Shown: positions 1 to 54,768 of the stretch, piece after piece
How positions within the stretch are numbered: position 1 is the first letter of the stretch
How the letters are laid out: each line of letters begins with the position of its first letter
NCBI GenBank assembly: GCA_021807115.1
Contig: JAKAPJ010000007.1
Location: forward strand, 1 to 54,768
Direction of reading: 5' to 3'
Source of the DNA: Microcaldota archaeon
GTDB lineage: Archaea; Micrarchaeota; Micrarchaeia; Micrarchaeales; Micrarchaeaceae
Length of the DNA stretch: 54,768 nucleotides
The notes under the pieces: model-generated
What the model was told of the DNA's origin: nothing
Databases searched by the model: none
Seen by the model: only the letters and a program-made list of their open reading frames with translations
Translations under genes and position numbers: made by a program

Positions 1-1
1 C

Positions 2-166
2 AGCGAATTGCGGAACCGCAGCACGACTATGAGGAAGAGGGAAATGAAGGCGACGGACGTTGTTTACAACGTCTATCGGTACATGAAACTAAAGTATAAT
101 TTTTACCTCGAGGTTTTCTACAGGGCTATGCCGCTACGGAATCTTTGTTGCTCTGAACGGCAATGA
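2..166 (+). CDS. C-terminal end of an unknown protein (partial, weak)
   Basis: An open frame enters from the left edge and stops with TGA at 164-166, giving about 54 residues. The visible part is basic and aromatic (MKATDVVYNVYRYMKLKYNF is its core) and matches no family I know. It ends 9 nt before the stop of the convergent gene at 176. Without the upstream part I cannot say whether it is a real gene end or chance. The high Tyr/Lys content and ATG-rich start (internal ATGs at 29 and 44) would also allow a complete small protein. Confidence 0.25.
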   Translation, partial: SELRNRSTTMRKREMKATDVVYNVYRYMKLKYNFYLEVFYRAMPLRNLCCSERQ

Positions 167-175
167 GCGTGTTTG

Positions 176-850
176 TCAGCCGGTGCGCGGACTGACTGGG
201 GGACGGGCCGCATATTCCAGCGCCTTGATGTGGTTTGCGACATAGACGTCCGTATAGTTGAGCGATAGCTCTATGGACCTGAGCGTGCTGTCGCTTTTCC
301 ACAGGCCTGCAATCTCTTCCGATACGCCGTCCCCGCGGGCCCACGCCACTAGCGGCGCCAGGTATTCGTCCTTGATTTGGCGAGAAATGCGTCTTACGAT
401 GTCGTATTCGAGGCGGCTCATGCCAGCCTCGCTGGTGAACTCTTCGCGCTCAGCCTCGAACGCCTTGCGTTCCTTGCGCGAAGCAGGGTACGGGGTGGGG
501 CCGTATGCCCTCTCCCCTCCGATCGCCATGGTCTTTTCCTTCCATGCCGCCACGGCATCAGGTACCGCGGTCAGGGCCTTGAACAGGTCCTGCCGTGCGG
601 CCCGCAGCTTGCCCTCGGCGAAAATGCGGTCCATGTTAGTGTCTTTTGTGATGGATTTCAGCCCCATTGTTATGTCGGCGACCTCCTTCAGGGATTCCCT
701 GTACTCAGACACCGCGCCCATTGCCGCGTCGATTGCGCCCTTCAGCGCAACTGCCGACTTGATGTAAGCGTCAATCTCTTCCTTTGGCTTCTCCGCCAGG
801 CCGGGGTGCGCCGGCGCGGGCTTGCTTTTTAACCAGCTCATTGCACTCAC
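176..850 (-). CDS. Hypothetical protein, helical, unknown family
   Basis: A 224-residue soluble protein of unknown function. It starts at GTG 850 or ATG 841. A minus-strand TATA box (TTTTATATCT, about 884-895) supports a nearly leaderless message. The sequence is mostly charged helix without signal peptide, membrane segment or recognisable catalytic motif. A Pro/Lys-rich stretch at residues 8-25 precedes the helices. Codon use is like the neighbouring housekeeping genes (G/C third positions), which supports a real gene. It stands alone: the gene to its left is convergent and tRNA-Arg lies about 75 nt upstream. Confidence 0.6.
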   Translation of the reverse strand: MSAMSWLKSKPAPAHPGLAEKPKEEIDAYIKSAVALKGAIDAAMGAVSEYRESLKEVADITMGLKSITKDTNMDRIFAEGKLRAARQDLFKALTAVPDAVAAWKEKTMAIGGERAYGPTPYPASRKERKAFEAEREEFTSEAGMSRLEYDIVRRISRQIKDEYLAPLVAWARGDGVSEEIAGLWKSDSTLRSIELSLNYTDVYVANHIKALEYAARPPVSPRTG

Positions 851-924
851 TTGCGATTTTGCGGTTGCTATATCCCCCGTCCAGATATAAAAGCTTTGGG
901 ATGGGAAGTCCTGGCAGGGTTAGT

Positions 925-998
925 GAACCTGGCGGGATTTGAACCCGCAACCCCTGGGTCCGAAGCCCAGTGCGCTATCCAAGTTACGCCACAGGTCC
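925..998 (-). tRNA. tRNA-Arg (anticodon TCG)
   Basis: The minus strand folds into a cloverleaf. The acceptor GGACCTG pairs with CAGGTTC (one G-U). The anticodon stem CTGGG/CCCAG encloses the loop CTTCGGA, giving anticodon TCG (Arg, CGN codons). The T-arm has GGTTCAAATCC. No intron and no encoded CCA. It lies between two minus-strand genes, RNase HII upstream and the hypothetical gene downstream. Confidence 0.95.
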
Positions 999-1048
999 AT
1001 GATTAGGATTGGAGGCAAAGGAATAAAATGAGCTGAGGACTGCGGCTT

Positions 1049-1753
1049 TCAGCCCTCGGTGTAGGAGTCCATCCGCGTCTGCCGTATGGTGTCCATGGTC
1101 CCCCAGTACTCTCGCACATGGCGCCGCAGCGCCTCGTCCTTGACGTTCTCCTTCAGCGCATCTACGGTTGTCTGATCTGATGGATAGCCAGACCCCACGT
1201 TCAGGCCCAACTTCTTTGACAGGTCCTTTATCTCCTGGTCGCGCACCACTTTCGCGATTATGCTGGCGGCGGAGACGACAGGGTACTTCGCGTCCGCCTT
1301 GTGCTCGGAGACGATTTTCGTGTACCTCACGCCCTTCTCGCCGTCGGCAGGTATGCCCACCACCTTAGTGGGCTTTGAGCTGTAGATGTTGACACGCGCA
1401 CCGAACTTGCTGGCCACCACGTCCGGGGAGTCGAGGTACAGGATTGACGCGTGGTTCTCCACCCTGTCGAAGAGCTTGGAGAACCGCACGGCCTCCAGCT
1501 CGTTGAGCGATATGTTGCTCTGCATCGCCTTGTTTATGTCGGCCGCGCTTATCTTGTCTATGTAGACCTCAAGCGCTATCTCGTTTATCCGGTCGAAGAG
1601 CGCCTCGCGCCGCTCCCTTGTCAGCAGTTTGGAGTCCCTTACGCCTATCTCGGCGAACTTGCGCTCGTGCTCCTTCTTAGCCACAACCAAAGAGACTACA
1701 AGCGGCCCTATGACCGCGCCCCTACCGGCCTCGTCCCCGCCGCAGATTATCAT
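1049..1753 (-). CDS. rnhB: Ribonuclease HII
   Basis: RNase HII cleaves the RNA strand of RNA-DNA hybrids and removes single ribonucleotides from DNA. The N-terminus carries the family signature GGDEAGRG (residues 5-12) with the first two catalytic carboxylates, and LYLDSPDVV in mid-protein carries the next Asp. The motif SAASIIAKVVRD, typical of the archaeal/eukaryotic RNase H2A branch, is present. Length (234 aa) is normal. I choose ATG 1753 (MIICGGDEAGRG); the frame also opens at TTG 1762, but that only adds three residues. It is followed by tRNA-Arg and preceded by the PRC-barrel gene, all on the minus strand. Confidence 0.93.
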   Translation of the reverse strand: MIICGGDEAGRGAVIGPLVVSLVVAKKEHERKFAEIGVRDSKLLTRERREALFDRINEIALEVYIDKISAADINKAMQSNISLNELEAVRFSKLFDRVENHASILYLDSPDVVASKFGARVNIYSSKPTKVVGIPADGEKGVRYTKIVSEHKADAKYPVVSAASIIAKVVRDQEIKDLSKKLGLNVGSGYPSDQTTVDALKENVKDEALRRHVREYWGTMDTIRQTRMDSYTEG

Positions 1754-1824
1754 GCAACCCAACCACAGTGCAAAAAGAGGCTTGTGCTAAAGACTCGTGC
1801 CCATCCCAGGCGCCCCTGGGCGCA

Positions 1825-2085
1825 TTACCAGTTCTTCCTGTCGACTATCGCGTAGTCGTTGACCGCAAGAACGGAGTTGTAAGGTATCTTGAGCTGACCG
1901 CCCTCGACCTTCATCTTTGCAACGAGGTCGCTGTCAAGGTTAGGCTCCACAACAAGGTTCACTATCTTGCCCGTGACTTCGCTGACCTCAACATCGAATA
2001 GCCTGCCAACATCATATCCGTCGCTCGTTATAACCTTTTTCCCAATCAGCTGTTTTGCTATGATGAATTTTACCACATTAAGCAC
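1825..2085 (-). CDS. PRC-barrel domain protein
   Basis: An 86-residue single-domain PRC-barrel protein. The motif IGKKVITSDGYDVGRLFDVE followed by a beta-rich stretch ending in IPYNSVLAVNDYAIV is typical of archaeal stand-alone PRC barrels. These resemble the RNA-binding barrel of RimM and are often found next to translation or RNA genes, but their role in archaea is not settled. It has its own TATA box (2121-2140), and RNase HII follows 71 nt after the stop, so the two may share a transcript. Confidence 0.8.
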   Translation of the reverse strand: MLNVVKFIIAKQLIGKKVITSDGYDVGRLFDVEVSEVTGKIVNLVVEPNLDSDLVAKMKVEGGQLKIPYNSVLAVNDYAIVDRKNW

Positions 2086-2120
2086 CTTTGGCCGCGCTTG
2101 GTCGTTTTATATTGAATGAC

Positions 2121-2140
2121 GGTATTTATATATTTTTATG
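2121..2140 (-). promoter_or_regulatory. TATA box of the PRC-barrel gene
   Basis: On the minus strand this reads as an A/T-only run, ATAAAAATATATAAATACC, in a GC-rich surrounding. Its centre is about 40 nt upstream of ATG 2085, which suits an archaeal TATA/BRE element with a leader of roughly 15-20 nt. Confidence 0.55.
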
Positions 2141-2211
2141 TTTTCTACGAGGTAGTGGGATTAATGGCGTATTTGTGGAACTCCGCGCCACTGCACGCCG
2201 CGCCGCCAGCG

Positions 2212-2721
2212 TCAGCGCCTCCTGTACTTCTTCAGGTCCTTCTCCTGGGGCACTGCGCCCTTCATCGCCATCAGGGTCCTTAGGCCATCTAGCTCGCGCA
2301 GGAAATCCTCAGACTCGCTGAAGTTCCTCTTGAGCGCGTCAAGCAGCGCGGCAGGATCCACCTTCAGCTTGCCCTTCATGAACTCGGCGGCCACATCATT
2401 GGCTGACCTGGACCACAGCTGTATCGCGAACTCCCTGGCGCCCCCTGCGCCCTCGAATAGAGTCTCAGATATCGCACGGTTGACGCCCCTTATCAGGCTG
2501 TCGAACAGCTCCTGGCTGCCATTTGGCTTGCGCAGCACCTCGATAGCCATGCCGGTCACCAGGCCGGTGAGCTTTGGGAGGGTGCGGCCCGCATATGGAT
2601 CGTCCTGCTCGAGCCTCCTCTTGGTGATGTTCTGCGACATTGCCCTGTAGAACTTGTCCTCCTGCGCCTGGCTATCCGCGGCGCCATCCTTACCTGCAGA
2701 TGCGCGAACAGCCCTGGCCAT
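2212..2721 (-). CDS. Hypothetical protein, soluble, helical
   Basis: A 169-residue protein of unknown function. It begins at ATG 2721 just downstream of an AT-rich element (minus-strand TTAAAATATG, about 2737-2748). The N-terminal 30 residues are Ala/charged and probably flexible. The rest is amphipathic helix (for example LVTGMAIEVLRKPNGSQELF) ending in a basic KKYRRR tail. No membrane segment or known motif. It precedes the repeat block of the gatCAB promoter region in divergent orientation, so both could be controlled from the same intergenic DNA. Confidence 0.6.
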   Translation of the reverse strand: MARAVRASAGKDGAADSQAQEDKFYRAMSQNITKRRLEQDDPYAGRTLPKLTGLVTGMAIEVLRKPNGSQELFDSLIRGVNRAISETLFEGAGGAREFAIQLWSRSANDVAAEFMKGKLKVDPAALLDALKRNFSESEDFLRELDGLRTLMAMKGAVPQEKDLKKYRRR

Positions 2722-2821
2722 GGTTCAGATTGGTAGCCACATATTTTAATTGTTTCTCCGCGCTGCGGCGCCAGGGACACCACGGCGGCCGGGGGCGCGG
2801 CGTGGAAATGGCGCGGCTTTG

Positions 2822-2893
2822 TGTATAAAGTGCTTTCTGTGTATAAAGTCGGCAGTCTATGTATAAAGTGGGCCAAAAACCGGACTTTGTACA
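2822..2893 (+). repeat. Iteron-like cluster: three direct and one inverted copy of TGTATAAAGT
   Basis: TGTATAAAGT occurs exactly at 2822-2831, 2840-2849 and 2860-2869 (spacing 18 and 20 nt, about two helical turns). An inverted copy with one mismatch, ACTTTGTACA, lies at 2884-2893. The block sits between the divergent gene at 2721 and gatC at 2965, just upstream of the likely gatC TATA box (CTTAAATA, about 2915). Such helically phased repeats are typical binding sites for a regulator or an initiator protein. Confidence 0.7.
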
Positions 2894-2964
2894 CAGAGCC
2901 AAATGGCGCACAATGCTTAAATAGATGAAATTGCATTTCTTAGCGCCGGTTTCGGAGGGGGAAA

Positions 2965-3255
2965 ATGGTGGACTACACCAGGATAGACGGGGCGCTCATG
3001 GACAGGCTCGCCAAGATTGCGAAGCTTAACCTGACGGAAGAGGAGAGCGTCAGCTACGCGCAGCAGCTCAAGGACATACTTGAGGTGTTCAAGGTGCTGG
3101 ACGAGGTTGACACCAAGGACGTGAGGCCCTCGTTCCAGCCCACCAAGATAGAGAACATATGGAGGGAGGACCTGGCCGAGGCCCATGAGTGGTCGCCGCT
3201 GGAGTCCACTAGGCACAGCGAGAACCTCTACTTCAAGGGCCCAAAAATAGTTTGA
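2965..3255 (+). CDS. gatC: Asp-tRNA(Asn) amidotransferase subunit C
   Basis: GatC is the small structural subunit that wraps GatA and GatB in the tRNA-dependent amidotransferase. The 96-residue protein has the family pattern: an N-terminal helix (RLAKIAKLNLTEEE), the central DILEVFKVLDEVDT, then the conserved V(R/K)PSFQPT stretch. It starts at ATG 2965 with a TATA-like element about 45 nt upstream. gatA begins 1 nt after its stop, so gatC-gatA-gatB form one operon. In archaea GatCAB normally serves Asp-tRNA(Asn), while GatDE handles Glu-tRNA(Gln); the tRNA-Asn gene directly after gatB fits that role. Confidence 0.93.
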   Translation: MVDYTRIDGALMDRLAKIAKLNLTEEESVSYAQQLKDILEVFKVLDEVDTKDVRPSFQPTKIENIWREDLAEAHEWSPLESTRHSENLYFKGPKIV

Positions 3256-3256
3256 G

Positions 3257-4666
3257 GTGTTTGGATTAATAAAGAGCCTTGTTAAGGACCACCTGTACAC
3301 ACTGAAGAGCACCAAGTTTGACACCGAGGGTTTCATAGAGGATGTGCTGGCGAAGTCGAGGCGGCTGCAGGAGCAGTACTCGCCGTTCATAGCAATAAAC
3401 GACAGCGCGAACGCCGAGGGCGCTGGCGGAATGCTCTACGGGCTGCCGGTGTCGGTGAAGGACAACATATGCACGCGCGGCCTGCAGACCACGGCCGGCT
3501 CCAGGATACTTGAGGGGTACGTGCCGCCGTTCGACGCCACAGCGGTTGCGAAGGTGAGGCAGGTGGGCGGGATAGTGATAGGCAAGACCGCCATGGACGA
3601 GTTCGGGTTCGGCACGTTCGCGACCACTTGCGCATACGGCGTGCCCAAGAACCCATTTGACAAGGACAGGTCGTGCGGGGGCAGCAGCGGAGGGGCGGCG
3701 TGCGTGACTGCGGCCGCAGACTTCCCGCACATCGCGCTGGCGCAGTCGACTGGGGGAAGCATAACGGCTCCCGCCGCATTCACGGGCACTGTGGGCCTCA
3801 CCCCTACGTACGGCAGGGTGTCCAGGTACGGCCTGATAGACTTCTCCAACAGCATGGACAAGATAGGTGTCATAAGCAGGTGCGTGTATGACTCGGCGCT
3901 GATGCTTTCCGTGATGTCTGGCTATGACCCGTTGGATTCCACAAGCAGCGCCATGCCGTCGCAGGACTACACAAAGTACATGACCGACAGCCTTGTGGGT
4001 GTGAGGATAGCCGTCCCCAGGGAGTATTTTTCTGATGTAGTTGACCGAAGGATATCTGAGAGGGTCATGGACGCCCTGGCACAGCTGGAGGACTGCGGCG
4101 CAACTTACGAGAGTGTGTCCCTTGCGACAACGAAGTACGCAATTGCGGCCTACTACCTCATCGCAGTGAGCGAGGCCTCCACAAACCTCGCAAAGTACTG
4201 CGGGCTGCGCTACGGCCTGCACGACAGCATAGATGGCAACTTCGATGCATACTTCTCAAAGGTAAGGAGCGAGGGGTTCGGCGAGGAGGCGAAGAGGAGG
4301 ATAATACTGGGCACCTTCGCCAGGCTGGCAGGCTTCAGGGACGCATACTATCTCAAGGCGCTGAAGGTCAGGACCAAGATAATAGAGGAGTTCAAGGAGG
4401 TGTTCAGGAAGTTCGATGTCATAGCCACGCCGTCCATGCCCATACTGCCGCCGCGGTTCTCGGAGATAGAGCGGATGGCGCCGATAGAGAAGTACAACGT
4501 GGACCTTCTTACGACAGCGCCAAACATGGCTGGCGTGCCCACACTTTCCGTCCCGACTGGGACCGTAGGCGGGCTGCCAAGCGGCATGCAGCTTATAGCT
4601 GACCACTTCAGGGAGGACGCGCTTGTCAAGGTTGGGAGCGTTTGCGAGGGTTTGAAATGGAAGTGA
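3257..4666 (+). CDS. gatA: Asp-tRNA(Asn) amidotransferase subunit A (amidase)
   Basis: GatA releases ammonia from glutamine or asparagine for the amidation reaction in GatB. It is an amidase-signature enzyme of 469 aa. The catalytic Lys lies in LPVSVKDNICTRG, the Gly/Ser-rich motif is CGGSSGGAA, and the second Ser and nucleophile are in STGGSITAPAAFTG, followed by GLTPTYGRVSRYGLIDF. One oddity: the usual SDTGGSIRQPAAF reads QSTGGSITAPAAF, so the Asp and the Arg are replaced. The only reasonable start is GTG 3257, 1 nt after the gatC stop. Its 3' end overlaps gatB by 10 nt. Confidence 0.95.
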   Translation: MFGLIKSLVKDHLYTLKSTKFDTEGFIEDVLAKSRRLQEQYSPFIAINDSANAEGAGGMLYGLPVSVKDNICTRGLQTTAGSRILEGYVPPFDATAVAKVRQVGGIVIGKTAMDEFGFGTFATTCAYGVPKNPFDKDRSCGGSSGGAACVTAAADFPHIALAQSTGGSITAPAAFTGTVGLTPTYGRVSRYGLIDFSNSMDKIGVISRCVYDSALMLSVMSGYDPLDSTSSAMPSQDYTKYMTDSLVGVRIAVPREYFSDVVDRRISERVMDALAQLEDCGATYESVSLATTKYAIAAYYLIAVSEASTNLAKYCGLRYGLHDSIDGNFDAYFSKVRSEGFGEEAKRRIILGTFARLAGFRDAYYLKALKVRTKIIEEFKEVFRKFDVIATPSMPILPPRFSEIERMAPIEKYNVDLLTTAPNMAGVPTLSVPTGTVGGLPSGMQLIADHFREDALVKVGSVCEGLKWK

Positions 4667-6078
4667 TGATAGGGCTGGAGGTTCACTGCCAGCTGGACAC
4701 GAAAAGCAAGCTCTTCTGCAGCGACAGCACCGACCACCACGGCAAGCCGCCGAACGCCGACACGTGCCCAATATGCCTCGGCTTCCCTGGGTCAAAGCCC
4801 AAGGTCAACAAAAAGGCCATAGACTACGCAATCATGATAGGTATGGCCCTGAACTGCAAGATAGCCGAGAGGATGTGGTTCTCCAGGAAGACCTATTTCT
4901 ATCCGGACCTGCCGAAGAACTTCCAGATAACGCAGTACGAGGTGCCGGTAGCCAGCGACGGGTACCTCAACGTAGGAAGCTCCAGGATAAGGATAAGGAG
5001 GGTGCACATAGAAGAGGATCCCGCCAGGCTCGTGCACATGGGCGGAGACATAACATCGGCCGAATACGTGCTGATAGACTACAACCGCTCCGGCACTCCG
5101 CTTGCGGAGATAGTCACCGAGCCGGACTTCAAGAACACCAAGGACGTGAGGGCGTTCCTGCAGAAGCTCGCCTCGATGCTGGAGCACCTGGGCGTCTACG
5201 ATTCTTCCGAGGAGGGCTCGCTGAGGATCGACGCCAACGTCTCGATCGAAGGAGGGGAACGGGTGGAGGTTAAGAACATATCAGGTTTCGAGAACGTTGA
5301 GAAGGCGCTGAACTACGAGATAGTGCGGCAGAACGGCATGAGGCGCATGGAGGTCGAGGTGGAGAGGGAGACCAGGCACTTCGACGCGGAGAGCAGGACC
5401 ACCAAGAGCCTGAGGAAGAAGGAGACAGAGGACGAGTACGGCTATATCTTCGAGCCGGACCTGCCGGAGATACACATCAACGGCAACTGGATGGAAAATG
5501 TGAGGTCCGCCATGCCGGAGTTGCCAGACCAGAGGGTGGCGAGGTTCGTTAGGGAGTACGGGCTCACCGATTACTCGGCTGGGGTCATCGTGTATACGGA
5601 CAAGCGCCTGGCCGACTTCTTCGAGGGCTGCTGCAGGATCTATGGCAGGCCTGCGGAGGTAGCCAACTGGACGATAAACTACCTGCTCAAGAGCTTGAAC
5701 TGGCGCTCGGAGCGCATTGGGGCGTCTAAGGTGAGGGAGGAGACGTTCGTGGAGCTGCTGCAGATGATAGACAGCGGGGAAATAACGGAAAGGTATGCGA
5801 AGGAGCTGATAAAGGAGTACGTGGACAGCGGCGAGTCCCCCAGGAAGATTGTGGGGATGGAGGGAGATGGCGGCGCGGCGCCGCTGGAGGAGGCGGTGGC
5901 GAAAGTCGCGGCGGAGAACCGCGCAGCGGTAGAGGAGCTGCGCGCGGGGAAGGGGGAGGTGATGGGCTTCCTGATAGGCAGGGTGCTGGCGGAGACAGGG
6001 AAGCGCGGCGACCCAAAAGCTATAAGAGAGGCCATAATGAATTATCTGAATGGTCCGGAGGCGGGCATGCCTCGGTAG
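4657..6078 (+). CDS. gatB: Asp-tRNA(Asn) amidotransferase subunit B
   Basis: GatB binds the mischarged Asp-tRNA(Asn), phosphorylates the side chain and transfers ammonia to it. The N-terminus MIGLEVHCQLDTKSKLFC and the zinc-site region PNADTCPICLGFPGSKP are diagnostic. The catalytic core (FYPDLPKNFQITQYE, HIEEDPARLVH) and the C-terminal tRNA-binding YqeY-like tail follow. Length is 473 aa. ATG 4657 overlaps the end of gatA by 10 nt, suggesting translational coupling. The last codons (ATG CCT CGG TAG) lie inside the tRNA-Asn gene, and the TAG stop is nucleotides 8-10 of that tRNA. A TATA-like AGCTATAAGA at about 6018-6027, inside the gene, could drive the tRNA separately. Confidence 0.96.
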   Translation: MEVMIGLEVHCQLDTKSKLFCSDSTDHHGKPPNADTCPICLGFPGSKPKVNKKAIDYAIMIGMALNCKIAERMWFSRKTYFYPDLPKNFQITQYEVPVASDGYLNVGSSRIRIRRVHIEEDPARLVHMGGDITSAEYVLIDYNRSGTPLAEIVTEPDFKNTKDVRAFLQKLASMLEHLGVYDSSEEGSLRIDANVSIEGGERVEVKNISGFENVEKALNYEIVRQNGMRRMEVEVERETRHFDAESRTTKSLRKKETEDEYGYIFEPDLPEIHINGNWMENVRSAMPELPDQRVARFVREYGLTDYSAGVIVYTDKRLADFFEGCCRIYGRPAEVANWTINYLLKSLNWRSERIGASKVREETFVELLQMIDSGEITERYAKELIKEYVDSGESPRKIVGMEGDGGAAPLEEAVAKVAAENRAAVEELRAGKGEVMGFLIGRVLAETGKRGDPKAIREAIMNYLNGPEAGMPR

Positions 6079-6141
6079 CTCAGCAGGTAGAGCATCTGGC
6101 TGTTAACCAGAGGGTCGTAGGTTCGAGTCCTACCCGAGGCG
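6069..6141 (+). tRNA. tRNA-Asn (anticodon GTT), overlapping gatB
   Basis: Cloverleaf with acceptor GCCTCGG/CCGAGGC, anticodon stem TCTGG/CCAGA and loop CTGTTAA (anticodon GTT), and T-arm GTAGGTTCGAGTCCTAC. Discriminator base G, no intron, no encoded CCA. The first 10 nt are also the end of gatB including its stop codon. This tRNA is the substrate of the GatCAB enzyme encoded immediately upstream. Confidence 0.96.
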
Positions 6142-6167
6142 CATATGCTATTGCGGGGGGTGGCCCG

Positions 6168-6186
6168 CTTGCCCGTTGCGGGCAAG
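6168..6186 (+). terminator. Short perfect hairpin after tRNA-Asn
   Basis: CTTGCCCG and CGGGCAAG form an 8-bp perfect inverted repeat around TTG, 27 nt after tRNA-Asn. No T-run follows on the plus strand, so a role in 3' processing or as a stop between convergent units (the gene at 6201 is on the minus strand) is only a guess. Confidence 0.3.
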
Positions 6187-6200
6187 ATGCTGTACCAAGA

Positions 6201-6386
6201 TCATGCGGGCGCTGGCATGTGCCCCTTCTCCTTTCTTATCTTCCTAGTCTCCCCGCGGGATAGCTTCTGTATAGTCACGGTGCCATCTGTGCGGATTGTG
6301 ACTTTTCCTTGACCGGAGACGGGCTCGACTTCTGTGTGGGGTATCTTCTGGGTCGTCACTGTTCCGTCCGTTTCTATTGTTACCAT
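6201..6386 (-). CDS. Small protein with two VTI-TDGTVT-QK repeats
   Basis: A 61-residue protein of unknown function. It contains two near-identical short beta units, VTIETDGTVTTQK (residues 2-14) and VTIRTDGTVTIQK (29-41), joined by a Pro/Gly linker, and a basic tail (SRGETRKIRKEKGH). I start at ATG 6386 because the upstream in-frame codons (NKYLI) are themselves an AT-rich TATA-like element (AATAAATATTTAAT, about 6409-6424), which fits a leaderless message. No membrane segment. The repeated two-strand unit suggests a small beta sandwich or hairpin pair; function cannot be inferred. Confidence 0.5.
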   Translation of the reverse strand: MVTIETDGTVTTQKIPHTEVEPVSGQGKVTIRTDGTVTIQKLSRGETRKIRKEKGHMPAPA

Positions 6387-6685
6387 TTTATCAGTAGACC
6401 TCATTTGGATTAAATATTTATTAATTGCCACATCGATGCATATGGCTCTTGCACTGCGCTTATGAAATGCGGCTGGCAGGGACGTGGGCCATTAACCGAA
6501 TTGTGCCTGACGGTGGGGGCTTATCGACAACACTGCCCGCGCTGCGTGGATAGCTATAAATAAGCGTGTGGGTTCAATATTCTGTAGGAAATTTGGGCCG
6601 CGGCACATAGACAATCCGAGGAATGCAAGCGCCCTTACCTGATTCTTCTTGGTTTACAATTTTTGCTTTCTTGGGGTGCGACCAT

Positions 6686-7471
6686 ATGCCGAAATCCGCG
6701 AAAGCCGATAGGGAGCCGATCCTTGCTTGCAAGGACATCGCGTACACATACCCACACTCGAAGGAGGTCTTCAGAGACATAAACCTGAATGCGTACGAGG
6801 ACGAGATAGTCGCGGTGGTGGGCCCCACCGGCACCGGCAAGTCCACGCTGCTTAGGGTCATGGCGCACCTGCTTACCCCAACAAGGGGGCACATATATCT
6901 GGAGGGCACGGAGATACGGGAGCCGACGCCCAACATATCGCTCATACACCAGTCTATAGCCACGTTCCCGTGGATGACTGCGCTGGAGAACGTCAGGCTC
7001 TCCCTGCGCGACACCAAGCTGCCTGAGGAAGAGGTGATCAAGCGCTCCGAGAAGATGCTGGAGCTTGTAGGGCTGAAGAAGGACAAGGACAACTACCCCA
7101 AGGAGATGAGCGGGGGCATGAGGCAGAGGGTCGCGATAGCGCGCGCTCTTGCCGCGGAGCCGCCGGTTCTGCTGCTTGACGAGCCCTTCGTGCACCTGGA
7201 CGAGTTCACCGCGCAGAGCCTGCGCCAGGAGGTGCTCAGGCTGGTGTTCAAGCACAGGAACTTCCTGAAGTCGGCGATACTCGTCTCCCACAACCTGCAC
7301 GAGGTGGTGCAGCTTGCCGACAGGGTGTGCATAGTGAACGGGACACCTGCGACAGTCGTGGAGGAGTTGAAGATAAACCTGCCCAGGCCGCGGTCGGAGA
7401 GGGATTCAAAGTTCTACGAGTACCTTGAACTGCTCGTCAAGGAGCTCGGGCTCAAGGACTACAGGGTGTGA
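6686..7471 (+). CDS. ABC transporter ATP-binding protein (nitrate/sulfonate/taurine type)
   Basis: Cytoplasmic ATPase of an importer-type ABC system. It shows Walker A GPTGTGKST (residues 45-53), Q-loop region SLIHQS, the signature MSGGMRQRVAIARALA (about 140-155), Walker B VLLLDEPF and the H-loop LVSHNLHEV. Length (261 aa) and sequence are closest to the SsuB/TauB/NrtD group. I choose ATG 6686; the frame also opens at 6623, but the extra 21 residues look unlike the family. A TATA box (GCTATAAATAAG, about 6549) lies upstream. The permease gene overlaps its stop by 4 nt. Confidence 0.9.
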   Translation: MPKSAKADREPILACKDIAYTYPHSKEVFRDINLNAYEDEIVAVVGPTGTGKSTLLRVMAHLLTPTRGHIYLEGTEIREPTPNISLIHQSIATFPWMTALENVRLSLRDTKLPEEEVIKRSEKMLELVGLKKDKDNYPKEMSGGMRQRVAIARALAAEPPVLLLDEPFVHLDEFTAQSLRQEVLRLVFKHRNFLKSAILVSHNLHEVVQLADRVCIVNGTPATVVEELKINLPRPRSERDSKFYEYLELLVKELGLKDYRV

Positions 7472-9111
7472 GCGTGGACATCTACCCCATAGCGCTAGCA
7501 ACCGCCGTTACCATAGCCAGGGTGCTGGTCCTTATAGCGCTCTCCATAGTCACAGGGTGGGTGCTTGGCTACATAGCGATCAAGAGCAGGTGGTTCGAGA
7601 ACGTTTGGATAACCCTTGTCAACGTCTTCGAGTCCATACCCGTCATCGCGTTCTTCCCGCTGGTGCTGGTCGTGTTCATAAACGGCCTGGGCGGCACATG
7701 GGGCGTGGAGCTCGCGTCGGACTTCCTGGTGTTCGACGCCGTGGTATGGAACGTGTGGATAGGGATATACCAGGCGTTCAAGACCGTGCCGGGGGATTTG
7801 CTGGAGGTCGCGGAGAACTACGACTTCGGCTTCCTGCGCAGGATGGCGGACCTGTACATACCGCACTCTATACCCAGGATCACCACGAACATGTTCTCCA
7901 GCTTCGCGGACGCTATGTTCTACATAACGGTCAGCGAGGTGTTTTCCGTGGGGATCACCACATACAAGTCGTTCGGGATAGGCAGCGTGCTGGTGGCGTT
8001 CCTCAGGGCAGGCAACCTTACCGGCGTGTACTATTCTCTGCTTTGCATAGCGGTGGGCGTAGTGTGCGTTACGCTGGTCTTCTCGAGGACGAACAGGTGG
8101 GCGGTGTCCAAGTTCGGCACCAACACCGACATAGTGATAAGGCGCAGGACAGGGCCGCTGCAGGCCTACATCCAGAGGGAGGAGCAGTACCTGGTCAGGG
8201 AGCTAAAGACCGTAAGGCACATGATACACAAGGTGCGCGCGCCACCCAGCGTGCCGCTCAGCAACCCCTATGAGCGCCAGCACCTGCTGACCAAGCAGGA
8301 GGTGAAGTACATAGAGTTCGCCGGCACCATAGTCGCCATCGCCGTGCTTACATACGTGCTGTATTCGGTGTACCTGATTGCTGCATCCGTGAGCGCGCAG
8401 CAGTGGGCCAGGTTCCTGTCCATAACCCCGTTCCTGGTCTATGCGATGGCCGTGGACTACCTCAGGGTTGCGGCGATAACGATACTCTCCTTCATCCTGG
8501 CCGTCACGGTGGGCTACTACCTCGCGCGGCACCACCGAATAAGCGTACCGGTCACGACGGCTGTGCAGATAATAGCCGCATTCCCCGCACCTGCGTACTT
8601 CCCTCTCATATTCATAGCCACGCTGCCGTTCATGGAGAACCTGCTGCCGCTCACCTACGCGGAGGTGTACATATTCATGCTGGGCTTCCTCAGCTGCTTC
8701 TACTACGTCTTCTTCGACTTCTGGACTGGGGTGCAGGGCATCCCTGCGGAGTTCTGGGAGCTCATGCGAAACTACCGCCTGAGCACTTACACAAGGATAA
8801 GGTACATCATACTGCCCGGCACGCTGCCGTACCTGATAACCGGCCTTTCCAGCACCATAAACAGCGCATGGGCAGGCATAGCTATAGGCGAGTTCTGGCC
8901 AAACATCTACGGCACCCAGACCCTGCAGACGGGGATAGGGATGATGCGCTTCATATCGCTGAACATGGCGAATGGCGACGTGGCGGACGCGGCGTGGGTG
9001 TCGCTCATATTCGGGCTAGTGATAGTGGTCTACAGCATCTTCTTCACAAGGAACCTGATGGACCTGGCCCGCAAGAAGTTCGTGGTGGAGGAGGGCATAT
9101 ACGCGGCCTGA
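7468..9111 (+). CDS. Double-domain ABC transporter permease
   Basis: A 547-residue membrane protein made of two fused binding-protein-dependent permease domains. Each half has about five or six membrane segments and its own EAA-type loop that docks on the ATPase: VPGDLLEVAENYDFGFLRRM in the first half and IPAEFWELMRNYRLSTYTRI in the second. A cytoplasmic linker rich in Arg/Pro (about residues 210-275) joins them. GTG 7468 overlaps the ATPase stop (GTGA). The fusion replaces the usual permease dimer. No substrate-binding protein is encoded nearby, so the substrate is unknown; sulfonate/nitrate-type importers are the closest relatives. Confidence 0.88.
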   Translation: MSVDIYPIALATAVTIARVLVLIALSIVTGWVLGYIAIKSRWFENVWITLVNVFESIPVIAFFPLVLVVFINGLGGTWGVELASDFLVFDAVVWNVWIGIYQAFKTVPGDLLEVAENYDFGFLRRMADLYIPHSIPRITTNMFSSFADAMFYITVSEVFSVGITTYKSFGIGSVLVAFLRAGNLTGVYYSLLCIAVGVVCVTLVFSRTNRWAVSKFGTNTDIVIRRRTGPLQAYIQREEQYLVRELKTVRHMIHKVRAPPSVPLSNPYERQHLLTKQEVKYIEFAGTIVAIAVLTYVLYSVYLIAASVSAQQWARFLSITPFLVYAMAVDYLRVAAITILSFILAVTVGYYLARHHRISVPVTTAVQIIAAFPAPAYFPLIFIATLPFMENLLPLTYAEVYIFMLGFLSCFYYVFFDFWTGVQGIPAEFWELMRNYRLSTYTRIRYIILPGTLPYLITGLSSTINSAWAGIAIGEFWPNIYGTQTLQTGIGMMRFISLNMANGDVADAAWVSLIFGLVIVVYSIFFTRNLMDLARKKFVVEEGIYAA

Positions 9112-9195
9112 CCGCCTGCGCGCCGCGCGGGATGCATGGATATAGCGGTCACGGGCCGGGCGCCTGTGCTGGGACGGTAGTTGACAGTGGGCAGC

Positions 9196-9831
9196 TCAAC
9201 TGGAGGTCGTGGTGAATTGGGCCACTTGCTGCACGGCGTGGTATTTCGTAGGCAGGTTCGCAATGGTGTAGTTGAACCATATGTATCCGGAAAATGACGT
9301 CCCTATGTTAACTTTTGCGGGGCCGTCGCTGAGCACTCCGCTGGAGGGGTCGTACCCGTTGTTGGCATCATAGCAATTTACGGACAGCTCCCCGCTGTTG
9401 CCGCTATAAACAACCTCCCCGTATTGCAACGCGTTGGTCGGGTACGTTGGGTTAAAGATCACGTTGGAATAGGGCTGCACCTGATAATTACCGAATGCCG
9501 GGCCGCCGCTTATGGTATTCCATACCCGGCCGAGCGAATCTGTATACGACCTGCCCCCTATCGCATTTATGGTGCTGGAGCATGCGGCGCCGGTTATGTT
9601 TATTGTCCCTCCCAGCGCCTGGGTGAATACTATCGTCACATTGCCGGAGAGTCCGTTGTAGCTTACTGCGTCGCATGAAAAGCTGGGGCTGGGATAGCAG
9701 GTGGTTGGCGTAACCGCGCTGGTAAAAACGCCCAATGACAGTATTACATAGATTGCTATGGCGAGCGCGAGCAGCGCGATCCCGTATGCCACCATGAAGT
9801 CTACGGCTGCTTGGGCCCTGACATTCTTCAT
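9196..9831 (-). CDS. Secreted pilin-like protein with class III signal peptide
   Basis: The N-terminus KNVRAQAAVDFMVAYG followed by an uninterrupted hydrophobic helix (residues 16-35) is a class III, type IV pilin-like signal, cleaved by a prepilin peptidase before the hydrophobic segment. The remaining 170 residues are rich in Ser, Thr, Asn, Gly, Tyr and Cys, with several N-x-S/T sequons (for example NVT, NIT, NYT), as in archaeal glycosylated surface proteins. It resembles the two LamG-carrying proteins at 19979 and 20892 in the signal helix only. Start ATG 9831 overlaps the stop of a possible 30-codon upstream ORF. Confidence 0.8.
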   Translation of the reverse strand: MKNVRAQAAVDFMVAYGIALLALAIAIYVILSLGVFTSAVTPTTCYPSPSFSCDAVSYNGLSGNVTIVFTQALGGTINITGAACSSTINAIGGRSYTDSLGRVWNTISGGPAFGNYQVQPYSNVIFNPTYPTNALQYGEVVYSGNSGELSVNCYDANNGYDPSSGVLSDGPAKVNIGTSFSGYIWFNYTIANLPTKYHAVQQVAQFTTTSS

Positions 9832-9923
9832 TATACCATCGGCCCGCGTGCGGTGCGCATCAATGCCATTGCAGGGCCTGATGCCGTTTTTTGTGGCTTT
9901 GATGCGGATACGAACGCGTTCAT
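9831..9923 (-). CDS. Possible short upstream ORF (leader peptide) of the pilin gene
   Basis: A 30-codon frame starts at ATG 9923 and its TAA overlaps the ATG of the pilin gene (TAATG). A minus-strand TATA element (TATAAACTTTA, about 9955-9966) lies about 30 nt upstream, so this frame and not the pilin ATG would be the first start in the transcript. The encoded peptide (basic, Ala/Met-rich) matches nothing. It may only serve to deliver ribosomes to the pilin gene, or be chance. Confidence 0.3.
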   Translation of the reverse strand: MNAFVSASKPQKTASGPAMALMRTARGPMV

Positions 9924-10050
9924 TGCATCACTTGACACCTAAATTTCCGCCATTAAAGTTTATATCACTATCATTCGGTTGTGCAATAAAAATAATGCGC
10001 AGCTTGGCAAGATGCCCGCGGCGAAACTTGCCGCTGGCGTGAGGGATAAC

Positions 10051-10123
10051 TGCGAGCACCGGGATTTGAACCCGAGTTGCTGGCTTGGGAAGCCAGCGTC
10101 CTACCAGGCTAGACTATACTCGC
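10051..10123 (-). tRNA. tRNA-Gly (anticodon CCC)
   Basis: The minus strand gives acceptor GCGAGTA/TGCTCGC, anticodon stem CTGGC/GCCAG with loop TTCCCAA (anticodon CCC), T-arm CTCGGGTTCAAATCCCGG, discriminator A. No intron. It follows the PAC2 gene by 65 nt on the same strand, so it may be processed from that operon's transcript. Confidence 0.95.
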
Positions 10124-10188
10124 GCAATAATGTTTTGGCGCGCAGTTTATAAAAATTAGCCTAAATGCCTCACGCCAGGCGCGGCGGG

Positions 10189-10971
10189 CTATCTTATGTA
10201 GCTGGGCTGCTGCGGGCCCCCTATGCCCTCCCCGCCTATCTGGGGGCTCATGCCCTGGGCCTGCTTCTCGAGGTCCTTTATCGCCTTCGCGGTCTCCTCG
10301 ATCATCTTGTCCAGCGTGTGCGTGTCTATCTCGAACTCCAGCTCCTTTGCGAGGACCTTGAGCACCGCCTTCGCCGCGGATGCGTCAACATCCAGCATGC
10401 CGGTCTCGCCCATGAGGCATATTCCGTCTATCTTCTGCATCTTCGCAAATGCCAGTATCATGCCTGCGGAACCCCATATCATGCCGCGCGACTTGCCGAA
10501 GACGACCCCGGAGTCCTTGAACTTCTCCTTGAGCTCCTTGTGGGTGACGTTCGCGAGGACTTTAGGCGTGCCGGGCGGGGAGCCCGCCATGCTGTAGCCC
10601 CCGAGCGTATAGACGAACTTGCAGTGCAGCTTCTCCTTGATGAAGCGGACGATCTTGGCGTTCACCTCATATTGGCCCTCGGGCGAGACCGCCTGGGTCT
10701 CCCCGGTTAGTAGCACTATGTCTCTCTTGGTCTTTGTGCCACGAAGGACGTAGAAGCGGTTGCCCACCAGCCTTATGCCGCCGCCCTTCAGCATGACCAC
10801 TTGGTGCGGGAAGTGTGGCGAGTAGAGCGTGGCGAACTTCTCGGCCTTGAAGGACTTCTTTAGGTGCTCAGCCACGAGCTTGCCCACGTTGCCTATGCCC
10901 GGCAGGCCCACGACGAGCACGGGGTCGCGCAGCGTCACCTTCCTTGTTATGAATATCTTGGTGCCGTCCAT
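10189..10971 (-). CDS. PAC2 family protein (proteasome-assembly-chaperone-like)
   Basis: A 260-residue member of the archaeal PAC2 family (COG2047-like), related to eukaryotic proteasome assembly chaperone PAC2. Diagnostic parts are VLVVGLPGIGNVGKLVAEHL near the N-terminus, the central LLTGETQAVSPEGQYEVN, and TLGGYSMAGSP. The C-terminal 60 residues form a charged helix followed by a Gly/Pro/Gln-rich tail. In many archaea PAC2 follows aIF2-alpha in the eL42-eS27-aIF2a-Nop10-PAC2 cluster. The same order is kept here, except that eS27 and Nop10 are absent from their usual places. It starts 10 nt after the aIF2-alpha stop. Confidence 0.85.
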   Translation of the reverse strand: MDGTKIFITRKVTLRDPVLVVGLPGIGNVGKLVAEHLKKSFKAEKFATLYSPHFPHQVVMLKGGGIRLVGNRFYVLRGTKTKRDIVLLTGETQAVSPEGQYEVNAKIVRFIKEKLHCKFVYTLGGYSMAGSPPGTPKVLANVTHKELKEKFKDSGVVFGKSRGMIWGSAGMILAFAKMQKIDGICLMGETGMLDVDASAAKAVLKVLAKELEFEIDTHTLDKMIEETAKAIKDLEKQAQGMSPQIGGEGIGGPQQPSYIR

Positions 10972-10981
10972 GCCTGCGCCC

Positions 10982-11806
10982 TCATATGTTTTGCATTATG
11001 TCCTCCTTCTCGCGCTTCAGCCGCTCCTTCTCTATCTCGAACGTGCCCTTCTTGAAAGTGCTGTTAACTATCTCGACTGCCCCTTTTATCTTGCTCTCCG
11101 CGTCGGCGTAGTCCTTGCCCTCGGCAACGAGGTGGTACTTGGGGGCGCTGACGTATCTCACGTCTATCCCCTTTTCCTTTATGGACGACAGCAGCTTCCT
11201 CAGCTCGGTCGCGCCGCTCATTGTGTTGAACGTGGTTAGCTTCATTACATACGAGACCACGTACCTCTTCTTCTTCTTGCTGGTCTCGATGAGCTTTGTT
11301 ATCGCCGCCTTTAGCTTCTTAGGCAGCCTTGAGCTCTCATACTGCGCGTCGTTCGCGCTCGCGCTGCGCACCAGGTTGGTGTACGTCTTGAACTCCTCCG
11401 CCACCGCGGCGGTCATCTCGGCCTTCTGCGCCTCCAGGCCCGATACCCTCACCGCCTGCATGAACAGGGACCCCAGGCGCTTCTCGAGGTTGAAGTCCCC
11501 GAGCTTCTGCTTTGCGTCCTTGGGCGTCACCTTCTTGAGCGACACGTCTATGGTCTGGCGCTCCCTGTCGAAGTATATTACCTTGCACACCGCCTTCTGC
11601 CCCTCGTGGACGAATTCGTGTATGTTCTTTATCCAGCCGGACGATATCTCCTTTATGGGGAGGAAAACCTCGAGGTTGTTGTACTCCGGGAGCTTGCAGT
11701 ACGCCCCGTAGGGCATTATCTTGCTTATCTGAGCTATGACCAGCTCGCCGGTCTGCGGTATGTTCCTCCTGGAAGAATCCGCGTTACTGTCGTTGTCCCT
11801 TGGCAT
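10982..11806 (-). CDS. eif2a: Translation initiation factor aIF2 subunit alpha
   Basis: aIF2-alpha is part of the heterotrimer that brings initiator Met-tRNA to the ribosome and protects mRNA 5' ends. An N-terminal S1 domain (GELVIAQISKIMPYGAYCKL through QTIDVSLKKV) is followed by the helical domain and the C-terminal alpha/beta domain (DVRYVSAPKYHLVAEGKDYA). The protein is 274 aa from ATG 11806, 26 nt after the eL42 stop. The open frame extends upstream, but that part overlaps eL42 and is not coding-like. The Asn/Asp/Ser-rich first 12 residues are an unusual extension before the S1 domain. Confidence 0.95.
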   Translation of the reverse strand: MPRDNDSNADSSRRNIPQTGELVIAQISKIMPYGAYCKLPEYNNLEVFLPIKEISSGWIKNIHEFVHEGQKAVCKVIYFDRERQTIDVSLKKVTPKDAKQKLGDFNLEKRLGSLFMQAVRVSGLEAQKAEMTAAVAEEFKTYTNLVRSASANDAQYESSRLPKKLKAAITKLIETSKKKKRYVVSYVMKLTTFNTMSGATELRKLLSSIKEKGIDVRYVSAPKYHLVAEGKDYADAESKIKGAVEIVNSTFKKGTFEIEKERLKREKEDIMQNI

Positions 11807-11832
11807 GCCTTCTACCCGCCGCCCTGCGGCCA

Positions 11833-12114
11833 CTAAGACTTGATCTCGAGCTTCTTCTTGGTCCTGGACCCTATGACCCGCTCGGTTACAAGCTTGCACT
11901 GCTTGCAGGAGAGCATGACCTTCTGCCTCTTGGCCAGCTTCTTCACCGCAGCCTTGCCCTTTACCTTCCCTATATAACCAGTCCTCTTCCGCACCGCTCT
12001 GCGGTTACCTATCTTCAGCCCGCTCATCGGCCCCTTGGAATAGAGCTTGACGGTGTGGGGTGTGTGCTTGTTGCACTTGGAGCAGTATGTATTGATTTCT
12101 CTTACGAAGTTCAT
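11833..12114 (-). CDS. rpl44e: Ribosomal protein eL42 (L44e)
   Basis: Large-subunit zinc-ribbon protein near the ribosomal E site. The 93 residues include YCSKCNKHTPHTV (first Cys pair), the conserved basic centre GNRRAVRKRTGYIGKVKG, and LSCKQCKLVTERV (second Cys pair). Length and start at ATG 12114 are as usual. eS27, which normally follows eL42 in archaea, is missing; aIF2-alpha comes directly instead. Confidence 0.95.
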   Translation of the reverse strand: MNFVREINTYCSKCNKHTPHTVKLYSKGPMSGLKIGNRRAVRKRTGYIGKVKGKAAVKKLAKRQKVMLSCKQCKLVTERVIGSRTKKKLEIKS

Positions 12115-12155
12115 GGTGTATCACTGTGGGATCTGCCTGATGCCTGGGACACAGA

Positions 12156-12689
12156 TCAGGATTCCTGGCATATTGTATTGTTTATCAAGAACTTAATATC
12201 TTCTTCTTCAGCGGCGACCTCCACTATCTGGCCCTTCTCCAGCGGGCCTACCCTCTTGCCGGATGGAAGGATTATCTCAGGTATGGACTGCAGCGACCGC
12301 AGGGTCTGGGTGCCAGAGGCCTTGAACCGCCCGGCCGGTTCCAGCTTTTCGCCGTTGGCAACATCGAGCAGCCGGTTGTAGAGGTCAGCCTCGCGCTGCA
12401 CCGTAGGCTGCGGCAGCTGCCTCTTGTATGCCACGTATATCATGATTTTCTGTTTGCGTCGCTCGAACAACTCGTTCGCAAGCCTGAGTGTGTTCTTCTT
12501 GATGTTCTGCTCCTCCTCTGATGTCTCCCTGTTCTCGAAAGACTTGATGAAATCGCCAATGTCTGCATAGAAGGTCTTCGGAAGCGCCTGCAGCTCGTTC
12601 GTGTGCTTTTCCTTCTGTGTTACCTGCCACAGAAGCTCATATGTAACATCGCTGACCACTGACCCACCCCACAATTCCACTATTCCCAT
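12156..12689 (-). CDS. GINS complex subunit (Gins51-like)
   Basis: GINS joins Cdc45/RecJ-like protein and MCM in the archaeal replicative helicase. The N-terminus ELLWQVTQKEKHTNELQALP followed by FYADIGDFIKSFE is the archaeal Gins51 A-domain pattern. A helical middle (residues 60-115) and a C-terminal small beta domain (LPSGKRVGPLEKGQIVEVAAEE) complete the fold, with the B-domain C-terminal as in the 51-type. The start is ATG 12689, with a minus-strand TATA element at about 12733-12747. It is 41 nt upstream of eL42 and may be the first gene of that operon. Confidence 0.8.
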   Translation of the reverse strand: MGIVELWGGSVVSDVTYELLWQVTQKEKHTNELQALPKTFYADIGDFIKSFENRETSEEEQNIKKNTLRLANELFERRKQKIMIYVAYKRQLPQPTVQREADLYNRLLDVANGEKLEPAGRFKASGTQTLRSLQSIPEIILPSGKRVGPLEKGQIVEVAAEEEDIKFLINNTICQES

Positions 12690-12804
12690 TCCCTTGTATA
12701 TATGTGTTGTTGTATGGAATGAACCTTCTATTATAAAATAATTTAAGCACGACGTGACACTTTGAATACCGGAATCATGGGGTGTCGCATCTGGGGTGCA
12801 ACAT

Positions 12805-12879
12805 TAGCGAGGAGTGGATTTGAACCACCGATCTCCGGGTTATGAGCCCGGCGGGCACTCCAGACTACCCTACCTCGCT
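12805..12879 (-). tRNA. Initiator tRNA-Met (anticodon CAT)
   Basis: Acceptor AGCGAGG/CCTCGCT with the A1-U72 pair, and anticodon stem CCGGG/CCCGG with three consecutive G-C pairs next to the loop CTCATAA. Both features mark archaeal initiator tRNA rather than elongator tRNA-Met or tRNA-Ile2. T-arm GGTTCAAATCC, discriminator A, no intron. It lies about 90 nt after the TFE gene on the same strand. Confidence 0.93.
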
Positions 12880-12967
12880 ACATAAAACAAGCAATAGTAA
12901 TTTGCAGGCTAGGATATATTAAAGTTTCCAAGCGTGTGAGCCGCCGCCAGCCCTGCGTCTGCTGCTT

Positions 12968-13765
12968 TCAGGGCTGCGCCAGTTCGATTACGTGCTGCAT
13001 CTCTCCACTGGAGAGGCTTACTGCCTGCTCCCTGCTTATCATCACCAGTCCGCTGCCGCAGTTGCCGCACTTGAAGTTCTCCTCGAAAGCAGCATCAAAC
13101 GTGAACACCAGCTTGGTCTTGCCGTAGCAGTCGTTGCACAGGAAATAGTCGTTGCACTCGCTGGTCACTATGGGCTTCTTGCTCTCTATGTTTGTGATGT
13201 ATTCAAAGAACGGTCTCATCTTGCTGACGTTTATGTACCACGCAAACGAAAGCCATCCGTTCACGTTCTTTGACACGTAGTAGTTCGTTATGCCATAGCC
13301 CTGCATGATGTTGAGTATCCTCCTTACCGCGTTGATCTTCATGTCAAGCGATGTGGCAAGCGCTTCGTCGGTTTTAGGAGTAACGAGCTGTGTCATTACA
13401 TCTATTGTCCTCTTACTCACGTTCTTCTTCAGGTAGCCTACGGCAGCATCGTTGCTCGACAGTTCCCCTATAACCCTTTCGACCTCCTCTGGGGGATAAA
13501 CGTTTGAGTTAATCTTAGCCTTGCGTTCTACGGCCTGCTTCTGCGCAGGCTTGGCTCCAGCCCTGGCGGTGCCTGCAGCCTTCCTTGGTGCCGGCCTAGA
13601 ATTCACCACCTTGCCCCTCGGTGTCATGCCTGCCTTGGGTCTACTAGCCTTGGCGGCAAGATGCTTTGCCCCAGCCCTTTTGGCAGTCGGCGCATTGGCC
13701 TTCCTCGCCTTTGGCCTGATTGCAGCCTTCCTAACCCTAAGTGTGTTGTTCTTGGTTTTCCGCAT
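12968..13765 (-). CDS. tfe: Transcription factor E alpha with a histone-H1-like N-terminal tail
   Basis: TFE helps RNA polymerase open promoters and stabilises the transcription bubble. Residues about 90-190 form the winged-helix domain (DEALATSLDMKINAVRRILN, the wing region YYVSKNVNGWLSFAWYI), and about 203-245 form the zinc ribbon (FLCNDCYG and FKCGNCGSG). The first 86 residues are unusual: almost only Lys, Arg, Ala and Pro in repeated KA/RPK units, like the tails of histone H1. Ordinary archaeal TFE is about 160-190 aa; this one is 265. The start at ATG 13765 has a TATA box (CTTTAAATATTA on the minus strand, about 13812-13826). Confidence 0.9.
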   Translation of the reverse strand: MRKTKNNTLRVRKAAIRPKARKANAPTAKRAGAKHLAAKASRPKAGMTPRGKVVNSRPAPRKAAGTARAGAKPAQKQAVERKAKINSNVYPPEEVERVIGELSSNDAAVGYLKKNVSKRTIDVMTQLVTPKTDEALATSLDMKINAVRRILNIMQGYGITNYYVSKNVNGWLSFAWYINVSKMRPFFEYITNIESKKPIVTSECNDYFLCNDCYGKTKLVFTFDAAFEENFKCGNCGSGLVMISREQAVSLSSGEMQHVIELAQP

Positions 13766-13891
13766 GACATCAATCCCCTCTCTGGCCCACAGAGTAGTAT
13801 TCCGCCGCTTGTAATATTTAAAGGTTTATATTCTTCCCATTTTGGGCATTAAAGTTCCGCGTTTTGCTATCTTTACGTCGGAAGAAAAACG

Positions 13892-14821
13892 CTAGCCCTT
13901 TTGCTCCCCACCTCCCTGCGGCGTTGCGGCGCTGTCATCGGTCTTGGGCTCGCCCTGCTTTGTTTTTTTCTTGAAGTGGAACGGGAAGAGCGGCTTTTTC
14001 GTCTTCTCCGGGGGTTTTTGCTGCAGCAGCTTGCTCGCAGGCGCCGCCGCCTGCTGCACCGCAACTGGCGCGGATCCGAACGACGCCGAGAGGTTTGGGG
14101 TTTGTGCTGGCTGTGCAACTGGCGCCGCTGGCGCAGCCATTGGCTTCGGGGGCGCCACTGCGTGTGGGGCTGGGGACTGAGGCGCCTTCTTCGCCTTAGG
14201 TTTGGGTTTGAGGAACCCCAGCGCCTTCTTCTTCGGCGGCGCGGCCTCTGGTATCACCACCACCTCAGGTGTCAGCGTTCTCTCAAACTGCTCCATCGTC
14301 ATCGGATTGTTCAGCTCGCTTGGCTTGTACGGCCTGTTCTCCGCCAGCACGTTGAACGATATGCCGGTCTTCACGTCAAATGCCACGTTCCTGGATTCAC
14401 CCCCGAACAGGTCCACCTCCATAATGGGAACCTTGTTCTGGCGCAGGAACTCGTATATGCTGTCAAGCTTGCTGGAGCCCTGCCCGTTCTGCATGCCTAT
14501 AAGCCTGGCCTCCACGTTAAGGTCCTTTATGTTCCCAAGTCTTTTGACCATCGCGGCGCCTATCCTGTAGTCGAACGTGTAGAACCTGTATACCATTATG
14601 AGCTGCCTGTTAACGTCGTAGATGCTGAGCACAGAATCGTAGGTTATGTTCGTACAGGCAGCATACCGCATTCCCAGCTTCTCTTCGTGCTGCAGCAGCG
14701 TCCACTGCCCAACCTCGACGAACCTGCAGCCCGAGGTCGAGTCGAGCCTGACCCTGGAGAGGTTCGGGCGCTTCTTGAATGTCATTGCGTATTTTGCCTT
14801 GCCGAAGTCTGGCGTCGTCAT
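13892..14821 (-). CDS. CheD-like domain protein with Pro/Ala/Lys-rich tail (catalytic pair absent)
   Basis: The N-terminal 190 residues look to me like the fold of CheD, the chemoreceptor glutamine deamidase: SVLSIYDVNRQL matches the Cys-containing CVAVCLYDP strand, ARLIGMQNG matches the ARIFGG motif, and NKVPIMEVDLFGG plus VAFDVKTG match the end of the domain. At the catalytic positions I see Asp62 instead of Cys and Tyr78 instead of His, so deamidase activity is unlikely. Residues 200-309 are a low-complexity Pro/Ala/Lys/Gln tail. Start ATG 14821 follows a strong TATA box; the frame upstream (MIYLYIL) is that promoter. No chemotaxis genes lie nearby. Assignment is by eye and moderate. Confidence 0.5.
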   Translation of the reverse strand: MTTPDFGKAKYAMTFKKRPNLSRVRLDSTSGCRFVEVGQWTLLQHEEKLGMRYAACTNITYDSVLSIYDVNRQLIMVYRFYTFDYRIGAAMVKRLGNIKDLNVEARLIGMQNGQGSSKLDSIYEFLRQNKVPIMEVDLFGGESRNVAFDVKTGISFNVLAENRPYKPSELNNPMTMEQFERTLTPEVVVIPEAAPPKKKALGFLKPKPKAKKAPQSPAPHAVAPPKPMAAPAAPVAQPAQTPNLSASFGSAPVAVQQAAAPASKLLQQKPPEKTKKPLFPFHFKKKTKQGEPKTDDSAATPQGGGEQKG

Positions 14822-14862
14822 GTCAATGTCCAGAGACTTCTCGAAACTCAGGAAAACCACCA

Positions 14863-14879
14863 ATATATATAAATATATC
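14863..14879 (-). promoter_or_regulatory. TATA box of the CheD-like gene
   Basis: A 17-nt run of only A and T (minus strand ATATATTTATATATATT) in GC-rich DNA, centred about 50 nt upstream of ATG 14821. It explains the apparent N-terminal extension of that frame. Confidence 0.55.
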
Positions 14880-14951
14880 ACTGCATAAATTTATCGTTAT
14901 ACAGCGGCTTGTTACTGAGACTAAGCTGATTATACTAATCATAGTATAAAA

Positions 14952-14961
14952 GGTATAAAAG
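14952..14961 (+). promoter_or_regulatory. TATA box of the rpoD operon
   Basis: GGTATAAAAG, with a second similar copy AGTATAAAAG just upstream (14943-14952), lies about 33 nt before ATG 14992 of rpoD. Two tandem TATA-like boxes in phase suggest two start points for this highly expressed operon. Confidence 0.6.
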
Positions 14962-14991
14962 CCTGCATTTTGCGTTTGTGGAAGTGAAAGT

Positions 14992-15564
14992 ATGAAGATA
15001 GAAGTCACGGAGAGTAACGAAAAGTGGCTGAGGTTCACCCTCAAGGGCGCCAAGTCCAGCTTTGCAAATGCCATAAGGAGGGCCGCCATCAGCGGCGTCG
15101 CCACCTTCGCCATAGAGAAGGTCACTTTCTACGAGAACACCAGCGCGATGTTCGACGAGTACATATCCCACAGGGTGGGCCTTGTGCCGATAACGACCCC
15201 TGCCAAGGGCTACGGCCCAGAGGACGAGGTGCTCTTCACGCTCGACGAGGTAGGCCCTAAGACTGTCTACTCGAAGGACCTGCAGGCCTCTGATAAGGAG
15301 GTCAAGGTCGCAAACGGCGAGATACCCATAATCAAGCTTGCTGAGAACCAGAGGCTACGGCTCGACGGCAAGGCGGTCATGGGCACGGCAAACAGGCACG
15401 CCAAGTTCCAGCCTGGCCTTGTTACGTATGACGCTGACAAAGACACATACAATTTTTACGTGGAATCCTTTGGCCAGATGCCGCCAAAGGAAATCCTTAA
15501 TAAAACGTTCGACGCAATAAAGGATGCTCTCAAAGATGTCCAGAAGGAGGTAAAGAAGCTCTAG
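14992..15564 (+). CDS. rpoD: DNA-directed RNA polymerase subunit D
   Basis: Subunit D (Rpo3) forms the assembly platform with L, N and P, like the alpha subunit of bacteria. The 190-residue protein shows the alpha motif FANAIRRAAISGVATFAIEKV, then EYISHRVGLVPITTP and a C-terminal dimerisation part (MGTANRHAKFQPGLVTY). The ferredoxin-like Fe-S insert seen in some archaeal D subunits is lacking. First gene of the operon; tRNA-Leu begins 9 nt after the stop. The usual upstream neighbours uS13, uS4 and uS11 are not here: the gene to the left is divergent. Confidence 0.95.
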   Translation: MKIEVTESNEKWLRFTLKGAKSSFANAIRRAAISGVATFAIEKVTFYENTSAMFDEYISHRVGLVPITTPAKGYGPEDEVLFTLDEVGPKTVYSKDLQASDKEVKVANGEIPIIKLAENQRLRLDGKAVMGTANRHAKFQPGLVTYDADKDTYNFYVESFGQMPPKEILNKTFDAIKDALKDVQKEVKKL

Positions 15565-15573
15565 CCGTTATAC

Positions 15574-15660
15574 GCGGAGGTGGCAGAGCTTGGCCAAATG
15601 CGCTGGGTTGAGGGCTCAGTGTCTTTAGTGACTGCTAGGGTTCAAATCCCTACCTCCGCA
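15574..15660 (+). tRNA. tRNA-Leu (anticodon GAG), inside the rpoD operon
   Basis: Acceptor GCGGAGG/CCTCCGC, discriminator A73 (a leucine identity element). Anticodon stem CTGGG/CTCAG with loop TTGAGGG (anticodon GAG), a long class II variable arm (15620-15635), and T-arm TAGGGTTCAAATCCCTA. No intron. It sits 9 nt after the rpoD stop and is very probably part of the same transcript. Confidence 0.95.
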
Positions 15661-15742
15661 AATGCTTAAATATGAGGCAATACAGAGAAATGACGTCGGC
15701 ATCCCCATTCGCGGGATTGCCGGCGCACGGACGGCACGGAAC

Positions 15743-16108
15743 ATGACAACAAAAGGCAAGGACTTGAAGAAGGAAAAGGAGGAGGAGTTTGCAATAGGCT
15801 ACGCCATAGCCAAGAGGATAGCGCAGGCGGTCGAAAGCGACAGGCTCAGCAAGATGCTCAAGGATGCCACGGTGAAGGCGAGCAGGACGGAGGAATTTCT
15901 CGACATAACATTCACGAAGTCAGGCATGTCAAAGGAGGACGCGAAGGCGCTGCAGCGCAAGATATCACGCGATGTCCAGGACATAATGCACTCAAGGGGG
16001 TGGTCGCTGCAGGAGACCAGCTATGACAGGGGCCTGAAGATGAGGTTCAGGAAGGCGCAGGCCAGGAGGCTGGACACCGGGCTTGTGATATCGCCGAGAT
16101 GGGAATGA
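15743..16108 (+). CDS. Hypothetical basic protein in the RNA polymerase/ribosomal operon
   Basis: A 121-residue, strongly charged protein of unknown function between tRNA-Leu and eL18. The frame is open from ATG 15662, directly after the tRNA, but a TATA-like CTTAAATA at about 15665 and the lack of conserved-looking sequence before residue 28 favour ATG 15743 (MTTKGKDLKKEKEEE). The protein has a helical N-terminus, a beta segment (EEFLDITFTKSGMSKEDA) and a basic C-terminus rich in Arg. Position between polymerase and ribosomal genes suggests a role with RNA or the ribosome, which is inference only. eL18 starts 4 nt after its stop. Confidence 0.65.
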   Translation: MTTKGKDLKKEKEEEFAIGYAIAKRIAQAVESDRLSKMLKDATVKASRTEEFLDITFTKSGMSKEDAKALQRKISRDVQDIMHSRGWSLQETSYDRGLKMRFRKAQARRLDTGLVISPRWE

Positions 16109-16112
16109 TTGC

Positions 16113-16460
16113 ATGGTCAATGCTGAAAAGAACAACCTGAAGGAATGGATCGAGGTGCTGGGCAGGGCTTCGGCTGGTGACAGGTACCAGGGGCTTTTCA
16201 GGAAGGTGTACTGGCTTGTGGCTGTGCCATCGCGCAAGCGCGGTGCGGTCAACCTCTACAAGATAAACAAGTATACGAAGGAGGGCGACAACGTCATAGT
16301 GCCGAGGAAAGTGCTGTCAGTGGGCAAGCTGGACCACAAGGTCAACATAGCCGCTCTGGAGTACTCCGATGGCGCCCTGAGGCAGCTCAAGGCTGCAGGC
16401 TGCAAGGTAAGCACCATAAAGGAGATGGTGGGGCAGAGCAAGATAAACGTAATAGTGTGA
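16113..16460 (+). CDS. rpl18e: Ribosomal protein eL18
   Basis: Large-subunit protein related to bacterial L15. The 115 residues have the family pattern: N-terminal helix (NLKEWIEVLGRAS), the basic loop AVPSRKRGAVNLYKINKYTK, then VIVPRKVLSVGKLDHKVNIAALEYS and a short C-terminus around GCKVSTIKEM. ATG 16113 is the natural start. It overlaps uL13 (GTGA) if the latter begins at GTG 16457. The position after rpoD is the standard archaeal order. Confidence 0.93.
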   Translation: MVNAEKNNLKEWIEVLGRASAGDRYQGLFRKVYWLVAVPSRKRGAVNLYKINKYTKEGDNVIVPRKVLSVGKLDHKVNIAALEYSDGALRQLKAAGCKVSTIKEMVGQSKINVIV

Positions 16461-16465
16461 CATTC

Positions 16466-16918
16466 ATGGACAAGATCAATCCGTCGGAATACGAGGTGTA
16501 CGACGCCAAGGCGAAGGTGGCGGGCAGGCTGGCCAGCACCGTTGCAAAAAGGCTCATGCTCGGCAAGAAGGTTGCTGTGGTCAACGCCGACGACTCAATA
16601 CTGAGCGGGCACAAGAAGGACATAATGGCCAAGTACAAGACCAGGCTCAATCTTCAGGAGAAGGAGAATCCGGAGCACTCGCCGTATTGGTCGAGGAGGC
16701 CTGACCTGCTCTTCAGGCGCATAGTGCGCGGCATGCTGCCGTACCACCGCAAGTCCACCGGGAAGGATGCCTACCACAGACTTGTGGTATTCAGGGGAAT
16801 TCCGGAAGAGTTAAAGAGCGTTAAGCCGATAGAAGTAGAGTCCAAGAACCCCAAGGCCATATATGCGGGTTCCATGAAGCTTTCCGAGCTATCTAAGCTC
16901 CTAGGATACAGCAGATGA
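16466..16918 (+). CDS. rpl13: Ribosomal protein uL13
   Basis: Binds 23S rRNA early in assembly of the large subunit. Characteristic stretches are VYDAKAKVAGRLASTVAKRL near the N-terminus, VVNADDSILSGHKKD, and the C-terminal-half motif RRIVRGMLPYHRKSTGKDA. 150 aa from ATG 16466; a GTG at 16457 overlapping the eL18 stop is an equally possible start. The TGA stop overlaps the ATG of uS9. Confidence 0.94.
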   Translation: MDKINPSEYEVYDAKAKVAGRLASTVAKRLMLGKKVAVVNADDSILSGHKKDIMAKYKTRLNLQEKENPEHSPYWSRRPDLLFRRIVRGMLPYHRKSTGKDAYHRLVVFRGIPEELKSVKPIEVESKNPKAIYAGSMKLSELSKLLGYSR

Positions 16919-17454
16919 TGTTCATGGCAGAAGAAGCAACAACTGGTGCGAAAAAGGACGCGGCGCCTGCGCCGCAGGCGGTGCAGCAGGCCACAGACGA
17001 CAAGGCCAAGAAGAAACCAGCAAAGCGCAGGCTCTCAAGGTCGAGGGCCAACGTCGTATCGGTGAAGGCGAAGCGCAAGGAGTCCAGGGCGCGCGCACAC
17101 GTGCGTGCGGGCAGCGGCATAATAAGGATAAACAAGCGCAGCATAGCATCAGTGGAGGCCGGTCCGATAAGGGACTTGATGCTCGAGCCGCTGATGATAT
17201 CACCAATAGCCAGGGACATGGCGACAAAGGTGGATATAAAGATCAATGTTTACGGCGGCGGCCTGACATCGCAGACGCAGGCGGTCAGGGGCGCCATAGC
17301 TAAGGGGCTCGTGGCGTTTTCAGGCAACGAGACGCTCAAGAAGGAGTTCCTCGCCTACGACAGGGCCCTGCTTGTCGACGACCCAAGGAGGGTCGAGCCA
17401 AAGAAGTTCAAGGGACCGAAGGCGAGGGCCAGGTTCCAGACTTCGTACAGATGA
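16915..17454 (+). CDS. rps9: Ribosomal protein uS9 with an N-terminal extension
   Basis: Small-subunit protein whose C-terminal tail reaches the P-site tRNA. The core from about residue 45 (VVSVKAKRKESRARAHVRAG) to the end DPRRVEPKKFKGPKARARFQ followed by TSYR is typical. The first 40 residues are an Ala/Lys/Gln-rich extension (EEATTGAKKDAAPAPQAVQQ) not found in ordinary archaeal uS9, like the tail on TFE in this window. ATG 16915 overlaps the uL13 stop (ATGA); ATG 16924 is a second choice. Confidence 0.94.
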   Translation: MMFMAEEATTGAKKDAAPAPQAVQQATDDKAKKKPAKRRLSRSRANVVSVKAKRKESRARAHVRAGSGIIRINKRSIASVEAGPIRDLMLEPLMISPIARDMATKVDIKINVYGGGLTSQTQAVRGAIAKGLVAFSGNETLKKEFLAYDRALLVDDPRRVEPKKFKGPKARARFQTSYR

Positions 17455-17488
17455 CCGCCGCAGTGCAACACACGAGAACAGTGAGCAT

Positions 17489-17758
17489 ATGAAACCTTTC
17501 AAGGCCAAGATTGTATCGGAACTAGAGGCGGCAAGGCATACGGACAACCACTGCCCATGCTGCAATGACACGATGCGCGCCCTGCCGCGGCGCGAGGAGC
17601 ACCCCCAGAAAATTGACATGTGCCTGCAGTGCGGGCACGTGGAGGTAAACGAGATGGAGACGATAAAGAAGAAGCTCGAGACAAGGAAGGATGCGGTCAT
17701 GTCCACGCTGAGAAAGCCGGCGGCCGCTCCGCAGCAAGGCCAGGATTATTATGCGTAA
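17489..17758 (+). CDS. Small zinc-ribbon protein
   Basis: An 89-residue protein of unknown function. It carries two Cys pairs, HCPCCNDTMRA (about residues 20-30) and DMCLQCGHVEV (about 45-55), expected to bind one zinc as a ribbon, followed by a charged helix (METIKKKLETRKDAV). I start at ATG 17489 (MKPFKAKIVSE), which follows the uS9 stop by 34 nt. It lies where archaeal operons go from uS9 to rpoN, so it is probably expressed with the transcription and translation machinery. It is too short and different to be rpoK or eS27. Confidence 0.7.
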   Translation: MKPFKAKIVSELEAARHTDNHCPCCNDTMRALPRREEHPQKIDMCLQCGHVEVNEMETIKKKLETRKDAVMSTLRKPAAAPQQGQDYYA

Positions 17759-17796
17759 GTGAGCAAGCAGGAAAATAATATCCACATGTGATTGAA

Positions 17797-17997
17797 ATGA
17801 TGATGCCCGTCAGGTGCTTCAGTTGCGGCGCAGTTGTCGCCGACAAGTGGGCCGAGTACGACAAGAGGGTAAACAAGGAGAAGGAGGACGCCGGCAGGGT
17901 GCTCGACGACATGGGAGTCAAGAGGTACTGTTGCCGTCGCATGTTCATAAGCAACGTGGAACTTATAGACGAGTTTATAGCAGTAAGCAAGAAATGA
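17797..17997 (+). CDS. rpoN: DNA-directed RNA polymerase subunit N
   Basis: Subunit N (Rpo10) is a zinc-bundle protein that binds D and helps assemble the polymerase. PVRCFSCGAVVADKW near the N-terminus and GVKRYCCRRMFISNVELID contain the four zinc Cys (CxxC and CC) and are almost invariant in the family. 66 aa from ATG 17797 (MMMPVRCF); the frame opens 9 nt earlier at GTG 17788. rpoK, which often follows rpoN, is absent; tRNA-Pro follows. Confidence 0.95.
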   Translation: MMMPVRCFSCGAVVADKWAEYDKRVNKEKEDAGRVLDDMGVKRYCCRRMFISNVELIDEFIAVSKK

Positions 17998-18028
17998 TTA
18001 TATAACCGAAGGCTAAAGAGATTAAGCA

Positions 18029-18118
18029 GGGGCCGTCTGCTAGCTTGGTAGGCTTCTACCTTGGGGTGGTAGCGACCCGAGTTCAAATGGCGCAAGCCTG
18101 AAAATCTCGGCGGCCCCA
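18029..18118 (+). tRNA. tRNA-Pro (anticodon GGG) with an intron in the T-loop
   Basis: Acceptor GGGGCCG/CGGCCCC with discriminator A, anticodon stem CTACC/GGTAG and loop TTGGGGT (anticodon GGG, Pro). The T-arm is interrupted: CCGAG TTCAAA at 18077-18087 is separated from T CTCGG at 18105-18110 by 17 nt. Removing them restores a perfect T-arm CCGAG-TTCAAAT-CTCGG. The gene sits between rpoN and uS2 in the operon, and the mature tRNA needs splicing at position 59/60. Confidence 0.93.
18088..18104 (+). other. 17-nt tRNA intron at position 59/60 with a perfect BHB motif
   Basis: The splice region folds as a complete bulge-helix-bulge. The outer helix is the T-stem CCGAG/CTCGG. The central 4-bp helix is TTCA (18082-18085) with TGAA (18099-18102). 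The two 3-nt bulges are both AAT (18086-18088 and 18103-18105). The inner helix GGC/GCC is capped by a GCAA tetraloop (18089-18098). Cutting after the second bulge base on each side, as archaeal endonucleases do, gives exactly the 17-nt intron and a standard T-loop. Confidence 0.88.
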
Positions 18119-18132
18119 AATATGTTGATAGA

Positions 18133-18801
18133 ATGGCTGAAGATGCAAAGCAGGCGGAACAACAGGTGCAGCAGTTCCTGGCCAACCAGAACGACTACCT
18201 TGAGGTGGGCATACACATAGCCACCAAGGTCAAGAGTTCAGGGATGGCCCGGTTCATCTACAAGGTAAGGGAGGACGGCCTGTACCTGCTGGACCTCAAG
18301 ACCATAGACTCCAGGATAGCGACCGCCGCAGGAATGATAGCGGCGTACAACGCCAAGGAGGTCGTGGTAACGGCGTCTAGGATATATGCCATAGTGGCCG
18401 CGGAGAAGTTCGCCAGCATAATAGGCGCAAACTTCATCAAGGGCAGAGTCACGCCTGGCGTGTTCACAAACCCGCACAGGGAGGACTACATGGATGCCAA
18501 ACTCATAGTCATCAGCGACTCCAGGAACGAGAAGCAGGCCGTGAAGGAGGCGAGCATGCAGAACATACCCATCGTCGCGCTCAGTGACACTGACAATTCC
18601 ACCAAGTTCGTGGACCTCATCGTCCCGTCGAACAACCGCGGCCGCAGGTCGCTGGCGTTCATCTACTTCCTGCTGGCCAGGGAGGTCCTGAAGCTAAGGG
18701 GCGACATAAAGTCATACGAAGAGTTCAAGTTCCAGCCCAGCGACTTCGAGGCGAAGACCGAGAGCAGGCCGGTCTTCCAGGCCCAGGCGGAGCAGTCTTA
18801 G
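18133..18801 (+). CDS. rps2: Ribosomal protein uS2
   Basis: Small-subunit protein at the mRNA exit side. Diagnostic parts are YLEVGIHIATKVKSSGMARF near the N-terminus, the Rossmann-like core GANFIKGRVTPGVFTNP, the conserved IVALSDTDN, and VDLIVPSNNRGRRSLAFIY. The 222 residues include a Gln-rich C-terminal tail. Last gene of the rpoD operon; start ATG 18133 is 15 nt after the tRNA-Pro gene. Confidence 0.96.
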   Translation: MAEDAKQAEQQVQQFLANQNDYLEVGIHIATKVKSSGMARFIYKVREDGLYLLDLKTIDSRIATAAGMIAAYNAKEVVVTASRIYAIVAAEKFASIIGANFIKGRVTPGVFTNPHREDYMDAKLIVISDSRNEKQAVKEASMQNIPIVALSDTDNSTKFVDLIVPSNNRGRRSLAFIYFLLAREVLKLRGDIKSYEEFKFQPSDFEAKTESRPVFQAQAEQS

Positions 18802-18813
18802 CGCCAGGACGTT

Positions 18814-19830
18814 TCATTTCCTAAGCGCGACTTTCGTGCCATCCAGCGCAGCTTGGTCGGGCTTGGGCGGATCCGTCCGCATCCACTTATAGCCGTAGTA
18901 GAACTTAAATGCGATGTCGGCCGCGGCCCTCGCCGCCTTGTGGTCGTTTTCTATTATCTCCGTTGTCCTCTGCCAGTCAATAAGGTCCCTCTGCGTCCTC
19001 TCTATGTCATACCCGTTGTGCGCGAACACGGCAAGCGCTATCATGGCGCCGACAGGATGCGTCTTTGTCCCCGCCTCCGCCTTATCGGACTCGGCTAGCA
19101 CATCCTCTATCCTGAGGTTGTGGTTTTTCCTCCTGAATGCCCTTGATGTGGCTATCACCACTCCCATTAGCTCGTTGGTCGACATCACCGCCATCATGGA
19201 CGTGACTATTTGCGCCCTCCTTGAATCAAGGTCCTGCACGGATCTGGATAGGTATGCGCCCTGGAAGAACAGCGCCGCCGCCTCCTTGGCGCTTTGCACG
19301 AAGAAACTTACGGCCGCATCCGACGCGCTTGTACTGTACTGCACTATCTGCGCCGGGCCCATGGCAATGCCGCCCGCGGCCCCCACAGGCACCCCTCCTG
19401 CGGTATACATCGCATGGAGGTGGTGGAGGTATTCATGTGCAAGTATCCCTGAGTCAACGTTGGTGCCGCCGAGGCGTAACATGCGGTTTATCCCCTCTGC
19501 CTCCGCGTCGCCTATCTGCGCGACCTTCAATATCCCGCCAGGCAGCGCCTCCGCTGGCACGTCCCCTATCCTTATTGTTATCTCCCCTCCATGATAAAAT
19601 GCCGGGTGCCTGGAAAGCTCCCTGTCCATGGCCTCTATGCTGCTGCGCGTCCTTAGGTTGAGCGCTGGCACATCTGGCGCGAACCCTATGGTGCGCTGCG
19701 CGTAGCACCTTGCGGACTCCAGCTCCGCCTTCATTGTCGCGGCATCCCCTACCGCCTTGGTTTCTGGTACCACACCCAGCATCGGTACAAAGGCAGCCTC
19801 TTTTCCCCTGTTGGATACCTTCTCTGGCAT
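18814..19830 (-). CDS. Putative metallopeptidase with HExxH motif (unknown family 1)
   Basis: A 338-residue protein with the zinc-protease motif AHEYLHHLHAMY (HEYLH at residues 132-136) on a predicted helix after a beta-containing N-terminal domain (GGEITIRIGDVPAEALPGG). A Gly/Ala-rich segment follows the motif (residues 142-155), then helical sequence. No signal peptide or clear membrane helix, so I expect a cytoplasmic protein. ATG 19830 (MPEKVSNRG) is preferred over the in-frame start at 19845 because AT-rich promoter-like DNA overlaps the latter. The third zinc ligand is not obvious. It is one of three HExxH proteins in this window that share little else. Confidence 0.6.
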   Translation of the reverse strand: MPEKVSNRGKEAAFVPMLGVVPETKAVGDAATMKAELESARCYAQRTIGFAPDVPALNLRTRSSIEAMDRELSRHPAFYHGGEITIRIGDVPAEALPGGILKVAQIGDAEAEGINRMLRLGGTNVDSGILAHEYLHHLHAMYTAGGVPVGAAGGIAMGPAQIVQYSTSASDAAVSFFVQSAKEAAALFFQGAYLSRSVQDLDSRRAQIVTSMMAVMSTNELMGVVIATSRAFRRKNHNLRIEDVLAESDKAEAGTKTHPVGAMIALAVFAHNGYDIERTQRDLIDWQRTTEIIENDHKAARAAADIAFKFYYGYKWMRTDPPKPDQAALDGTKVALRK

Positions 19831-19978
19831 AGTATATACCCACATTCCCAGATATTTAGACCTTTAAGCGACCACGTCATGCGCGGCGGCGGGCCTAAGA
19901 AATGCATAAAGATTTTCATGCATAATGGAATCTGAGTGCATGCGCACCATAGACGGGCGGAAAGGCGCAGGAACGCAA

Positions 19979-20884
19979 ATGTTCTCTCGTGTTAAATGCG
20001 CACCTGCGGGCAGGCGGCAGCAAGCATGCTGCAGGTCCCAGTCCGCTATGGAGTACCTCATGACCTACGGCTGGGCCATCCTTGTGATCGCGGTGGTGCT
20101 GGGCGTGCTCTTCCAGCTCGGCGTTTTCGGGGGCGCAAATCTGGCCCCCCGAGCCCAAGCGGGGAGCTGCCAGGTGCAGCGCACTGCCGCGGGGATATCG
20201 CTCGAGGGCATGTGCCAGGGCGAGATGCCGCAGTACGTTGCTACTTTCGGGGGCGGTTCCAGCACTGACATACAAGTATCCAGCCCATCTTCGTTCACCG
20301 CCCAGAACCTGACCGTCGCAGTGTGGGTGTACCCCACCACATTCTCGTTCCCGTGCTGCAGCAGGGGAAAGGTTGCAGGAAATAACTTTGGCGGCAACAA
20401 TGACTTCTATGTAGACATAAACTCCGGCGCCTACCCTGAGGCTTATGTTTACACCACCAGCTGGCACAACCTCCCCACCACTGGGGTGGTGCTGTCAACA
20501 AACACATGGTATTTCGTCGCCGAGACGTACAACGGTTTCTACCAAAGCATCTACTTCGACGGCGCGTACAACAACGGAGGTGCATGCGCATGCGGCAACC
20601 TACCCTCGCCCCAGGGGACGCTTGGGATAGGCGGAGGCGGGGGCGACAGCCCATTCGTAGGCGATATCGCAAACCTCCAGCTCTATAACACCACGCTCTC
20701 CGCAGCCGAGATAAAGGCCCTCTACCAGGAGGGGATAGGCGGCGCGCCAGTTAGGCCGCAGAGCATCATAGGCTGGTGGCCCCTCAACGGCGGCACAAAT
20801 GACTACAGTGGCGGCAACAACGACGGCCAGAACAACGGCGCCGGGTACACCAGCTTCTGGACGAACGGCTATTCCGCGCCCTGA
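19979..20884 (+). CDS. Secreted LamG-domain protein with class III signal peptide (copy 1)
   Basis: The N-terminus carries CRSQSAMEYLMTYGWAILVI, a class III pilin-type signal with one hydrophobic helix, preceded by a basic Cys-containing stretch. The rest is a LamG/concanavalin-like beta sandwich: LTVAVWVYPTTF, NTWYFVAETY and DIANLQLYNTTLSAAEIKAL are typical of the family, which binds sugars or proteins outside the cell. The C-terminus ends in a Gly/Asn-rich GWWPLNGGTNDYSGGNNDG region. Start uncertain: ATG 19979 or 19925. It is followed 7 nt later by a paralogue. A surface adhesin or pilus-tip role is likely but inferred. Confidence 0.8.
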   Translation: MFSRVKCAPAGRRQQACCRSQSAMEYLMTYGWAILVIAVVLGVLFQLGVFGGANLAPRAQAGSCQVQRTAAGISLEGMCQGEMPQYVATFGGGSSTDIQVSSPSSFTAQNLTVAVWVYPTTFSFPCCSRGKVAGNNFGGNNDFYVDINSGAYPEAYVYTTSWHNLPTTGVVLSTNTWYFVAETYNGFYQSIYFDGAYNNGGACACGNLPSPQGTLGIGGGGGDSPFVGDIANLQLYNTTLSAAEIKALYQEGIGGAPVRPQSIIGWWPLNGGTNDYSGGNNDGQNNGAGYTSFWTNGYSAP

Positions 20885-20891
20885 TGATTGC

Positions 20892-21776
20892 ATGAGGTCC
20901 CAATCAGCAATGGAATATCTCATGACCTACGGCTGGGCGATACTCGTCATAGCCGTTGTCCTGGGCGTGCTGTTCCAGCTGGGGGTATTCGGCTCCGCGA
21001 ACCTCGCGCCCAAGGCAAAGGCCGGGCAGTGCCAGGTGCAGATAGTGGGCAGCGGGTCCTCCACGACCCACCAGCTCGCGGGGCTGTGCAGCCCAGAGCT
21101 GCCGCAGTACGTGGCGCAGTTCGGCGGCAATTCCTACATATACATACCATCGCATGTCACTCCCGGCGGTGTAACCACGGCATTCAGTGTTTTCGCCTGG
21201 GTATATGTCCCCGTCGCACCAAACGGCGACTCGCACGGGGGCGTGGTTGAGCAGGAATGCAGCGGCACATGCACGTGGTTCGTGGAGCTTGTAAGCAACG
21301 GTGCGGGCAGCGTTTCCCCCTGCTACTACTATGACGGCTCAAACTACAACTGGTGCTCGTATTCCACGCCGCTGGACTTCCCCCTGGACACATGGGAGTT
21401 CGTCGGGTTTGTTGTGACGAGTAGCAACATATACGCATATGCTGATAACCAGGAGGTCACGGTCGGCGCCTCATACGCGACAAATTCCCTTGCGGTTTTC
21501 CCTACATGGATCGGCACAAGGGGGGACGGGATATGCGGCACGTGCATAACTGGAGATATCGCCGACGTACAGGCGTACAATGCGTCCCTGACGCAAGCCG
21601 AGGTGGATGCGCTATACATGGAGGGGATAGGCGGCGCGCCAGTGCGCCCGCAGAACCTGACGGGATGGTGGCCGCTCAACGGCAACACCAACGACTACAG
21701 TGGCAACAACAACAACGGCCAGAACAACGGTGCCAGCTATAGCAGCTTCTGGACCAGCGGGTATTCCGCGCCATGA
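20892..21776 (+). CDS. Secreted LamG-domain protein with class III signal peptide (copy 2)
   Basis: A tandem paralogue of the preceding gene. It starts cleanly at ATG 20892 with MRSQSAMEYLMTYGWAILVI, showing that the signal begins almost at the first residue. The LamG core (TAFSVFAWVYVPVA, DTWEFVGFVV, DIADVQAYNASLTQAEVDAL) and the terminal repeat GWWPLNGNTNDYSGNNNNGQ match copy 1 closely, while the middle differs, as expected for a diversified binding surface. Cys pairs (CSGTC, CGTC) suggest disulfides outside the cell. 294 aa. Cotranscription with copy 1 is likely. Confidence 0.82.
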   Translation: MRSQSAMEYLMTYGWAILVIAVVLGVLFQLGVFGSANLAPKAKAGQCQVQIVGSGSSTTHQLAGLCSPELPQYVAQFGGNSYIYIPSHVTPGGVTTAFSVFAWVYVPVAPNGDSHGGVVEQECSGTCTWFVELVSNGAGSVSPCYYYDGSNYNWCSYSTPLDFPLDTWEFVGFVVTSSNIYAYADNQEVTVGASYATNSLAVFPTWIGTRGDGICGTCITGDIADVQAYNASLTQAEVDALYMEGIGGAPVRPQNLTGWWPLNGNTNDYSGNNNNGQNNGASYSSFWTSGYSAP

Positions 21777-21788
21777 AAGATCGCGGCG

Positions 21789-22649
21789 CTATTTCTGCGC
21801 GCTGTACTGGTAGAATCCCTCACCTGTCTTCCTACCCAGCTTCCCGGCCTGCACCAGCTCCTTGAGCATCCGCGCCGGCACAAACTTCTCATCCATCGTC
21901 TCCTCGTGTATGGACTCCATTATATGCACGCATACGTCAAGCCCTATGAGGTCGGCCAGCTCCAACGGGCCCATAGGGTGGTTGAAGCCGAGCTTGGCCA
22001 CCGTGTCTATCCCATCCTTGTCGGCCACGCCGTTCTGCAGTGTCAGCACCGCCTCGTTTATCAGAGGCATGAGTATCCTGTTCGACACGAAGCCCGGCGC
22101 GTCGTTCACCTTTACCGGGGTCTTGCCCAGCGCGGCTATGAACGCCATCGAGCGGTCTATCGTGCCCTTCGATGTGCTTTTGCCCACCACGACCTCCACA
22201 AGCTTCATCGCCGGGACCGGGTTGAAGAAGTGCAGCCCTATGAGCCGGCCCTGGTCAAGGAAGACGAAGGCAAGCCTGCTTATGAGTATCGACGACGTGT
22301 TTGTGGCGAGTATCGCGTCCTTGTCCGCGAGCCGCTCCATCGCGTGCAGAACCTCTTGCTTCAGCTTGAGCTGCTCCGGCACCGCCTCTATCACTATGGC
22401 CGCGTCCCTGATATCCTCCATCCGAAAAGACGTCTTCAGCTTCAGGAGGAATGCGGCCTTCTGCTCCGGCGTGAGCCTGCCGCGCGCTATCATCTTGTTG
22501 AGCGTCTCGTCCAGCCTTGCCTCCCCCTGCTTCATTGAGTCCTCGCTCCTGCTGACAAGCACAACGCCGAAGCCTGACTGCAGGCATGCTATGGCTATCC
22601 CGTTGCCCATCTGTCCTGCGCCTATTACGGCAATCTCCTTATCGTTCAT
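21789..22649 (-). CDS. hbd: 3-hydroxyacyl-CoA (3-hydroxybutyryl-CoA) dehydrogenase
   Basis: NAD-dependent oxidation of 3-hydroxyacyl-CoA to 3-ketoacyl-CoA. Rossmann motif IAVIGAGQMGNGIAIAC at the N-terminus, catalytic His in GLHFFNPVPAMKLVEVV with the partner Glu, FVSNRILMPLINEAV, and GFNHPMGPLELADLIGLD in the C-terminal domain. 286 aa from ATG 22649, the single-domain bacterial/archaeal length. The stop of the thiolase gene lies 2 nt upstream, so the three genes enoyl-CoA hydratase, thiolase and this one form an operon. Confidence 0.93.
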   Translation of the reverse strand: MNDKEIAVIGAGQMGNGIAIACLQSGFGVVLVSRSEDSMKQGEARLDETLNKMIARGRLTPEQKAAFLLKLKTSFRMEDIRDAAIVIEAVPEQLKLKQEVLHAMERLADKDAILATNTSSILISRLAFVFLDQGRLIGLHFFNPVPAMKLVEVVVGKSTSKGTIDRSMAFIAALGKTPVKVNDAPGFVSNRILMPLINEAVLTLQNGVADKDGIDTVAKLGFNHPMGPLELADLIGLDVCVHIMESIHEETMDEKFVPARMLKELVQAGKLGRKTGEGFYQYSAQK

Positions 22650-22650
22650 G

Positions 22651-23880
22651 TCAACCAACGCGCCTCACTACCATCGCAGCGGCCCCGCCCCCCCCGTGGC
22701 ACAGCGACGCTATGCCGAGGTCCTTCTTCCGATCCAGCAGCGCCCATACCAGCGTAGTGAGTATCCTTGCGCCTGACGCGCCTATGGGGTGGCCCAGCGC
22801 GGTAGCGCCGCCATTCACGTTTAGCTTTGCCTGGTCTATCCCCATCTCCTTCACCACGCCCAGCGTCTGCGCGCAGAACGCCTCGTTTATCTCTATCAGG
22901 TCCATGTCGCCAAGCTTGTGCCCAGCGCGGTCTAGCGCCTTCTTCATGGCAGTGGTAGGCGCAAGGCCGTACCAGCTCGGGTCCGTGCCGGATGCGGCGA
23001 ATGCCTCCACCTTCGCTATCGGTTTCAGGCCCAGCTCCTTCACCCTGCGCCCCGACATCAGTATCATGAAAGACGCGCCGTCGCTTATCTGCGACGCGTT
23101 TCCTGCAGTAACCGTACCCCCCTGGTCAAACGCGGGCTTGAGTGACGAAAGCTTCTCCAGCGTTGAATCCTTCCTGATCCCCTCGTCCTGCGCGAAGCTG
23201 GCGCCGGACTTGAGCGGTATGGGTATTATCTCGTTCTTGAACTTTCCCGCCGCCTCCGCAGCCGCAGCCTTCCTGTGGCTGTCAAGCGCAAAACGGTCCT
23301 GCTCCTCCCTGGTTATGCGGTCCTTCTGCACTATCTTCTCAACGAGCTGCCCCATGTGCAGGTTGGCGTAGCAGTCCCACAGCCCCGCATTGACCATCTC
23401 GTCCTTAAGCACCGTCCCGTCCAGCGGCTCCCCCGCGCCGTTGAGGTAGTCCACGAACTCTTTGAGGTTGGCATTGCCCAGCTTCCTGAACTTCCTCACC
23501 CCGCTGACAACGTGCGGCGCCAGGCTCATGTTCTCTATCCCGCCGGCCACCACCACATCGGCGTTCTCGCACATTATCGACTGGGCTCCAAGCGCAACCG
23601 CCTTCATTCCGGAAGCGCATATCTTGTTGACGTTGAACGCCGGTATGTCGTTTGGCAGGCCGGAATAGACGATCACCTGCTTTGCCGGGTTCTGCCCAAG
23701 GCCAGCGGACACCACGTTCCCCACTATAACCTCGTCTATGGTCTGCGTGTCTATCCTTGTCCTGGTGAGCAGCCCGTTTACGACGTTGGCCCCTATGTGC
23801 GGGGCCGGCATGTCCGATAGCGACCCGAAGAACTTGCCCGTGGCGCTGCGCGCTGCATCTATTATGAATACGTCCTGCAT
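22651..23880 (-). CDS. Acetyl-CoA C-acetyltransferase (thiolase)
   Basis: Condenses or cleaves acyl-CoA with acetyl-CoA. The first active Cys is C88 in NKICASGMKA, the catalytic His is in GGATALGHPIGASGARIL, and the second Cys is in SLCHGGGGAAAMV near the C-terminus. 409 aa from ATG 23880 (MQDVFIIDAARSATG). It resembles bacterial-type degradative or biosynthetic thiolases rather than the archaeal mevalonate thiolase that pairs with a DUF35 protein, which suggests transfer from bacteria. Middle gene of the operon. Confidence 0.93.
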   Translation of the reverse strand: MQDVFIIDAARSATGKFFGSLSDMPAPHIGANVVNGLLTRTRIDTQTIDEVIVGNVVSAGLGQNPAKQVIVYSGLPNDIPAFNVNKICASGMKAVALGAQSIMCENADVVVAGGIENMSLAPHVVSGVRKFRKLGNANLKEFVDYLNGAGEPLDGTVLKDEMVNAGLWDCYANLHMGQLVEKIVQKDRITREEQDRFALDSHRKAAAAEAAGKFKNEIIPIPLKSGASFAQDEGIRKDSTLEKLSSLKPAFDQGGTVTAGNASQISDGASFMILMSGRRVKELGLKPIAKVEAFAASGTDPSWYGLAPTTAMKKALDRAGHKLGDMDLIEINEAFCAQTLGVVKEMGIDQAKLNVNGGATALGHPIGASGARILTTLVWALLDRKKDLGIASLCHGGGGAAAMVVRRVG

Positions 23881-23900
23881 CCTAACACCGGTTTTAAGCA

Positions 23901-24668
23901 TCAGGCAAAATTTGCCTTCCTCCTCTGTAGGAACGCGTCGACGCCCTCCGCCCTGTCAGCATGGTCAAAGCACTTGAGGAACATCTCCTTCTCCAGCTCG
24001 TAGCCGTCCAGCTTGAAGCTGTCGTTTACGTCCTTCTTTATGTTAAGTATCGCATTGTAGCTGGGCACGCTCAGCTTGTGCACGAGCTCCCCGACGCCCT
24101 CCCTAAGCGCCGCCTTCTCCACGACAAGATTCACAAGGCCTATCCTGAGCGCCTCCGCCTGGTCTACGGTCGCCCCGGTATACATGAGCTCCTTGGCCTT
24201 GCCCACGCCGAGAAGCCTGGTCATCCTCTGCGTCCCGCCTGCCCCTGGCAGTATCCCGAGCTTCGACTCTGGCTGGCCAAACTTGGAGTCGTCGCTGGCC
24301 ATCCTGAGGTCGCACGACATGGCTATCTCGCACCCGAGCCCAAGGCAGTAACCGTCAATCACCGCGATCACAACCTTCGGCAGCTCCTCTATCGTGGAGC
24401 ACATCTTGTGGACCATGTCTATGAACCTGGCGGCATCATCCCTGCTCTTGAGCCCGGCCAGGACGTTGATGTCGGTCCCGGCGCAGAATGCGTTGCCGCC
24501 CCCACCCATCAGGATGACGAACTTGGTCTCGCTGTCGCGGCCCAGCTCGTCCAGCATCCTGGTGAGGTCCTCTATCATCTGGAGCGTGAAGGCGTTGAAC
24601 TTCTCCGGCCTGTTGAACGTTATTGTAGCCTTCCCCTCCTCCTTCTTAAGCAGAAGCTCTTCCCCCAT
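23901..24668 (-). CDS. Enoyl-CoA hydratase
   Basis: Crotonase-family enzyme hydrating 2-enoyl-CoA to 3-hydroxyacyl-CoA. Both catalytic Glu are in place: GLGCEIAMSCDLRMA and FGQPESKLGILPGAGGTQRM. The oxyanion-hole segment NAFCAGTDINVLAG is also present. 255 aa from ATG 24668; the frame is open to 24710, but an AT-rich promoter element (TTTAAAAATTTTCC on the plus strand, about 24692) lies there. First gene of the three-gene module. No acyl-CoA dehydrogenase or CoA ligase is in the window. Confidence 0.92.
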   Translation of the reverse strand: MGEELLLKKEEGKATITFNRPEKFNAFTLQMIEDLTRMLDELGRDSETKFVILMGGGGNAFCAGTDINVLAGLKSRDDAARFIDMVHKMCSTIEELPKVVIAVIDGYCLGLGCEIAMSCDLRMASDDSKFGQPESKLGILPGAGGTQRMTRLLGVGKAKELMYTGATVDQAEALRIGLVNLVVEKAALREGVGELVHKLSVPSYNAILNIKKDVNDSFKLDGYELEKEMFLKCFDHADRAEGVDAFLQRRKANFA

Positions 24669-24722
24669 AGATACTGATTGGCTGGCAGGCTTTAAAAATT
24701 TTCCCCTCACCGCGGAAACGTC

Positions 24723-25508
24723 CTAGGCGCGACCGGTCGGCTCGCCCAGCGCCTTGACCAGCTTTGCATAGTATGCCTTCGCGGCCTCCACTATGTCATC
24801 ATCCATGCCCTCGTTGAGGTAGTTGTGCCTGGTGAGCCCCAGCGCCTGCAGGTGCCTGTCCCTGTCCACATGAGCCAGCTGTCCCTCCCTCCAGCCCCAG
24901 AAGCTCCCGTTGTTGCCCTCTATGTACGCGCACATGGCCAGCACCGAGCCCATCGCCGCGACTATCCTCTCCCCTCCCATACCGTCGCTGCCCTCCAGCC
25001 GCGCAAGGGCGTAGAGCTCAGCCATGGTCTCCGACCTCGCAATCATCTGCGGGAATGTGTCCTTAGAGCGGTAGAGCTTGACATGCCCTGTCTCGTGCAG
25101 CACTGTCTTCTTTAGCCCGATCCGCAGCTCCTCCAGCTCTGGTCTGGCAAGTATCTGGACGAACAGCTCCGCCTCCCTGCGGCAGTCGACATCTATGTAT
25201 ATGCGGTCCTGCCTGCCCTTCTCGTGTATCTCGCCCCACACCATCATGTGGTACCGGTGCGCATGCGGCCTCTCCTCCATGCCCCCGTAGCCTATGGCGA
25301 GCCTCGGGCCGTCGTAGACAACAGCGACTATCCTATCGCCCCCGACCAGATCGTTGAACTTGGCGCTCAGCCTTGCGCTGAGCTGCAGGTCAAGGTTCTC
25401 GAACTTCGCGCCCGGATCGGCCTCCCTGCGCCTCGCCACGTACTCCCCTATGTCGCGGGCCACAGAGCCCCCGCCATGGATATCAACGTTGATTTTAGCT
25501 TCTGCCAT
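24723..25508 (-). CDS. Putative metallopeptidase with HExxH motif (unknown family 2)
   Basis: A 261-residue protein with VLHETGHVKLYRS (HETGH at residues 138-142) and, 18 residues further, ARSETMAELYALARL, where Glu160 or Glu164 could be the third zinc ligand as in gluzincins. The N-terminal half is alpha/beta (NVDIHGGGSVARDIGEYVAR, IVAVVYDGPRLAIGYGG). No signal peptide. ATG 25508 is preferred over 25520. It overlaps no other gene; the Nudix gene ends 30 nt upstream on the same strand, so they may be cotranscribed. Substrate unknown. Confidence 0.62.
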   Translation of the reverse strand: MAEAKINVDIHGGGSVARDIGEYVARRREADPGAKFENLDLQLSARLSAKFNDLVGGDRIVAVVYDGPRLAIGYGGMEERPHAHRYHMMVWGEIHEKGRQDRIYIDVDCRREAELFVQILARPELEELRIGLKKTVLHETGHVKLYRSKDTFPQMIARSETMAELYALARLEGSDGMGGERIVAAMGSVLAMCAYIEGNNGSFWGWREGQLAHVDRDRHLQALGLTRHNYLNEGMDDDIVEAAKAYYAKLVKALGEPTGRA

Positions 25509-25538
25509 GGTATTCAACAATATTCCACAGCCGCTTGG

Positions 25539-26210
25539 CTATGCCGCCTGCCCCTCCCCCTTCCTTAGCAGCCCCGCCGCCCCGGTTCCATGTTGCAGCA
25601 GGTAGCTGCTTATGACGGCCACGACCCTCATGTCCTGTATCCTGTTCTCCCTGAGCAGCGCCGCGACTGTATCCACGGGTATGGCACACACCTTTATCGG
25701 CTGCTCCTCATACTCGAGGTTTCTCTCCCCGCGTACAAGGTTAGTGGCTATGTAGACGTCCTCGGTGTGGTCCAGCCTCCAAGGCGCGCTGTGCATGCCG
25801 CTCATGAAAAGCGCCAAGTTCTGTGCCGCATATCCCGTCTCCTCGGCGAGCTCCCTTTTGGCGGTTACCTCCGACCCCTCCCCCTTCTTGACACCCCCTG
25901 CGGGCAATTCCAGAAGCCATTGCGATATGGAAGGGTCAGGCTTGTATTCCAGCACGAAATACCTCTTTCCGTCCATCTCAAGTATCGGCAGTATTGACGC
26001 CCCGTCTCCTGGCTTTATCACCGTCCACGTGGCACTTATGCCATCGACGCTGTAGTCCCTATCATAGATCTTTATCCATGGACCCGGCGCATTCTGCTGC
26101 GTTTCCTTCGTCACGGTGAAGGGCAGCGCCGGCAGTTCCCCCCTGAGTATCTTCACCACCCGCTCGCCCTCCTTTATGTCTTCGGCAACCCTGCTAATAG
26201 ACACATCCAT
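25539..26210 (-). CDS. Nudix hydrolase (ADP-ribose pyrophosphatase-like)
   Basis: Hydrolyses a nucleoside diphosphate linked to another group. A complete Nudix box reads GGVKKGEGSEVTAKRELAEE followed by TGY (G-x5-E-x7-REL-x-EE-x-G), preceded by QWLLELPAGG, as in ADP-sugar pyrophosphatases. The 223-residue protein has an N-terminal beta domain (WIKIYDRDYSVDG) typical of that subgroup. I start at ATG 26210: the earlier in-frame start at 26258 overlaps the TATA element GATATAAAG (plus-strand positions about 26246-26254, read on the minus strand as CTTTATATC). Confidence 0.85.
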   Translation of the reverse strand: MDVSISRVAEDIKEGERVVKILRGELPALPFTVTKETQQNAPGPWIKIYDRDYSVDGISATWTVIKPGDGASILPILEMDGKRYFVLEYKPDPSISQWLLELPAGGVKKGEGSEVTAKRELAEETGYAAQNLALFMSGMHSAPWRLDHTEDVYIATNLVRGERNLEYEEQPIKVCAIPVDTVAALLRENRIQDMRVVAVISSYLLQHGTGAAGLLRKGEGQAA

Positions 26211-26382
26211 CGAGACCACGCTATTATACACCTCGCGGCGGGTCAGATATAAAGCCATTGTTTATTTTAGCAGTTATGCCAGAAAAAGTTGAAAATTTGC
26301 TACACCCCCGCACATGGCGGCATCCATGCATGCGCCCAGATACCTACAGGCAATGTACTGCAATTTGCGACGGCGTTGCAAG

Positions 26383-26391
26383 TTTTATATA
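26383..26391 (+). promoter_or_regulatory. TATA box of the membrane protein gene at 26432
   Basis: TTTTATATA stands out in GC-rich DNA about 45 nt before ATG 26432, predicting a transcript start near 26412-26415 and a leader of about 20 nt. Confidence 0.5.
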
Positions 26392-26431
26392 CCTGTATGT
26401 CATTAGTTAGAATAATTGTTCGGTGTTTCAA

Positions 26432-27460
26432 ATGGCGAAAAACGCGGATAATGGCAAGAGCCAGCCCACAGAAAAGGCCGTAGGCCTTCCCAAGGATGCT
26501 ATAGGCAAGGCCGGCAGCAGCAAGGCCGCGCAGGGCGGCGCGCCAAGCACCGGCGCCATGCAGACCATAAAGCACATATACGCGATAGAGACCGCAAAGG
26601 CATTAGGCGGGGTTTACGGCCTTGTGGGCGCGGCATTCGGCGTGCTCGTGCTCCTGTTATTTCTGCTTGATACTATTACGGGCGGAGGGATGACCCCGAT
26701 ACTTATAGGCATCGGCATCCTTGTAGGCTCAGTAGTGATGCTTTTCATAAGTGGCTTCATTTCAACAGCAGTAGGCGCAGTAATATACAACATATTCTCG
26801 GGCATTGTCGGAGGCGTAAGGTGGCAGTGCGTTGACGGCACGCTGAAGAGGTTCGGCGCCATGTCGGTTGGCAAGCTGTGTGCCGCAATAGGCTTTGTTT
26901 TCAGCGTGCTGGTTTCCATATTTTTGCTGCTGATTATACTGTTCATGCCGAGCATCCAAAACTACCTTTTAATCGGCATAGTGGCATTCATAGTGTTCGT
27001 CACAATACTATCGTTCATAACTGGCGTGGTGGAGGCCCTGCTGTACAATCTCGTGGCGGGGCTCGTGGGTGGTATCAAGCTAGCTTTTGACGGCAAGGCG
27101 CTGGGCAGGATAGATGCAGTTTCTGCAGGCAAAGTCAATGCGGTATTCGGTGCGCTCATGTCTATCCTTGTCATACTCTTCGGGCTGTTTACCATTGTTT
27201 TGGTGGTGGGCGTCCTGGGCACCAACTTCCTGCACATGCTTCCGCAAGGAGCATTGCCCCCTGGCATGTCCGCAGCAAACATTGCTGCGCAGTTTCCCGT
27301 CATGACACTCCCAGAACTCATTATAGTACTATTGGTAGTGCCCGTGTTTGACTTCATTTCCACACTCATATTCGGGTTCATAAACGGGGTCCTCTTCGCA
27401 TGGCTTTACAACATAGTGGCAAAACGCAACTTTGGCAGGATAATGCTCGAATTGGAGTGA
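26432..27460 (+). CDS. Polytopic membrane protein with internal repeats
   Basis: A 342-residue membrane protein of unknown function. A soluble, Lys/Gly/Ala-rich N-terminus of about 50 residues precedes about seven hydrophobic segments. A motif recurs three times: GAVIYNIFSGIVGGVRWQ, EALLYNLVAGLVGGIKL and GVLFAWLYNIVAKRNFGR, each at the end of a pair of membrane helices. This suggests internal duplication of a two-helix unit. I start at ATG 26432; GTG 26423 is also in frame. No transport or enzyme motif is seen. It stands alone with its own promoter. Confidence 0.75.
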   Translation: MAKNADNGKSQPTEKAVGLPKDAIGKAGSSKAAQGGAPSTGAMQTIKHIYAIETAKALGGVYGLVGAAFGVLVLLLFLLDTITGGGMTPILIGIGILVGSVVMLFISGFISTAVGAVIYNIFSGIVGGVRWQCVDGTLKRFGAMSVGKLCAAIGFVFSVLVSIFLLLIILFMPSIQNYLLIGIVAFIVFVTILSFITGVVEALLYNLVAGLVGGIKLAFDGKALGRIDAVSAGKVNAVFGALMSILVILFGLFTIVLVVGVLGTNFLHMLPQGALPPGMSAANIAAQFPVMTLPELIIVLLVVPVFDFISTLIFGFINGVLFAWLYNIVAKRNFGRIMLELE

Positions 27461-27562
27461 CTTTGGCAGCGTCTTCCCACACCCACGGCCCACGCCTTTT
27501 ACGGCGGAGGCACCGGGCTTACACTACTGCTTTAAACCTTAACTCGGAATAATATCTGCCAA

Positions 27563-27686
27563 GCCAGGGTGGCAGAATCCGGTAATGCGCCGGTCTTGAG
27601 TTTTCAAAACGTCAAGAGCTGACTAGTGATGCGACAAGCCAACCGGTGCCCTTCGGGGCTTTAGGGTTCAAATCCCTACCCTGGCG
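27563..27686 (+). tRNA. tRNA-Ser (anticodon TGA) with a 40-nt intron
   Basis: Acceptor GCCAGGG/CCCTGGC, discriminator G73 (serine identity), long variable arm with stem GCCC-TTCG-GGGC, and T-arm TAGGGTTCAAATCCCTA. The anticodon stem CCGGT (27590-27594) pairs with ACCGG (27642-27646). After removal of 27601-27640 the loop reads CTTGAGA, anticodon TGA. The two exons are 27563-27600 and 27641-27686. Confidence 0.92.
27601..27640 (+). other. Canonical tRNA intron at position 37/38
   Basis: The central BHB helix is CTTG (27595-27598) with CAAG (27635-27638). The 3-nt bulges are AGT (27599-27601) and CCA (27639-27641), both cut after the second base. The inner helix is weak, so this is a relaxed BHB; the intron itself contains the palindrome GTTTTCAAAAC at the splice side. 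Confidence 0.85.
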
Positions 27687-27779
27687 GTCCTGCTTATTTC
27701 ATTGCCGCAGAGCATTTCGCATATTTTGGGATTTCAAATCACTCGCGCTATTGGGGCCCGATGCAGCTTCAGGATGTTT

Positions 27780-28328
27780 TTATTGTGACCCCATCGCAAC
27801 GTCTTCTCCCTGCACAGGTATGGACATGAACGGTATCGGCGTCTTATTAACCACCAGGCCCTCTTCACGCAGCATGTACACTCCCCCGCGTGCCTTGGCA
27901 TGTGCGGCGTTGCCCATCCTGTTGGGGTACTCCTGCAGTTTGACCTTACCTACTACTGCCTACGAATTCTTCTGTGCGTTCTTCATGCCCCTCTTACAAA
28001 GCAGCGCAGGCGATGCCTTGTCGCCTATCTTCTCCGCAAGCGCCGCGCCGTGCATTATCATGCCGTCCAGTTGCTGCGAGCCGCTGGGCGTGTAGAGCAT
28101 GCGGCGCGTGCCCTTAAAAATCTTGGAAACTGCCCGAGCATAGTAGGCGTACGCCTTTTCATTCATACCCCTTTCCTCATACAAGGCCCAAATCCTATCA
28201 TATGCCCCCTCACCCTCCAGCCTGCCGGCTACACGCATGCGCAGGACATCATTTGTATTGAGCGACTTGGTGTATGCGGCCCTAGCGTCAGTTTTGTTCC
28301 CGGCCGCGGCAAGTTCTCCTGCTGGCAC
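27780..28328 (-). pseudogene. Frameshifted gene remnant, helical-repeat-like
   Basis: Two minus-strand frames with coding character join end to end. Frame 1 (28328 to 27960) contains NKTDARAAYTKSL and EKAYAYYARAVSKIFKG, reminiscent of TPR-like helical repeats, and stops at 27960. The -1 frame continues without pause from about 28005 to the TAA at 27780 (HEERTEEFVGSSKVKLQEYP, then GVYMLREEGLVVNKTPIPFM). A single frameshift near 27985-28005 would join them into about 180 residues. The 5' part also lacks a good start. I read this as a decaying or wrongly assembled gene. Programmed frameshifting is possible, but no slippery site is obvious. Confidence 0.5.
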
Positions 28329-28807
28329 GATGTTTCACATCTTACCCTAGGCATGGCTCTGCCTTCGAAAAGGAGGAAGAGGAGGACAGCAATGGGCAGT
28401 GAGCAGCCGCTCGAACATTAAAAGCGCCCGGCTGCATGGCGCTGCGTATAAAGCCTAAATACATTCCCTGCAATATTAGTAAGGCGTAATGTGGCCCAGC
28501 TACTGCCATCCATCTGTATGCACTTCACCTGCCGCATGCACGCCGCGAACTGCTGTGCGGTGGTCCAATCACGCGAAAAGAACGTACCGGTGCCCCGACA
28601 TCCACATACGCGGAGGAGGAGCGCGAATACCGGACCGGCGGCGGGTACACCGTTTCTGCTGAAAAGAGGGAGGAGCGGCTGGGCAAGAACTACAAGTGGG
28701 TAGTCCTGTCCAACACCACGCTGGGCGCACTCCTGGCTTCTGTTGATTCGTCAATACTGATAATATCCCTACCGGCGATATTCAATGGGCTGGGCGTAAA
28801 CCCGCTC

Positions 28808-30358
28808 GTGGCGGGCAACGTAGATCTGCTCCTATGGCTGCTGATGGGCTACACCATAGTCACGTCGGTGGCGGTGGTGACAGTGGGCAGGCTTTCCGAC
28901 ATGTTCGGCAGGGTCAGGCTGTACAACATGGGGTTTGCCATATTCTCCTTCGCGTCGATACTGATATATGCATCCTCATACCTGATACACGGGTCCGCAG
29001 GAGTCATGTCAATAACCCTTCTGCGGCTGCTGCAGGGACTGGGCGCGGCGTTCTTGTTCGCCAACAGCGCCGCCATACTCACCGATGCGTTCCCTGCAAA
29101 CGAGAGGGGCACGGCGCTCGGCATAAACCAGATAGCGGCCGTGGGCGGCAGCCTGGCCGGCATGCTGATAGGCGGCTGGCTTGCGGCAATAGACTGGCAC
29201 CTGGTGTTCCTGATAAGCGTGCCGATAGGGGTCATAGGAACAGTATGGGCGTACATGGCCCTGCGTGAGCTGGCTACAATAAGGAAGAACCAGAAGATAG
29301 ACGTACCGGGCAATGTCGCATTCGCGATAGGCGTAGCCCTCATCCTCCTGTCGCTCACCTACGGGATAGTGCCGTTCGGGGGCAGCACTACGGGATGGTC
29401 CAATCCACTGGTGCTCTGGGGCATAGCAATAGGTGCGGTGATGCTCCTGGCCTTCGTACTGATAGAGCTCAGGACCCCCGACCCGATGTTCCACCTGTAC
29501 CTGTTCAGGATCCGCGCATTTGCGGCGGGCAACATCAGCCTGTTCCTAGCCGGGATGGCGCGTGGCGGGCTGCAGTTCATGCTCATAATATGGTTGCAGG
29601 GGATATGGCTGCCACTACACGGTGTCAACTTCGAGAGCACGCCGCTCCAGGCCGCCATATACATGATACCGCTGATAGTGGGCTTCCTCGCTGCCGGCCC
29701 GGCGTCCGGCTATCTCTCAGACCGCTACGGCGCCAGGCTGTTCTCCACAGCAGGGATGATCGTCAACGTGGCTGGCTTCCTGCTCCTTGCGACGCTGCCC
29801 GCAAACTTCGTCTACTGGCAGTTCGCGGCAATAATATTCATGCTCGGCGTTGGCCAGGGGATGTTCGCCGCGCCGAACACCGCAGCGGTCATGACATCAG
29901 TGCCCCCGGAGTACCGCGGCGTGTCATCTGGGATGAGGGCAACCCTAATGAACGTGTCCTTCATGTTCAGCCTGGTGGTGTTCTTCAGCCTGCTCATACT
30001 TGGGCTGTCGCAGCAGCTGCCGCACGCACTGTATGCCGGCCTGGTGGCACAGGGCGTGCCATCCGCAACGGCCACCCAGATATCCAGTCTGCCGCCGTCC
30101 GCAGCAATGTTCGCGGCGATGCTGGGCTACAACCCGATGAAGACCATGATCCCGCAGAACGCCATAGACGCCCTGCCACAGCAGAACATAGACACCATAT
30201 ACGGCAACAACTTCTTCCCGGGGCTCATATCCGGGGCGTTCATAGCCGGCATGCACATAGTGCTTTACGTAGGAGCTCTCATGGCGTTCATAGCCGCAAT
30301 AGCATCAGCCCTGCGCGGCCGGGGTGCGCCCGCAGCGCACGGTGCGCACCATAAATAG
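28808..30358 (+). CDS. MFS multidrug exporter, DHA2 (14-TM) type; start unresolved
   Basis: A major facilitator superfamily drug/proton antiporter. Motif A GRLSDMFGRVRLYNMG, motif C-like region GINQIAAVGGSLAGMLIGGW and LLQGLGAAFLFANSAAIL are typical of the EmrB/QacA group. GTG 28808 is the first usable start codon, yet the coding frame clearly continues upstream to about 28600: NYKWVVLSNTTLGALLASVD and SSILIISLPAIF (28688-28800) are the expected first membrane helix with motif D. No ATG, GTG or TTG exists in that frame back to the stop at 28487-28489. Either a frameshift removed the start, or an unusual start codon is used. Confidence 0.85.
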   Translation: MAGNVDLLLWLLMGYTIVTSVAVVTVGRLSDMFGRVRLYNMGFAIFSFASILIYASSYLIHGSAGVMSITLLRLLQGLGAAFLFANSAAILTDAFPANERGTALGINQIAAVGGSLAGMLIGGWLAAIDWHLVFLISVPIGVIGTVWAYMALRELATIRKNQKIDVPGNVAFAIGVALILLSLTYGIVPFGGSTTGWSNPLVLWGIAIGAVMLLAFVLIELRTPDPMFHLYLFRIRAFAAGNISLFLAGMARGGLQFMLIIWLQGIWLPLHGVNFESTPLQAAIYMIPLIVGFLAAGPASGYLSDRYGARLFSTAGMIVNVAGFLLLATLPANFVYWQFAAIIFMLGVGQGMFAAPNTAAVMTSVPPEYRGVSSGMRATLMNVSFMFSLVVFFSLLILGLSQQLPHALYAGLVAQGVPSATATQISSLPPSAAMFAAMLGYNPMKTMIPQNAIDALPQQNIDTIYGNNFFPGLISGAFIAGMHIVLYVGALMAFIAAIASALRGRGAPAAHGAHHK

Positions 30359-30399
30359 CCAGAACAACATAACGTTTCAGCACACCAGAGGTCGGTGCA

Positions 30400-31215
30400 A
30401 TGATAGACAACCAAACAACTATAGTCTGTTCGATGGCAATAAAACAGGGCAAGCTTGGAGCAGCGATGCACAACGCAGCATACGCGCACCTTGGATTGAA
30501 CTATGCATATGTGCCGATGACGGTAACCGACCTGCGCGGCGCAATTGCGGGAATGCGCGCATTCAATTTCAGGGGTTCGGCGGTTTCCATGCCGTACAAG
30601 CAGCCTGTCATGCGCTACATGGACAAGATAGATCCAGTCGCCCGCGAGATAGGCGCGGTGAACACAATATCAAACAAGGGCGGCTCGCTTGTCGGCTACA
30701 ATTCTGACTGGATAGGCGCCGTTGCCGCACTCAAGGAGGCCGGCCCCCTCAAGGGCATGCGCGCCGTGCTGCTGGGCGCTGGCGGCGCGGCAAGGGCCAT
30801 ATCATATGGCCTGGTGAAGGGCGGCGCGGAAGTCACAATATTCAACAGGACCCCGGCCAAGGCCAGGCTGCTGGCCAGGAAGTTCGGGCTAGAGTTCGGC
30901 GGGACCATATCCGCAGCGGGGGCCTGCGGAGACTACGACATACTGATAAACGCCACGCCTGTGGGGTTCTATCCTGAAACCGGCATCTCGCCCCTCGCCG
31001 CAGAGGACATAAGGCCCGGGAAGATAGTGATGGATGTGGTGTTCAACCCGCCGCATACACCATTCATGGAGAATGCGCGCCGCAGGGGGTGCACAGTAGT
31101 GCCGGGGTACCGCATGCTCATACACCAGGCGCTGTTCCAATTCGAGGAGTTCACCGGAAGAAAGGCGCCATTCGCGGTCATGGAGCGCGCGCTGCGCCGC
31201 GCGCTGCGCGGCTAG
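30400..31215 (+). CDS. aroE: Shikimate dehydrogenase-like protein (AroE family)
   Basis: NADP-dependent dehydrogenase of the AroE family. The substrate domain has SAVSMPYKQPV (catalytic Lys) and GYNSDWIGAVAAL (catalytic Asp); the NADP domain has LLGAGGAARAISYGL and IFNRTPAKA (Arg typical of NADP binding). INATPVGFYP and the C-terminal GYRMLIHQALFQFEEFTG complete the family pattern. The N-terminal shikimate-binding motif, usually SxS before P-x-x-H-N, reads KLGAAMHNAAY here, so both serines are missing. 271 aa. No other shikimate gene is nearby. Function as a true shikimate dehydrogenase is therefore not certain. TATA box CCATAAATAG at about 30347. Confidence 0.82.
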   Translation: MIDNQTTIVCSMAIKQGKLGAAMHNAAYAHLGLNYAYVPMTVTDLRGAIAGMRAFNFRGSAVSMPYKQPVMRYMDKIDPVAREIGAVNTISNKGGSLVGYNSDWIGAVAALKEAGPLKGMRAVLLGAGGAARAISYGLVKGGAEVTIFNRTPAKARLLARKFGLEFGGTISAAGACGDYDILINATPVGFYPETGISPLAAEDIRPGKIVMDVVFNPPHTPFMENARRRGCTVVPGYRMLIHQALFQFEEFTGRKAPFAVMERALRRALRG

Positions 31216-31289
31216 ATGGTGAACGGCCCACGCCCAGCCGCAAGCAATCTTTTATTTCTTGCCAGATATAATCTGCAGGGGATGATGCG

Positions 31290-32303
31290 ATGCTCGACAT
31301 ACTGGTAGGCGGCTTCTACGGCGACGAGGGCAAGGGAAAAGTAGCCACATACCTAGCGCTCAAGGACAACCCCGACATGGCGGTAAGGACCGGGGGCATA
31401 AATGCCGGGCACACCGCAGTATTCAACGGCAAATCGTACAAATTGCGCTCCATACCCTCCGCATTCGTCAACAGCAGGACAAGGCTGGTAATCCCTCCCG
31501 GCGCGCTGATAAAGCGCGACGTGCTCTTCAGGGAGATGGAGGAGACCGGCACGAGGCAGCGGGTGGCGATAGACGGCCACGCCGCAGTGATAACCGACCT
31601 CGAGGCCGAGGAGGAGCGCAACAACGCGCTGCTAAGCAACGAGGTGGGCAGCACGAAGCAGGGCGTTGGTGCTGCCGAGTCCAAGCGGATACTGCGCAGC
31701 CTCAAGCTGGCAAAGGACTATCCAGACCTCTCAGAGTTCATAGCAGATGTGCCTGCTGATGTGGTGGGCTGCCTGAAGGACGGCGGCAGGGTGCAGGTGG
31801 AGGGCAGCCAGGGGCATCTCATAAGCCTGTACCACGGGGTATACCCGTACGTTACCAGCCGCAACACCACGTCGTCCGGTGTGCTCAGCGACGTGGGCGT
31901 GGGGCCAAAGTATGTGGACAACGTCATAGTGATATTCAAGGCCTTCATAACCAGGGTGGGATCTGGGCCCATGGAAGGTGAGTTGGATCCGGCGGAGGCC
32001 GGCAGGTTGGGCATGCTGGAGTTCGGAACCGTCACAGGCAGGCAGAGGAGGGTGGCGCCGTTCAGCCATGCAATAGCCAGGGACGTCGTGCGCATAAACT
32101 CGGCAAACCAGGCCGCCATAACAAAGGTAGACGTGATGTTCAAGGGCGCATCCGGTGTCAGGGAATACGCACGCCTCCCCCCCGACGCGCGGAAGTGGAT
32201 AGAGGACGTAGAGGCAAGGATAGGGATTCCAGTTACACTCATAGGCACTGGCGAGGACGCGCGCGACATGGTTGATCGCCGCGCCGAGGCCGGCAGCGGG
32301 TGA
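31290..32303 (+). CDS. purA: Adenylosuccinate synthetase
   Basis: Joins IMP and aspartate with GTP, the first step from IMP to AMP. The P-loop is [12 protein letters not shown] with catalytic Asp12, and [11 protein letters not shown] contains catalytic His41. [32 protein letters not shown] and [11 protein letters not shown] are the IMP- and loop-motifs. 337 aa is the short archaeal form (bacterial enzymes are about 430). Start ATG 31290, with CTTTTATTTC (about 31249) as TATA box. purB begins 4 nt after the stop. Confidence 0.95.
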
Positions 32304-32307
32304 TCCG

Positions 32308-33723
32308 ATGGCAAAAAGACCGCCGAAGCTTGACGTGTCATATTTGGATTCCGGCGATCCCGTCTCCCCTGTCGGGGTGCGCTACACAACTCCAATAGCA
32401 AGGATATTCGGCGAATCCAGCTACATACAGGCGATACTGGATGTCGAGGCGCAGAACGTAAGCGTGATATCGGAGATGTACCCGTCCAAGATACCGCGCA
32501 GCGCGGCGAGGAAGATAAGGTCCATAGCAGACACAAGGCACGTGGCGCCGCGCGACATAAGGCACACCGAGGCGCTTGCGACCCACCACGAGATGGGTGC
32601 GGTCATAGCTGAGATGTCGCGCAGGGCCGGCAAGGACGGCAAGTACATACACTTCGCCATGACCTCAGCTGACGCGGTAGAGACTGCAAGGGCAATGCAG
32701 CTCTCCGCTGCGCTGGAGGCGCTTGCGGCCACGGTCGCGGGCACGAGGGACACGCTGCTGAAGGTGGCAGTACGCTGGAAGGGGATTGCCGCCATAATGC
32801 GGACGCACGGGCAGCAGGCCATACCATCATCCTTCGGCATGCCTTTCGCGTTCTTCGGCTACTGCCTGCACCGGAATCTGGAGCGGCTGCGCTTCGACAT
32901 GGAGCGGTGCGCGGAGGGCAAGCTATCAGGCGCGATCGGCACGTACGATGTGCACACCAGCGAGGGGATCGACGGCCGCGAGGTGGAGCGCAGGGTGCTG
33001 GGAAGGCTGAAGGTCCGGCCAGCGGAAGCGACAATGCAGACCCCGCCGCGCGAGGGCATAGCCTACATAGTCTCCGACCTCGCCGTGCTGTGCGGCAGGC
33101 TGGAGTCCATAGCGGAGTACATAAAGACACTCAAGAGAACCGAGATACTCGAGATGAAGGAGGAGCCGGACGAAGGGATGGTCGGTAGCTCGGCTATGCC
33201 GCACAAGAACCTCTACGGGAATCCGTTCATAGAGGAGAGGTGCGTGTCCATAGCGCGGACCGTGAGAGGGCATGCGCTCTCCGCTCTAGAGTCGCTGCAG
33301 CAGGAGGACTTCCGCGACCTCACCGCGTCCCTCTCGGACAGGATATCAATACCGGAATCGTTCATACTCTCAGACTATTCCTGCAGGCTCATACGGAACG
33401 TAGTGGAGCGCTCCGCCCCCGTGCCGGAGAACATAGGCAGGAACCTGCGCAGCGGCAACGGGGCGGTCGCATCGCAGCTGCTGATGAGCAGGCTGGTAAA
33501 GAAGGGCGTCTCCAGGGAGGAGGCGCGCAGGCTGGCGCTGCGCAGCGCCAGGGCGGCACAAGGCACCGCCGCGGGCTACATCGGCGCGCTACTTGCGGAT
33601 CCTGACGTGTCAGCGCTGTTGGGGCGGCGCGAGATTGAGCAGCTCGCAGACCCGCAATCCAGCATGGGCAGGTCCAAGGAGATAGTGGAGCGCATAGCAA
33701 GAAAGTACATGGGCAGGCCATGA
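32308..33723 (+). CDS. purB: Adenylosuccinate lyase
   Basis: Releases fumarate from adenylosuccinate to give AMP, and from SAICAR in purine synthesis. The superfamily signature GSSAMPHKNLYGNPFIEE is clear; RTHGQQAIPSSFGMPFAFF holds the catalytic His and MTSADAVETARAMQL the substrate loop. 471 aa from ATG 32308 (the frame opens at 32272 inside purA). Second gene of the purA-purB operon; together they convert IMP to AMP. No de novo purine genes are in the window. Confidence 0.95.
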   Translation: MAKRPPKLDVSYLDSGDPVSPVGVRYTTPIARIFGESSYIQAILDVEAQNVSVISEMYPSKIPRSAARKIRSIADTRHVAPRDIRHTEALATHHEMGAVIAEMSRRAGKDGKYIHFAMTSADAVETARAMQLSAALEALAATVAGTRDTLLKVAVRWKGIAAIMRTHGQQAIPSSFGMPFAFFGYCLHRNLERLRFDMERCAEGKLSGAIGTYDVHTSEGIDGREVERRVLGRLKVRPAEATMQTPPREGIAYIVSDLAVLCGRLESIAEYIKTLKRTEILEMKEEPDEGMVGSSAMPHKNLYGNPFIEERCVSIARTVRGHALSALESLQQEDFRDLTASLSDRISIPESFILSDYSCRLIRNVVERSAPVPENIGRNLRSGNGAVASQLLMSRLVKKGVSREEARRLALRSARAAQGTAAGYIGALLADPDVSALLGRREIEQLADPQSSMGRSKEIVERIARKYMGRP

Positions 33724-33795
33724 CCCGCCCATCCGGCCGCGCAGCGTCGGGAGGGAACTTAAAGCTATTTAAAATGGCAATCCGTAATGTATTGC

Positions 33796-34314
33796 ATGGC
33801 AATGGAGCTCCTTGCGGAGATTTCCGAGGCTGATTTCGGCGCAAGGCAGGACCGCCTGGTGGAGTATTCCATAAGGAAGGCCGCTAGGGCAGTCCTTTTC
33901 GACCAGGACCACAGGGTCGCACTGCTTGCGCTGCAGAAGCCAGGCCTGCACAAGGTGCCAGGCGGCATACTGCGGCCTGGCGAGACCGCGGAGCACGGGC
34001 TCAAGCGCGAGGTGATGGAATCTACGGGCTTCGCCATCAAAATAGGCGAGCCGCTCGGGGCGGTCATAGAGTATCGCGATGCGTACCGCAAGATGCAGAT
34101 ATCGTACTGCTACATAGCCCACACGATGGGGAAATCGAAGGGCTCCCACTTCACAAAGGAGGACGTCGACCAAGGGGCCAAGCTCGTGTGGATGCCGCTC
34201 GACGAAGCGATACACACAATAAGCAGGGAGAAGCCCCCCATACCAGAGGGCAAGTACATAGTGAGGCGCGAGCTGATACTGCTCAAGCGCGCGAAGGAGA
34301 TGAAGTACAGGTAG
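33796..34314 (+). CDS. Nudix hydrolase with an altered Nudix box
   Basis: The box reads GGILRPGETAEHGLKREVME followed by STGF: G-x5-E-x7-REV-x-E-S-x-G-F, so the second Glu of the metal-binding EE pair is Ser. Metal binding may be weaker or changed. LFDQDHRVALLALQKPGLHK before the box and the C-terminal WMPLDEAIHTI are as usual. About 172 aa. I choose ATG 33796: the TATA box CTATTTAAAAT (33765-33775) predicts transcription start right there. ATG 33787 and 33802 are alternatives. It follows the purA-purB operon, fitting nucleotide metabolism or house-cleaning. Confidence 0.8.
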   Translation: MAMELLAEISEADFGARQDRLVEYSIRKAARAVLFDQDHRVALLALQKPGLHKVPGGILRPGETAEHGLKREVMESTGFAIKIGEPLGAVIEYRDAYRKMQISYCYIAHTMGKSKGSHFTKEDVDQGAKLVWMPLDEAIHTISREKPPIPEGKYIVRRELILLKRAKEMKYR

Positions 34315-34369
34315 GGCAAGGACGGCATACGCATACAATCGCCGGAAGGCGCGACCATGGGTGTTTGCA

Positions 34370-35047
34370 ATGGCTGACCAATATTCCGAGGCCGCATCAC
34401 TCATACCTGGGGGCAGGCCTGCCTCATCCGAGCGCAAGGGCACGCTCAGGGAACGCAGAACCCCGTCCGGAGGGAGGTATCCGCCATTCATAAACGAGGT
34501 GCTGTTCTGCATAGACATAGTATTCAACGCCGCAGGGTGCACTGACAGGCAAATGGACGTGGCTGAATCCGTCTCCTTCTACTACAAGCTCAGCGTGCTG
34601 CCGCTTCTCCTGCTTGTGGCCCTTGGTTATTACACCGGGCTCACGCCATTCACCAACACGGTCCTTGGCGGGCTTGTCTCGAGCCAGGCTGGCGCCATTG
34701 TGCTGACCGTGATACTGCTGTGGATCGCCCTGCCCCTTGCACTAGCCGCGCTATCAATAGTGTGCCACATAATCGGTCACCTCTCAGGGTTCAGGGACGA
34801 GTTCCAAAGGACGTTCTGCTCAGTGATATACGCCATATCCCCTTACCTGCTTCTCTCGTCCATCCCAGAGCTTTTCGGTAACTACGGCATATTCATATAC
34901 ACCTGCATAGGCCTGCTTTCGGTATGGGTGTTCGCCAACGCCGCGGAGAACCAGCAGGGCGTGGACAAGGTGCGCGGGGTTTGCGTGCTCGGCATATCCG
35001 CGCTGCTGCTCGGTCTGGCCGCGTGGGCGCTGCGCAGCGCGCCATAG
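34370..35047 (+). CDS. Membrane protein, possibly Yip1-like
   Basis: About 225 residues: a soluble N-terminus of 60 residues rich in Arg/Gly/Pro, a short amphipathic part (NEVLFCIDIVFNAAG), then five hydrophobic segments (KLSVLPLLLLVALGYYTG to ISALLLGLAAWAL). The arrangement of a cytoplasmic N-terminus plus five close helices resembles the Yip1 domain of archaeal hypothetical proteins, but I cannot confirm it. Start ATG 34370 (MADQYSE) or 34361. No enzymatic motif. Confidence 0.65.
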   Translation: MADQYSEAASLIPGGRPASSERKGTLRERRTPSGGRYPPFINEVLFCIDIVFNAAGCTDRQMDVAESVSFYYKLSVLPLLLLVALGYYTGLTPFTNTVLGGLVSSQAGAIVLTVILLWIALPLALAALSIVCHIIGHLSGFRDEFQRTFCSVIYAISPYLLLSSIPELFGNYGIFIYTCIGLLSVWVFANAAENQQGVDKVRGVCVLGISALLLGLAAWALRSAP

Positions 35048-35086
35048 GGCCCGCGCATTTTTAATGGCGCATCCCGGTCTTAGAGC

Positions 35087-35413
35087 ATGGACGCAGCAGG
35101 GACGGCATGGGCCGGGAGGGACAACCCGTTCGGGCTAACCATAGTGTTCGTTCTGGCGATATCAATCACCACGCTTGCGACGTTAATACTGCCCGCACCC
35201 GCGCAGGGCATGTTCGCGGTCATAACCGGGCCGTTCAACGTGTCAATCGAAAGGAATGCGCTTGTAAACATACTGCCGCTCGCAGGCATAACGGCGTTCG
35301 CCGAGCTCTACCTGAAGGCGACCGGAAGGGAGTTCGAGATACTGGCAATACTGCTGTGCGGCACGTGGGCTACATACGCCCTTACAACCTACTACATAGT
35401 GACCACAAAGTGA
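35087..35413 (+). CDS. Small membrane protein
   Basis: 108 residues with three hydrophobic segments (LTIVFVLAISITTLATLIL, about 17-36; LVNILPLAGITAFAELYL, about 58-75; EILAILLCGTWATYALTTYY, about 84-103). Function unknown. The next gene starts inside its stop (GTGA at 35410-35413), so the pair is translationally coupled and the two products may act together in the membrane. Confidence 0.6.
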   Translation: MDAAGTAWAGRDNPFGLTIVFVLAISITTLATLILPAPAQGMFAVITGPFNVSIERNALVNILPLAGITAFAELYLKATGREFEILAILLCGTWATYALTTYYIVTTK

Positions 35414-35781
35414 CCACAAGAACGGTAGCCGGAGTAGCCGGCACCTCACTTATAGGTATCAACATACTGCTCTTCCTCATTCCCTTCATCCTTGCGGATG
35501 GCATATCGTATGTAGCGCGGTCCCTGCGCCCCCTCCCCTCCCATCCGGCCGTGGCCGCCCGTGCACTGTTTCTGTTCCTGCTCTCGCTTGCGGCGGCATA
35601 CGGGCTGTATGAGCTTCTCATTCTCGACTATGTGGCGGCCAACCCGTACATTGCCGTGCACATACATGGTATCCGGGTAGAGGCGCCCCTTACGCTTACG
35701 GTGCTGGGCTTCCGCAGGTTCGCGCTCCCGCGCGCTGCGCTTCGGAGCGAAAGGGCCGCAGCAGACCCCGGCGCGTTCTGA
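35410..35781 (+). CDS. Small membrane protein coupled to the preceding gene
   Basis: A 123-residue protein from GTG 35410, which overlaps the stop of the upstream gene by 4 nt. Two hydrophobic segments (VAGVAGTSLIGINILLFLIP and AARALFLFLLSLAAAYGLYE) flank a short basic Pro-rich loop; the C-terminal part is Arg/Ala-rich. The same frame is open further upstream, but that part is the shadow of the previous gene. Unknown function. Confidence 0.6.
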   Translation: MTTRTVAGVAGTSLIGINILLFLIPFILADGISYVARSLRPLPSHPAVAARALFLFLLSLAAAYGLYELLILDYVAANPYIAVHIHGIRVEAPLTLTVLGFRRFALPRAALRSERAAADPGAF

Positions 35782-35841
35782 TACGGTTGCATTCGCGTCC
35801 AGCTTATAGAGTTTCGCATACCAAAGTCCTCGGGTGTTTGC

Positions 35842-36441
35842 TTGGAAAGGAAGGAACTCGACATGGTCTTTCGGTTCATGCTTGCGGCAAACCGCATCAA
35901 GTCACTCAAGAGATCAGGATGGGTGCTCAGCGGCATAGACGAGCCCGAGCATGTAGGCGACCACTCGTTCGGCGTCGCGCTACTTTCGTACATAATGGCC
36001 AAGAACATGGGGCTTGACGCCGACAAGTGCATGCGCATGGGGCTCATACACGACGTGTGCGAGGCAGTGCACGGCGACATAGCAAGGCGTCCCACAGAGG
36101 CGCTGCAGGGGATCACCAACAGGGAGAAGGAGGCCATAGAGGACCGCAGCATGCGTAGGATGCTCTCTGTCCTGTCCCGCAAGGACAGGGCGCACTTCGC
36201 CGGCCTGTGGAGGGAGTCCATCGAGATGAAGACCCCCGAGTCGAGGGTGGTAAGGGCTGCCGACGGCATGGACCTGTTGCTGCAGCTGACCGAGTACTCT
36301 AAGCGCATAGGCGATGCGGAGCGGCTGGAGGAGTTCCTTACCACATCGAAGCGGAAGATGAGCGGCGACGACTTCCTTTACCTGTACGGCAAGGCCCGCC
36401 GCCGCATACTCAGTTCGCGCCGCGCCCGCCGAGGCCGTTGA
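35842..36441 (+). CDS. HD-domain phosphohydrolase (5'-deoxynucleotidase YfbR-like)
   Basis: A metal-dependent phosphohydrolase of the COG1896 type, which removes phosphate from deoxynucleoside monophosphates. The ligands are visible: EHVGDHSFGVALLSY (His37), GLIHDVCEAVHGDI (His70-Asp71) and RAADGMDLLLQL (distal Asp). 199 aa from TTG 35842; ATG 35863 is possible but would cut residues before the first helix. A TATA-like CTTATAGA lies about 40 nt upstream. The 3' end overlaps the convergent hydrolase gene by 32 nt. Confidence 0.85.
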   Translation: MERKELDMVFRFMLAANRIKSLKRSGWVLSGIDEPEHVGDHSFGVALLSYIMAKNMGLDADKCMRMGLIHDVCEAVHGDIARRPTEALQGITNREKEAIEDRSMRRMLSVLSRKDRAHFAGLWRESIEMKTPESRVVRAADGMDLLLQLTEYSKRIGDAERLEEFLTTSKRKMSGDDFLYLYGKARRRILSSRRARRGR

Positions 36442-37321
36442 CAGCCGCGCCTTTCCCGAGCCAGTCCAGCGCCGCGCCCGCGGCCTGCCCCTCGTGCCCC
36501 TCAAAGGAATGCCCCGCGCCCCCCACCACGCCACTATGGAATGCCCGCGATCCCGACTTTACCCTCAGGATGTCCAGGTACGTTGCCACTGGCTTGAGCG
36601 CGTGCCTCTCCTCGCTGCCGAACGCCGCAAAAATGGGCACCCTTATGGATGCGAACTCCTTCATGCTCCCGTCATAGTTGAACAGCCTGGCCTCTGGGCA
36701 TGCAAGATCCGCCACAGACAGGAATCTCCTTGCGCAGAACGACGACGGTATCCCGCTTGCTGTCATTTTTCCCCTGCGCCCCTTCACCATCCTGCGGCAC
36801 AGCGCAACAATGGCGCCGAACCTCCTGCCCAGCTCCTTGCGGTGTATGTTGTAATCATCCGCCGGCGCAAAAAGCAGCACCGCCACAACGCCCGCATCCT
36901 TCTTCCTGTGCTGGTAGTATGCCACCTTCTGGCATCCGGTGCTGTGCCCGGATAGCACGAACCGCCTGAAGCCGTACTTGTGCATTGCCGCCATCGCGGC
37001 GCGGATATCCAGCACGCAGTCCTCGAAGCGCTCATAGTCGGTGCCTGCAAGAATGAAGCCCTTCCCCCTGCTTGGCTGCAGGTCTACGAGCGCCACAGGG
37101 TCATGGCCCCGCGTGTTTGCCAGGAATGTCGCGATGCCACGCGCGGCGGCCTCTTTCGCAAGTGCAATCCCCAGCCCGCTCTCGTAAAAGTTGCCGGTCA
37201 TGCCGTGCACGTGGATTATGCACGTCTTGGCGCCGCTTGGCGCCACCAGCATGCCGTGCAGCACCGCCCCGTCAGACGCCACGTACCTTACCAGCCTGCC
37301 CTCGATGTCCTGCCCGGCCAT
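36410..37321 (-). CDS. Alpha/beta hydrolase
   Basis: A 303-residue serine hydrolase. The first beta strands and oxyanion region are TCIIHVHGMTGNFYESG. The nucleophile Ser127 sits in the elbow LSGHSTGCQK, and the His is probably in GGAGHSFEGHEGQ near the end. The layout resembles the DUF1749/esterase-like group that acts on small amide or ester substrates. Start ATG 37321 (MAGQDIEGRLVRYVASDG); the frame is open to 37387 without coding character. It is divergent from the PRTase gene at 37430, sharing a 108-nt promoter region. Confidence 0.82.
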   Translation of the reverse strand: MAGQDIEGRLVRYVASDGAVLHGMLVAPSGAKTCIIHVHGMTGNFYESGLGIALAKEAAARGIATFLANTRGHDPVALVDLQPSRGKGFILAGTDYERFEDCVLDIRAAMAAMHKYGFRRFVLSGHSTGCQKVAYYQHRKKDAGVVAVLLFAPADDYNIHRKELGRRFGAIVALCRRMVKGRRGKMTASGIPSSFCARRFLSVADLACPEARLFNYDGSMKEFASIRVPIFAAFGSEERHALKPVATYLDILRVKSGSRAFHSGVVGGAGHSFEGHEGQAAGAALDWLGKGAAVNGLGGRGAN

Positions 37322-37396
37322 GCCTACCGTAGTTATCTGGCAAGCAGCATTTATAAGCAGTCTTCCGCCCCGCAGCCCCACACGCATCCGAACAAG

Positions 37397-37405
37397 CTTT
37401 TTATA
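37397..37405 (+). promoter_or_regulatory. TATA box of the phosphoribosyltransferase gene
   Basis: CTTTTTATA, centred about 29 nt upstream of ATG 37430. The distance predicts a leaderless mRNA starting at or next to the ATG. Confidence 0.6.
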
Positions 37406-37429
37406 GCTTGGATCCGAAATATAGCTGCC

Positions 37430-37900
37430 ATGACGGAAAAGCAGATTGTGGGCTGGGACGAGTTCGGCAGGCTTGCCGAGGCCCTGGCCGAGAAGATAAC
37501 CCAGAAGTACGACGGCAGCATAGACGTGGTGATAGGCATGGCAAGGGGCGGAATCCCCCTGTCCATGCTTGTCTCAGACCGGCTCCATACAGAGCTGGAC
37601 TTCATGAGGGTCAAGTCATACAGGGACATCGACGTGCGCGCCGAGCCGCAGCTTGTGTTCGACATACGCATGGACATCAACAACAGGACCGTGCTAGTGG
37701 TCGACGACCTGTCTGACAAGGGCGACACCTTCGATTTCGCCACCAAGCACCTCAATGCGGACTTCAAGCCCAAGCACGTCTACACCGCATCGATATTCGT
37801 CAAGCCCTGGACCCACTTCGTACCCGATGTCTACCTGGAGAAGACCGAGAAATGGATAGTCTACCCCTGGGAAATGAACGAGTTCGGGGTAAACAAGTAG
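37430..37900 (+). CDS. Purine phosphoribosyltransferase (Gpt/Hpt-like)
   Basis: Transfers the ribose-phosphate of PRPP to a purine base. The PRPP motif is VLVVDDLSDKGDT (residues 88-100), VVIGMARGGIPLSMLVSD is the N-terminal substrate loop, and the C-terminus has PDVYLEKTEKWIVYPWE, which holds the ring-stacking Trp region of the xanthine/hypoxanthine type (COG2236). 156 aa. The adjacent convergent gene is a guanine deaminase, which would supply xanthine. A xanthine or hypoxanthine specificity is an inference from that pairing. Confidence 0.87.
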   Translation: MTEKQIVGWDEFGRLAEALAEKITQKYDGSIDVVIGMARGGIPLSMLVSDRLHTELDFMRVKSYRDIDVRAEPQLVFDIRMDINNRTVLVVDDLSDKGDTFDFATKHLNADFKPKHVYTASIFVKPWTHFVPDVYLEKTEKWIVYPWEMNEFGVNK

Positions 37901-39196
37901 CTACCTCCCCCTGCTAACCGGCTCGCCGGCCACGTATGTCGCCGCCACGGCCCTGCGGCTTCCCCTATACACTATCTGCGAGACCAGCTCCTCGCCGCTG
38001 CGCGGCATCTCGGTCCCCATAGGGTCAACGTACCTGCGGTCCAGTACCACGAAGTCCGCGAACTTGCCTGGCGCTAGGCTTCCTATATCCCTCTCAGCCC
38101 CAAGCACCGCCGCGCCCCCGAGCGTCGCGAGGTAGAACGCGTCTGCGGGCGCAAGGACGCGTCCAGGCCCCCGGCCTGCCATGCTCCTAACCTTAGACAT
38201 CATGCACGCGTCCGCCATCTCCCTGAATATCGACAGCACCGTGCCCGCCCCTACATCCGACCCCAGGCCTACCTTGAGCCCCGCGCCGATGATCCTTCCC
38301 GCGTCGAATATCCCGCTTCTTAGGAAGAAGTTGGAGTTGGGGCAGTGGGCAACGCCGCTGCGGCCTGCCTTCATCATCCTGATCTCTCCATCGCCCATGT
38401 GTATGCAGTGCGCCATCACCGTCCTTTCAGTAAGCAGCCCCGCCTGCCTGTACACGTCGGTATAGCTGGCTGCATTGGGAAACAGCTCCCTGACCCATGC
38501 CACCTCCCCGAGGTTCTCCCCCAGGTGCGTCTGTATGAATGCACCGTACTTCTTCGCGAGCCGCCCAGCGCCCTTCATCAGCTCCATGCTGCATGTCGGC
38601 GCGAACCTGGGCGTGAAAACATACCGCAGCCTCCCGCCGCCCGTGCCGTCCCATTCCCTGCACAGCCTTTCGCTCGCCGCCAGCGACTCGGCCGTCCCCT
38701 CCCGCAGCGAGTCCGGGGAGTTCCTGTCCATCATCACCTTCCCCATCCAGACCCGCAGCCCGCTCCTCTCCGCCCACCCGAACGCCCTCCTTGTCGCCTC
38801 CTCGTGCACGGTGCTGTATACGCATGCCGCAGTGGTCCCGTTCTCCGCAAGCGCGGTGAAGAAATGCCTTGCCCTTGCGCCCGCGACCCTCGGATTCTCA
38901 AAAGTGCTTTCGAACTTGAATGTGTAGTTGTTGAGCCAGTCTATCAGCTCGTAGCCGTCCATCGCCACCATCCCGTACTGTGGAAGGTGCACATGTGTGT
39001 CCACGAGCCCTGGTATTATTATTCCGCCCCTGAGGTCCACGGTCCCGCTGCCCCTCGAATGGACGGATCCGAAGCTTCCGCACCTGACTATCCTGCCGCC
39101 CCTGCCCACCGCAAGCCCGCCGTCCTCCCGGTACTCGAACTTCCCCGGCGCCACGGGGTTTAGTATGCTGCCCCTGTACACGGTAACATCAGGCAC
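37901..39196 (-). CDS. guaD: Guanine deaminase (amidohydrolase)
   Basis: Converts guanine to xanthine and ammonia. The metal motif PGLVDTHVHLPQYG (HxH at residues 68-70, followed by the family PQ), FTPRFAPTCS (a guanine deaminase hallmark), QTHLGEN, the His in MAHCIHMGD and the Asp in LGSDVGAGT form the catalytic set. 431 aa from GTG 39196. The frame is open to 39274, but a minus-strand TATA element (GTATTTATAG, about 39279-39290) places those codons at or before the transcript start; GTG 39265 is an alternative. It ends directly against the PRTase gene (convergent). Confidence 0.9.
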   Translation of the reverse strand: MPDVTVYRGSILNPVAPGKFEYREDGGLAVGRGGRIVRCGSFGSVHSRGSGTVDLRGGIIIPGLVDTHVHLPQYGMVAMDGYELIDWLNNYTFKFESTFENPRVAGARARHFFTALAENGTTAACVYSTVHEEATRRAFGWAERSGLRVWMGKVMMDRNSPDSLREGTAESLAASERLCREWDGTGGGRLRYVFTPRFAPTCSMELMKGAGRLAKKYGAFIQTHLGENLGEVAWVRELFPNAASYTDVYRQAGLLTERTVMAHCIHMGDGEIRMMKAGRSGVAHCPNSNFFLRSGIFDAGRIIGAGLKVGLGSDVGAGTVLSIFREMADACMMSKVRSMAGRGPGRVLAPADAFYLATLGGAAVLGAERDIGSLAPGKFADFVVLDRRYVDPMGTEMPRSGEELVSQIVYRGSRRAVAATYVAGEPVSRGR

Positions 39197-39346
39197 GGTA
39201 CCACTGCGGCCCAAGGCGTGCCGGTCCGATGCTGCCAGCCGCGCCTTTAATCCTGATATTATCACATACTGCAAAAGCTATAAATACGGTGTTGCATACA
39301 TATCCCCTTACCTCGGATCTCGCTGTCGCGGCCCAGGTGTGGCATT

Positions 39347-40084
39347 ATGTCCGCGCTTCCAAAGATAACACCGTTCGTAATCGGCGCAGTGGCAATAATA
39401 GGATTCGGCATGCTCGGCACGTACCTGATAGGCCAGCAGGGCGGATTCAGCTCAAAGATAGGGCTCATAGACTCGCTATACTTTACAATAGAGACCATAT
39501 CAACCGTGGGGTACGGGGACATAGTGCCAGTAACCCCCCTCGCAAAGGCGTTCGTAATACTGCTGATAGCGCTGGGCGTGTCGGTGGTCTTCGGGGCGAT
39601 GATAGGAGTGGTGGGGGACTTTGTAAGCTCCAGGTTTGAGGAGCTGTCAGGTCATATATCCTCCGCCCAGACCAAGCGCCTGAGAAACCACACTGTGCTC
39701 ATAGGCTACAACGCCACAAACAGGCTCCTCGCCGAGAACCTCAAGGCGTCGAAGCGCCGCTTCATAATAGCCGTGGAGGATGCGGACGTGCTCGAGCACC
39801 TCAGGGACTTCGGGTACACAGCATTCCTCACAGACGAGAGCTCCGAGGCTGAAATAAGGGAGCTGGGGGTCGAGAGGGCGCGCAGGGTTGTCATAGACCT
39901 GGAGGAGAGGTCAAAGTCAATATACACCTCGCTTATAGTGAAGGGTGTCGCGGGGCGGCACACGGACATCGTGGTGGTGAACTCGTCGCTCGAGACCATA
40001 AAGTACCTCCATGGCATAGGGATAAAGAACATAGTCAACCCCGCGGCAATGGCCGCCACCAAGATAGGCCAGATGACCGAGTAG
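39347..40084 (+). CDS. Potassium channel with RCK (TrkA-N) domain
   Basis: A two-helix K+ channel of the MthK type. First helix about residues 9-28, pore helix SLYFTIETI, selectivity filter STVGYGDIV (TVGYG 53-57), second helix FVILLIALGVSVVFGAMIGV. A linker of 25 residues leads to the cytoplasmic RCK domain (HTVLIGYNATNRLLAENL; FGYTAFLTDESSEAEIRELG), which gates by ligand or Ca2+. The RCK domain is short (about 130 aa) and lacks the C-terminal TrkA-C lobe. 245 aa. TATA box AGCTATAAATAC at about 39277-39288, shared with the divergent guaD promoter. Confidence 0.93.
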   Translation: MSALPKITPFVIGAVAIIGFGMLGTYLIGQQGGFSSKIGLIDSLYFTIETISTVGYGDIVPVTPLAKAFVILLIALGVSVVFGAMIGVVGDFVSSRFEELSGHISSAQTKRLRNHTVLIGYNATNRLLAENLKASKRRFIIAVEDADVLEHLRDFGYTAFLTDESSEAEIRELGVERARRVVIDLEERSKSIYTSLIVKGVAGRHTDIVVVNSSLETIKYLHGIGIKNIVNPAAMAATKIGQMTE

Positions 40085-40117
40085 CGGGCAAGGAATCGGC
40101 ATATGCATCGGCAGGGG

Positions 40118-40157
40118 AAAAGAAAGAAGAAAAAAAAAGAAATAAAAAACAAATCAT
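40118..40157 (-). terminator. T-rich terminator of the minus-strand gene at 40154
   Basis: On the minus strand this is a 40-nt pyrimidine run with about 30 T residues (plus strand: A/G only, AAAGAAAGAAGAAAAAAAAA is its core), starting at the stop of the gene at 40154. T-runs without a hairpin are the usual archaeal terminators. It also separates this gene from the convergent K+ channel gene. Confidence 0.6.
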
Positions 40158-40480
40158 TCCTGCCCATGGCCCCCGCACGTGCAGTGCATGAGCGCCTGGT
40201 CGAACCTGTCCCCGTCGAGGTGGATTTTTATCCTATAGCCCACCTTACCGAGGCCGGCCCTGCCGTACATCTCGGAGATCTTCCTGGACCGCACAATGTT
40301 CTGCAGTGCGGATATCAAGATCTCCTTCAGGTCCTCGTCCTTAGACCTCGTGCCTGCCCAGTCCCCACGGGGGCTGTCAAGGCCGTACGCGCGGTTCATT
40401 TCCGCTATCAGGCAGTCTATGCCCAATCCCAGCTTCGTCTCGTTTGTTTCGTTGGTTTCGTATTGGCTTCGCTCGGTCAT
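40154..40480 (-). CDS. Hypothetical small protein
   Basis: 108 residues, start ATG 40480 (MTERSQYETNETNETK). The N-terminus has two short direct repeats (ETNETNET); a helical centre (LKEILISALQNIVRSRKISE) and a beta-like end (GYRIKIHLDGDRFDQALM) close with a Cys/His cluster CTCGGHG that might bind metal. No family recognised. Good codon use and its own T-rich terminator support a real gene. Confidence 0.55.
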   Translation of the reverse strand: MTERSQYETNETNETKLGLGIDCLIAEMNRAYGLDSPRGDWAGTRSKDEDLKEILISALQNIVRSRKISEMYGRAGLGKVGYRIKIHLDGDRFDQALMHCTCGGHGQE

Positions 40481-40652
40481 CCACAATCACCGCATGGCAC
40501 GCAATCTGCCTGCCACAAGGAAGAGTAGCCGCCAGTTTGTATAGCGCAGGCTTGCGCGTTCTGTGCGGTGATTTGCGTCGCAGCAAATATTTATGCTTTT
40601 ACCTTACTACATAAAAATATATTAAACTAAAGAAATATATACTTTAGTAGAA

Positions 40653-40812
40653 AGCTTTAAATTGTTTGGCCGCGTAATATATACGCCGGTATTGGCCGGC
40701 GTATTGACCCAGGACGAATCCACAACCGCCCAGGGAGTAGCCGGGCATGCCGAAAGGCATGCCCTTATGCTTATCCTGCGCCATGTCACGCGGCAGGCGC
40801 ACCGGGGTCCGC
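40653..40812 (+). ncRNA. Candidate structured RNA with three hairpins
   Basis: The gene-free stretch 40487-40853 contains a TATA element AGCTTTAAAT (40653-40662), followed by three strong hairpins: ACGCCGG/CCGGCGT around TATTGG (40683-40702); a perfect 9-bp GGGCATGCC/GGCATGCCC capped by a GAAA tetraloop (40743-40764); and TGCGCC/GGCGCA (40777-40801). A GNRA tetraloop on a long perfect stem speaks for RNA on the plus strand. No ORF fits. It could be a free RNA of about 130 nt or the leader of the TPR-AAA gene, although that gene has its own TATA box at 40816-40826. It is not a tRNA, and I could not match it to RNase P or SRP RNA. Confidence 0.5.
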
Positions 40813-40815
40813 AAA

Positions 40816-40826
40816 ACGTTTAAAGC
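40816..40826 (+). promoter_or_regulatory. TATA box of the TPR-AAA gene
   Basis: ACGTTTAAAGC, about 33 nt before ATG 40854. The distance predicts a leader of less than 10 nt. Confidence 0.5.
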
Positions 40827-40853
40827 TAGTACCACAAACCTTACTGTGAGTGT

Positions 40854-42902
40854 ATGGGTGAGGGCAGCCTGGACGAGCTAATAAAGCAGGCCGACGAGCT
40901 TTATGCCAAGGGTGACTACAAAGGAGCCCTGCTTCTGTATCGGCAGATTGTGGATCTTGACAAATCCAACAAAAAGGCGTACATGAACGCAGCCTTCTGC
41001 AGCATGTTCAACTCAGATTACAAGAATGCCACCGAGTACGCGAAAAAGGCGATAGAGCTTGACTCGTCCTATGCCGAAGCCTACAATGTGCAGGGACTGA
41101 TACTGCAGCACCAGTCAGATTACGGCGGGGCCAATGCATTCTTCAACAAGGCCGCATCGCTCGCAGGGGGCTGGTCCATGCCGTACTACAACATCGGCGA
41201 GAGTGCATTCAGGCAGGGCATGTATGCCGAGGCCGTGGACTTCTACACAAAGTCGCTGGAGCTTAACCCGAAGAACTCAAGCGCGCTGGTGGCCAGGGGG
41301 GACGCATACATCCGGCTCAACCTGCTTTCAAAGGCAACCTATGACTTCAAGACTGCCCAGGCCCTCAACCCTTCTAGTGCCTATGCTGCCAAGATGGCGG
41401 ACGCACTGAGGGCGTTCGACCAAGGGGTCGAGATGTTCAACAAGAACGACAACAAGACCGCCCTGGATGAGTTCGACAAGGCGCTGGGCATCATGCCGGA
41501 CAGCATGGATGTAAACCACTACCTTGCCAGGTGCTACTACCGGCTCTATGAGTATGACCGGTGCATAGAGTACGCGAAAAGGGTAATATCAATAAATCCG
41601 CGCAGCGGCAACGCGCACAACCTCATCGGCCTGTGCATGCAGTCCAAGAAGGAGTACCTTCCCTCTCTGGAATACTTCAACAAGGCCCTAGATATAGACC
41701 CATCAAGCGTGTACTACGAGAACAGGGCGGACTCCTACTTCTACATGGAGAAGTACGACGATGCCCTATCAGACTACCGCAAGGCATCCGAGCTGAACCC
41801 GAAGAGCACATATGCGCTGCGCGGAATCGCCAAGGTGTGGCTTAAGAAGAACGACAAGCCCAAGGCAATGGCAGAGCTGCAGAAGATACTGCAGATAGAC
41901 CCTAAGGACGTGTCCGCAAGGGCGATGCTGCAGGAGCAGGCAGGCATATCGCTGTCCGATGATGACATAAAGGGCGGGCTTACAATGTTCTCGCTCGCGC
42001 AGAAGCCTAAGGAGAAGTTCGGCGACGTCGCGGGCATGGTAGGGCTCAAGGAGGAGCTAAGGCGGGCTATAGTGTACCCGTTCAAGTATCCCGACCTGTC
42101 TAGGGAGTACAGCATAAAGGCCGGGGGCGGCGTCCTTCTATACGGCCCACCGGGATGCGGCAAGACCTACATAGTGAAGGCGACTGCAGGCGAAGCCGGC
42201 GTAAACCTGCTGGAGGCCAAGATATCAGAGATAATGGGGATATGGATTGGCACAACAGAGAAGAACATACACAACATCTTCGAACTCGCAAGGCACAACA
42301 CCCCCGCAATCATATTCATGGACGAGCTTGACGCGCTGGGGGCGTCGCGCGAAGGCTCAGGGGTCACCACATCCCAGACCTACAGGCAGGCGGTGAATAC
42401 GTTCCTTTCAGAAATAGACGGTATATCCTCAAACAACGACAATCTGCTAATGGTCGGAGCAACCAATGCCCCATGGCTTGTGGATTCCGCCCTGCGCAGG
42501 AGCGGCCGGTTCGGCCAGATGGTCTACGTACCGCCGCCCGACCAGCAGATGCGCATAGACCTTTTCAAGTACTACCTAAAGGGCAAGCCGCTTAGCGATG
42601 ACATAGAGTACGAAAAGCTGGCGCACCTGTCTTCCCTTTATTCCTGCGCCGATATAGCCTCTGCTTGCCTCGATGCTGCAAAACGGCCTTGGGAAGAGGC
42701 CATAAAGACCGGGAAGCGCAGGCCGGTGGGCATGGCGGACATAACCGCATCGCTCGTCACAGTGAAGCCCACGCTGCCGGCATGGTACGAGAATGCGAAG
42801 ATGGCGATAGTGCAGATTCGCGACCAGTACCCGGAGCTGGCAGGCGACATAGCCGAATATGAAAAGCACAAGAGCGACTTCGGAGGCGCCTCATACGCCT
42901 GA
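40854..42902 (+). CDS. TPR-repeat AAA+ ATPase fusion protein
   Basis: A 682-residue protein joining about ten tetratricopeptide repeats (residues 1-370, for example YAEAVDFYTKSLELNPKNSS and YDDALSDYRKASELNPKSTY) to one AAA+ module (about 390-640) of the Cdc48/classical clade. Walker A is GPPGCGKT (about 431-438), Walker B IIFMDELD (about 486-493), sensor 1 VGATNAP, and two Arg fingers RRSGRFG; FGDVAGMVGLKEELRRAIVY starts the module. The C-terminal small domain ends in a helix. TPRs take the place of the usual N-domain, suggesting that substrates or partners are recruited through them. It likely works as a hexamer that unfolds or remodels proteins. I know no named archaeal family with this arrangement. 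Confidence 0.88.
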   Translation: MGEGSLDELIKQADELYAKGDYKGALLLYRQIVDLDKSNKKAYMNAAFCSMFNSDYKNATEYAKKAIELDSSYAEAYNVQGLILQHQSDYGGANAFFNKAASLAGGWSMPYYNIGESAFRQGMYAEAVDFYTKSLELNPKNSSALVARGDAYIRLNLLSKATYDFKTAQALNPSSAYAAKMADALRAFDQGVEMFNKNDNKTALDEFDKALGIMPDSMDVNHYLARCYYRLYEYDRCIEYAKRVISINPRSGNAHNLIGLCMQSKKEYLPSLEYFNKALDIDPSSVYYENRADSYFYMEKYDDALSDYRKASELNPKSTYALRGIAKVWLKKNDKPKAMAELQKILQIDPKDVSARAMLQEQAGISLSDDDIKGGLTMFSLAQKPKEKFGDVAGMVGLKEELRRAIVYPFKYPDLSREYSIKAGGGVLLYGPPGCGKTYIVKATAGEAGVNLLEAKISEIMGIWIGTTEKNIHNIFELARHNTPAIIFMDELDALGASREGSGVTTSQTYRQAVNTFLSEIDGISSNNDNLLMVGATNAPWLVDSALRRSGRFGQMVYVPPPDQQMRIDLFKYYLKGKPLSDDIEYEKLAHLSSLYSCADIASACLDAAKRPWEEAIKTGKRRPVGMADITASLVTVKPTLPAWYENAKMAIVQIRDQYPELAGDIAEYEKHKSDFGGASYA

Positions 42903-42914
42903 ATGGCCGCCGGC

Positions 42915-43634
42915 TTATTGCGCCCCAGCATCTTTCCCTTCGTCAGAACCTTTCTTGACAAACCGCGTGTTGAAGGCAAGGGCTATCTGCCCCTTCCTAA
43001 GAAGCCCGTGCGGCAGCAGGTGCACGCCGTCGTCGGCCTGCTCGTATCCCTCCCTCTCAAGTATCCCCACCACCTCGCGCCATGTGCGCTCGGAAAGCGC
43101 CTCGACTGCCTCCTTCGCCACCGCGCCCTTTTTCGATATGATCACCTGCCCGTTCTTCTCTAAGTTGCCCCATTTCGTGACCGCAATCGAAGAGCCCGAC
43201 GCCACGTAGACCTCCGCGCCGCACTTCTCCTTCAGCTCCCTTATGACCGGCTCCAGCCTCTTCTCCTCGGCCAGCCTTGCTGTCTCGGCTTCCTGCCTTG
43301 TCCTCTCCCTGGCCTCGACTATGTCGTTCCTCAGGAACTTGGCGCCGTATGTGGTGAACTTAAGGCCGTCCCCGAAAGCGAGCGGCCTTATCGCGACATT
43401 CGCGCCCTCGTAAGTGTAACCCAGCGCCTCTATCTCCTTGTACAGCGCCGCATAGACGTCGCGCTCGCTGGTCTTCAGTATGCCGTCCTTGTCAGGCTTA
43501 ACCTTCTCGACCAGCGGGGCAGCGAAGGTCACTCCCACACTCGTTCCATCGGCCGCAACGCTGATCCTTACACCAAACCTTTTTTCGATGTCCTGCGCGG
43601 ACGCCGCTGCGCCTGCTTTTGTTGCCAATGCCAT
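42915..43634 (-). CDS. Hypothetical protein, alpha/beta with coiled-coil middle
   Basis: 239 residues of unknown function. The N-terminal part has beta-like sequence (FGVRISVAADGTSVGVTFAA), the middle is a charged helix (EARERTRQEAETARLAEEKR) and the C-terminal part alternates strands and helices (GNLEKNGQVIISKKGAVAKE). No membrane segment or signal. It is convergent with the TPR-AAA gene, 12 nt apart, and is the last of a minus-strand row of unknown genes (42915-44636). Confidence 0.6.
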   Translation of the reverse strand: MALATKAGAAASAQDIEKRFGVRISVAADGTSVGVTFAAPLVEKVKPDKDGILKTSERDVYAALYKEIEALGYTYEGANVAIRPLAFGDGLKFTTYGAKFLRNDIVEARERTRQEAETARLAEEKRLEPVIRELKEKCGAEVYVASGSSIAVTKWGNLEKNGQVIISKKGAVAKEAVEALSERTWREVVGILEREGYEQADDGVHLLPHGLLRKGQIALAFNTRFVKKGSDEGKDAGAQ

Positions 43635-43705
43635 GGAAACACAATTATTCTGGTGTATAATCTTTAAGCTGCAGTCCTACGGCCGCGTAAGCCAGGATCA
43701 AACGG

Positions 43706-43930
43706 CTACAGTCTTAGTTTCCAACCCTGTACTTCCTCTCTAAGGTCCCTCAAAAGCTTCCGCTGCCTCTCAAGCGAGGCAAGCAATGCGCCGACAGACT
43801 GCTCTTCAGTGTAGGTTCTTCCCGCCTTTCTTTCCTGCTCCAGAAACAGCACAAGTTGCGCATGCTCCAAGGGCGTCAGCTTCACTTTGATCTCCATGCT
43901 GCTTTCAGAGCGTACATCTTTTTCGGCCAT
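43706..43930 (-). CDS. Small helical protein
   Basis: A 74-residue protein, almost completely charged helix (LTPLEHAQLVLFLEQERKAG and LLASLERQRKLLRDLREEVQ), probably a coiled coil. Start ATG 43930. Unknown function. It lies between two other unknown genes on the same strand. Confidence 0.5.
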   Translation of the reverse strand: MAEKDVRSESSMEIKVKLTPLEHAQLVLFLEQERKAGRTYTEEQSVGALLASLERQRKLLRDLREEVQGWKLRL

Positions 43931-44024
43931 GCACTCACACCACTTACTTTTTTCCTGTTATTATTTAAGGCTTTCTTTGGCCGGGCCGGCTGCGCACCAA
44001 TCCATCATTTTCCCAAGCCGGACC

Positions 44025-44636
44025 TTAGCCCTGCCTGAGGTCTACTGCTATCCCCAACCGCTTCAAGGATGCCTGAATCCCGGTAGCCTCATAAATTTCG
44101 CCTTTACGCAGCATCTCCCGGTACTGTTCCTTCACGTCAACTAAAGCCTGTGGCGGGAGAACCACCTCCAGGTTCGTGCCGAATGTTTTCTGCAAGTCCT
44201 CTATAAAGTTAGGTACGGCCAGGCTTGCCCAATTCAGGTCCCGATAAGTGTCCTTCCTCCCCAGCACAAGCCCTATCTCGTTCCTAACTATCTGCTCACG
44301 CTCTTCCGCAGTGAGCAGTGCCTGCGCCGGACCGCTTAGCAGCGTCAGTTCATGCCGGTTGCCGTGGAAATCATATCCATAGTAATCGAACACCCGTACG
44401 CCAACCTCCAACTTCACCTCGCCGGTGTCCCTCATGTCCTGCAGCTTCCCTACAATCGCGCGCGCCGCCGGGCTCTTGAACTGCTGGAGCTCATCCTTCC
44501 TCGCCGCCGCTACGCCCGCCATCCATTCATTGTAGGCCTTTACCTGCGCCTCCCTCTTCCTCTGGGAGGCCAGCTCAGTAGCCTCGGCATCCGCCTTCCT
44601 CTGCTTCCTTTCCCTGAAATACTCTCTTACCCCCAT
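44025..44636 (-). CDS. Hypothetical protein with basic helical N-terminus
   Basis: 203 residues. The first 60 are a charged helix (REYFRERKQRKADAEATELA), followed by a mixed alpha/beta part (VRVFDYYGYDFHGNRHELTL) without known motif. A minus-strand TATA element GCTTAAATATCAGG (about 44666-44679) predicts a short leader before ATG 44636. GC content is as in the rest of the genome, in contrast to the next gene upstream, so this marks the left edge of the AT-rich island. Confidence 0.6.
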   Translation of the reverse strand: MGVREYFRERKQRKADAEATELASQRKREAQVKAYNEWMAGVAAARKDELQQFKSPAARAIVGKLQDMRDTGEVKLEVGVRVFDYYGYDFHGNRHELTLLSGPAQALLTAEEREQIVRNEIGLVLGRKDTYRDLNWASLAVPNFIEDLQKTFGTNLEVVLPPQALVDVKEQYREMLRKGEIYEATGIQASLKRLGIAVDLRQG

Positions 44637-44749
44637 TTAAGCACCAAGCTAATGTTCACTGCTACCTGATATTTAAGCATTGGCATGCGGGGTTCTGTAC
44701 GCAAACTCATTACCTGCTCTCATTTTTAAACGCCTGTCGCATTCGTTAC

Positions 44750-45349
44750 CTATTTGAATATACGTGCTGATGTTTTAGTAAGCCTTCTTAAACCAAACCA
44801 AATTACAAATAAGATATATCCGAGAACTGCAATTAGCGTAATTTTTGTTCCCACCTCTGTATTAGAATTAAATACTAATCCGATATAAATTGCTGTAACT
44901 ATCGCGTCTACCCCTAAATTTAAGCCAACGAATTTCATTGTTTCTTCTTTTTCCAATGAAAAATGTGCTCCTGTAATTTTAGTTTTAAGTTCCAATACGG
45001 TATCATATACTGCGGCTGCGGCTTCTATTTCTTCCCCGCTCGGTTTTTTTACTGTAGTCAGGTGGGCATATTTATCTTTTATTAACGCTAACTCTTCTGC
45101 GTGAGTTTTAATATTTGCTAATTTGAAATCGTCTAATTGTTCTGTTACATCTTCAAGAACATATTTTGAATATTCTAAATAAAGATGGAAATTTTTATCT
45201 AATATCTCTTCCTTACTGTATCTATTCTTTTTAAGCAAACACTCCGCTATTTCTGTATCTATCGCGATTACTTGTTTTATATCTTCATGTATGTAGAGCA
45301 AATCTTCTAATAACTTGTCTAATGCCTTCTGATTATTTTTCGCCATCAT
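44750..45349 (-). CDS. AT-rich gene: coiled-coil protein with two C-terminal membrane helices
   Basis: A 199-residue protein with long amphipathic helices (residues 1-130) followed by two hydrophobic segments (VGLNLGVDAIVTAIYIGLVF and KITLIAVLGYILFVIWFGLR) and a short basic end. The gene is strikingly A/T-rich, with A/T at most third positions, unlike all genes to the left, so it was probably acquired. Its ATG overlaps the stop of a 32-codon Arg-rich ORF (ATGATGA context at 45344-45349). Function unknown; similar layouts occur in viral or plasmid membrane proteins, which is only a hint. Confidence 0.6.
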   Translation of the reverse strand: MMAKNNQKALDKLLEDLLYIHEDIKQVIAIDTEIAECLLKKNRYSKEEILDKNFHLYLEYSKYVLEDVTEQLDDFKLANIKTHAEELALIKDKYAHLTTVKKPSGEEIEAAAAVYDTVLELKTKITGAHFSLEKEETMKFVGLNLGVDAIVTAIYIGLVFNSNTEVGTKITLIAVLGYILFVIWFGLRRLTKTSARIFK

Positions 45350-45444
45350 CTCCGCCTTCGCCTTCGTCTTACATAAGCAGTAAAGGTTATCCTCCTGCCA
45401 TATCCAGTTGTAAAACTTATCCTTCGTTTTCTAAACCTTGCCAT
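45346..45444 (-). CDS. Arg-rich microprotein coupled to the membrane protein gene
   Basis: A 32-codon frame from ATG 45444 encodes MARFRKRRISFTTGYGRRIT, then FTAYV and a run of seven Arg. Its TGA overlaps the ATG of the gene at 45349, so the two are translationally coupled. Half of the residues are Arg or Lys. It resembles small nucleic-acid-binding or packaging peptides of viruses. The sense is clear, but such a short frame could be chance; the overlap and the extreme composition support it. Confidence 0.4.
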   Translation of the reverse strand: MARFRKRRISFTTGYGRRITFTAYVRRRRRRR

Positions 45445-45508
45445 AGATTCCCTATGCTCATTTCTGTCTTTAATCCTTTGCTTTATGCCTAAAAATCGGG
45501 ATATGGTT

Positions 45509-46687
45509 TTAAGGACATTCATTTGTTACACCTTGACTTGTCTTAAGAAGCCCCATCCACCTATTCCTGTCAAGCCCTATCCCTATCCCCGCGCTCTGCG
45601 CTGGCGTCATGCCATTAAGCCCAGTGTGCGGCCTTATGAAGTTGTAATACGCCTGCCAGTTGTCTATGTATCTCTGCGCCGTCTGCTCGCTCTTGAAGCC
45701 GCGCATTACCTTGTCCCTCTCCCTGAATGTGCCGTGATACCTCTCTATTATCTGGTTGTCCATCTTGGCGGTTGCGTGGTACAATGCCTTGTCGTTGGCC
45801 CTCCTGTCCATATAGCGGTGCATCCCTGGGAACTCCCTCTTTACCGCCTTGCGGTAGAACGGCCCCTTGTCCGTCGCCACTATCTCTGGTGTCTGCGACA
45901 GGTTGGCCTTGGCCTTCTGGATTATCGCCCTTGCGTCCCGTATGCGCCTTACCTTCGTTATCTGCGTCGCGAGCAGGAACCTCGTCTTGCTGTCCATCGC
46001 GTTCCAGCAGTATTCGTTCTCCCTGCCTACCTGTATCACCTGCTCGTCTATGTGCATAACATCGCTGGTCTGCGGCTTCAGGCTGCCCGTGTATGCGCTT
46101 ATCTTGCCCATGAAGCGGTTGTTCCACCGCCTTATGGTCTCGTGGTGCAGCTTCAGGCCGAAGCTCTGATAGAGCGTGTCCTGTATGTCCCTGAGCGAGT
46201 TGCCCTTGTAATACATGTCAAGGGCGAGGCAGAGTATCCTTGCGTTGCCCTTTATGCCCTTCGCAGGGTCGAGGACGAAATACAGGCCGCAGGCACGGCA
46301 CTTGTAACCCTGCTTGTTGCCCGACTTGTTCCTACGCAGGCCCTTCTTTATTATGCTGTCCGACTTGCAGGATGGACAGCCCTTCCCCTCTGTTATCTCA
46401 TCCACTTGGAAGTCGTCCATCTCCACCTTGTTCTGCAACTTGTTGAACAGGATTATGGCGTTTATGTGCTTGCAGTAAAGCCCCTTGTCCTTGCACCTGT
46501 TGGTGTAGTCGGGGCATGTACACGAGTAGCTGTCAAGGTGCCTGACCTTGTATTTCGTGCTGCCGTCAGACGATGGTATGAGATAGGTGCTTTCATTAAC
46601 TACCTCTGGAACCCTTGTATTAAGCACAGCTATTGCCCTCTCCTTTCTTGCCTGCGATTCGCCTATAAGGTCTGTCTGGTTTCCCAT
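45509..46687 (-). CDS. DDE transposase (IS6/IS240-like) with N-terminal SWIM zinc finger
   Basis: A 392-residue transposase. A SWIM zinc finger comes first (SYSCTCPDYTNRCKDKGLYC: Cys56, Cys58, Cys72, His74), then a zinc ribbon (CPSC at 104-107, CRAC at 130-133), a helix-turn-helix region (SLRDIQDTLYQSFGLKLHHE) and an RNase-H-like catalytic domain with Asp214 (MHIDEQVI), Asp273 (VATDKGPFYRKAV) and Glu315 (NQIIERYHGTFRERDKVMRG). The C-terminal FIRPHTGLNGMTPAQ is typical of the IS6/IS240 group. ATG 46687 (MGNQTDLIGES) is chosen; the frame upstream is AT-rich promoter DNA. All catalytic residues are intact, so it could be active. Confidence 0.88.
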   Translation of the reverse strand: MGNQTDLIGESQARKERAIAVLNTRVPEVVNESTYLIPSSDGSTKYKVRHLDSYSCTCPDYTNRCKDKGLYCKHINAIILFNKLQNKVEMDDFQVDEITEGKGCPSCKSDSIIKKGLRRNKSGNKQGYKCRACGLYFVLDPAKGIKGNARILCLALDMYYKGNSLRDIQDTLYQSFGLKLHHETIRRWNNRFMGKISAYTGSLKPQTSDVMHIDEQVIQVGRENEYCWNAMDSKTRFLLATQITKVRRIRDARAIIQKAKANLSQTPEIVATDKGPFYRKAVKREFPGMHRYMDRRANDKALYHATAKMDNQIIERYHGTFRERDKVMRGFKSEQTAQRYIDNWQAYYNFIRPHTGLNGMTPAQSAGIGIGLDRNRWMGLLKTSQGVTNECP

Positions 46688-46699
46688 GTTACCACTTGT

Positions 46700-46789
46700 T
46701 TCTATACAGAATATAGGCGTTAAGATATTTATATCCTTCTGTATAGAAGATTGCCTGACGATACCTTTATATATGTTTCTGTATAGAAT
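46700..46789. promoter_or_regulatory. Three palindromic boxes TTCTRTAYAGAA between divergent genes
   Basis: TTCTATACAGAA (46700-46711), TTCTGTATAGAA (46738-46749) and TTCTGTATAGAA (46778-46789) are near-perfect palindromes about 40 nt apart (four helical turns). They lie between the transposase (minus strand) and the small gene at 46799 (plus strand), over both presumed TATA regions (GATATTTATATC at 46724 and CCTTTATATATG at 46764). This fits operators for a repressor controlling both directions. Confidence 0.65.
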
Positions 46790-46798
46790 ATAGAGATT

Positions 46799-46963
46799 AT
46801 GAAAGCAATAGCAATCTTTGAAGTTAAAGTGCATAAGACTACGGATAGGAAGAAACTCGCAGAGGGGTCCAAGACCTATACCTATGGTGCAATAAACATA
46901 CGCGCACCAGTGCTTGCTAATTATGTAGGAAAAAAAGTTAGAGTCAGAATAGAGCCACAATGA
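46799..46963 (+). CDS. Small transposon-associated protein (DUF2080-like)
   Basis: 54 residues from ATG 46799: MKAIAIFEVKVHKTTDRKKL, a middle part with Tyr and Gly, and the end LANYVGKKVRVRIEP. The final motif (VGKKVRVRIEP) resembles the end of the short AbrB-like DUF2080 proteins found next to archaeal transposons. It starts 10 nt after the last palindrome, so it is leaderless or nearly so and could itself be the regulator that binds there. Identification is moderate. Confidence 0.5.
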   Translation: MKAIAIFEVKVHKTTDRKKLAEGSKTYTYGAINIRAPVLANYVGKKVRVRIEPQ

Positions 46964-46967
46964 GTTC

Positions 46968-47132
46968 GTGTCAGATAACGAGGATGTATGGAAAGGTGTC
47001 ATTATCGTAGTGGTAGCTATAATTCTGTTCTTTTTTGCATGGATACTGAGTAAATTAGTGGGCATCTGGATATATTTAGTTGCTATTGCCCTTATCGTAG
47101 GTATCGCCTATCAATTATTTTCTTCGAAATAA
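46968..47132 (+). CDS. Small membrane protein
   Basis: 54 residues from GTG 46968, 4 nt after the preceding stop: a short acidic start (SDNEDVWKG), then two hydrophobic segments (VIIVVVAIILFFFAWIL and GIWIYLVAIALIVGIAY). AT-rich like the rest of the island. Cotranscribed with the upstream gene. Unknown function. Confidence 0.45.
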   Translation: MSDNEDVWKGVIIVVVAIILFFFAWILSKLVGIWIYLVAIALIVGIAYQLFSSK

Positions 47133-47295
47133 CATATAATAAAAAGGCGATTGAGGTTAGCAGCCCTATCGCTCCCGCATCCAAGATTAATCCGCTATTT
47201 TTCGAGATAAGCATTGCCGTACAGATAAAAGCCCCCATAAGGCCAACTGCTATCTTTATGGGGAATTGCCATAGGTGATGAATGCGACGGCTCAT
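47092..47295 (-). CDS. Small membrane protein of the AT-rich island
   Basis: 67 residues with two hydrophobic segments (IAVGLMGAFICTAMLI and AGAIGLLTSIAFLLYVI) and basic ends. It overlaps the convergent gene 46968-47132 by 41 nt. Start ATG 47295. Unknown function; both small proteins look like phage or plasmid membrane peptides. Confidence 0.4.
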   Translation of the reverse strand: MSRRIHHLWQFPIKIAVGLMGAFICTAMLISKNSGLILDAGAIGLLTSIAFLLYVISKKIIDRRYLR

Positions 47296-47354
47296 TCAAT
47301 CACCTCGCGGGTAAGGAAAGTGCGACAGAACCGCATGCGGTATGCGCACCGGCC

Positions 47355-48155
47355 TCATATCCCTACTATGAGCGCGTAGAGCACGATCCCGGCAAGGCCC
47401 CCCATCATGCTGCATAGGAAGTTCGATGTGTACTTGTTGCCGACTCCCTTCTCCTCGAAATGCCCGAGGAAAGAGTCCACCAGCGTGCCGATGAAGCCCG
47501 CAAGCGTGCCGATGATTATTATGGCCAGCAGCTCGTTGTTCCCAATGGCCATGTGGCAGGTGCCTATGCAGAGCGCATTGCCCCCTACCGCCCCCGCCGC
47601 CACTGTCGGGTAGAACCACAGCACGTAGCCTACGCCCAGCACTATGGCTATCAGCATTGAGCTTAGCAGTCCGGCGAACAGCCCCATCGCCGTGACGCCA
47701 CCCGATTCCCCCTTCCTTATCCTTTTGAGGGTGACAATTGACGTCGGCGTGCCGTCTAGAATGCCTATCTCGCTGCTGAACTTGTCCGAGGTAACGGCCG
47801 CCACGCTCGAAATGAAGCCCACCATGGCGGGCACGACCTCGCCATGCGCGCTGGCGTAGAACACCAGCATCACGAATATCAGCGGCCCGAGGCCGTTGGC
47901 AAGCACGTTCCTGACGCCTCTGGCCGTCTGGTACTGCTTGATCTTGCGCTTGTATTTCTCGCCTGCCCGCGTGGCTATTGCGGAGAGGACCAGGAAGTAT
48001 ATCATGGATACAATGTAGAATACACCAAGCGCCCACCCTCCCCCTGCCGACGACGTGCTCGTGGCCGCGCCGAAGCCCAGCATCACCGCTGCGATAACAA
48101 ACGCCAGCAGTATGCCCTTGCCGTCCAACGTCAAGACATCCATTCCATACCACAT
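47355..48155 (-). CDS. DUF92 family membrane protein (phytyl-phosphate kinase-like)
   Basis: 266 residues with about seven membrane segments. The family motifs are present: GVRNVLANGLGPLIFVML, AAVTSDKFSSEIGILDGTPT and GGVTAMGLFAGLLSS, with GTLAGFIGTLVDSFLG near the end. DUF92/TMEM19 proteins include a plant prenyl-phosphate kinase; the archaeal members are thought to act on isoprenoid phosphates, perhaps in lipid salvage. The start is ATG 48155 or, judging by the TATA box (GTATTTAAAG on the minus strand, about 48173-48182), ATG 48143. It marks the return to GC-rich genome DNA. Confidence 0.85.
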   Translation of the reverse strand: MWYGMDVLTLDGKGILLAFVIAAVMLGFGAATSTSSAGGGWALGVFYIVSMIYFLVLSAIATRAGEKYKRKIKQYQTARGVRNVLANGLGPLIFVMLVFYASAHGEVVPAMVGFISSVAAVTSDKFSSEIGILDGTPTSIVTLKRIRKGESGGVTAMGLFAGLLSSMLIAIVLGVGYVLWFYPTVAAGAVGGNALCIGTCHMAIGNNELLAIIIIGTLAGFIGTLVDSFLGHFEEKGVGNKYTSNFLCSMMGGLAGIVLYALIVGI

Positions 48156-48240
48156 GAATATGTAAGATTAGGCTTTAAATACATGCAAATTGCATTCCAT
48201 CTTTCTGATAAAATTCCCGTATTCGCCGTTTTCGCAAAGT

Positions 48241-48350
48241 CTTTTAAAGGTATAAGGGATAAACGTTATTACGGGTTCTCTACTGTAGGAAGGTCGTGAA
48301 GAACTGGTCGCCTTGCCAGCGCGTTTACCGCGCTGGCACTATTCCTTTTT
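48241..48350 (+). ncRNA. Candidate small RNA unit: TATA box, hairpin, T-run
   Basis: Between the divergent genes DUF92 and radA lies a complete-looking transcription unit. TATA box CTTTTAAAGG is at 48241-48250, with a predicted start near 48270. A perfect 9-bp hairpin GCCAGCGCG/CGCGCTGGC with loop TTTAC occupies 48315-48337, followed by ATTCCTTTTTT (about 48340-48351). A terminator here cannot belong to either flanking gene, because both point away. The RNA would be about 80 nt. No C/D or H/ACA boxes are evident. Confidence 0.45.
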
Positions 48351-48426
48351 TATGCCCTTTGACGCCGTGAGCACCCGCCATCCATCCCGTGTACTGCGCC
48401 GATTTTCCCGTCAGTATTTATTTCAA

Positions 48427-48438
48427 GATTTAAATAAC
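48427..48438 (+). promoter_or_regulatory. TATA box of radA
   Basis: GATTTAAATAAC, about 37 nt before ATG 48470, in the expected position for a short-leader transcript. Confidence 0.5.
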
Positions 48439-48469
48439 TATTCCTTCATAAAGTAGTGCTGGTGTTCTT

Positions 48470-49420
48470 ATGGCAAAGGAAAAGGCTATACGCGAGCTTG
48501 AGGACCTCCCGGGCATAGGGGAGACCACCGCGGAGAAGCTCCGGGCCGCAGGGGTGGACACGCTTGAGAAGATAGCCGTAATGTCGCCTCACGACCTGTC
48601 GGAGCAGACCGGCATCAGCGTGGACGCCGCCAAGAAGGCCGTTCAGGCCGCCCAGGAGTCCACCACAATAGAGTTCGAGACCGGGGAGGCTATACTGGAG
48701 AAGCGCAAGGAGATCGGGAAGATAAGCACCGGCTCCAAGGACCTCGACGACCTAATCGGCGGCGGCGTGGAGACCAATGCGATCACCGAGGCGTACGGCA
48801 AGTTCGCCAGCGGCAAGTCGCAGATAGGCTTCCAGCTTTCGGTCAACGTGCAGCAACCCAGGGACAAGGGGGGGCTCGGCGGCGCGGTCCTGTTCATAGA
48901 CACGGAGGGCACGTTTCGTCCAGAGCGGATAGAGGCGATAGCCAAGGACAGCGGGCTTGACCCTACCAAGGTGCTCGAGAACATAATAGTAGTCAGGGCC
49001 ATCTCAACGGAGCAGCAGATACTCACCGCAGAGAGGGCGGACAAGCTTATAGATGAGAAGAATGTGAAGCTGGTAGTCGTGGACTCCATGACATCGCTGT
49101 TCAGGGCGGAGTTCATGGGCCGCGGTGCGCTGGGCGAGAGGCAGCAGAAGCTCAACAGCCACGTCCACCGCCTGCAGATGCTCGCGGACAAGCACAACCT
49201 CGCCGTATACATAACGAACCAGGTCATGGACAACCCCGGCATAATGTTCGGCGACCCTACAACGCCGATAGGCGGCAACGTGCTCGCCCATGCCGCGACA
49301 ACCAGGCTGTATCTGCGCAAGAGCAAGGAGGAGAAGAGGATAGTGAGGCTTGTCGACTCCCCCAGCCAGCCTGAAGGGGAGTGCGTGATAAAGATAACTC
49401 CGACAGGAATAAAAGACTAG
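48470..49420 (+). CDS. radA: DNA repair and recombination protein RadA
   Basis: The archaeal RecA/Rad51 recombinase. Residues 1-60 are the helix-hairpin-helix DNA-binding domain (LEDLPGIGETTAEKLRAAGV). The ATPase core has Walker A YGKFASGKSQ (about 108-117), FIDTEGTFRPERI, Walker B LVVVDSMTS, and the L2 region NQVMDNPGIMFGDPTTPIGG. 316 aa. The Walker A differs from the common archaeal GEFGSGKTQ (K for E, A for G, S for T). dph5 starts 31 nt downstream. Confidence 0.96.
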   Translation: MAKEKAIRELEDLPGIGETTAEKLRAAGVDTLEKIAVMSPHDLSEQTGISVDAAKKAVQAAQESTTIEFETGEAILEKRKEIGKISTGSKDLDDLIGGGVETNAITEAYGKFASGKSQIGFQLSVNVQQPRDKGGLGGAVLFIDTEGTFRPERIEAIAKDSGLDPTKVLENIIVVRAISTEQQILTAERADKLIDEKNVKLVVVDSMTSLFRAEFMGRGALGERQQKLNSHVHRLQMLADKHNLAVYITNQVMDNPGIMFGDPTTPIGGNVLAHAATTRLYLRKSKEEKRIVRLVDSPSQPEGECVIKITPTGIKD

Positions 49421-49451
49421 CCTGACAAGCAGTAGCGAGAGGGCGAGTCTG

Positions 49452-50207
49452 ATGCTCTACCTGATAGGGGTTGGCCTGTCCAGGGGCAGCATACCGGTTG
49501 GGTCTCTGGAGATCTGCAAGAGGTGCGAGGTCTACTTCGACGACTACACCAGCTACATATCCGACGACTACCTGGCATGGCTCACGAAGGAGGTCGGCAA
49601 GGGGATAATGTCCCTGGGCCGCAAGTCCATGGAGGAGGACGTCACGACTATACTGGAAAAAGCCAAGGAGCGGGATGTAGCGGTCCTGGTGTCTGGCGAT
49701 CCTCTCGTCGCCACCACGCACAAGATAATATTCATAGCGGCGAAGAAGGCGGGCGTTACTGTCAAGGTGTGCCATGCGGAGTCGATACTCCCCACCATAA
49801 TGGGGGAGAGCGGGCTTGACTTCTACCGCTTCGGCCCCATATGCACCATACCCAAGTGGTCAGACAACTACCGGCCGCTGTCCTTCTACGAGACGATTCA
49901 GAACAACATCGATGGCAACCTCCATACTATAGCGTTCTTCGACTACGACCCCAAGAAGAACTCCTCCCTGGAGATGCCTGAGGCGATGAAGGTGCTCGAC
50001 GCAGCGGAGGCTGAGTACGTGGGTGGGGTCATGGAAGACCAGAACATGATATTCGTGATGCACCGGCTCACATGGGCTGACGCGCAGAAGCTGTACCTGT
50101 CGGTAAGGGATGCAAGGAAGCTGAAGCTCAGCTACGGCCCCACCGCCATCATATTTCCCGCCAAGCTCTCGGAAGTCGAGAGGGAGGTGGTCGATAGCAT
50201 GTACTGA
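49452..50207 (+). CDS. dph5: Diphthine synthase
   Basis: S-adenosylmethionine-dependent methyltransferase that modifies a histidine of elongation factor aEF2 on the way to diphthamide. MLYLIGVGLSRGSIPVGSLE, then VYFDDYTSYIS, LVSGDPLVATTH (the SAM-binding GDP loop) and AESILPTIMGESGLDFYRFG are diagnostic. Late motifs are FFDYDPKKN and YGPTAIIFPAKLSEVEREVV. 251 aa, normal. Likely cotranscribed with radA. Confidence 0.94.
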   Translation: MLYLIGVGLSRGSIPVGSLEICKRCEVYFDDYTSYISDDYLAWLTKEVGKGIMSLGRKSMEEDVTTILEKAKERDVAVLVSGDPLVATTHKIIFIAAKKAGVTVKVCHAESILPTIMGESGLDFYRFGPICTIPKWSDNYRPLSFYETIQNNIDGNLHTIAFFDYDPKKNSSLEMPEAMKVLDAAEAEYVGGVMEDQNMIFVMHRLTWADAQKLYLSVRDARKLKLSYGPTAIIFPAKLSEVEREVVDSMY

Positions 50208-50241
50208 CCGCGGCCCCAAACCGCCATCCAATCCGGCAGCG

Positions 50242-51111
50242 TCATGCGTCTTTTCTAATTGCTACTCCTCCTTTCGCCCCGGCCAGCGCGGCCGCCATGG
50301 CATCAATCCTGCCGCCCACCCTCCAGACCACCTCGTTTTCATCGAAAGTTGCGATGCTCTTCACCCCTTCCGCGATTTCCGGATAAAGAAACGACGCCAG
50401 TTGGACGAATCCACTGTCATTCCACCTCCCAAACGCAACGTCGCGGAGGAAGCGGCCAGGCACCAAGCTGCTCTCCCACTCCGCGCGGTCGTCACGCATG
50501 GCGGCAGAGGCAAGTTTGGGCAGCACGACGGACAGCAGTGCAATCGAGTCTATGAACGGCTCGAATCCGGTTTTCGCCACTGCACTGATTTCCGCCGCTG
50601 CCTCTTCGACCCTCATATCCATTTTCTCCAAAGTCTCCGTAACCGTCTGGAACGACAGGACCAGCTCCCTGCGCTGCACCTCCCCCGGTATGGAGTGGAA
50701 CAGCTCATAGAAGCTCTTTACCTTGCCTGTGCGCAGGGCCAGCAACTCGGCCAGTTCTGTGTTGCCAAATGACTTTGCCGCAACTGCAGCCATTGCAGCC
50801 ATAAATTTTGGGTTGACGAATGATTCGGCGTGGCTCAGCTCATGCGAAGCAATCACCCTCAGTCCGCCTACCGCATGAACCGGGTCCGCAATGCATAATG
50901 CATAAAGCGTGTCTATTGCGTGCTCGTTTATACTTATTGAATGGTCCTGCAGGGAGTACCATGCTACGTGCATCGGGTGTTTTGCGGAAAGTCTTACCTG
51001 GCCATCGAACCCTCCCAGCTCCGGGACTACCGATTTTATATAATCCAGCTTTTCACCTGCGGTCATCTCCGCCTTCAGCGAGGTAGTTCCGGCTGCCTTC
51101 GATGCTTGCAT
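50242..51111 (-). CDS. Putative metallopeptidase with HExxH motif (unknown family 3)
   Basis: A 289-residue protein with VIASHELSHAESF (HELSH at residues 90-94) after a beta-containing start (HVAWYSLQDHSISINEHAID). Strands followed by an HExxH helix are the usual zincin layout. The rest is helical and acidic (ETLEKMDMRVEEAAAEISAV). No signal peptide. The third ligand is not clear. Like the proteins at 18814 and 24723 it has no recognisable family, but all three share the order: short strands, HExxH helix, long helical domain. Start ATG 51111. Confidence 0.58.
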   Translation of the reverse strand: MQASKAAGTTSLKAEMTAGEKLDYIKSVVPELGGFDGQVRLSAKHPMHVAWYSLQDHSISINEHAIDTLYALCIADPVHAVGGLRVIASHELSHAESFVNPKFMAAMAAVAAKSFGNTELAELLALRTGKVKSFYELFHSIPGEVQRRELVLSFQTVTETLEKMDMRVEEAAAEISAVAKTGFEPFIDSIALLSVVLPKLASAAMRDDRAEWESSLVPGRFLRDVAFGRWNDSGFVQLASFLYPEIAEGVKSIATFDENEVVWRVGGRIDAMAAALAGAKGGVAIRKDA

Positions 51112-51297
51112 GACGACACCGTGATATCTATCCCGCCCAGATATTTATACGTGCAGTTTCGGGGGCCGCATCCCTCCCAATATCTGCGGCATACATTTGC
51201 CACGCAGTCCGACCGATAGCCGCCAGTTCAGAGCGCTTGCTACGCCTCAAAGCAACATTTAAATATTACCCGCAACAGACCATTACAAAGTGATTGA

Positions 51298-51816
51298 ATG
51301 CCCAAAGGAAAGAGCGCACCAAGCAAGACAAAGGATGTGATGGATTCGCTGTACGAAATATCAAAGCAGACTGACAGCGAACTCTCAGCCATCGAGAAGA
51401 AGTATCCTACTAATGTCGATGAGAAGCAGGCCGCAGAGGCCATGGGCGCGGTCATGGCTGTACTCCAGAAGCACATAGAGGCGAGCGACAAGCTGTTCTC
51501 GAGCGTGCCAAAGGAAAAGCTCGATGCGCTAGAAAAGTCCGTAGAGGAGCTCGGCAAGAGGTTCGAGGCGTACGTTAAGACGCTACCGCAGGAGGTTCTC
51601 CAGAGCGGGAACATTGATGCAATCCTGAATGGCGCAACCGGATTCAGCGAAAAGGAGAAGAAGACAATATATGCGGTCTCGATTGACGGCGAAGTAAGGC
51701 AGACTGCACAGCAGCTGATGCTGTTCGCCATGCTTGCGGCGCAGCAGCAGGGCGAGGGCAGCGAGGACTCCATGTCTTCCGCGCCTGCGCCAAGCAGGAT
51801 GCTGAGGAAGGGCTGA
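51298..51816 (+). CDS. Hypothetical helical protein
   Basis: 172 residues, mostly amphipathic helix (MDSLYEISKQTDSELSAIEK, LDALEKSVEELGKRFEAYVK), with a Met/Gln-rich end (LMLFAMLAAQQQGEG). Probably cytoplasmic and self-associating. A TATA box CATTTAAATATTA (about 51257-51269) lies about 33 nt before ATG 51298, and a strong hairpin terminator follows, so this is a monocistronic unit. No family recognised. Confidence 0.65.
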   Translation: MPKGKSAPSKTKDVMDSLYEISKQTDSELSAIEKKYPTNVDEKQAAEAMGAVMAVLQKHIEASDKLFSSVPKEKLDALEKSVEELGKRFEAYVKTLPQEVLQSGNIDAILNGATGFSEKEKKTIYAVSIDGEVRQTAQQLMLFAMLAAQQQGEGSEDSMSSAPAPSRMLRKG

Positions 51817-51838
51817 GTAGCACTCCAAGCCGAAGCCT

Positions 51839-51888
51839 GCCCGCCGCGCTCGCGGCGGGCGTTTTCATTTTTATCTCTCTTTTTTCTT
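51839..51888 (+). terminator. Hairpin terminator with T-rich tail
   Basis: GCCCGCCGC and GCGGCGGGC (51839-51847 and 51852-51860) form a perfect 9-bp G/C stem with loop GCTC, followed by GTTTTCATTTTTATCTCTCT and a run of six T. This is the layout of a bacterial intrinsic terminator, 23 nt after the stop of the gene at 51298. Confidence 0.75.
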
Positions 51889-52020
51889 CCGTCATCCATA
51901 TGCGGCGCAGCCATGCCGCGTGCCGAAAATTCCTGCAACCAATAATAATGTTTTGCATCAATTTACTTAGTTATACACCGGTCCGCACCATCCGTGTCCG
52001 GGCCGGCATGAGGTGGCTAG

Positions 52021-53235
52021 ATGGGTCTATTTGGAGGGGGTCCTGCCGAGAAGGTCGGGGTAGACGATCTGCTCGTGCACCTGAACAAGGCATTCAACCT
52101 CAAGCTAGACGTCCTGGACCGCAAGGGCGCAGCAATCCTTTCAAGGGTCGACGCCTCGATGAAGATGTTCATAGCGGCATGCGACGAGCTGGAGGCGCTT
52201 GACGCTGAGCCTAATATAGAGTTTGCCTTCGGCGGCAGGGTGAACTACCTCAAGGGCCTCAAGAACTCCTACGCCCTCGCGCTCAAGAACGCCATAGCCT
52301 CGCGGGAGAGGGAAGGCGAATCGTACACCGTATACGGCAGGTACAGGGCGGAGCTGGAGGAGCTGGACTCCACAATGACAAAGATACTGCAGACCAACCT
52401 AAAGTTCAAGCACATACTCTCCGCGTACGGCAACGAGCTGAAAGGGTTCAAGAGGCACTACGAGTCTCTGGAGCAGCTACGCGATGACCTGAAGAGGGAG
52501 ATAGAGAGCCGCACAGGCGAGTTTCGCGAGTACGAGGCTGTGCTGCTTGAGATATCGGAGCTGCATCGCATAAGGGACGAGTCGGGCAGGCTGGCCGGCG
52601 AGCTCGCCACTATAAGGGCATCCGTGGAGGCCAGCACCGCCTTCCCTGCCGCCGACCTTGCGGCGCTCAAGGCGCAGCTGTCCGCGGCTTCGGCCCAGGC
52701 GAGGTCCGCATCCGAACGCCTCGCAGCCACGAGGGCGGAAATAGCTATCGCAGTGCAGCCAATCGAGCGCGCAGCGAAGAAGTTCGACTACTCGTCGGGG
52801 AGCATGCTCAAGATAAGCCCCATAGCGGAGGATCCGGCGGCCCAATTAGTAGACGGGCATGTGGGGTACCAGGACTTCCTGCGCAGCGTGGATGCCATGG
52901 GGGGCAAGCTCAGCAGCGGGGAGCTGGAGGTGAGCGGAAAGGACAGGGTGATGCAGTCCGTGTACCGGATAATGGGGGGCGAAGTCGAGAAGCAGATAGT
53001 TCAGGCCAGGGCGCTGGCGCAGGAGAAGGACCAGCTCGAAGCAGCGGCGCGGGCGATGACCGCGGAAATCAACATCCTTTCGTCAGCAGGGGAGAGCAGG
53101 TCGCGCCTACAGCAGCGAACGTCAGAGATAGAGCGCATACGCGTGCAGCTGTCAGCAGAGGCATCGGACAGGGCAAGGTCAATAGAGCGGCTCTTCTCCA
53201 AGCACTACCGCAAGAAAATAGAAGTAATGCTATGA
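52021..53235 (+). CDS. Coiled-coil protein
   Basis: 404 residues. It starts with MGLFGGGPAEKVGVDDLLVH, then long heptad-rich helices (about 90-240 and 330-395, for example YESLEQLRDDLKREIESRTG and RLQQRTSEIERIRVQLSAEA) with a short non-helical part between (PIAEDPAAQLVDGHVGYQDF). No membrane segment, no ATPase motifs, so it is not an SMC protein itself, but the layout resembles SMC partners or cytoskeletal scaffolds. The 3' end overlaps the convergent HAD gene by 6 nt. Confidence 0.7.
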   Translation: MGLFGGGPAEKVGVDDLLVHLNKAFNLKLDVLDRKGAAILSRVDASMKMFIAACDELEALDAEPNIEFAFGGRVNYLKGLKNSYALALKNAIASREREGESYTVYGRYRAELEELDSTMTKILQTNLKFKHILSAYGNELKGFKRHYESLEQLRDDLKREIESRTGEFREYEAVLLEISELHRIRDESGRLAGELATIRASVEASTAFPAADLAALKAQLSAASAQARSASERLAATRAEIAIAVQPIERAAKKFDYSSGSMLKISPIAEDPAAQLVDGHVGYQDFLRSVDAMGGKLSSGELEVSGKDRVMQSVYRIMGGEVEKQIVQARALAQEKDQLEAAARAMTAEINILSSAGESRSRLQQRTSEIERIRVQLSAEASDRARSIERLFSKHYRKKIEVML

Positions 53236-53952
53236 CCTGCCGCGGCTGCGCCCCCGCAGCGCCGCGTCTATACCACTGACCACACCATTCTTGTACAGGA
53301 CCTTCCATCCCCTCCGCTCAGCCATTTCTCTGAGCGCCGCGCCAGGGTTGAGCGCAATCGGGTTGCCCACCATCGCCAGCATACTGGCGTCCGCCACCGA
53401 GTCCCCGAAGGCGTACGAGCCCCCGTAGTCGAACATGCCCGCCAGCTTTGAGAGCATCCTTTCCTTGCCGTCCGGAAGGTGCATCGGGGTCTCTATACTC
53501 CCGGTATAAACACCATCCCTTGCCTCAAGCCTTGTTGCATATACCTGCGATATGCCAAGGTCCGCGGCCGCAAGCGACACCACCTCGTATGCCCCTGCAG
53601 AAACCACCACCGACATGAACCCCGCCGCCGCCATAAGCGACACCAGCTCCCTCGACTCCCTGTATATATTGTGCCCGAATGATTTGAAGAACTCCTTCGC
53701 GCAGTCCGCAACCTCTGCGACCCCCTTCCCCTTGAGGCCCTCTGCCCACAGCTCGCCCCACCTCTCAACCCACTCGTCGTACGTCATTGCCCCGGACCGC
53801 TGCAGTCCGTATATGCGTCTCTGCTCCCTGTAGGCAGCGTCGTTGTAGACCCCCCTGCCATGCAGGTAGTCCATGAATTCCATGGATATGTAGCCGGAAC
53901 TCAGCGTCCCGTCGAAGTCAAAAAGTGCAGCCTTCCTCATGCCCTCGGCCAT
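53230..53952 (-). CDS. HAD-family phosphatase (SerB/HAD-IB-like)
   Basis: A 240-residue phosphohydrolase of the HAD-IB subfamily. Motif I ALFDFDGTLSSGYIS (nucleophile and acid Asp), motif II VVVSAGAYEVV (Ser), Lys of motif III in DGKERMLSKLAG, and motif IV YAFGDSVADASMLAMVG. The helical cap (residues 25-95) is as in phosphoserine phosphatases and related HAD-IB enzymes acting on small molecules. A TATA-like GGTTAAATAGC (minus strand, about 53977-53988) favours ATG 53952; 53940 is the alternative. Confidence 0.87.
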   Translation of the reverse strand: MAEGMRKAALFDFDGTLSSGYISMEFMDYLHGRGVYNDAAYREQRRIYGLQRSGAMTYDEWVERWGELWAEGLKGKGVAEVADCAKEFFKSFGHNIYRESRELVSLMAAAGFMSVVVSAGAYEVVSLAAADLGISQVYATRLEARDGVYTGSIETPMHLPDGKERMLSKLAGMFDYGGSYAFGDSVADASMLAMVGNPIALNPGAALREMAERRGWKVLYKNGVVSGIDAALRGRSRGRS

Positions 53953-54023
53953 GCAGCCACGCATATACAATGTGCACCAAGCTATTTAACCATGTCAACC
54001 GCGTGCCTGCCTCGGTGCGCAAC

Positions 54024-54033
54024 CTCTTTAAAC
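54024..54033 (+). promoter_or_regulatory. TATA box of endA
   Basis: CTCTTTAAAC, centred about 32 nt before ATG 54061, fits a leaderless transcript. Confidence 0.5.
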
Positions 54034-54060
54034 TCATCCGGCAAATCATCTGTGCTGGCT

Positions 54061-54768
54061 ATGCTACTATTGGAATTTAGTGGCGCCAAAAGCATCGTCG
54101 CAGTGGATCAGTCCACGAAGGACACACTCAAGCGGGGGCATTTTGGCGCCGAGAGCGGAGGTGCGCTTGCGCTGTCCCCAGAGGAGGCTCTGTACCTGAT
54201 TGACGTGCGCAACGCCGAGTGCAGGGCCGACGGCCGCATCATGCGCTTCAACGACGTGGCCTCCCGCATGGGCGCAAGGGGTAGGACACTGGCGCGCTAC
54301 CTTGCCTACAAGGACTGGCGCGACCGCGGGCTGATAATAAAGGACCCTTCCTTCTCTCACAGCGACGCGGGCAAGACCCCCATTAAAAAATATCCCGCCG
54401 GCCACCTCAAGCTCAAGGGCTACAGGATAGAGGGCATGTTCTTCCCGGAGAGCCTGATGGCGGTGGTCGACGACCAGCAGGCAGGCAGGGACATATACAC
54501 CGAGCACTGGTTCGGGCAGTTTGCTACTTACAAGCTGGGCGAGCGCGGCGTGCTGAACAAGCTTGATGCGTACGAGACGGTCTTCCTCATGGACCACGGC
54601 GCGCTCACGATGGGGAACGCCAGCCGCGCCGACGTGTTCGCCGCCGCCTCGCGCCGGCGCAAGGACTTCCCAAAGCTCTACGAGGTCTATGCAGACTGGC
54701 GCGACAAGGGCTACGTTGTCAAGACTGGCTTCAAGTTCGGCACGCACTTCAGGATATACTTTCCCGGC
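54061..54768 (+). CDS. endA: tRNA-splicing endonuclease, multi-unit type (partial, 3' end cut)
   Basis: The enzyme cuts BHB motifs in tRNA precursors. From ATG 54061 the frame is open to the window end (236 codons). The last visible part YADWRDKGYVVKTGFKFGTH with Tyr218 and His229 is the catalytic domain; the catalytic Lys would lie beyond the edge. Before it comes a related unit: YKDWRDRGLIIKDPSFSH (about residues 82-99) repeats the same motif without the catalytic His. Two N-terminal-type units (SPEEALYLIDV; DAYETVFLMDHGALTM) are visible. An ordinary alpha4-type enzyme is about 180 aa, so this is a duplicated or three-unit form, as in ARMAN/Micrarchaeota. Confidence 0.85.
   Translation, partial: MLLLEFSGAKSIVAVDQSTKDTLKRGHFGAESGGALALSPEEALYLIDVRNAECRADGRIMRFNDVASRMGARGRTLARYLAYKDWRDRGLIIKDPSFSHSDAGKTPIKKYPAGHLKLKGYRIEGMFFPESLMAVVDDQQAGRDIYTEHWFGQFATYKLGERGVLNKLDAYETVFLMDHGALTMGNASRADVFAAASRRRKDFPKLYEVYADWRDKGYVVKTGFKFGTHFRIYFPG

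What the first reader, a model, noticed from the sequence alone, without database searches (positions are those of the whole stretch)
18029..18118. tRNA-Pro with a 17-nt intron in the T-loop (59/60) and a textbook BHB motif inside a ribosomal operon
The insertion between TTCAAA and T of the T-loop folds into a complete bulge-helix-bulge: outer T-stem, 4-bp TTCA/TGAA, two identical AAT bulges, and a GGC-GCAA-GCC mini-hairpin. Cutting after the second bulge base gives a perfect mature T-arm. Introns at 59/60 are known from Thermoproteales and a few other archaea but are rare elsewhere, and this one is among the shortest possible. Because the tRNA sits between rpoN and uS2, splicing would also act on an operon transcript.
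Basis: partly seen in the sequence, partly recalled or inferred. Interest (0 to 1): 0.85.

Follow-up and report, generated by a model that had tools for sequence, protein, structure and literature searches.

The report
Archaeal proline tRNA with T-loop intron
A tiny archaeon (Micrarchaeota) carries its only detected proline GGG tRNA gene interrupted by a 17-base intron in an unusual place; the intron is real, is shared with gains and losses across its relatives, and is almost certainly cut out by the known archaeal tRNA-splicing machinery.

Summary
At 18029-18118 lies a tRNA-Pro(GGG) with a 17-nt insertion (18088-18104) between positions 59 and 60. It folds as a strict bulge-helix-bulge (TTCA/TGAA, two AAT bulges, GGC-GCAA-GCC), and removing it gives a perfect 73-nt tRNA. 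ARAGORN and Rfam both miss the gene. The host is a Micrarchaeota MAG related to ARMAN-2. Of 50 tRNA-Pro genes at the same rpoN-uS2 site, 36 have a 59/60 intron (12-21 nt, 30 sequences), and in all 36 the 4-bp central helix forms. Twenty have another intron at 53/54, 11 have both, 5 have neither; one intronless relative has identical exons. The pattern occurs in 59 of 301 Micrarchaeota genomes. The genome encodes an ARMAN-2-type epsilon endonuclease (catalytic triad and ARMAN-loop lysine kept), at the window's end, and RtcB. No other tRNA-Pro(GGG) was found (genome 86% complete). A T-loop intron also interrupts tRNA-Leu(CAA). The best reading is a protein-spliced archaeal tRNA intron: a new member of a known kind. 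It is neither the shortest possible nor isolated. Strictly operonic transcription is not established, because a TATA-like box lies about 28 nt upstream. Splicing itself was not observed.

The parts
18029..18118 (+). pre-tRNA-Pro(GGG) including discriminator A73; no encoded CCA
   Evidence: missed by ARAGORN and by Rfam at gathering score
18088..18104 (+). 17-nt intron TGGCGCAAGCCTGAAAA between positions 59 and 60
   Evidence: absent from L036, whose exons are identical
18082..18085 (+). 5' strand of BHB central helix, TTCA (positions 54-57)
   Evidence: pairs 4/4 in 36/36 homologues
18099..18102 (+). 3' strand of BHB central helix, TGAA, in the intron
18086..18088 (+). bulge 1, AA|T: predicted 5' splice site after 18087
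18103..18105 (+). bulge 2, AA|T: predicted 3' splice site after 18104
18089..18098 (+). inner mini-hairpin GGC-GCAA-GCC
   Evidence: inner pairs kept across distinct introns: 128 observed vs 27.7 +/- 5.8 shuffled
17998..18005 (+). TATA-like TTATATAA upstream of the tRNA, candidate own promoter
   Evidence: AT peak at -31 to -24 in relatives; inference
17788..17997 (+). rpoN (RNA polymerase subunit N), upstream neighbour
   Evidence: PF01194
18133..18801 (+). ribosomal protein uS2, downstream neighbour
   Evidence: PF00318
53860..54768 (+). open ORF whose part from about 54067 is the 5' part of an epsilon-type (ARMAN-2-like) tRNA-splicing endonuclease; the gene runs off the contig and its 3' part starts contig C4 (L031:3-581)
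   Evidence: 4FZ2/9W2K matches, E 2.8e-76 and 5.4e-104

Best explanation
18029-18118 is a functional, apparently single-copy tRNA-Pro(GGG) gene of a Micrarchaeota archaeon, interrupted by a protein-spliced archaeal tRNA intron at 59/60. The T-stem is the outer helix; exon TTCA pairs with intron TGAA as the 4-bp central helix; the two 3-nt bulges AA|T are cut after their second base by the epsilon2 (ARMAN-2-type) endonuclease encoded in the same genome. RtcB then joins the exons, giving a normal TTCAAAT T-loop. Shown: anatomy, homologous intron set, intronless orthologue with identical exons, enzyme genes. Inferred: cleavage, ligation and expression.
For: Exact BHB anatomy and perfect mature tRNA. 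36 of 50 syntenic tRNA-Pro genes carry a 59/60 intron with 30 different sequences, and all 36 form the 4-bp helix while the mature body is restored to 72 nt (73 in L052) before A73. Inner-helix pairing is far above shuffles. L036 has 100% identical exons without the intron. 59/301 phylum genomes carry the pattern, 0 hits with the reversed control. The endonuclease is a close relative of ARMAN-2 EndA; reading along the alignments, Y236, H251, K282 and the ASL residues Y160-K161 are conserved. The ARMAN-2 enzyme cleaves BHB and relaxed BHL pre-tRNAs in vitro, dependent on Y160/K161 (PMC12397907). RtcB is present. No other tRNA-Pro(GGG) was found in the genome.
Against: No RNA data. The thermodynamic model gives the central helix only 0.29 probability in the unspliced RNA, and the global MFE does not contain it. 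The genome is 85.75% complete, so a second GGG copy cannot be excluded.
Confidence: 0.95

Rival explanations
1. A decaying tRNA pseudogene or assembly error with a chance insertion in the T-loop.
For: Standard tRNA finders do not report it.
Against: Exons are intact and identical to an intronless orthologue; the same insertion site with different, pairing-competent sequences occurs in 58 other genomes and in 35 other syntenic loci; it is the only GGG copy found.
Confidence: 0.02
2. The insert stays in the tRNA as an enlarged, tolerated T-loop (no splicing).
For: None directly; splicing was not observed.
Against: A retained insert would break the TTCAAAT T-loop and its elbow contacts (established tRNA biology); length (12-21 nt) and sequence vary freely while the BHB pairs are held.
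Confidence: 0.03
3. Beyond simple removal, the intron is kept for a function, for example to time T-arm modification or protein binding, or as a processing checkpoint on the rpoN-tRNA-uS2 transcript.
For: Long persistence of an intron at one site across two families; conserved position between rpoN and uS2.
Against: Intron sequence is not conserved; five close relatives have none at the same site; candidate own promoter upstream of the tRNA. A neutral intron explains all data.
Confidence: 0.1

Closest known systems
Non-canonical archaeal tRNA BHB introns at 59/60 (listed with 53/54, 56/57 and others in PMC4090602)
   Same: Same position, same BHB anatomy, same cut rule, removal by the EndA family.
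   Different: Here in Micrarchaeota tRNA-Pro(GGG) at a syntenic locus, 12-21 nt in the synteny set, hypervariable in sequence and repeatedly gained or lost, often next to a 53/54 intron.
ARMAN-2 (Ca. Micrarchaeum acidiphilum) epsilon2 endonuclease and its pre-tRNA substrates (PMC12397907, PMC6379350, PMC4033280)
   Same: Same phylum, same three-unit enzyme with the ARMAN-specific loop; ARMAN-1/2 are recorded as having tRNAs with multiple introns.
   Different: [quoted passage not shown] Whether ARMAN-2's own tRNA-Pro was listed in Fujishima et al. 2011 could not be read (paper not held).
Closely spaced multiple introns that must be removed one before the other (described in tRNAscan-SE 2.0, PMC8450103)
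   Same: 11 relatives have introns at 53/54 and 59/60, only 6 exon bases apart, with overlapping helices.
   Different: Both lie in one T-arm; not present in the window's own gene.

Membership tests
Archaeal BHB (EndA-spliced) tRNA intron | Removal gives a complete, standard tRNA | tested here: met
Archaeal BHB (EndA-spliced) tRNA intron | Two 3-nt bulges on opposite strands separated by a 4-bp helix at the exon-intron junctions | tested here: met
   TTCA/TGAA with AA|T and AA|T
Archaeal BHB (EndA-spliced) tRNA intron | Pairing maintained across homologues with different sequence | tested here: met
   36/36 central helices; inner pairs 128 vs 27.7 +/- 5.8 in shuffles. The exon strand never varies, so no two-sided covariation in the central helix; introns were found with a pattern that imposes GAA, introns were not
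Archaeal BHB (EndA-spliced) tRNA intron | Host encodes a splicing endonuclease and RtcB-type ligase | tested here: met
Archaeal BHB (EndA-spliced) tRNA intron | Cleavage and exon ligation in RNA | not testable with these tools
   needs RNA-seq or in vitro assay
Epsilon2 (ARMAN-2-type) endonuclease | Three-unit single chain with catalytic Y/H/K and ARMAN-specific loop lysine | tested here: met
   alignment along 4FZ2 residues 5-387 over two overlapping contig ends; Y236, H251, K282, Y160, K161 kept
Group I self-splicing tRNA intron | Large catalytic RNA core | tested here: not met
   17 nt only; only tRNA families reach gathering score in the window

The most novel reading that the evidence does not exclude
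The T-arm of tRNA-Pro(GGG), together with that of tRNA-Leu(CAA), is an intron hot spot in Micrarchaeota, where very short introns (12-21 nt at 59/60) are gained, lost and rewritten quickly at 53/54 and 59/60 of what appears to be a single-copy essential tRNA. In copies with both introns, the 53/54 intron must be spliced first, because its helix uses the same bases as the T-stem on which the 59/60 BHB is built.
Probability: 0.4. Interest if true: 0.5.

Novelty: new member of a known kind. Interest (0 to 1): 0.4.

Why it matters
It shows that a gene which two routine tRNA searches miss is present but interrupted, so tRNA counts of Micrarchaeota may be underestimated. The set of about 50 syntenic genes with 0, 1 or 2 T-arm introns, some with identical exons, is a ready natural series for asking how archaeal tRNA introns come and go and how small a substrate the broad-specificity epsilon2 endonuclease accepts.

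Tried and rejected
Folding energy alone was rejected as evidence: the window's central helix has a probability of only 0.29. Searching the own genome with GGTTCRA...GAANNNC found no further T-loop intron, because the tRNA-Leu T-stem differs; that intron was found by reading the Rfam hits. The 2011 ARMAN endonuclease paper is not held. Group I intron, pseudogene and assembly error were considered and rejected.

Full report
Observation. The sequence at 18029-18118 reads GGGGCCG TC TGCTAGCTTGGTAGGC TT CTACC TTGGGGT GGTAG CGAC CCGAG TTCAAA [TGGCGCAAGCCTGAAAA] T CTCGG CGGCCCC A. Without the bracketed 17 nt (18088-18104) it is a complete tRNA-Pro with anticodon GGG. Five registers of the excision give the same product. 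The BHB rule picks one: central helix TTCA/TGAA, bulges AA|T and AA|T, inner hairpin GGC-GCAA-GCC, T-stem as outer helix, hence position 59/60. ARAGORN and Rfam at its gathering score do not report the gene. Random 17-mers form the central helix in 1.6% and the central plus 3-bp inner helix in 0.08% of draws. Energy is not decisive: BHB -11.6 against -11.9 kcal/mol for the best local fold, and a helix probability of 0.29.

Host. The nearest named relatives by uS2 are Candidatus Micrarchaeota / Micrarchaeaceae MAGs; that many come from acidic sites is background knowledge of the group, not tested. The genome held is 1.18 Mb in 44 contigs, 85.75% complete. The neighbours are an RNA polymerase Rpb3/RpoA-type subunit (rpoD) - tRNA-Leu(GAG) - a gene without a Pfam match - eL18 - uL13 - uS9 - rpoN - tRNA-Pro - uS2.

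Relatives. In 52 loci (51 relatives and the window), 50 have a readable tRNA-Pro upstream of uS2; L059 is cut by its contig end and L071 has none there. Of the 50, 36 have a 59/60 intron of 12-21 nt with 30 different sequences; in all 36 the 4-bp central helix pairs (TGAA, or TGGA in L042 and L060). Twenty have an intron at 53/54 (13-35 nt; positions 48-51 pair fully with the intron in 19, 3 of 4 pairs in L064), 11 have both and 5 have none; five loci (L076-L079, L082, one of them Fermentimicrarchaeum) carry a further anticodon-arm insertion. L036 has the window's exons letter for letter without the intron. This is direct comparative evidence for exact excision boundaries.

Breadth. The 59/60 pattern is found in 59 of 301 genomes of the phylum (20 of 126 genera), all but one in the window's family and one other family of its order, with none for the reversed control. 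The 53/54 pattern is found in 57 of 301, of which at least two look like chance hits in other sequence. Over 51 distinct 59/60 introns (two duplicate rows were left out of the script), contiguous inner pairs total 128 against 27.7 +/- 5.8 in shuffles, maximum 49 of 2000; the search pattern itself imposes GAA in the central helix, so only the inner helix is tested there.

Evolution. On a five-protein tree of the 52 loci, presence of the 59/60 intron needs at least 6 changes, and the 53/54 intron at least 6. In an 8-row group beside the window (support 90/95, not starred) 5 lack the intron and 3 have it. The count cannot tell gain from loss.

Machinery. The window's last ORF (53860-54768) and the first ORF of contig C4 overlap in protein sequence and match ARMAN-2 endonuclease 4FZ2/9W2K over residues 5-239 and 199-387, so one epsilon-type gene is probably split by the assembly. 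Read along the alignments, the triad Y236, H251, K282 and loop residues Y160, K161 are kept. RtcB is present (E 5e-165). The ARMAN-2 enzyme cleaves a BHB and a BHL pre-tRNA in vitro and needs Y160/K161 (PMC12397907). Position 59/60 is a recorded non-canonical site (PMC4090602), and ARMAN-1/2 are recorded with multiple-intron tRNAs (PMC4033280).

Copy number. Thirty-eight Rfam tRNA hits and a blastn of the mature tRNA show one other tRNA-Pro, anticodon CGG. No second GGG gene was found. tRNA-Pro(TGG) was not found either; the genome is incomplete.

Another T-loop intron. tRNA-Leu(CAA) in the same genome (L088) has 13 extra nt in its T-loop, with a relaxed motif. A similar layout (GGGAGTTCAA...GAACAAATCTCCC) occurs in many genomes of the order; the loose pattern hit 115 of 301, including some unrelated hits.

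Two introns in one arm. In 11 relatives the 53/54 intron pairs with positions 48-51, which are also needed for the T-stem, the outer helix of the 59/60 BHB. In predicted ensembles the T-stem is at or below 0.02 in 10 of these 11 precursors and rises to 0.47-0.90 in 8 of them once the 53/54 intron is removed; L039, L064 and L072 do not follow, and the 53/54 central helix itself is dominant (0.93 or more) in only 6 of the 11. Ordered splicing is therefore likely but only inferred; such ordering is already described in general (PMC8450103).

Operon. The rpoN-tRNA-uS2 order is conserved, but TTATATAA at 17998-18005 sits about where an archaeal TATA box would serve the tRNA, and relatives show a modest AT peak there (0.83 against 0.66); in others (L056, L070, L081) rpoN ends too close for that. 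Whether splicing acts on an operon transcript is open.

Verdict. Observation confirmed, interpretation supported, kind already known. Interest is moderate, mainly for the lineage-wide series of 0, 1 or 2 very short T-arm introns.

Noticed in passing
G000 contig C29:11287-14375 (L111): About 3 kb insertion at tRNA-Lys(TTT): a 134-bp direct repeat (96% identical) starting with the 3' part of the tRNA flanks a stretch that opens with a tyrosine-recombinase-like ORF (L111:238-1002), the look of a small integrated element.
   Followed up: partly
L088:155-252 (G000:C15:5754-5851, - strand): tRNA-Leu(CAA) with a 13-nt T-loop intron; similar introns in many Micrarchaeota.
   Followed up: partly
L063 versus L065/L066: Close relatives by protein tree, but L065/L066 carry a tRNA-Pro with the window's exons and a different 59/60 intron and lack the 53/54 intron: possible gene conversion or transfer of the tRNA gene.
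   Followed up: no
window 27563-27686: tRNA-Ser(TGA) with a 40-nt anticodon-loop intron, reported by Rfam but not by the default ARAGORN run.
   Followed up: no
window 19925-21776: Two tandem paralogous ORFs with a shared pilin-like N-terminus (SAMEYLMTYGWAILVIAVVLG) and similar C-terminal ends (SFWT(N/S)GYSAP).
   Followed up: no
window 53860-54768 and L031:1-581: Splicing endonuclease gene split between two contig ends that overlap; C35 and C4 are probably adjacent in the genome.
   Followed up: yes
L084:188-327 (- strand): tRNA-Trp-like gene with a 67-nt intron containing GATGATGATGA, possibly a box C/D guide as in other archaea; not tested.
   Followed up: no
L071: No tRNA-Pro between rpoN and uS2 in this relative, although 49 relatives have it upstream of uS2.
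   Followed up: no
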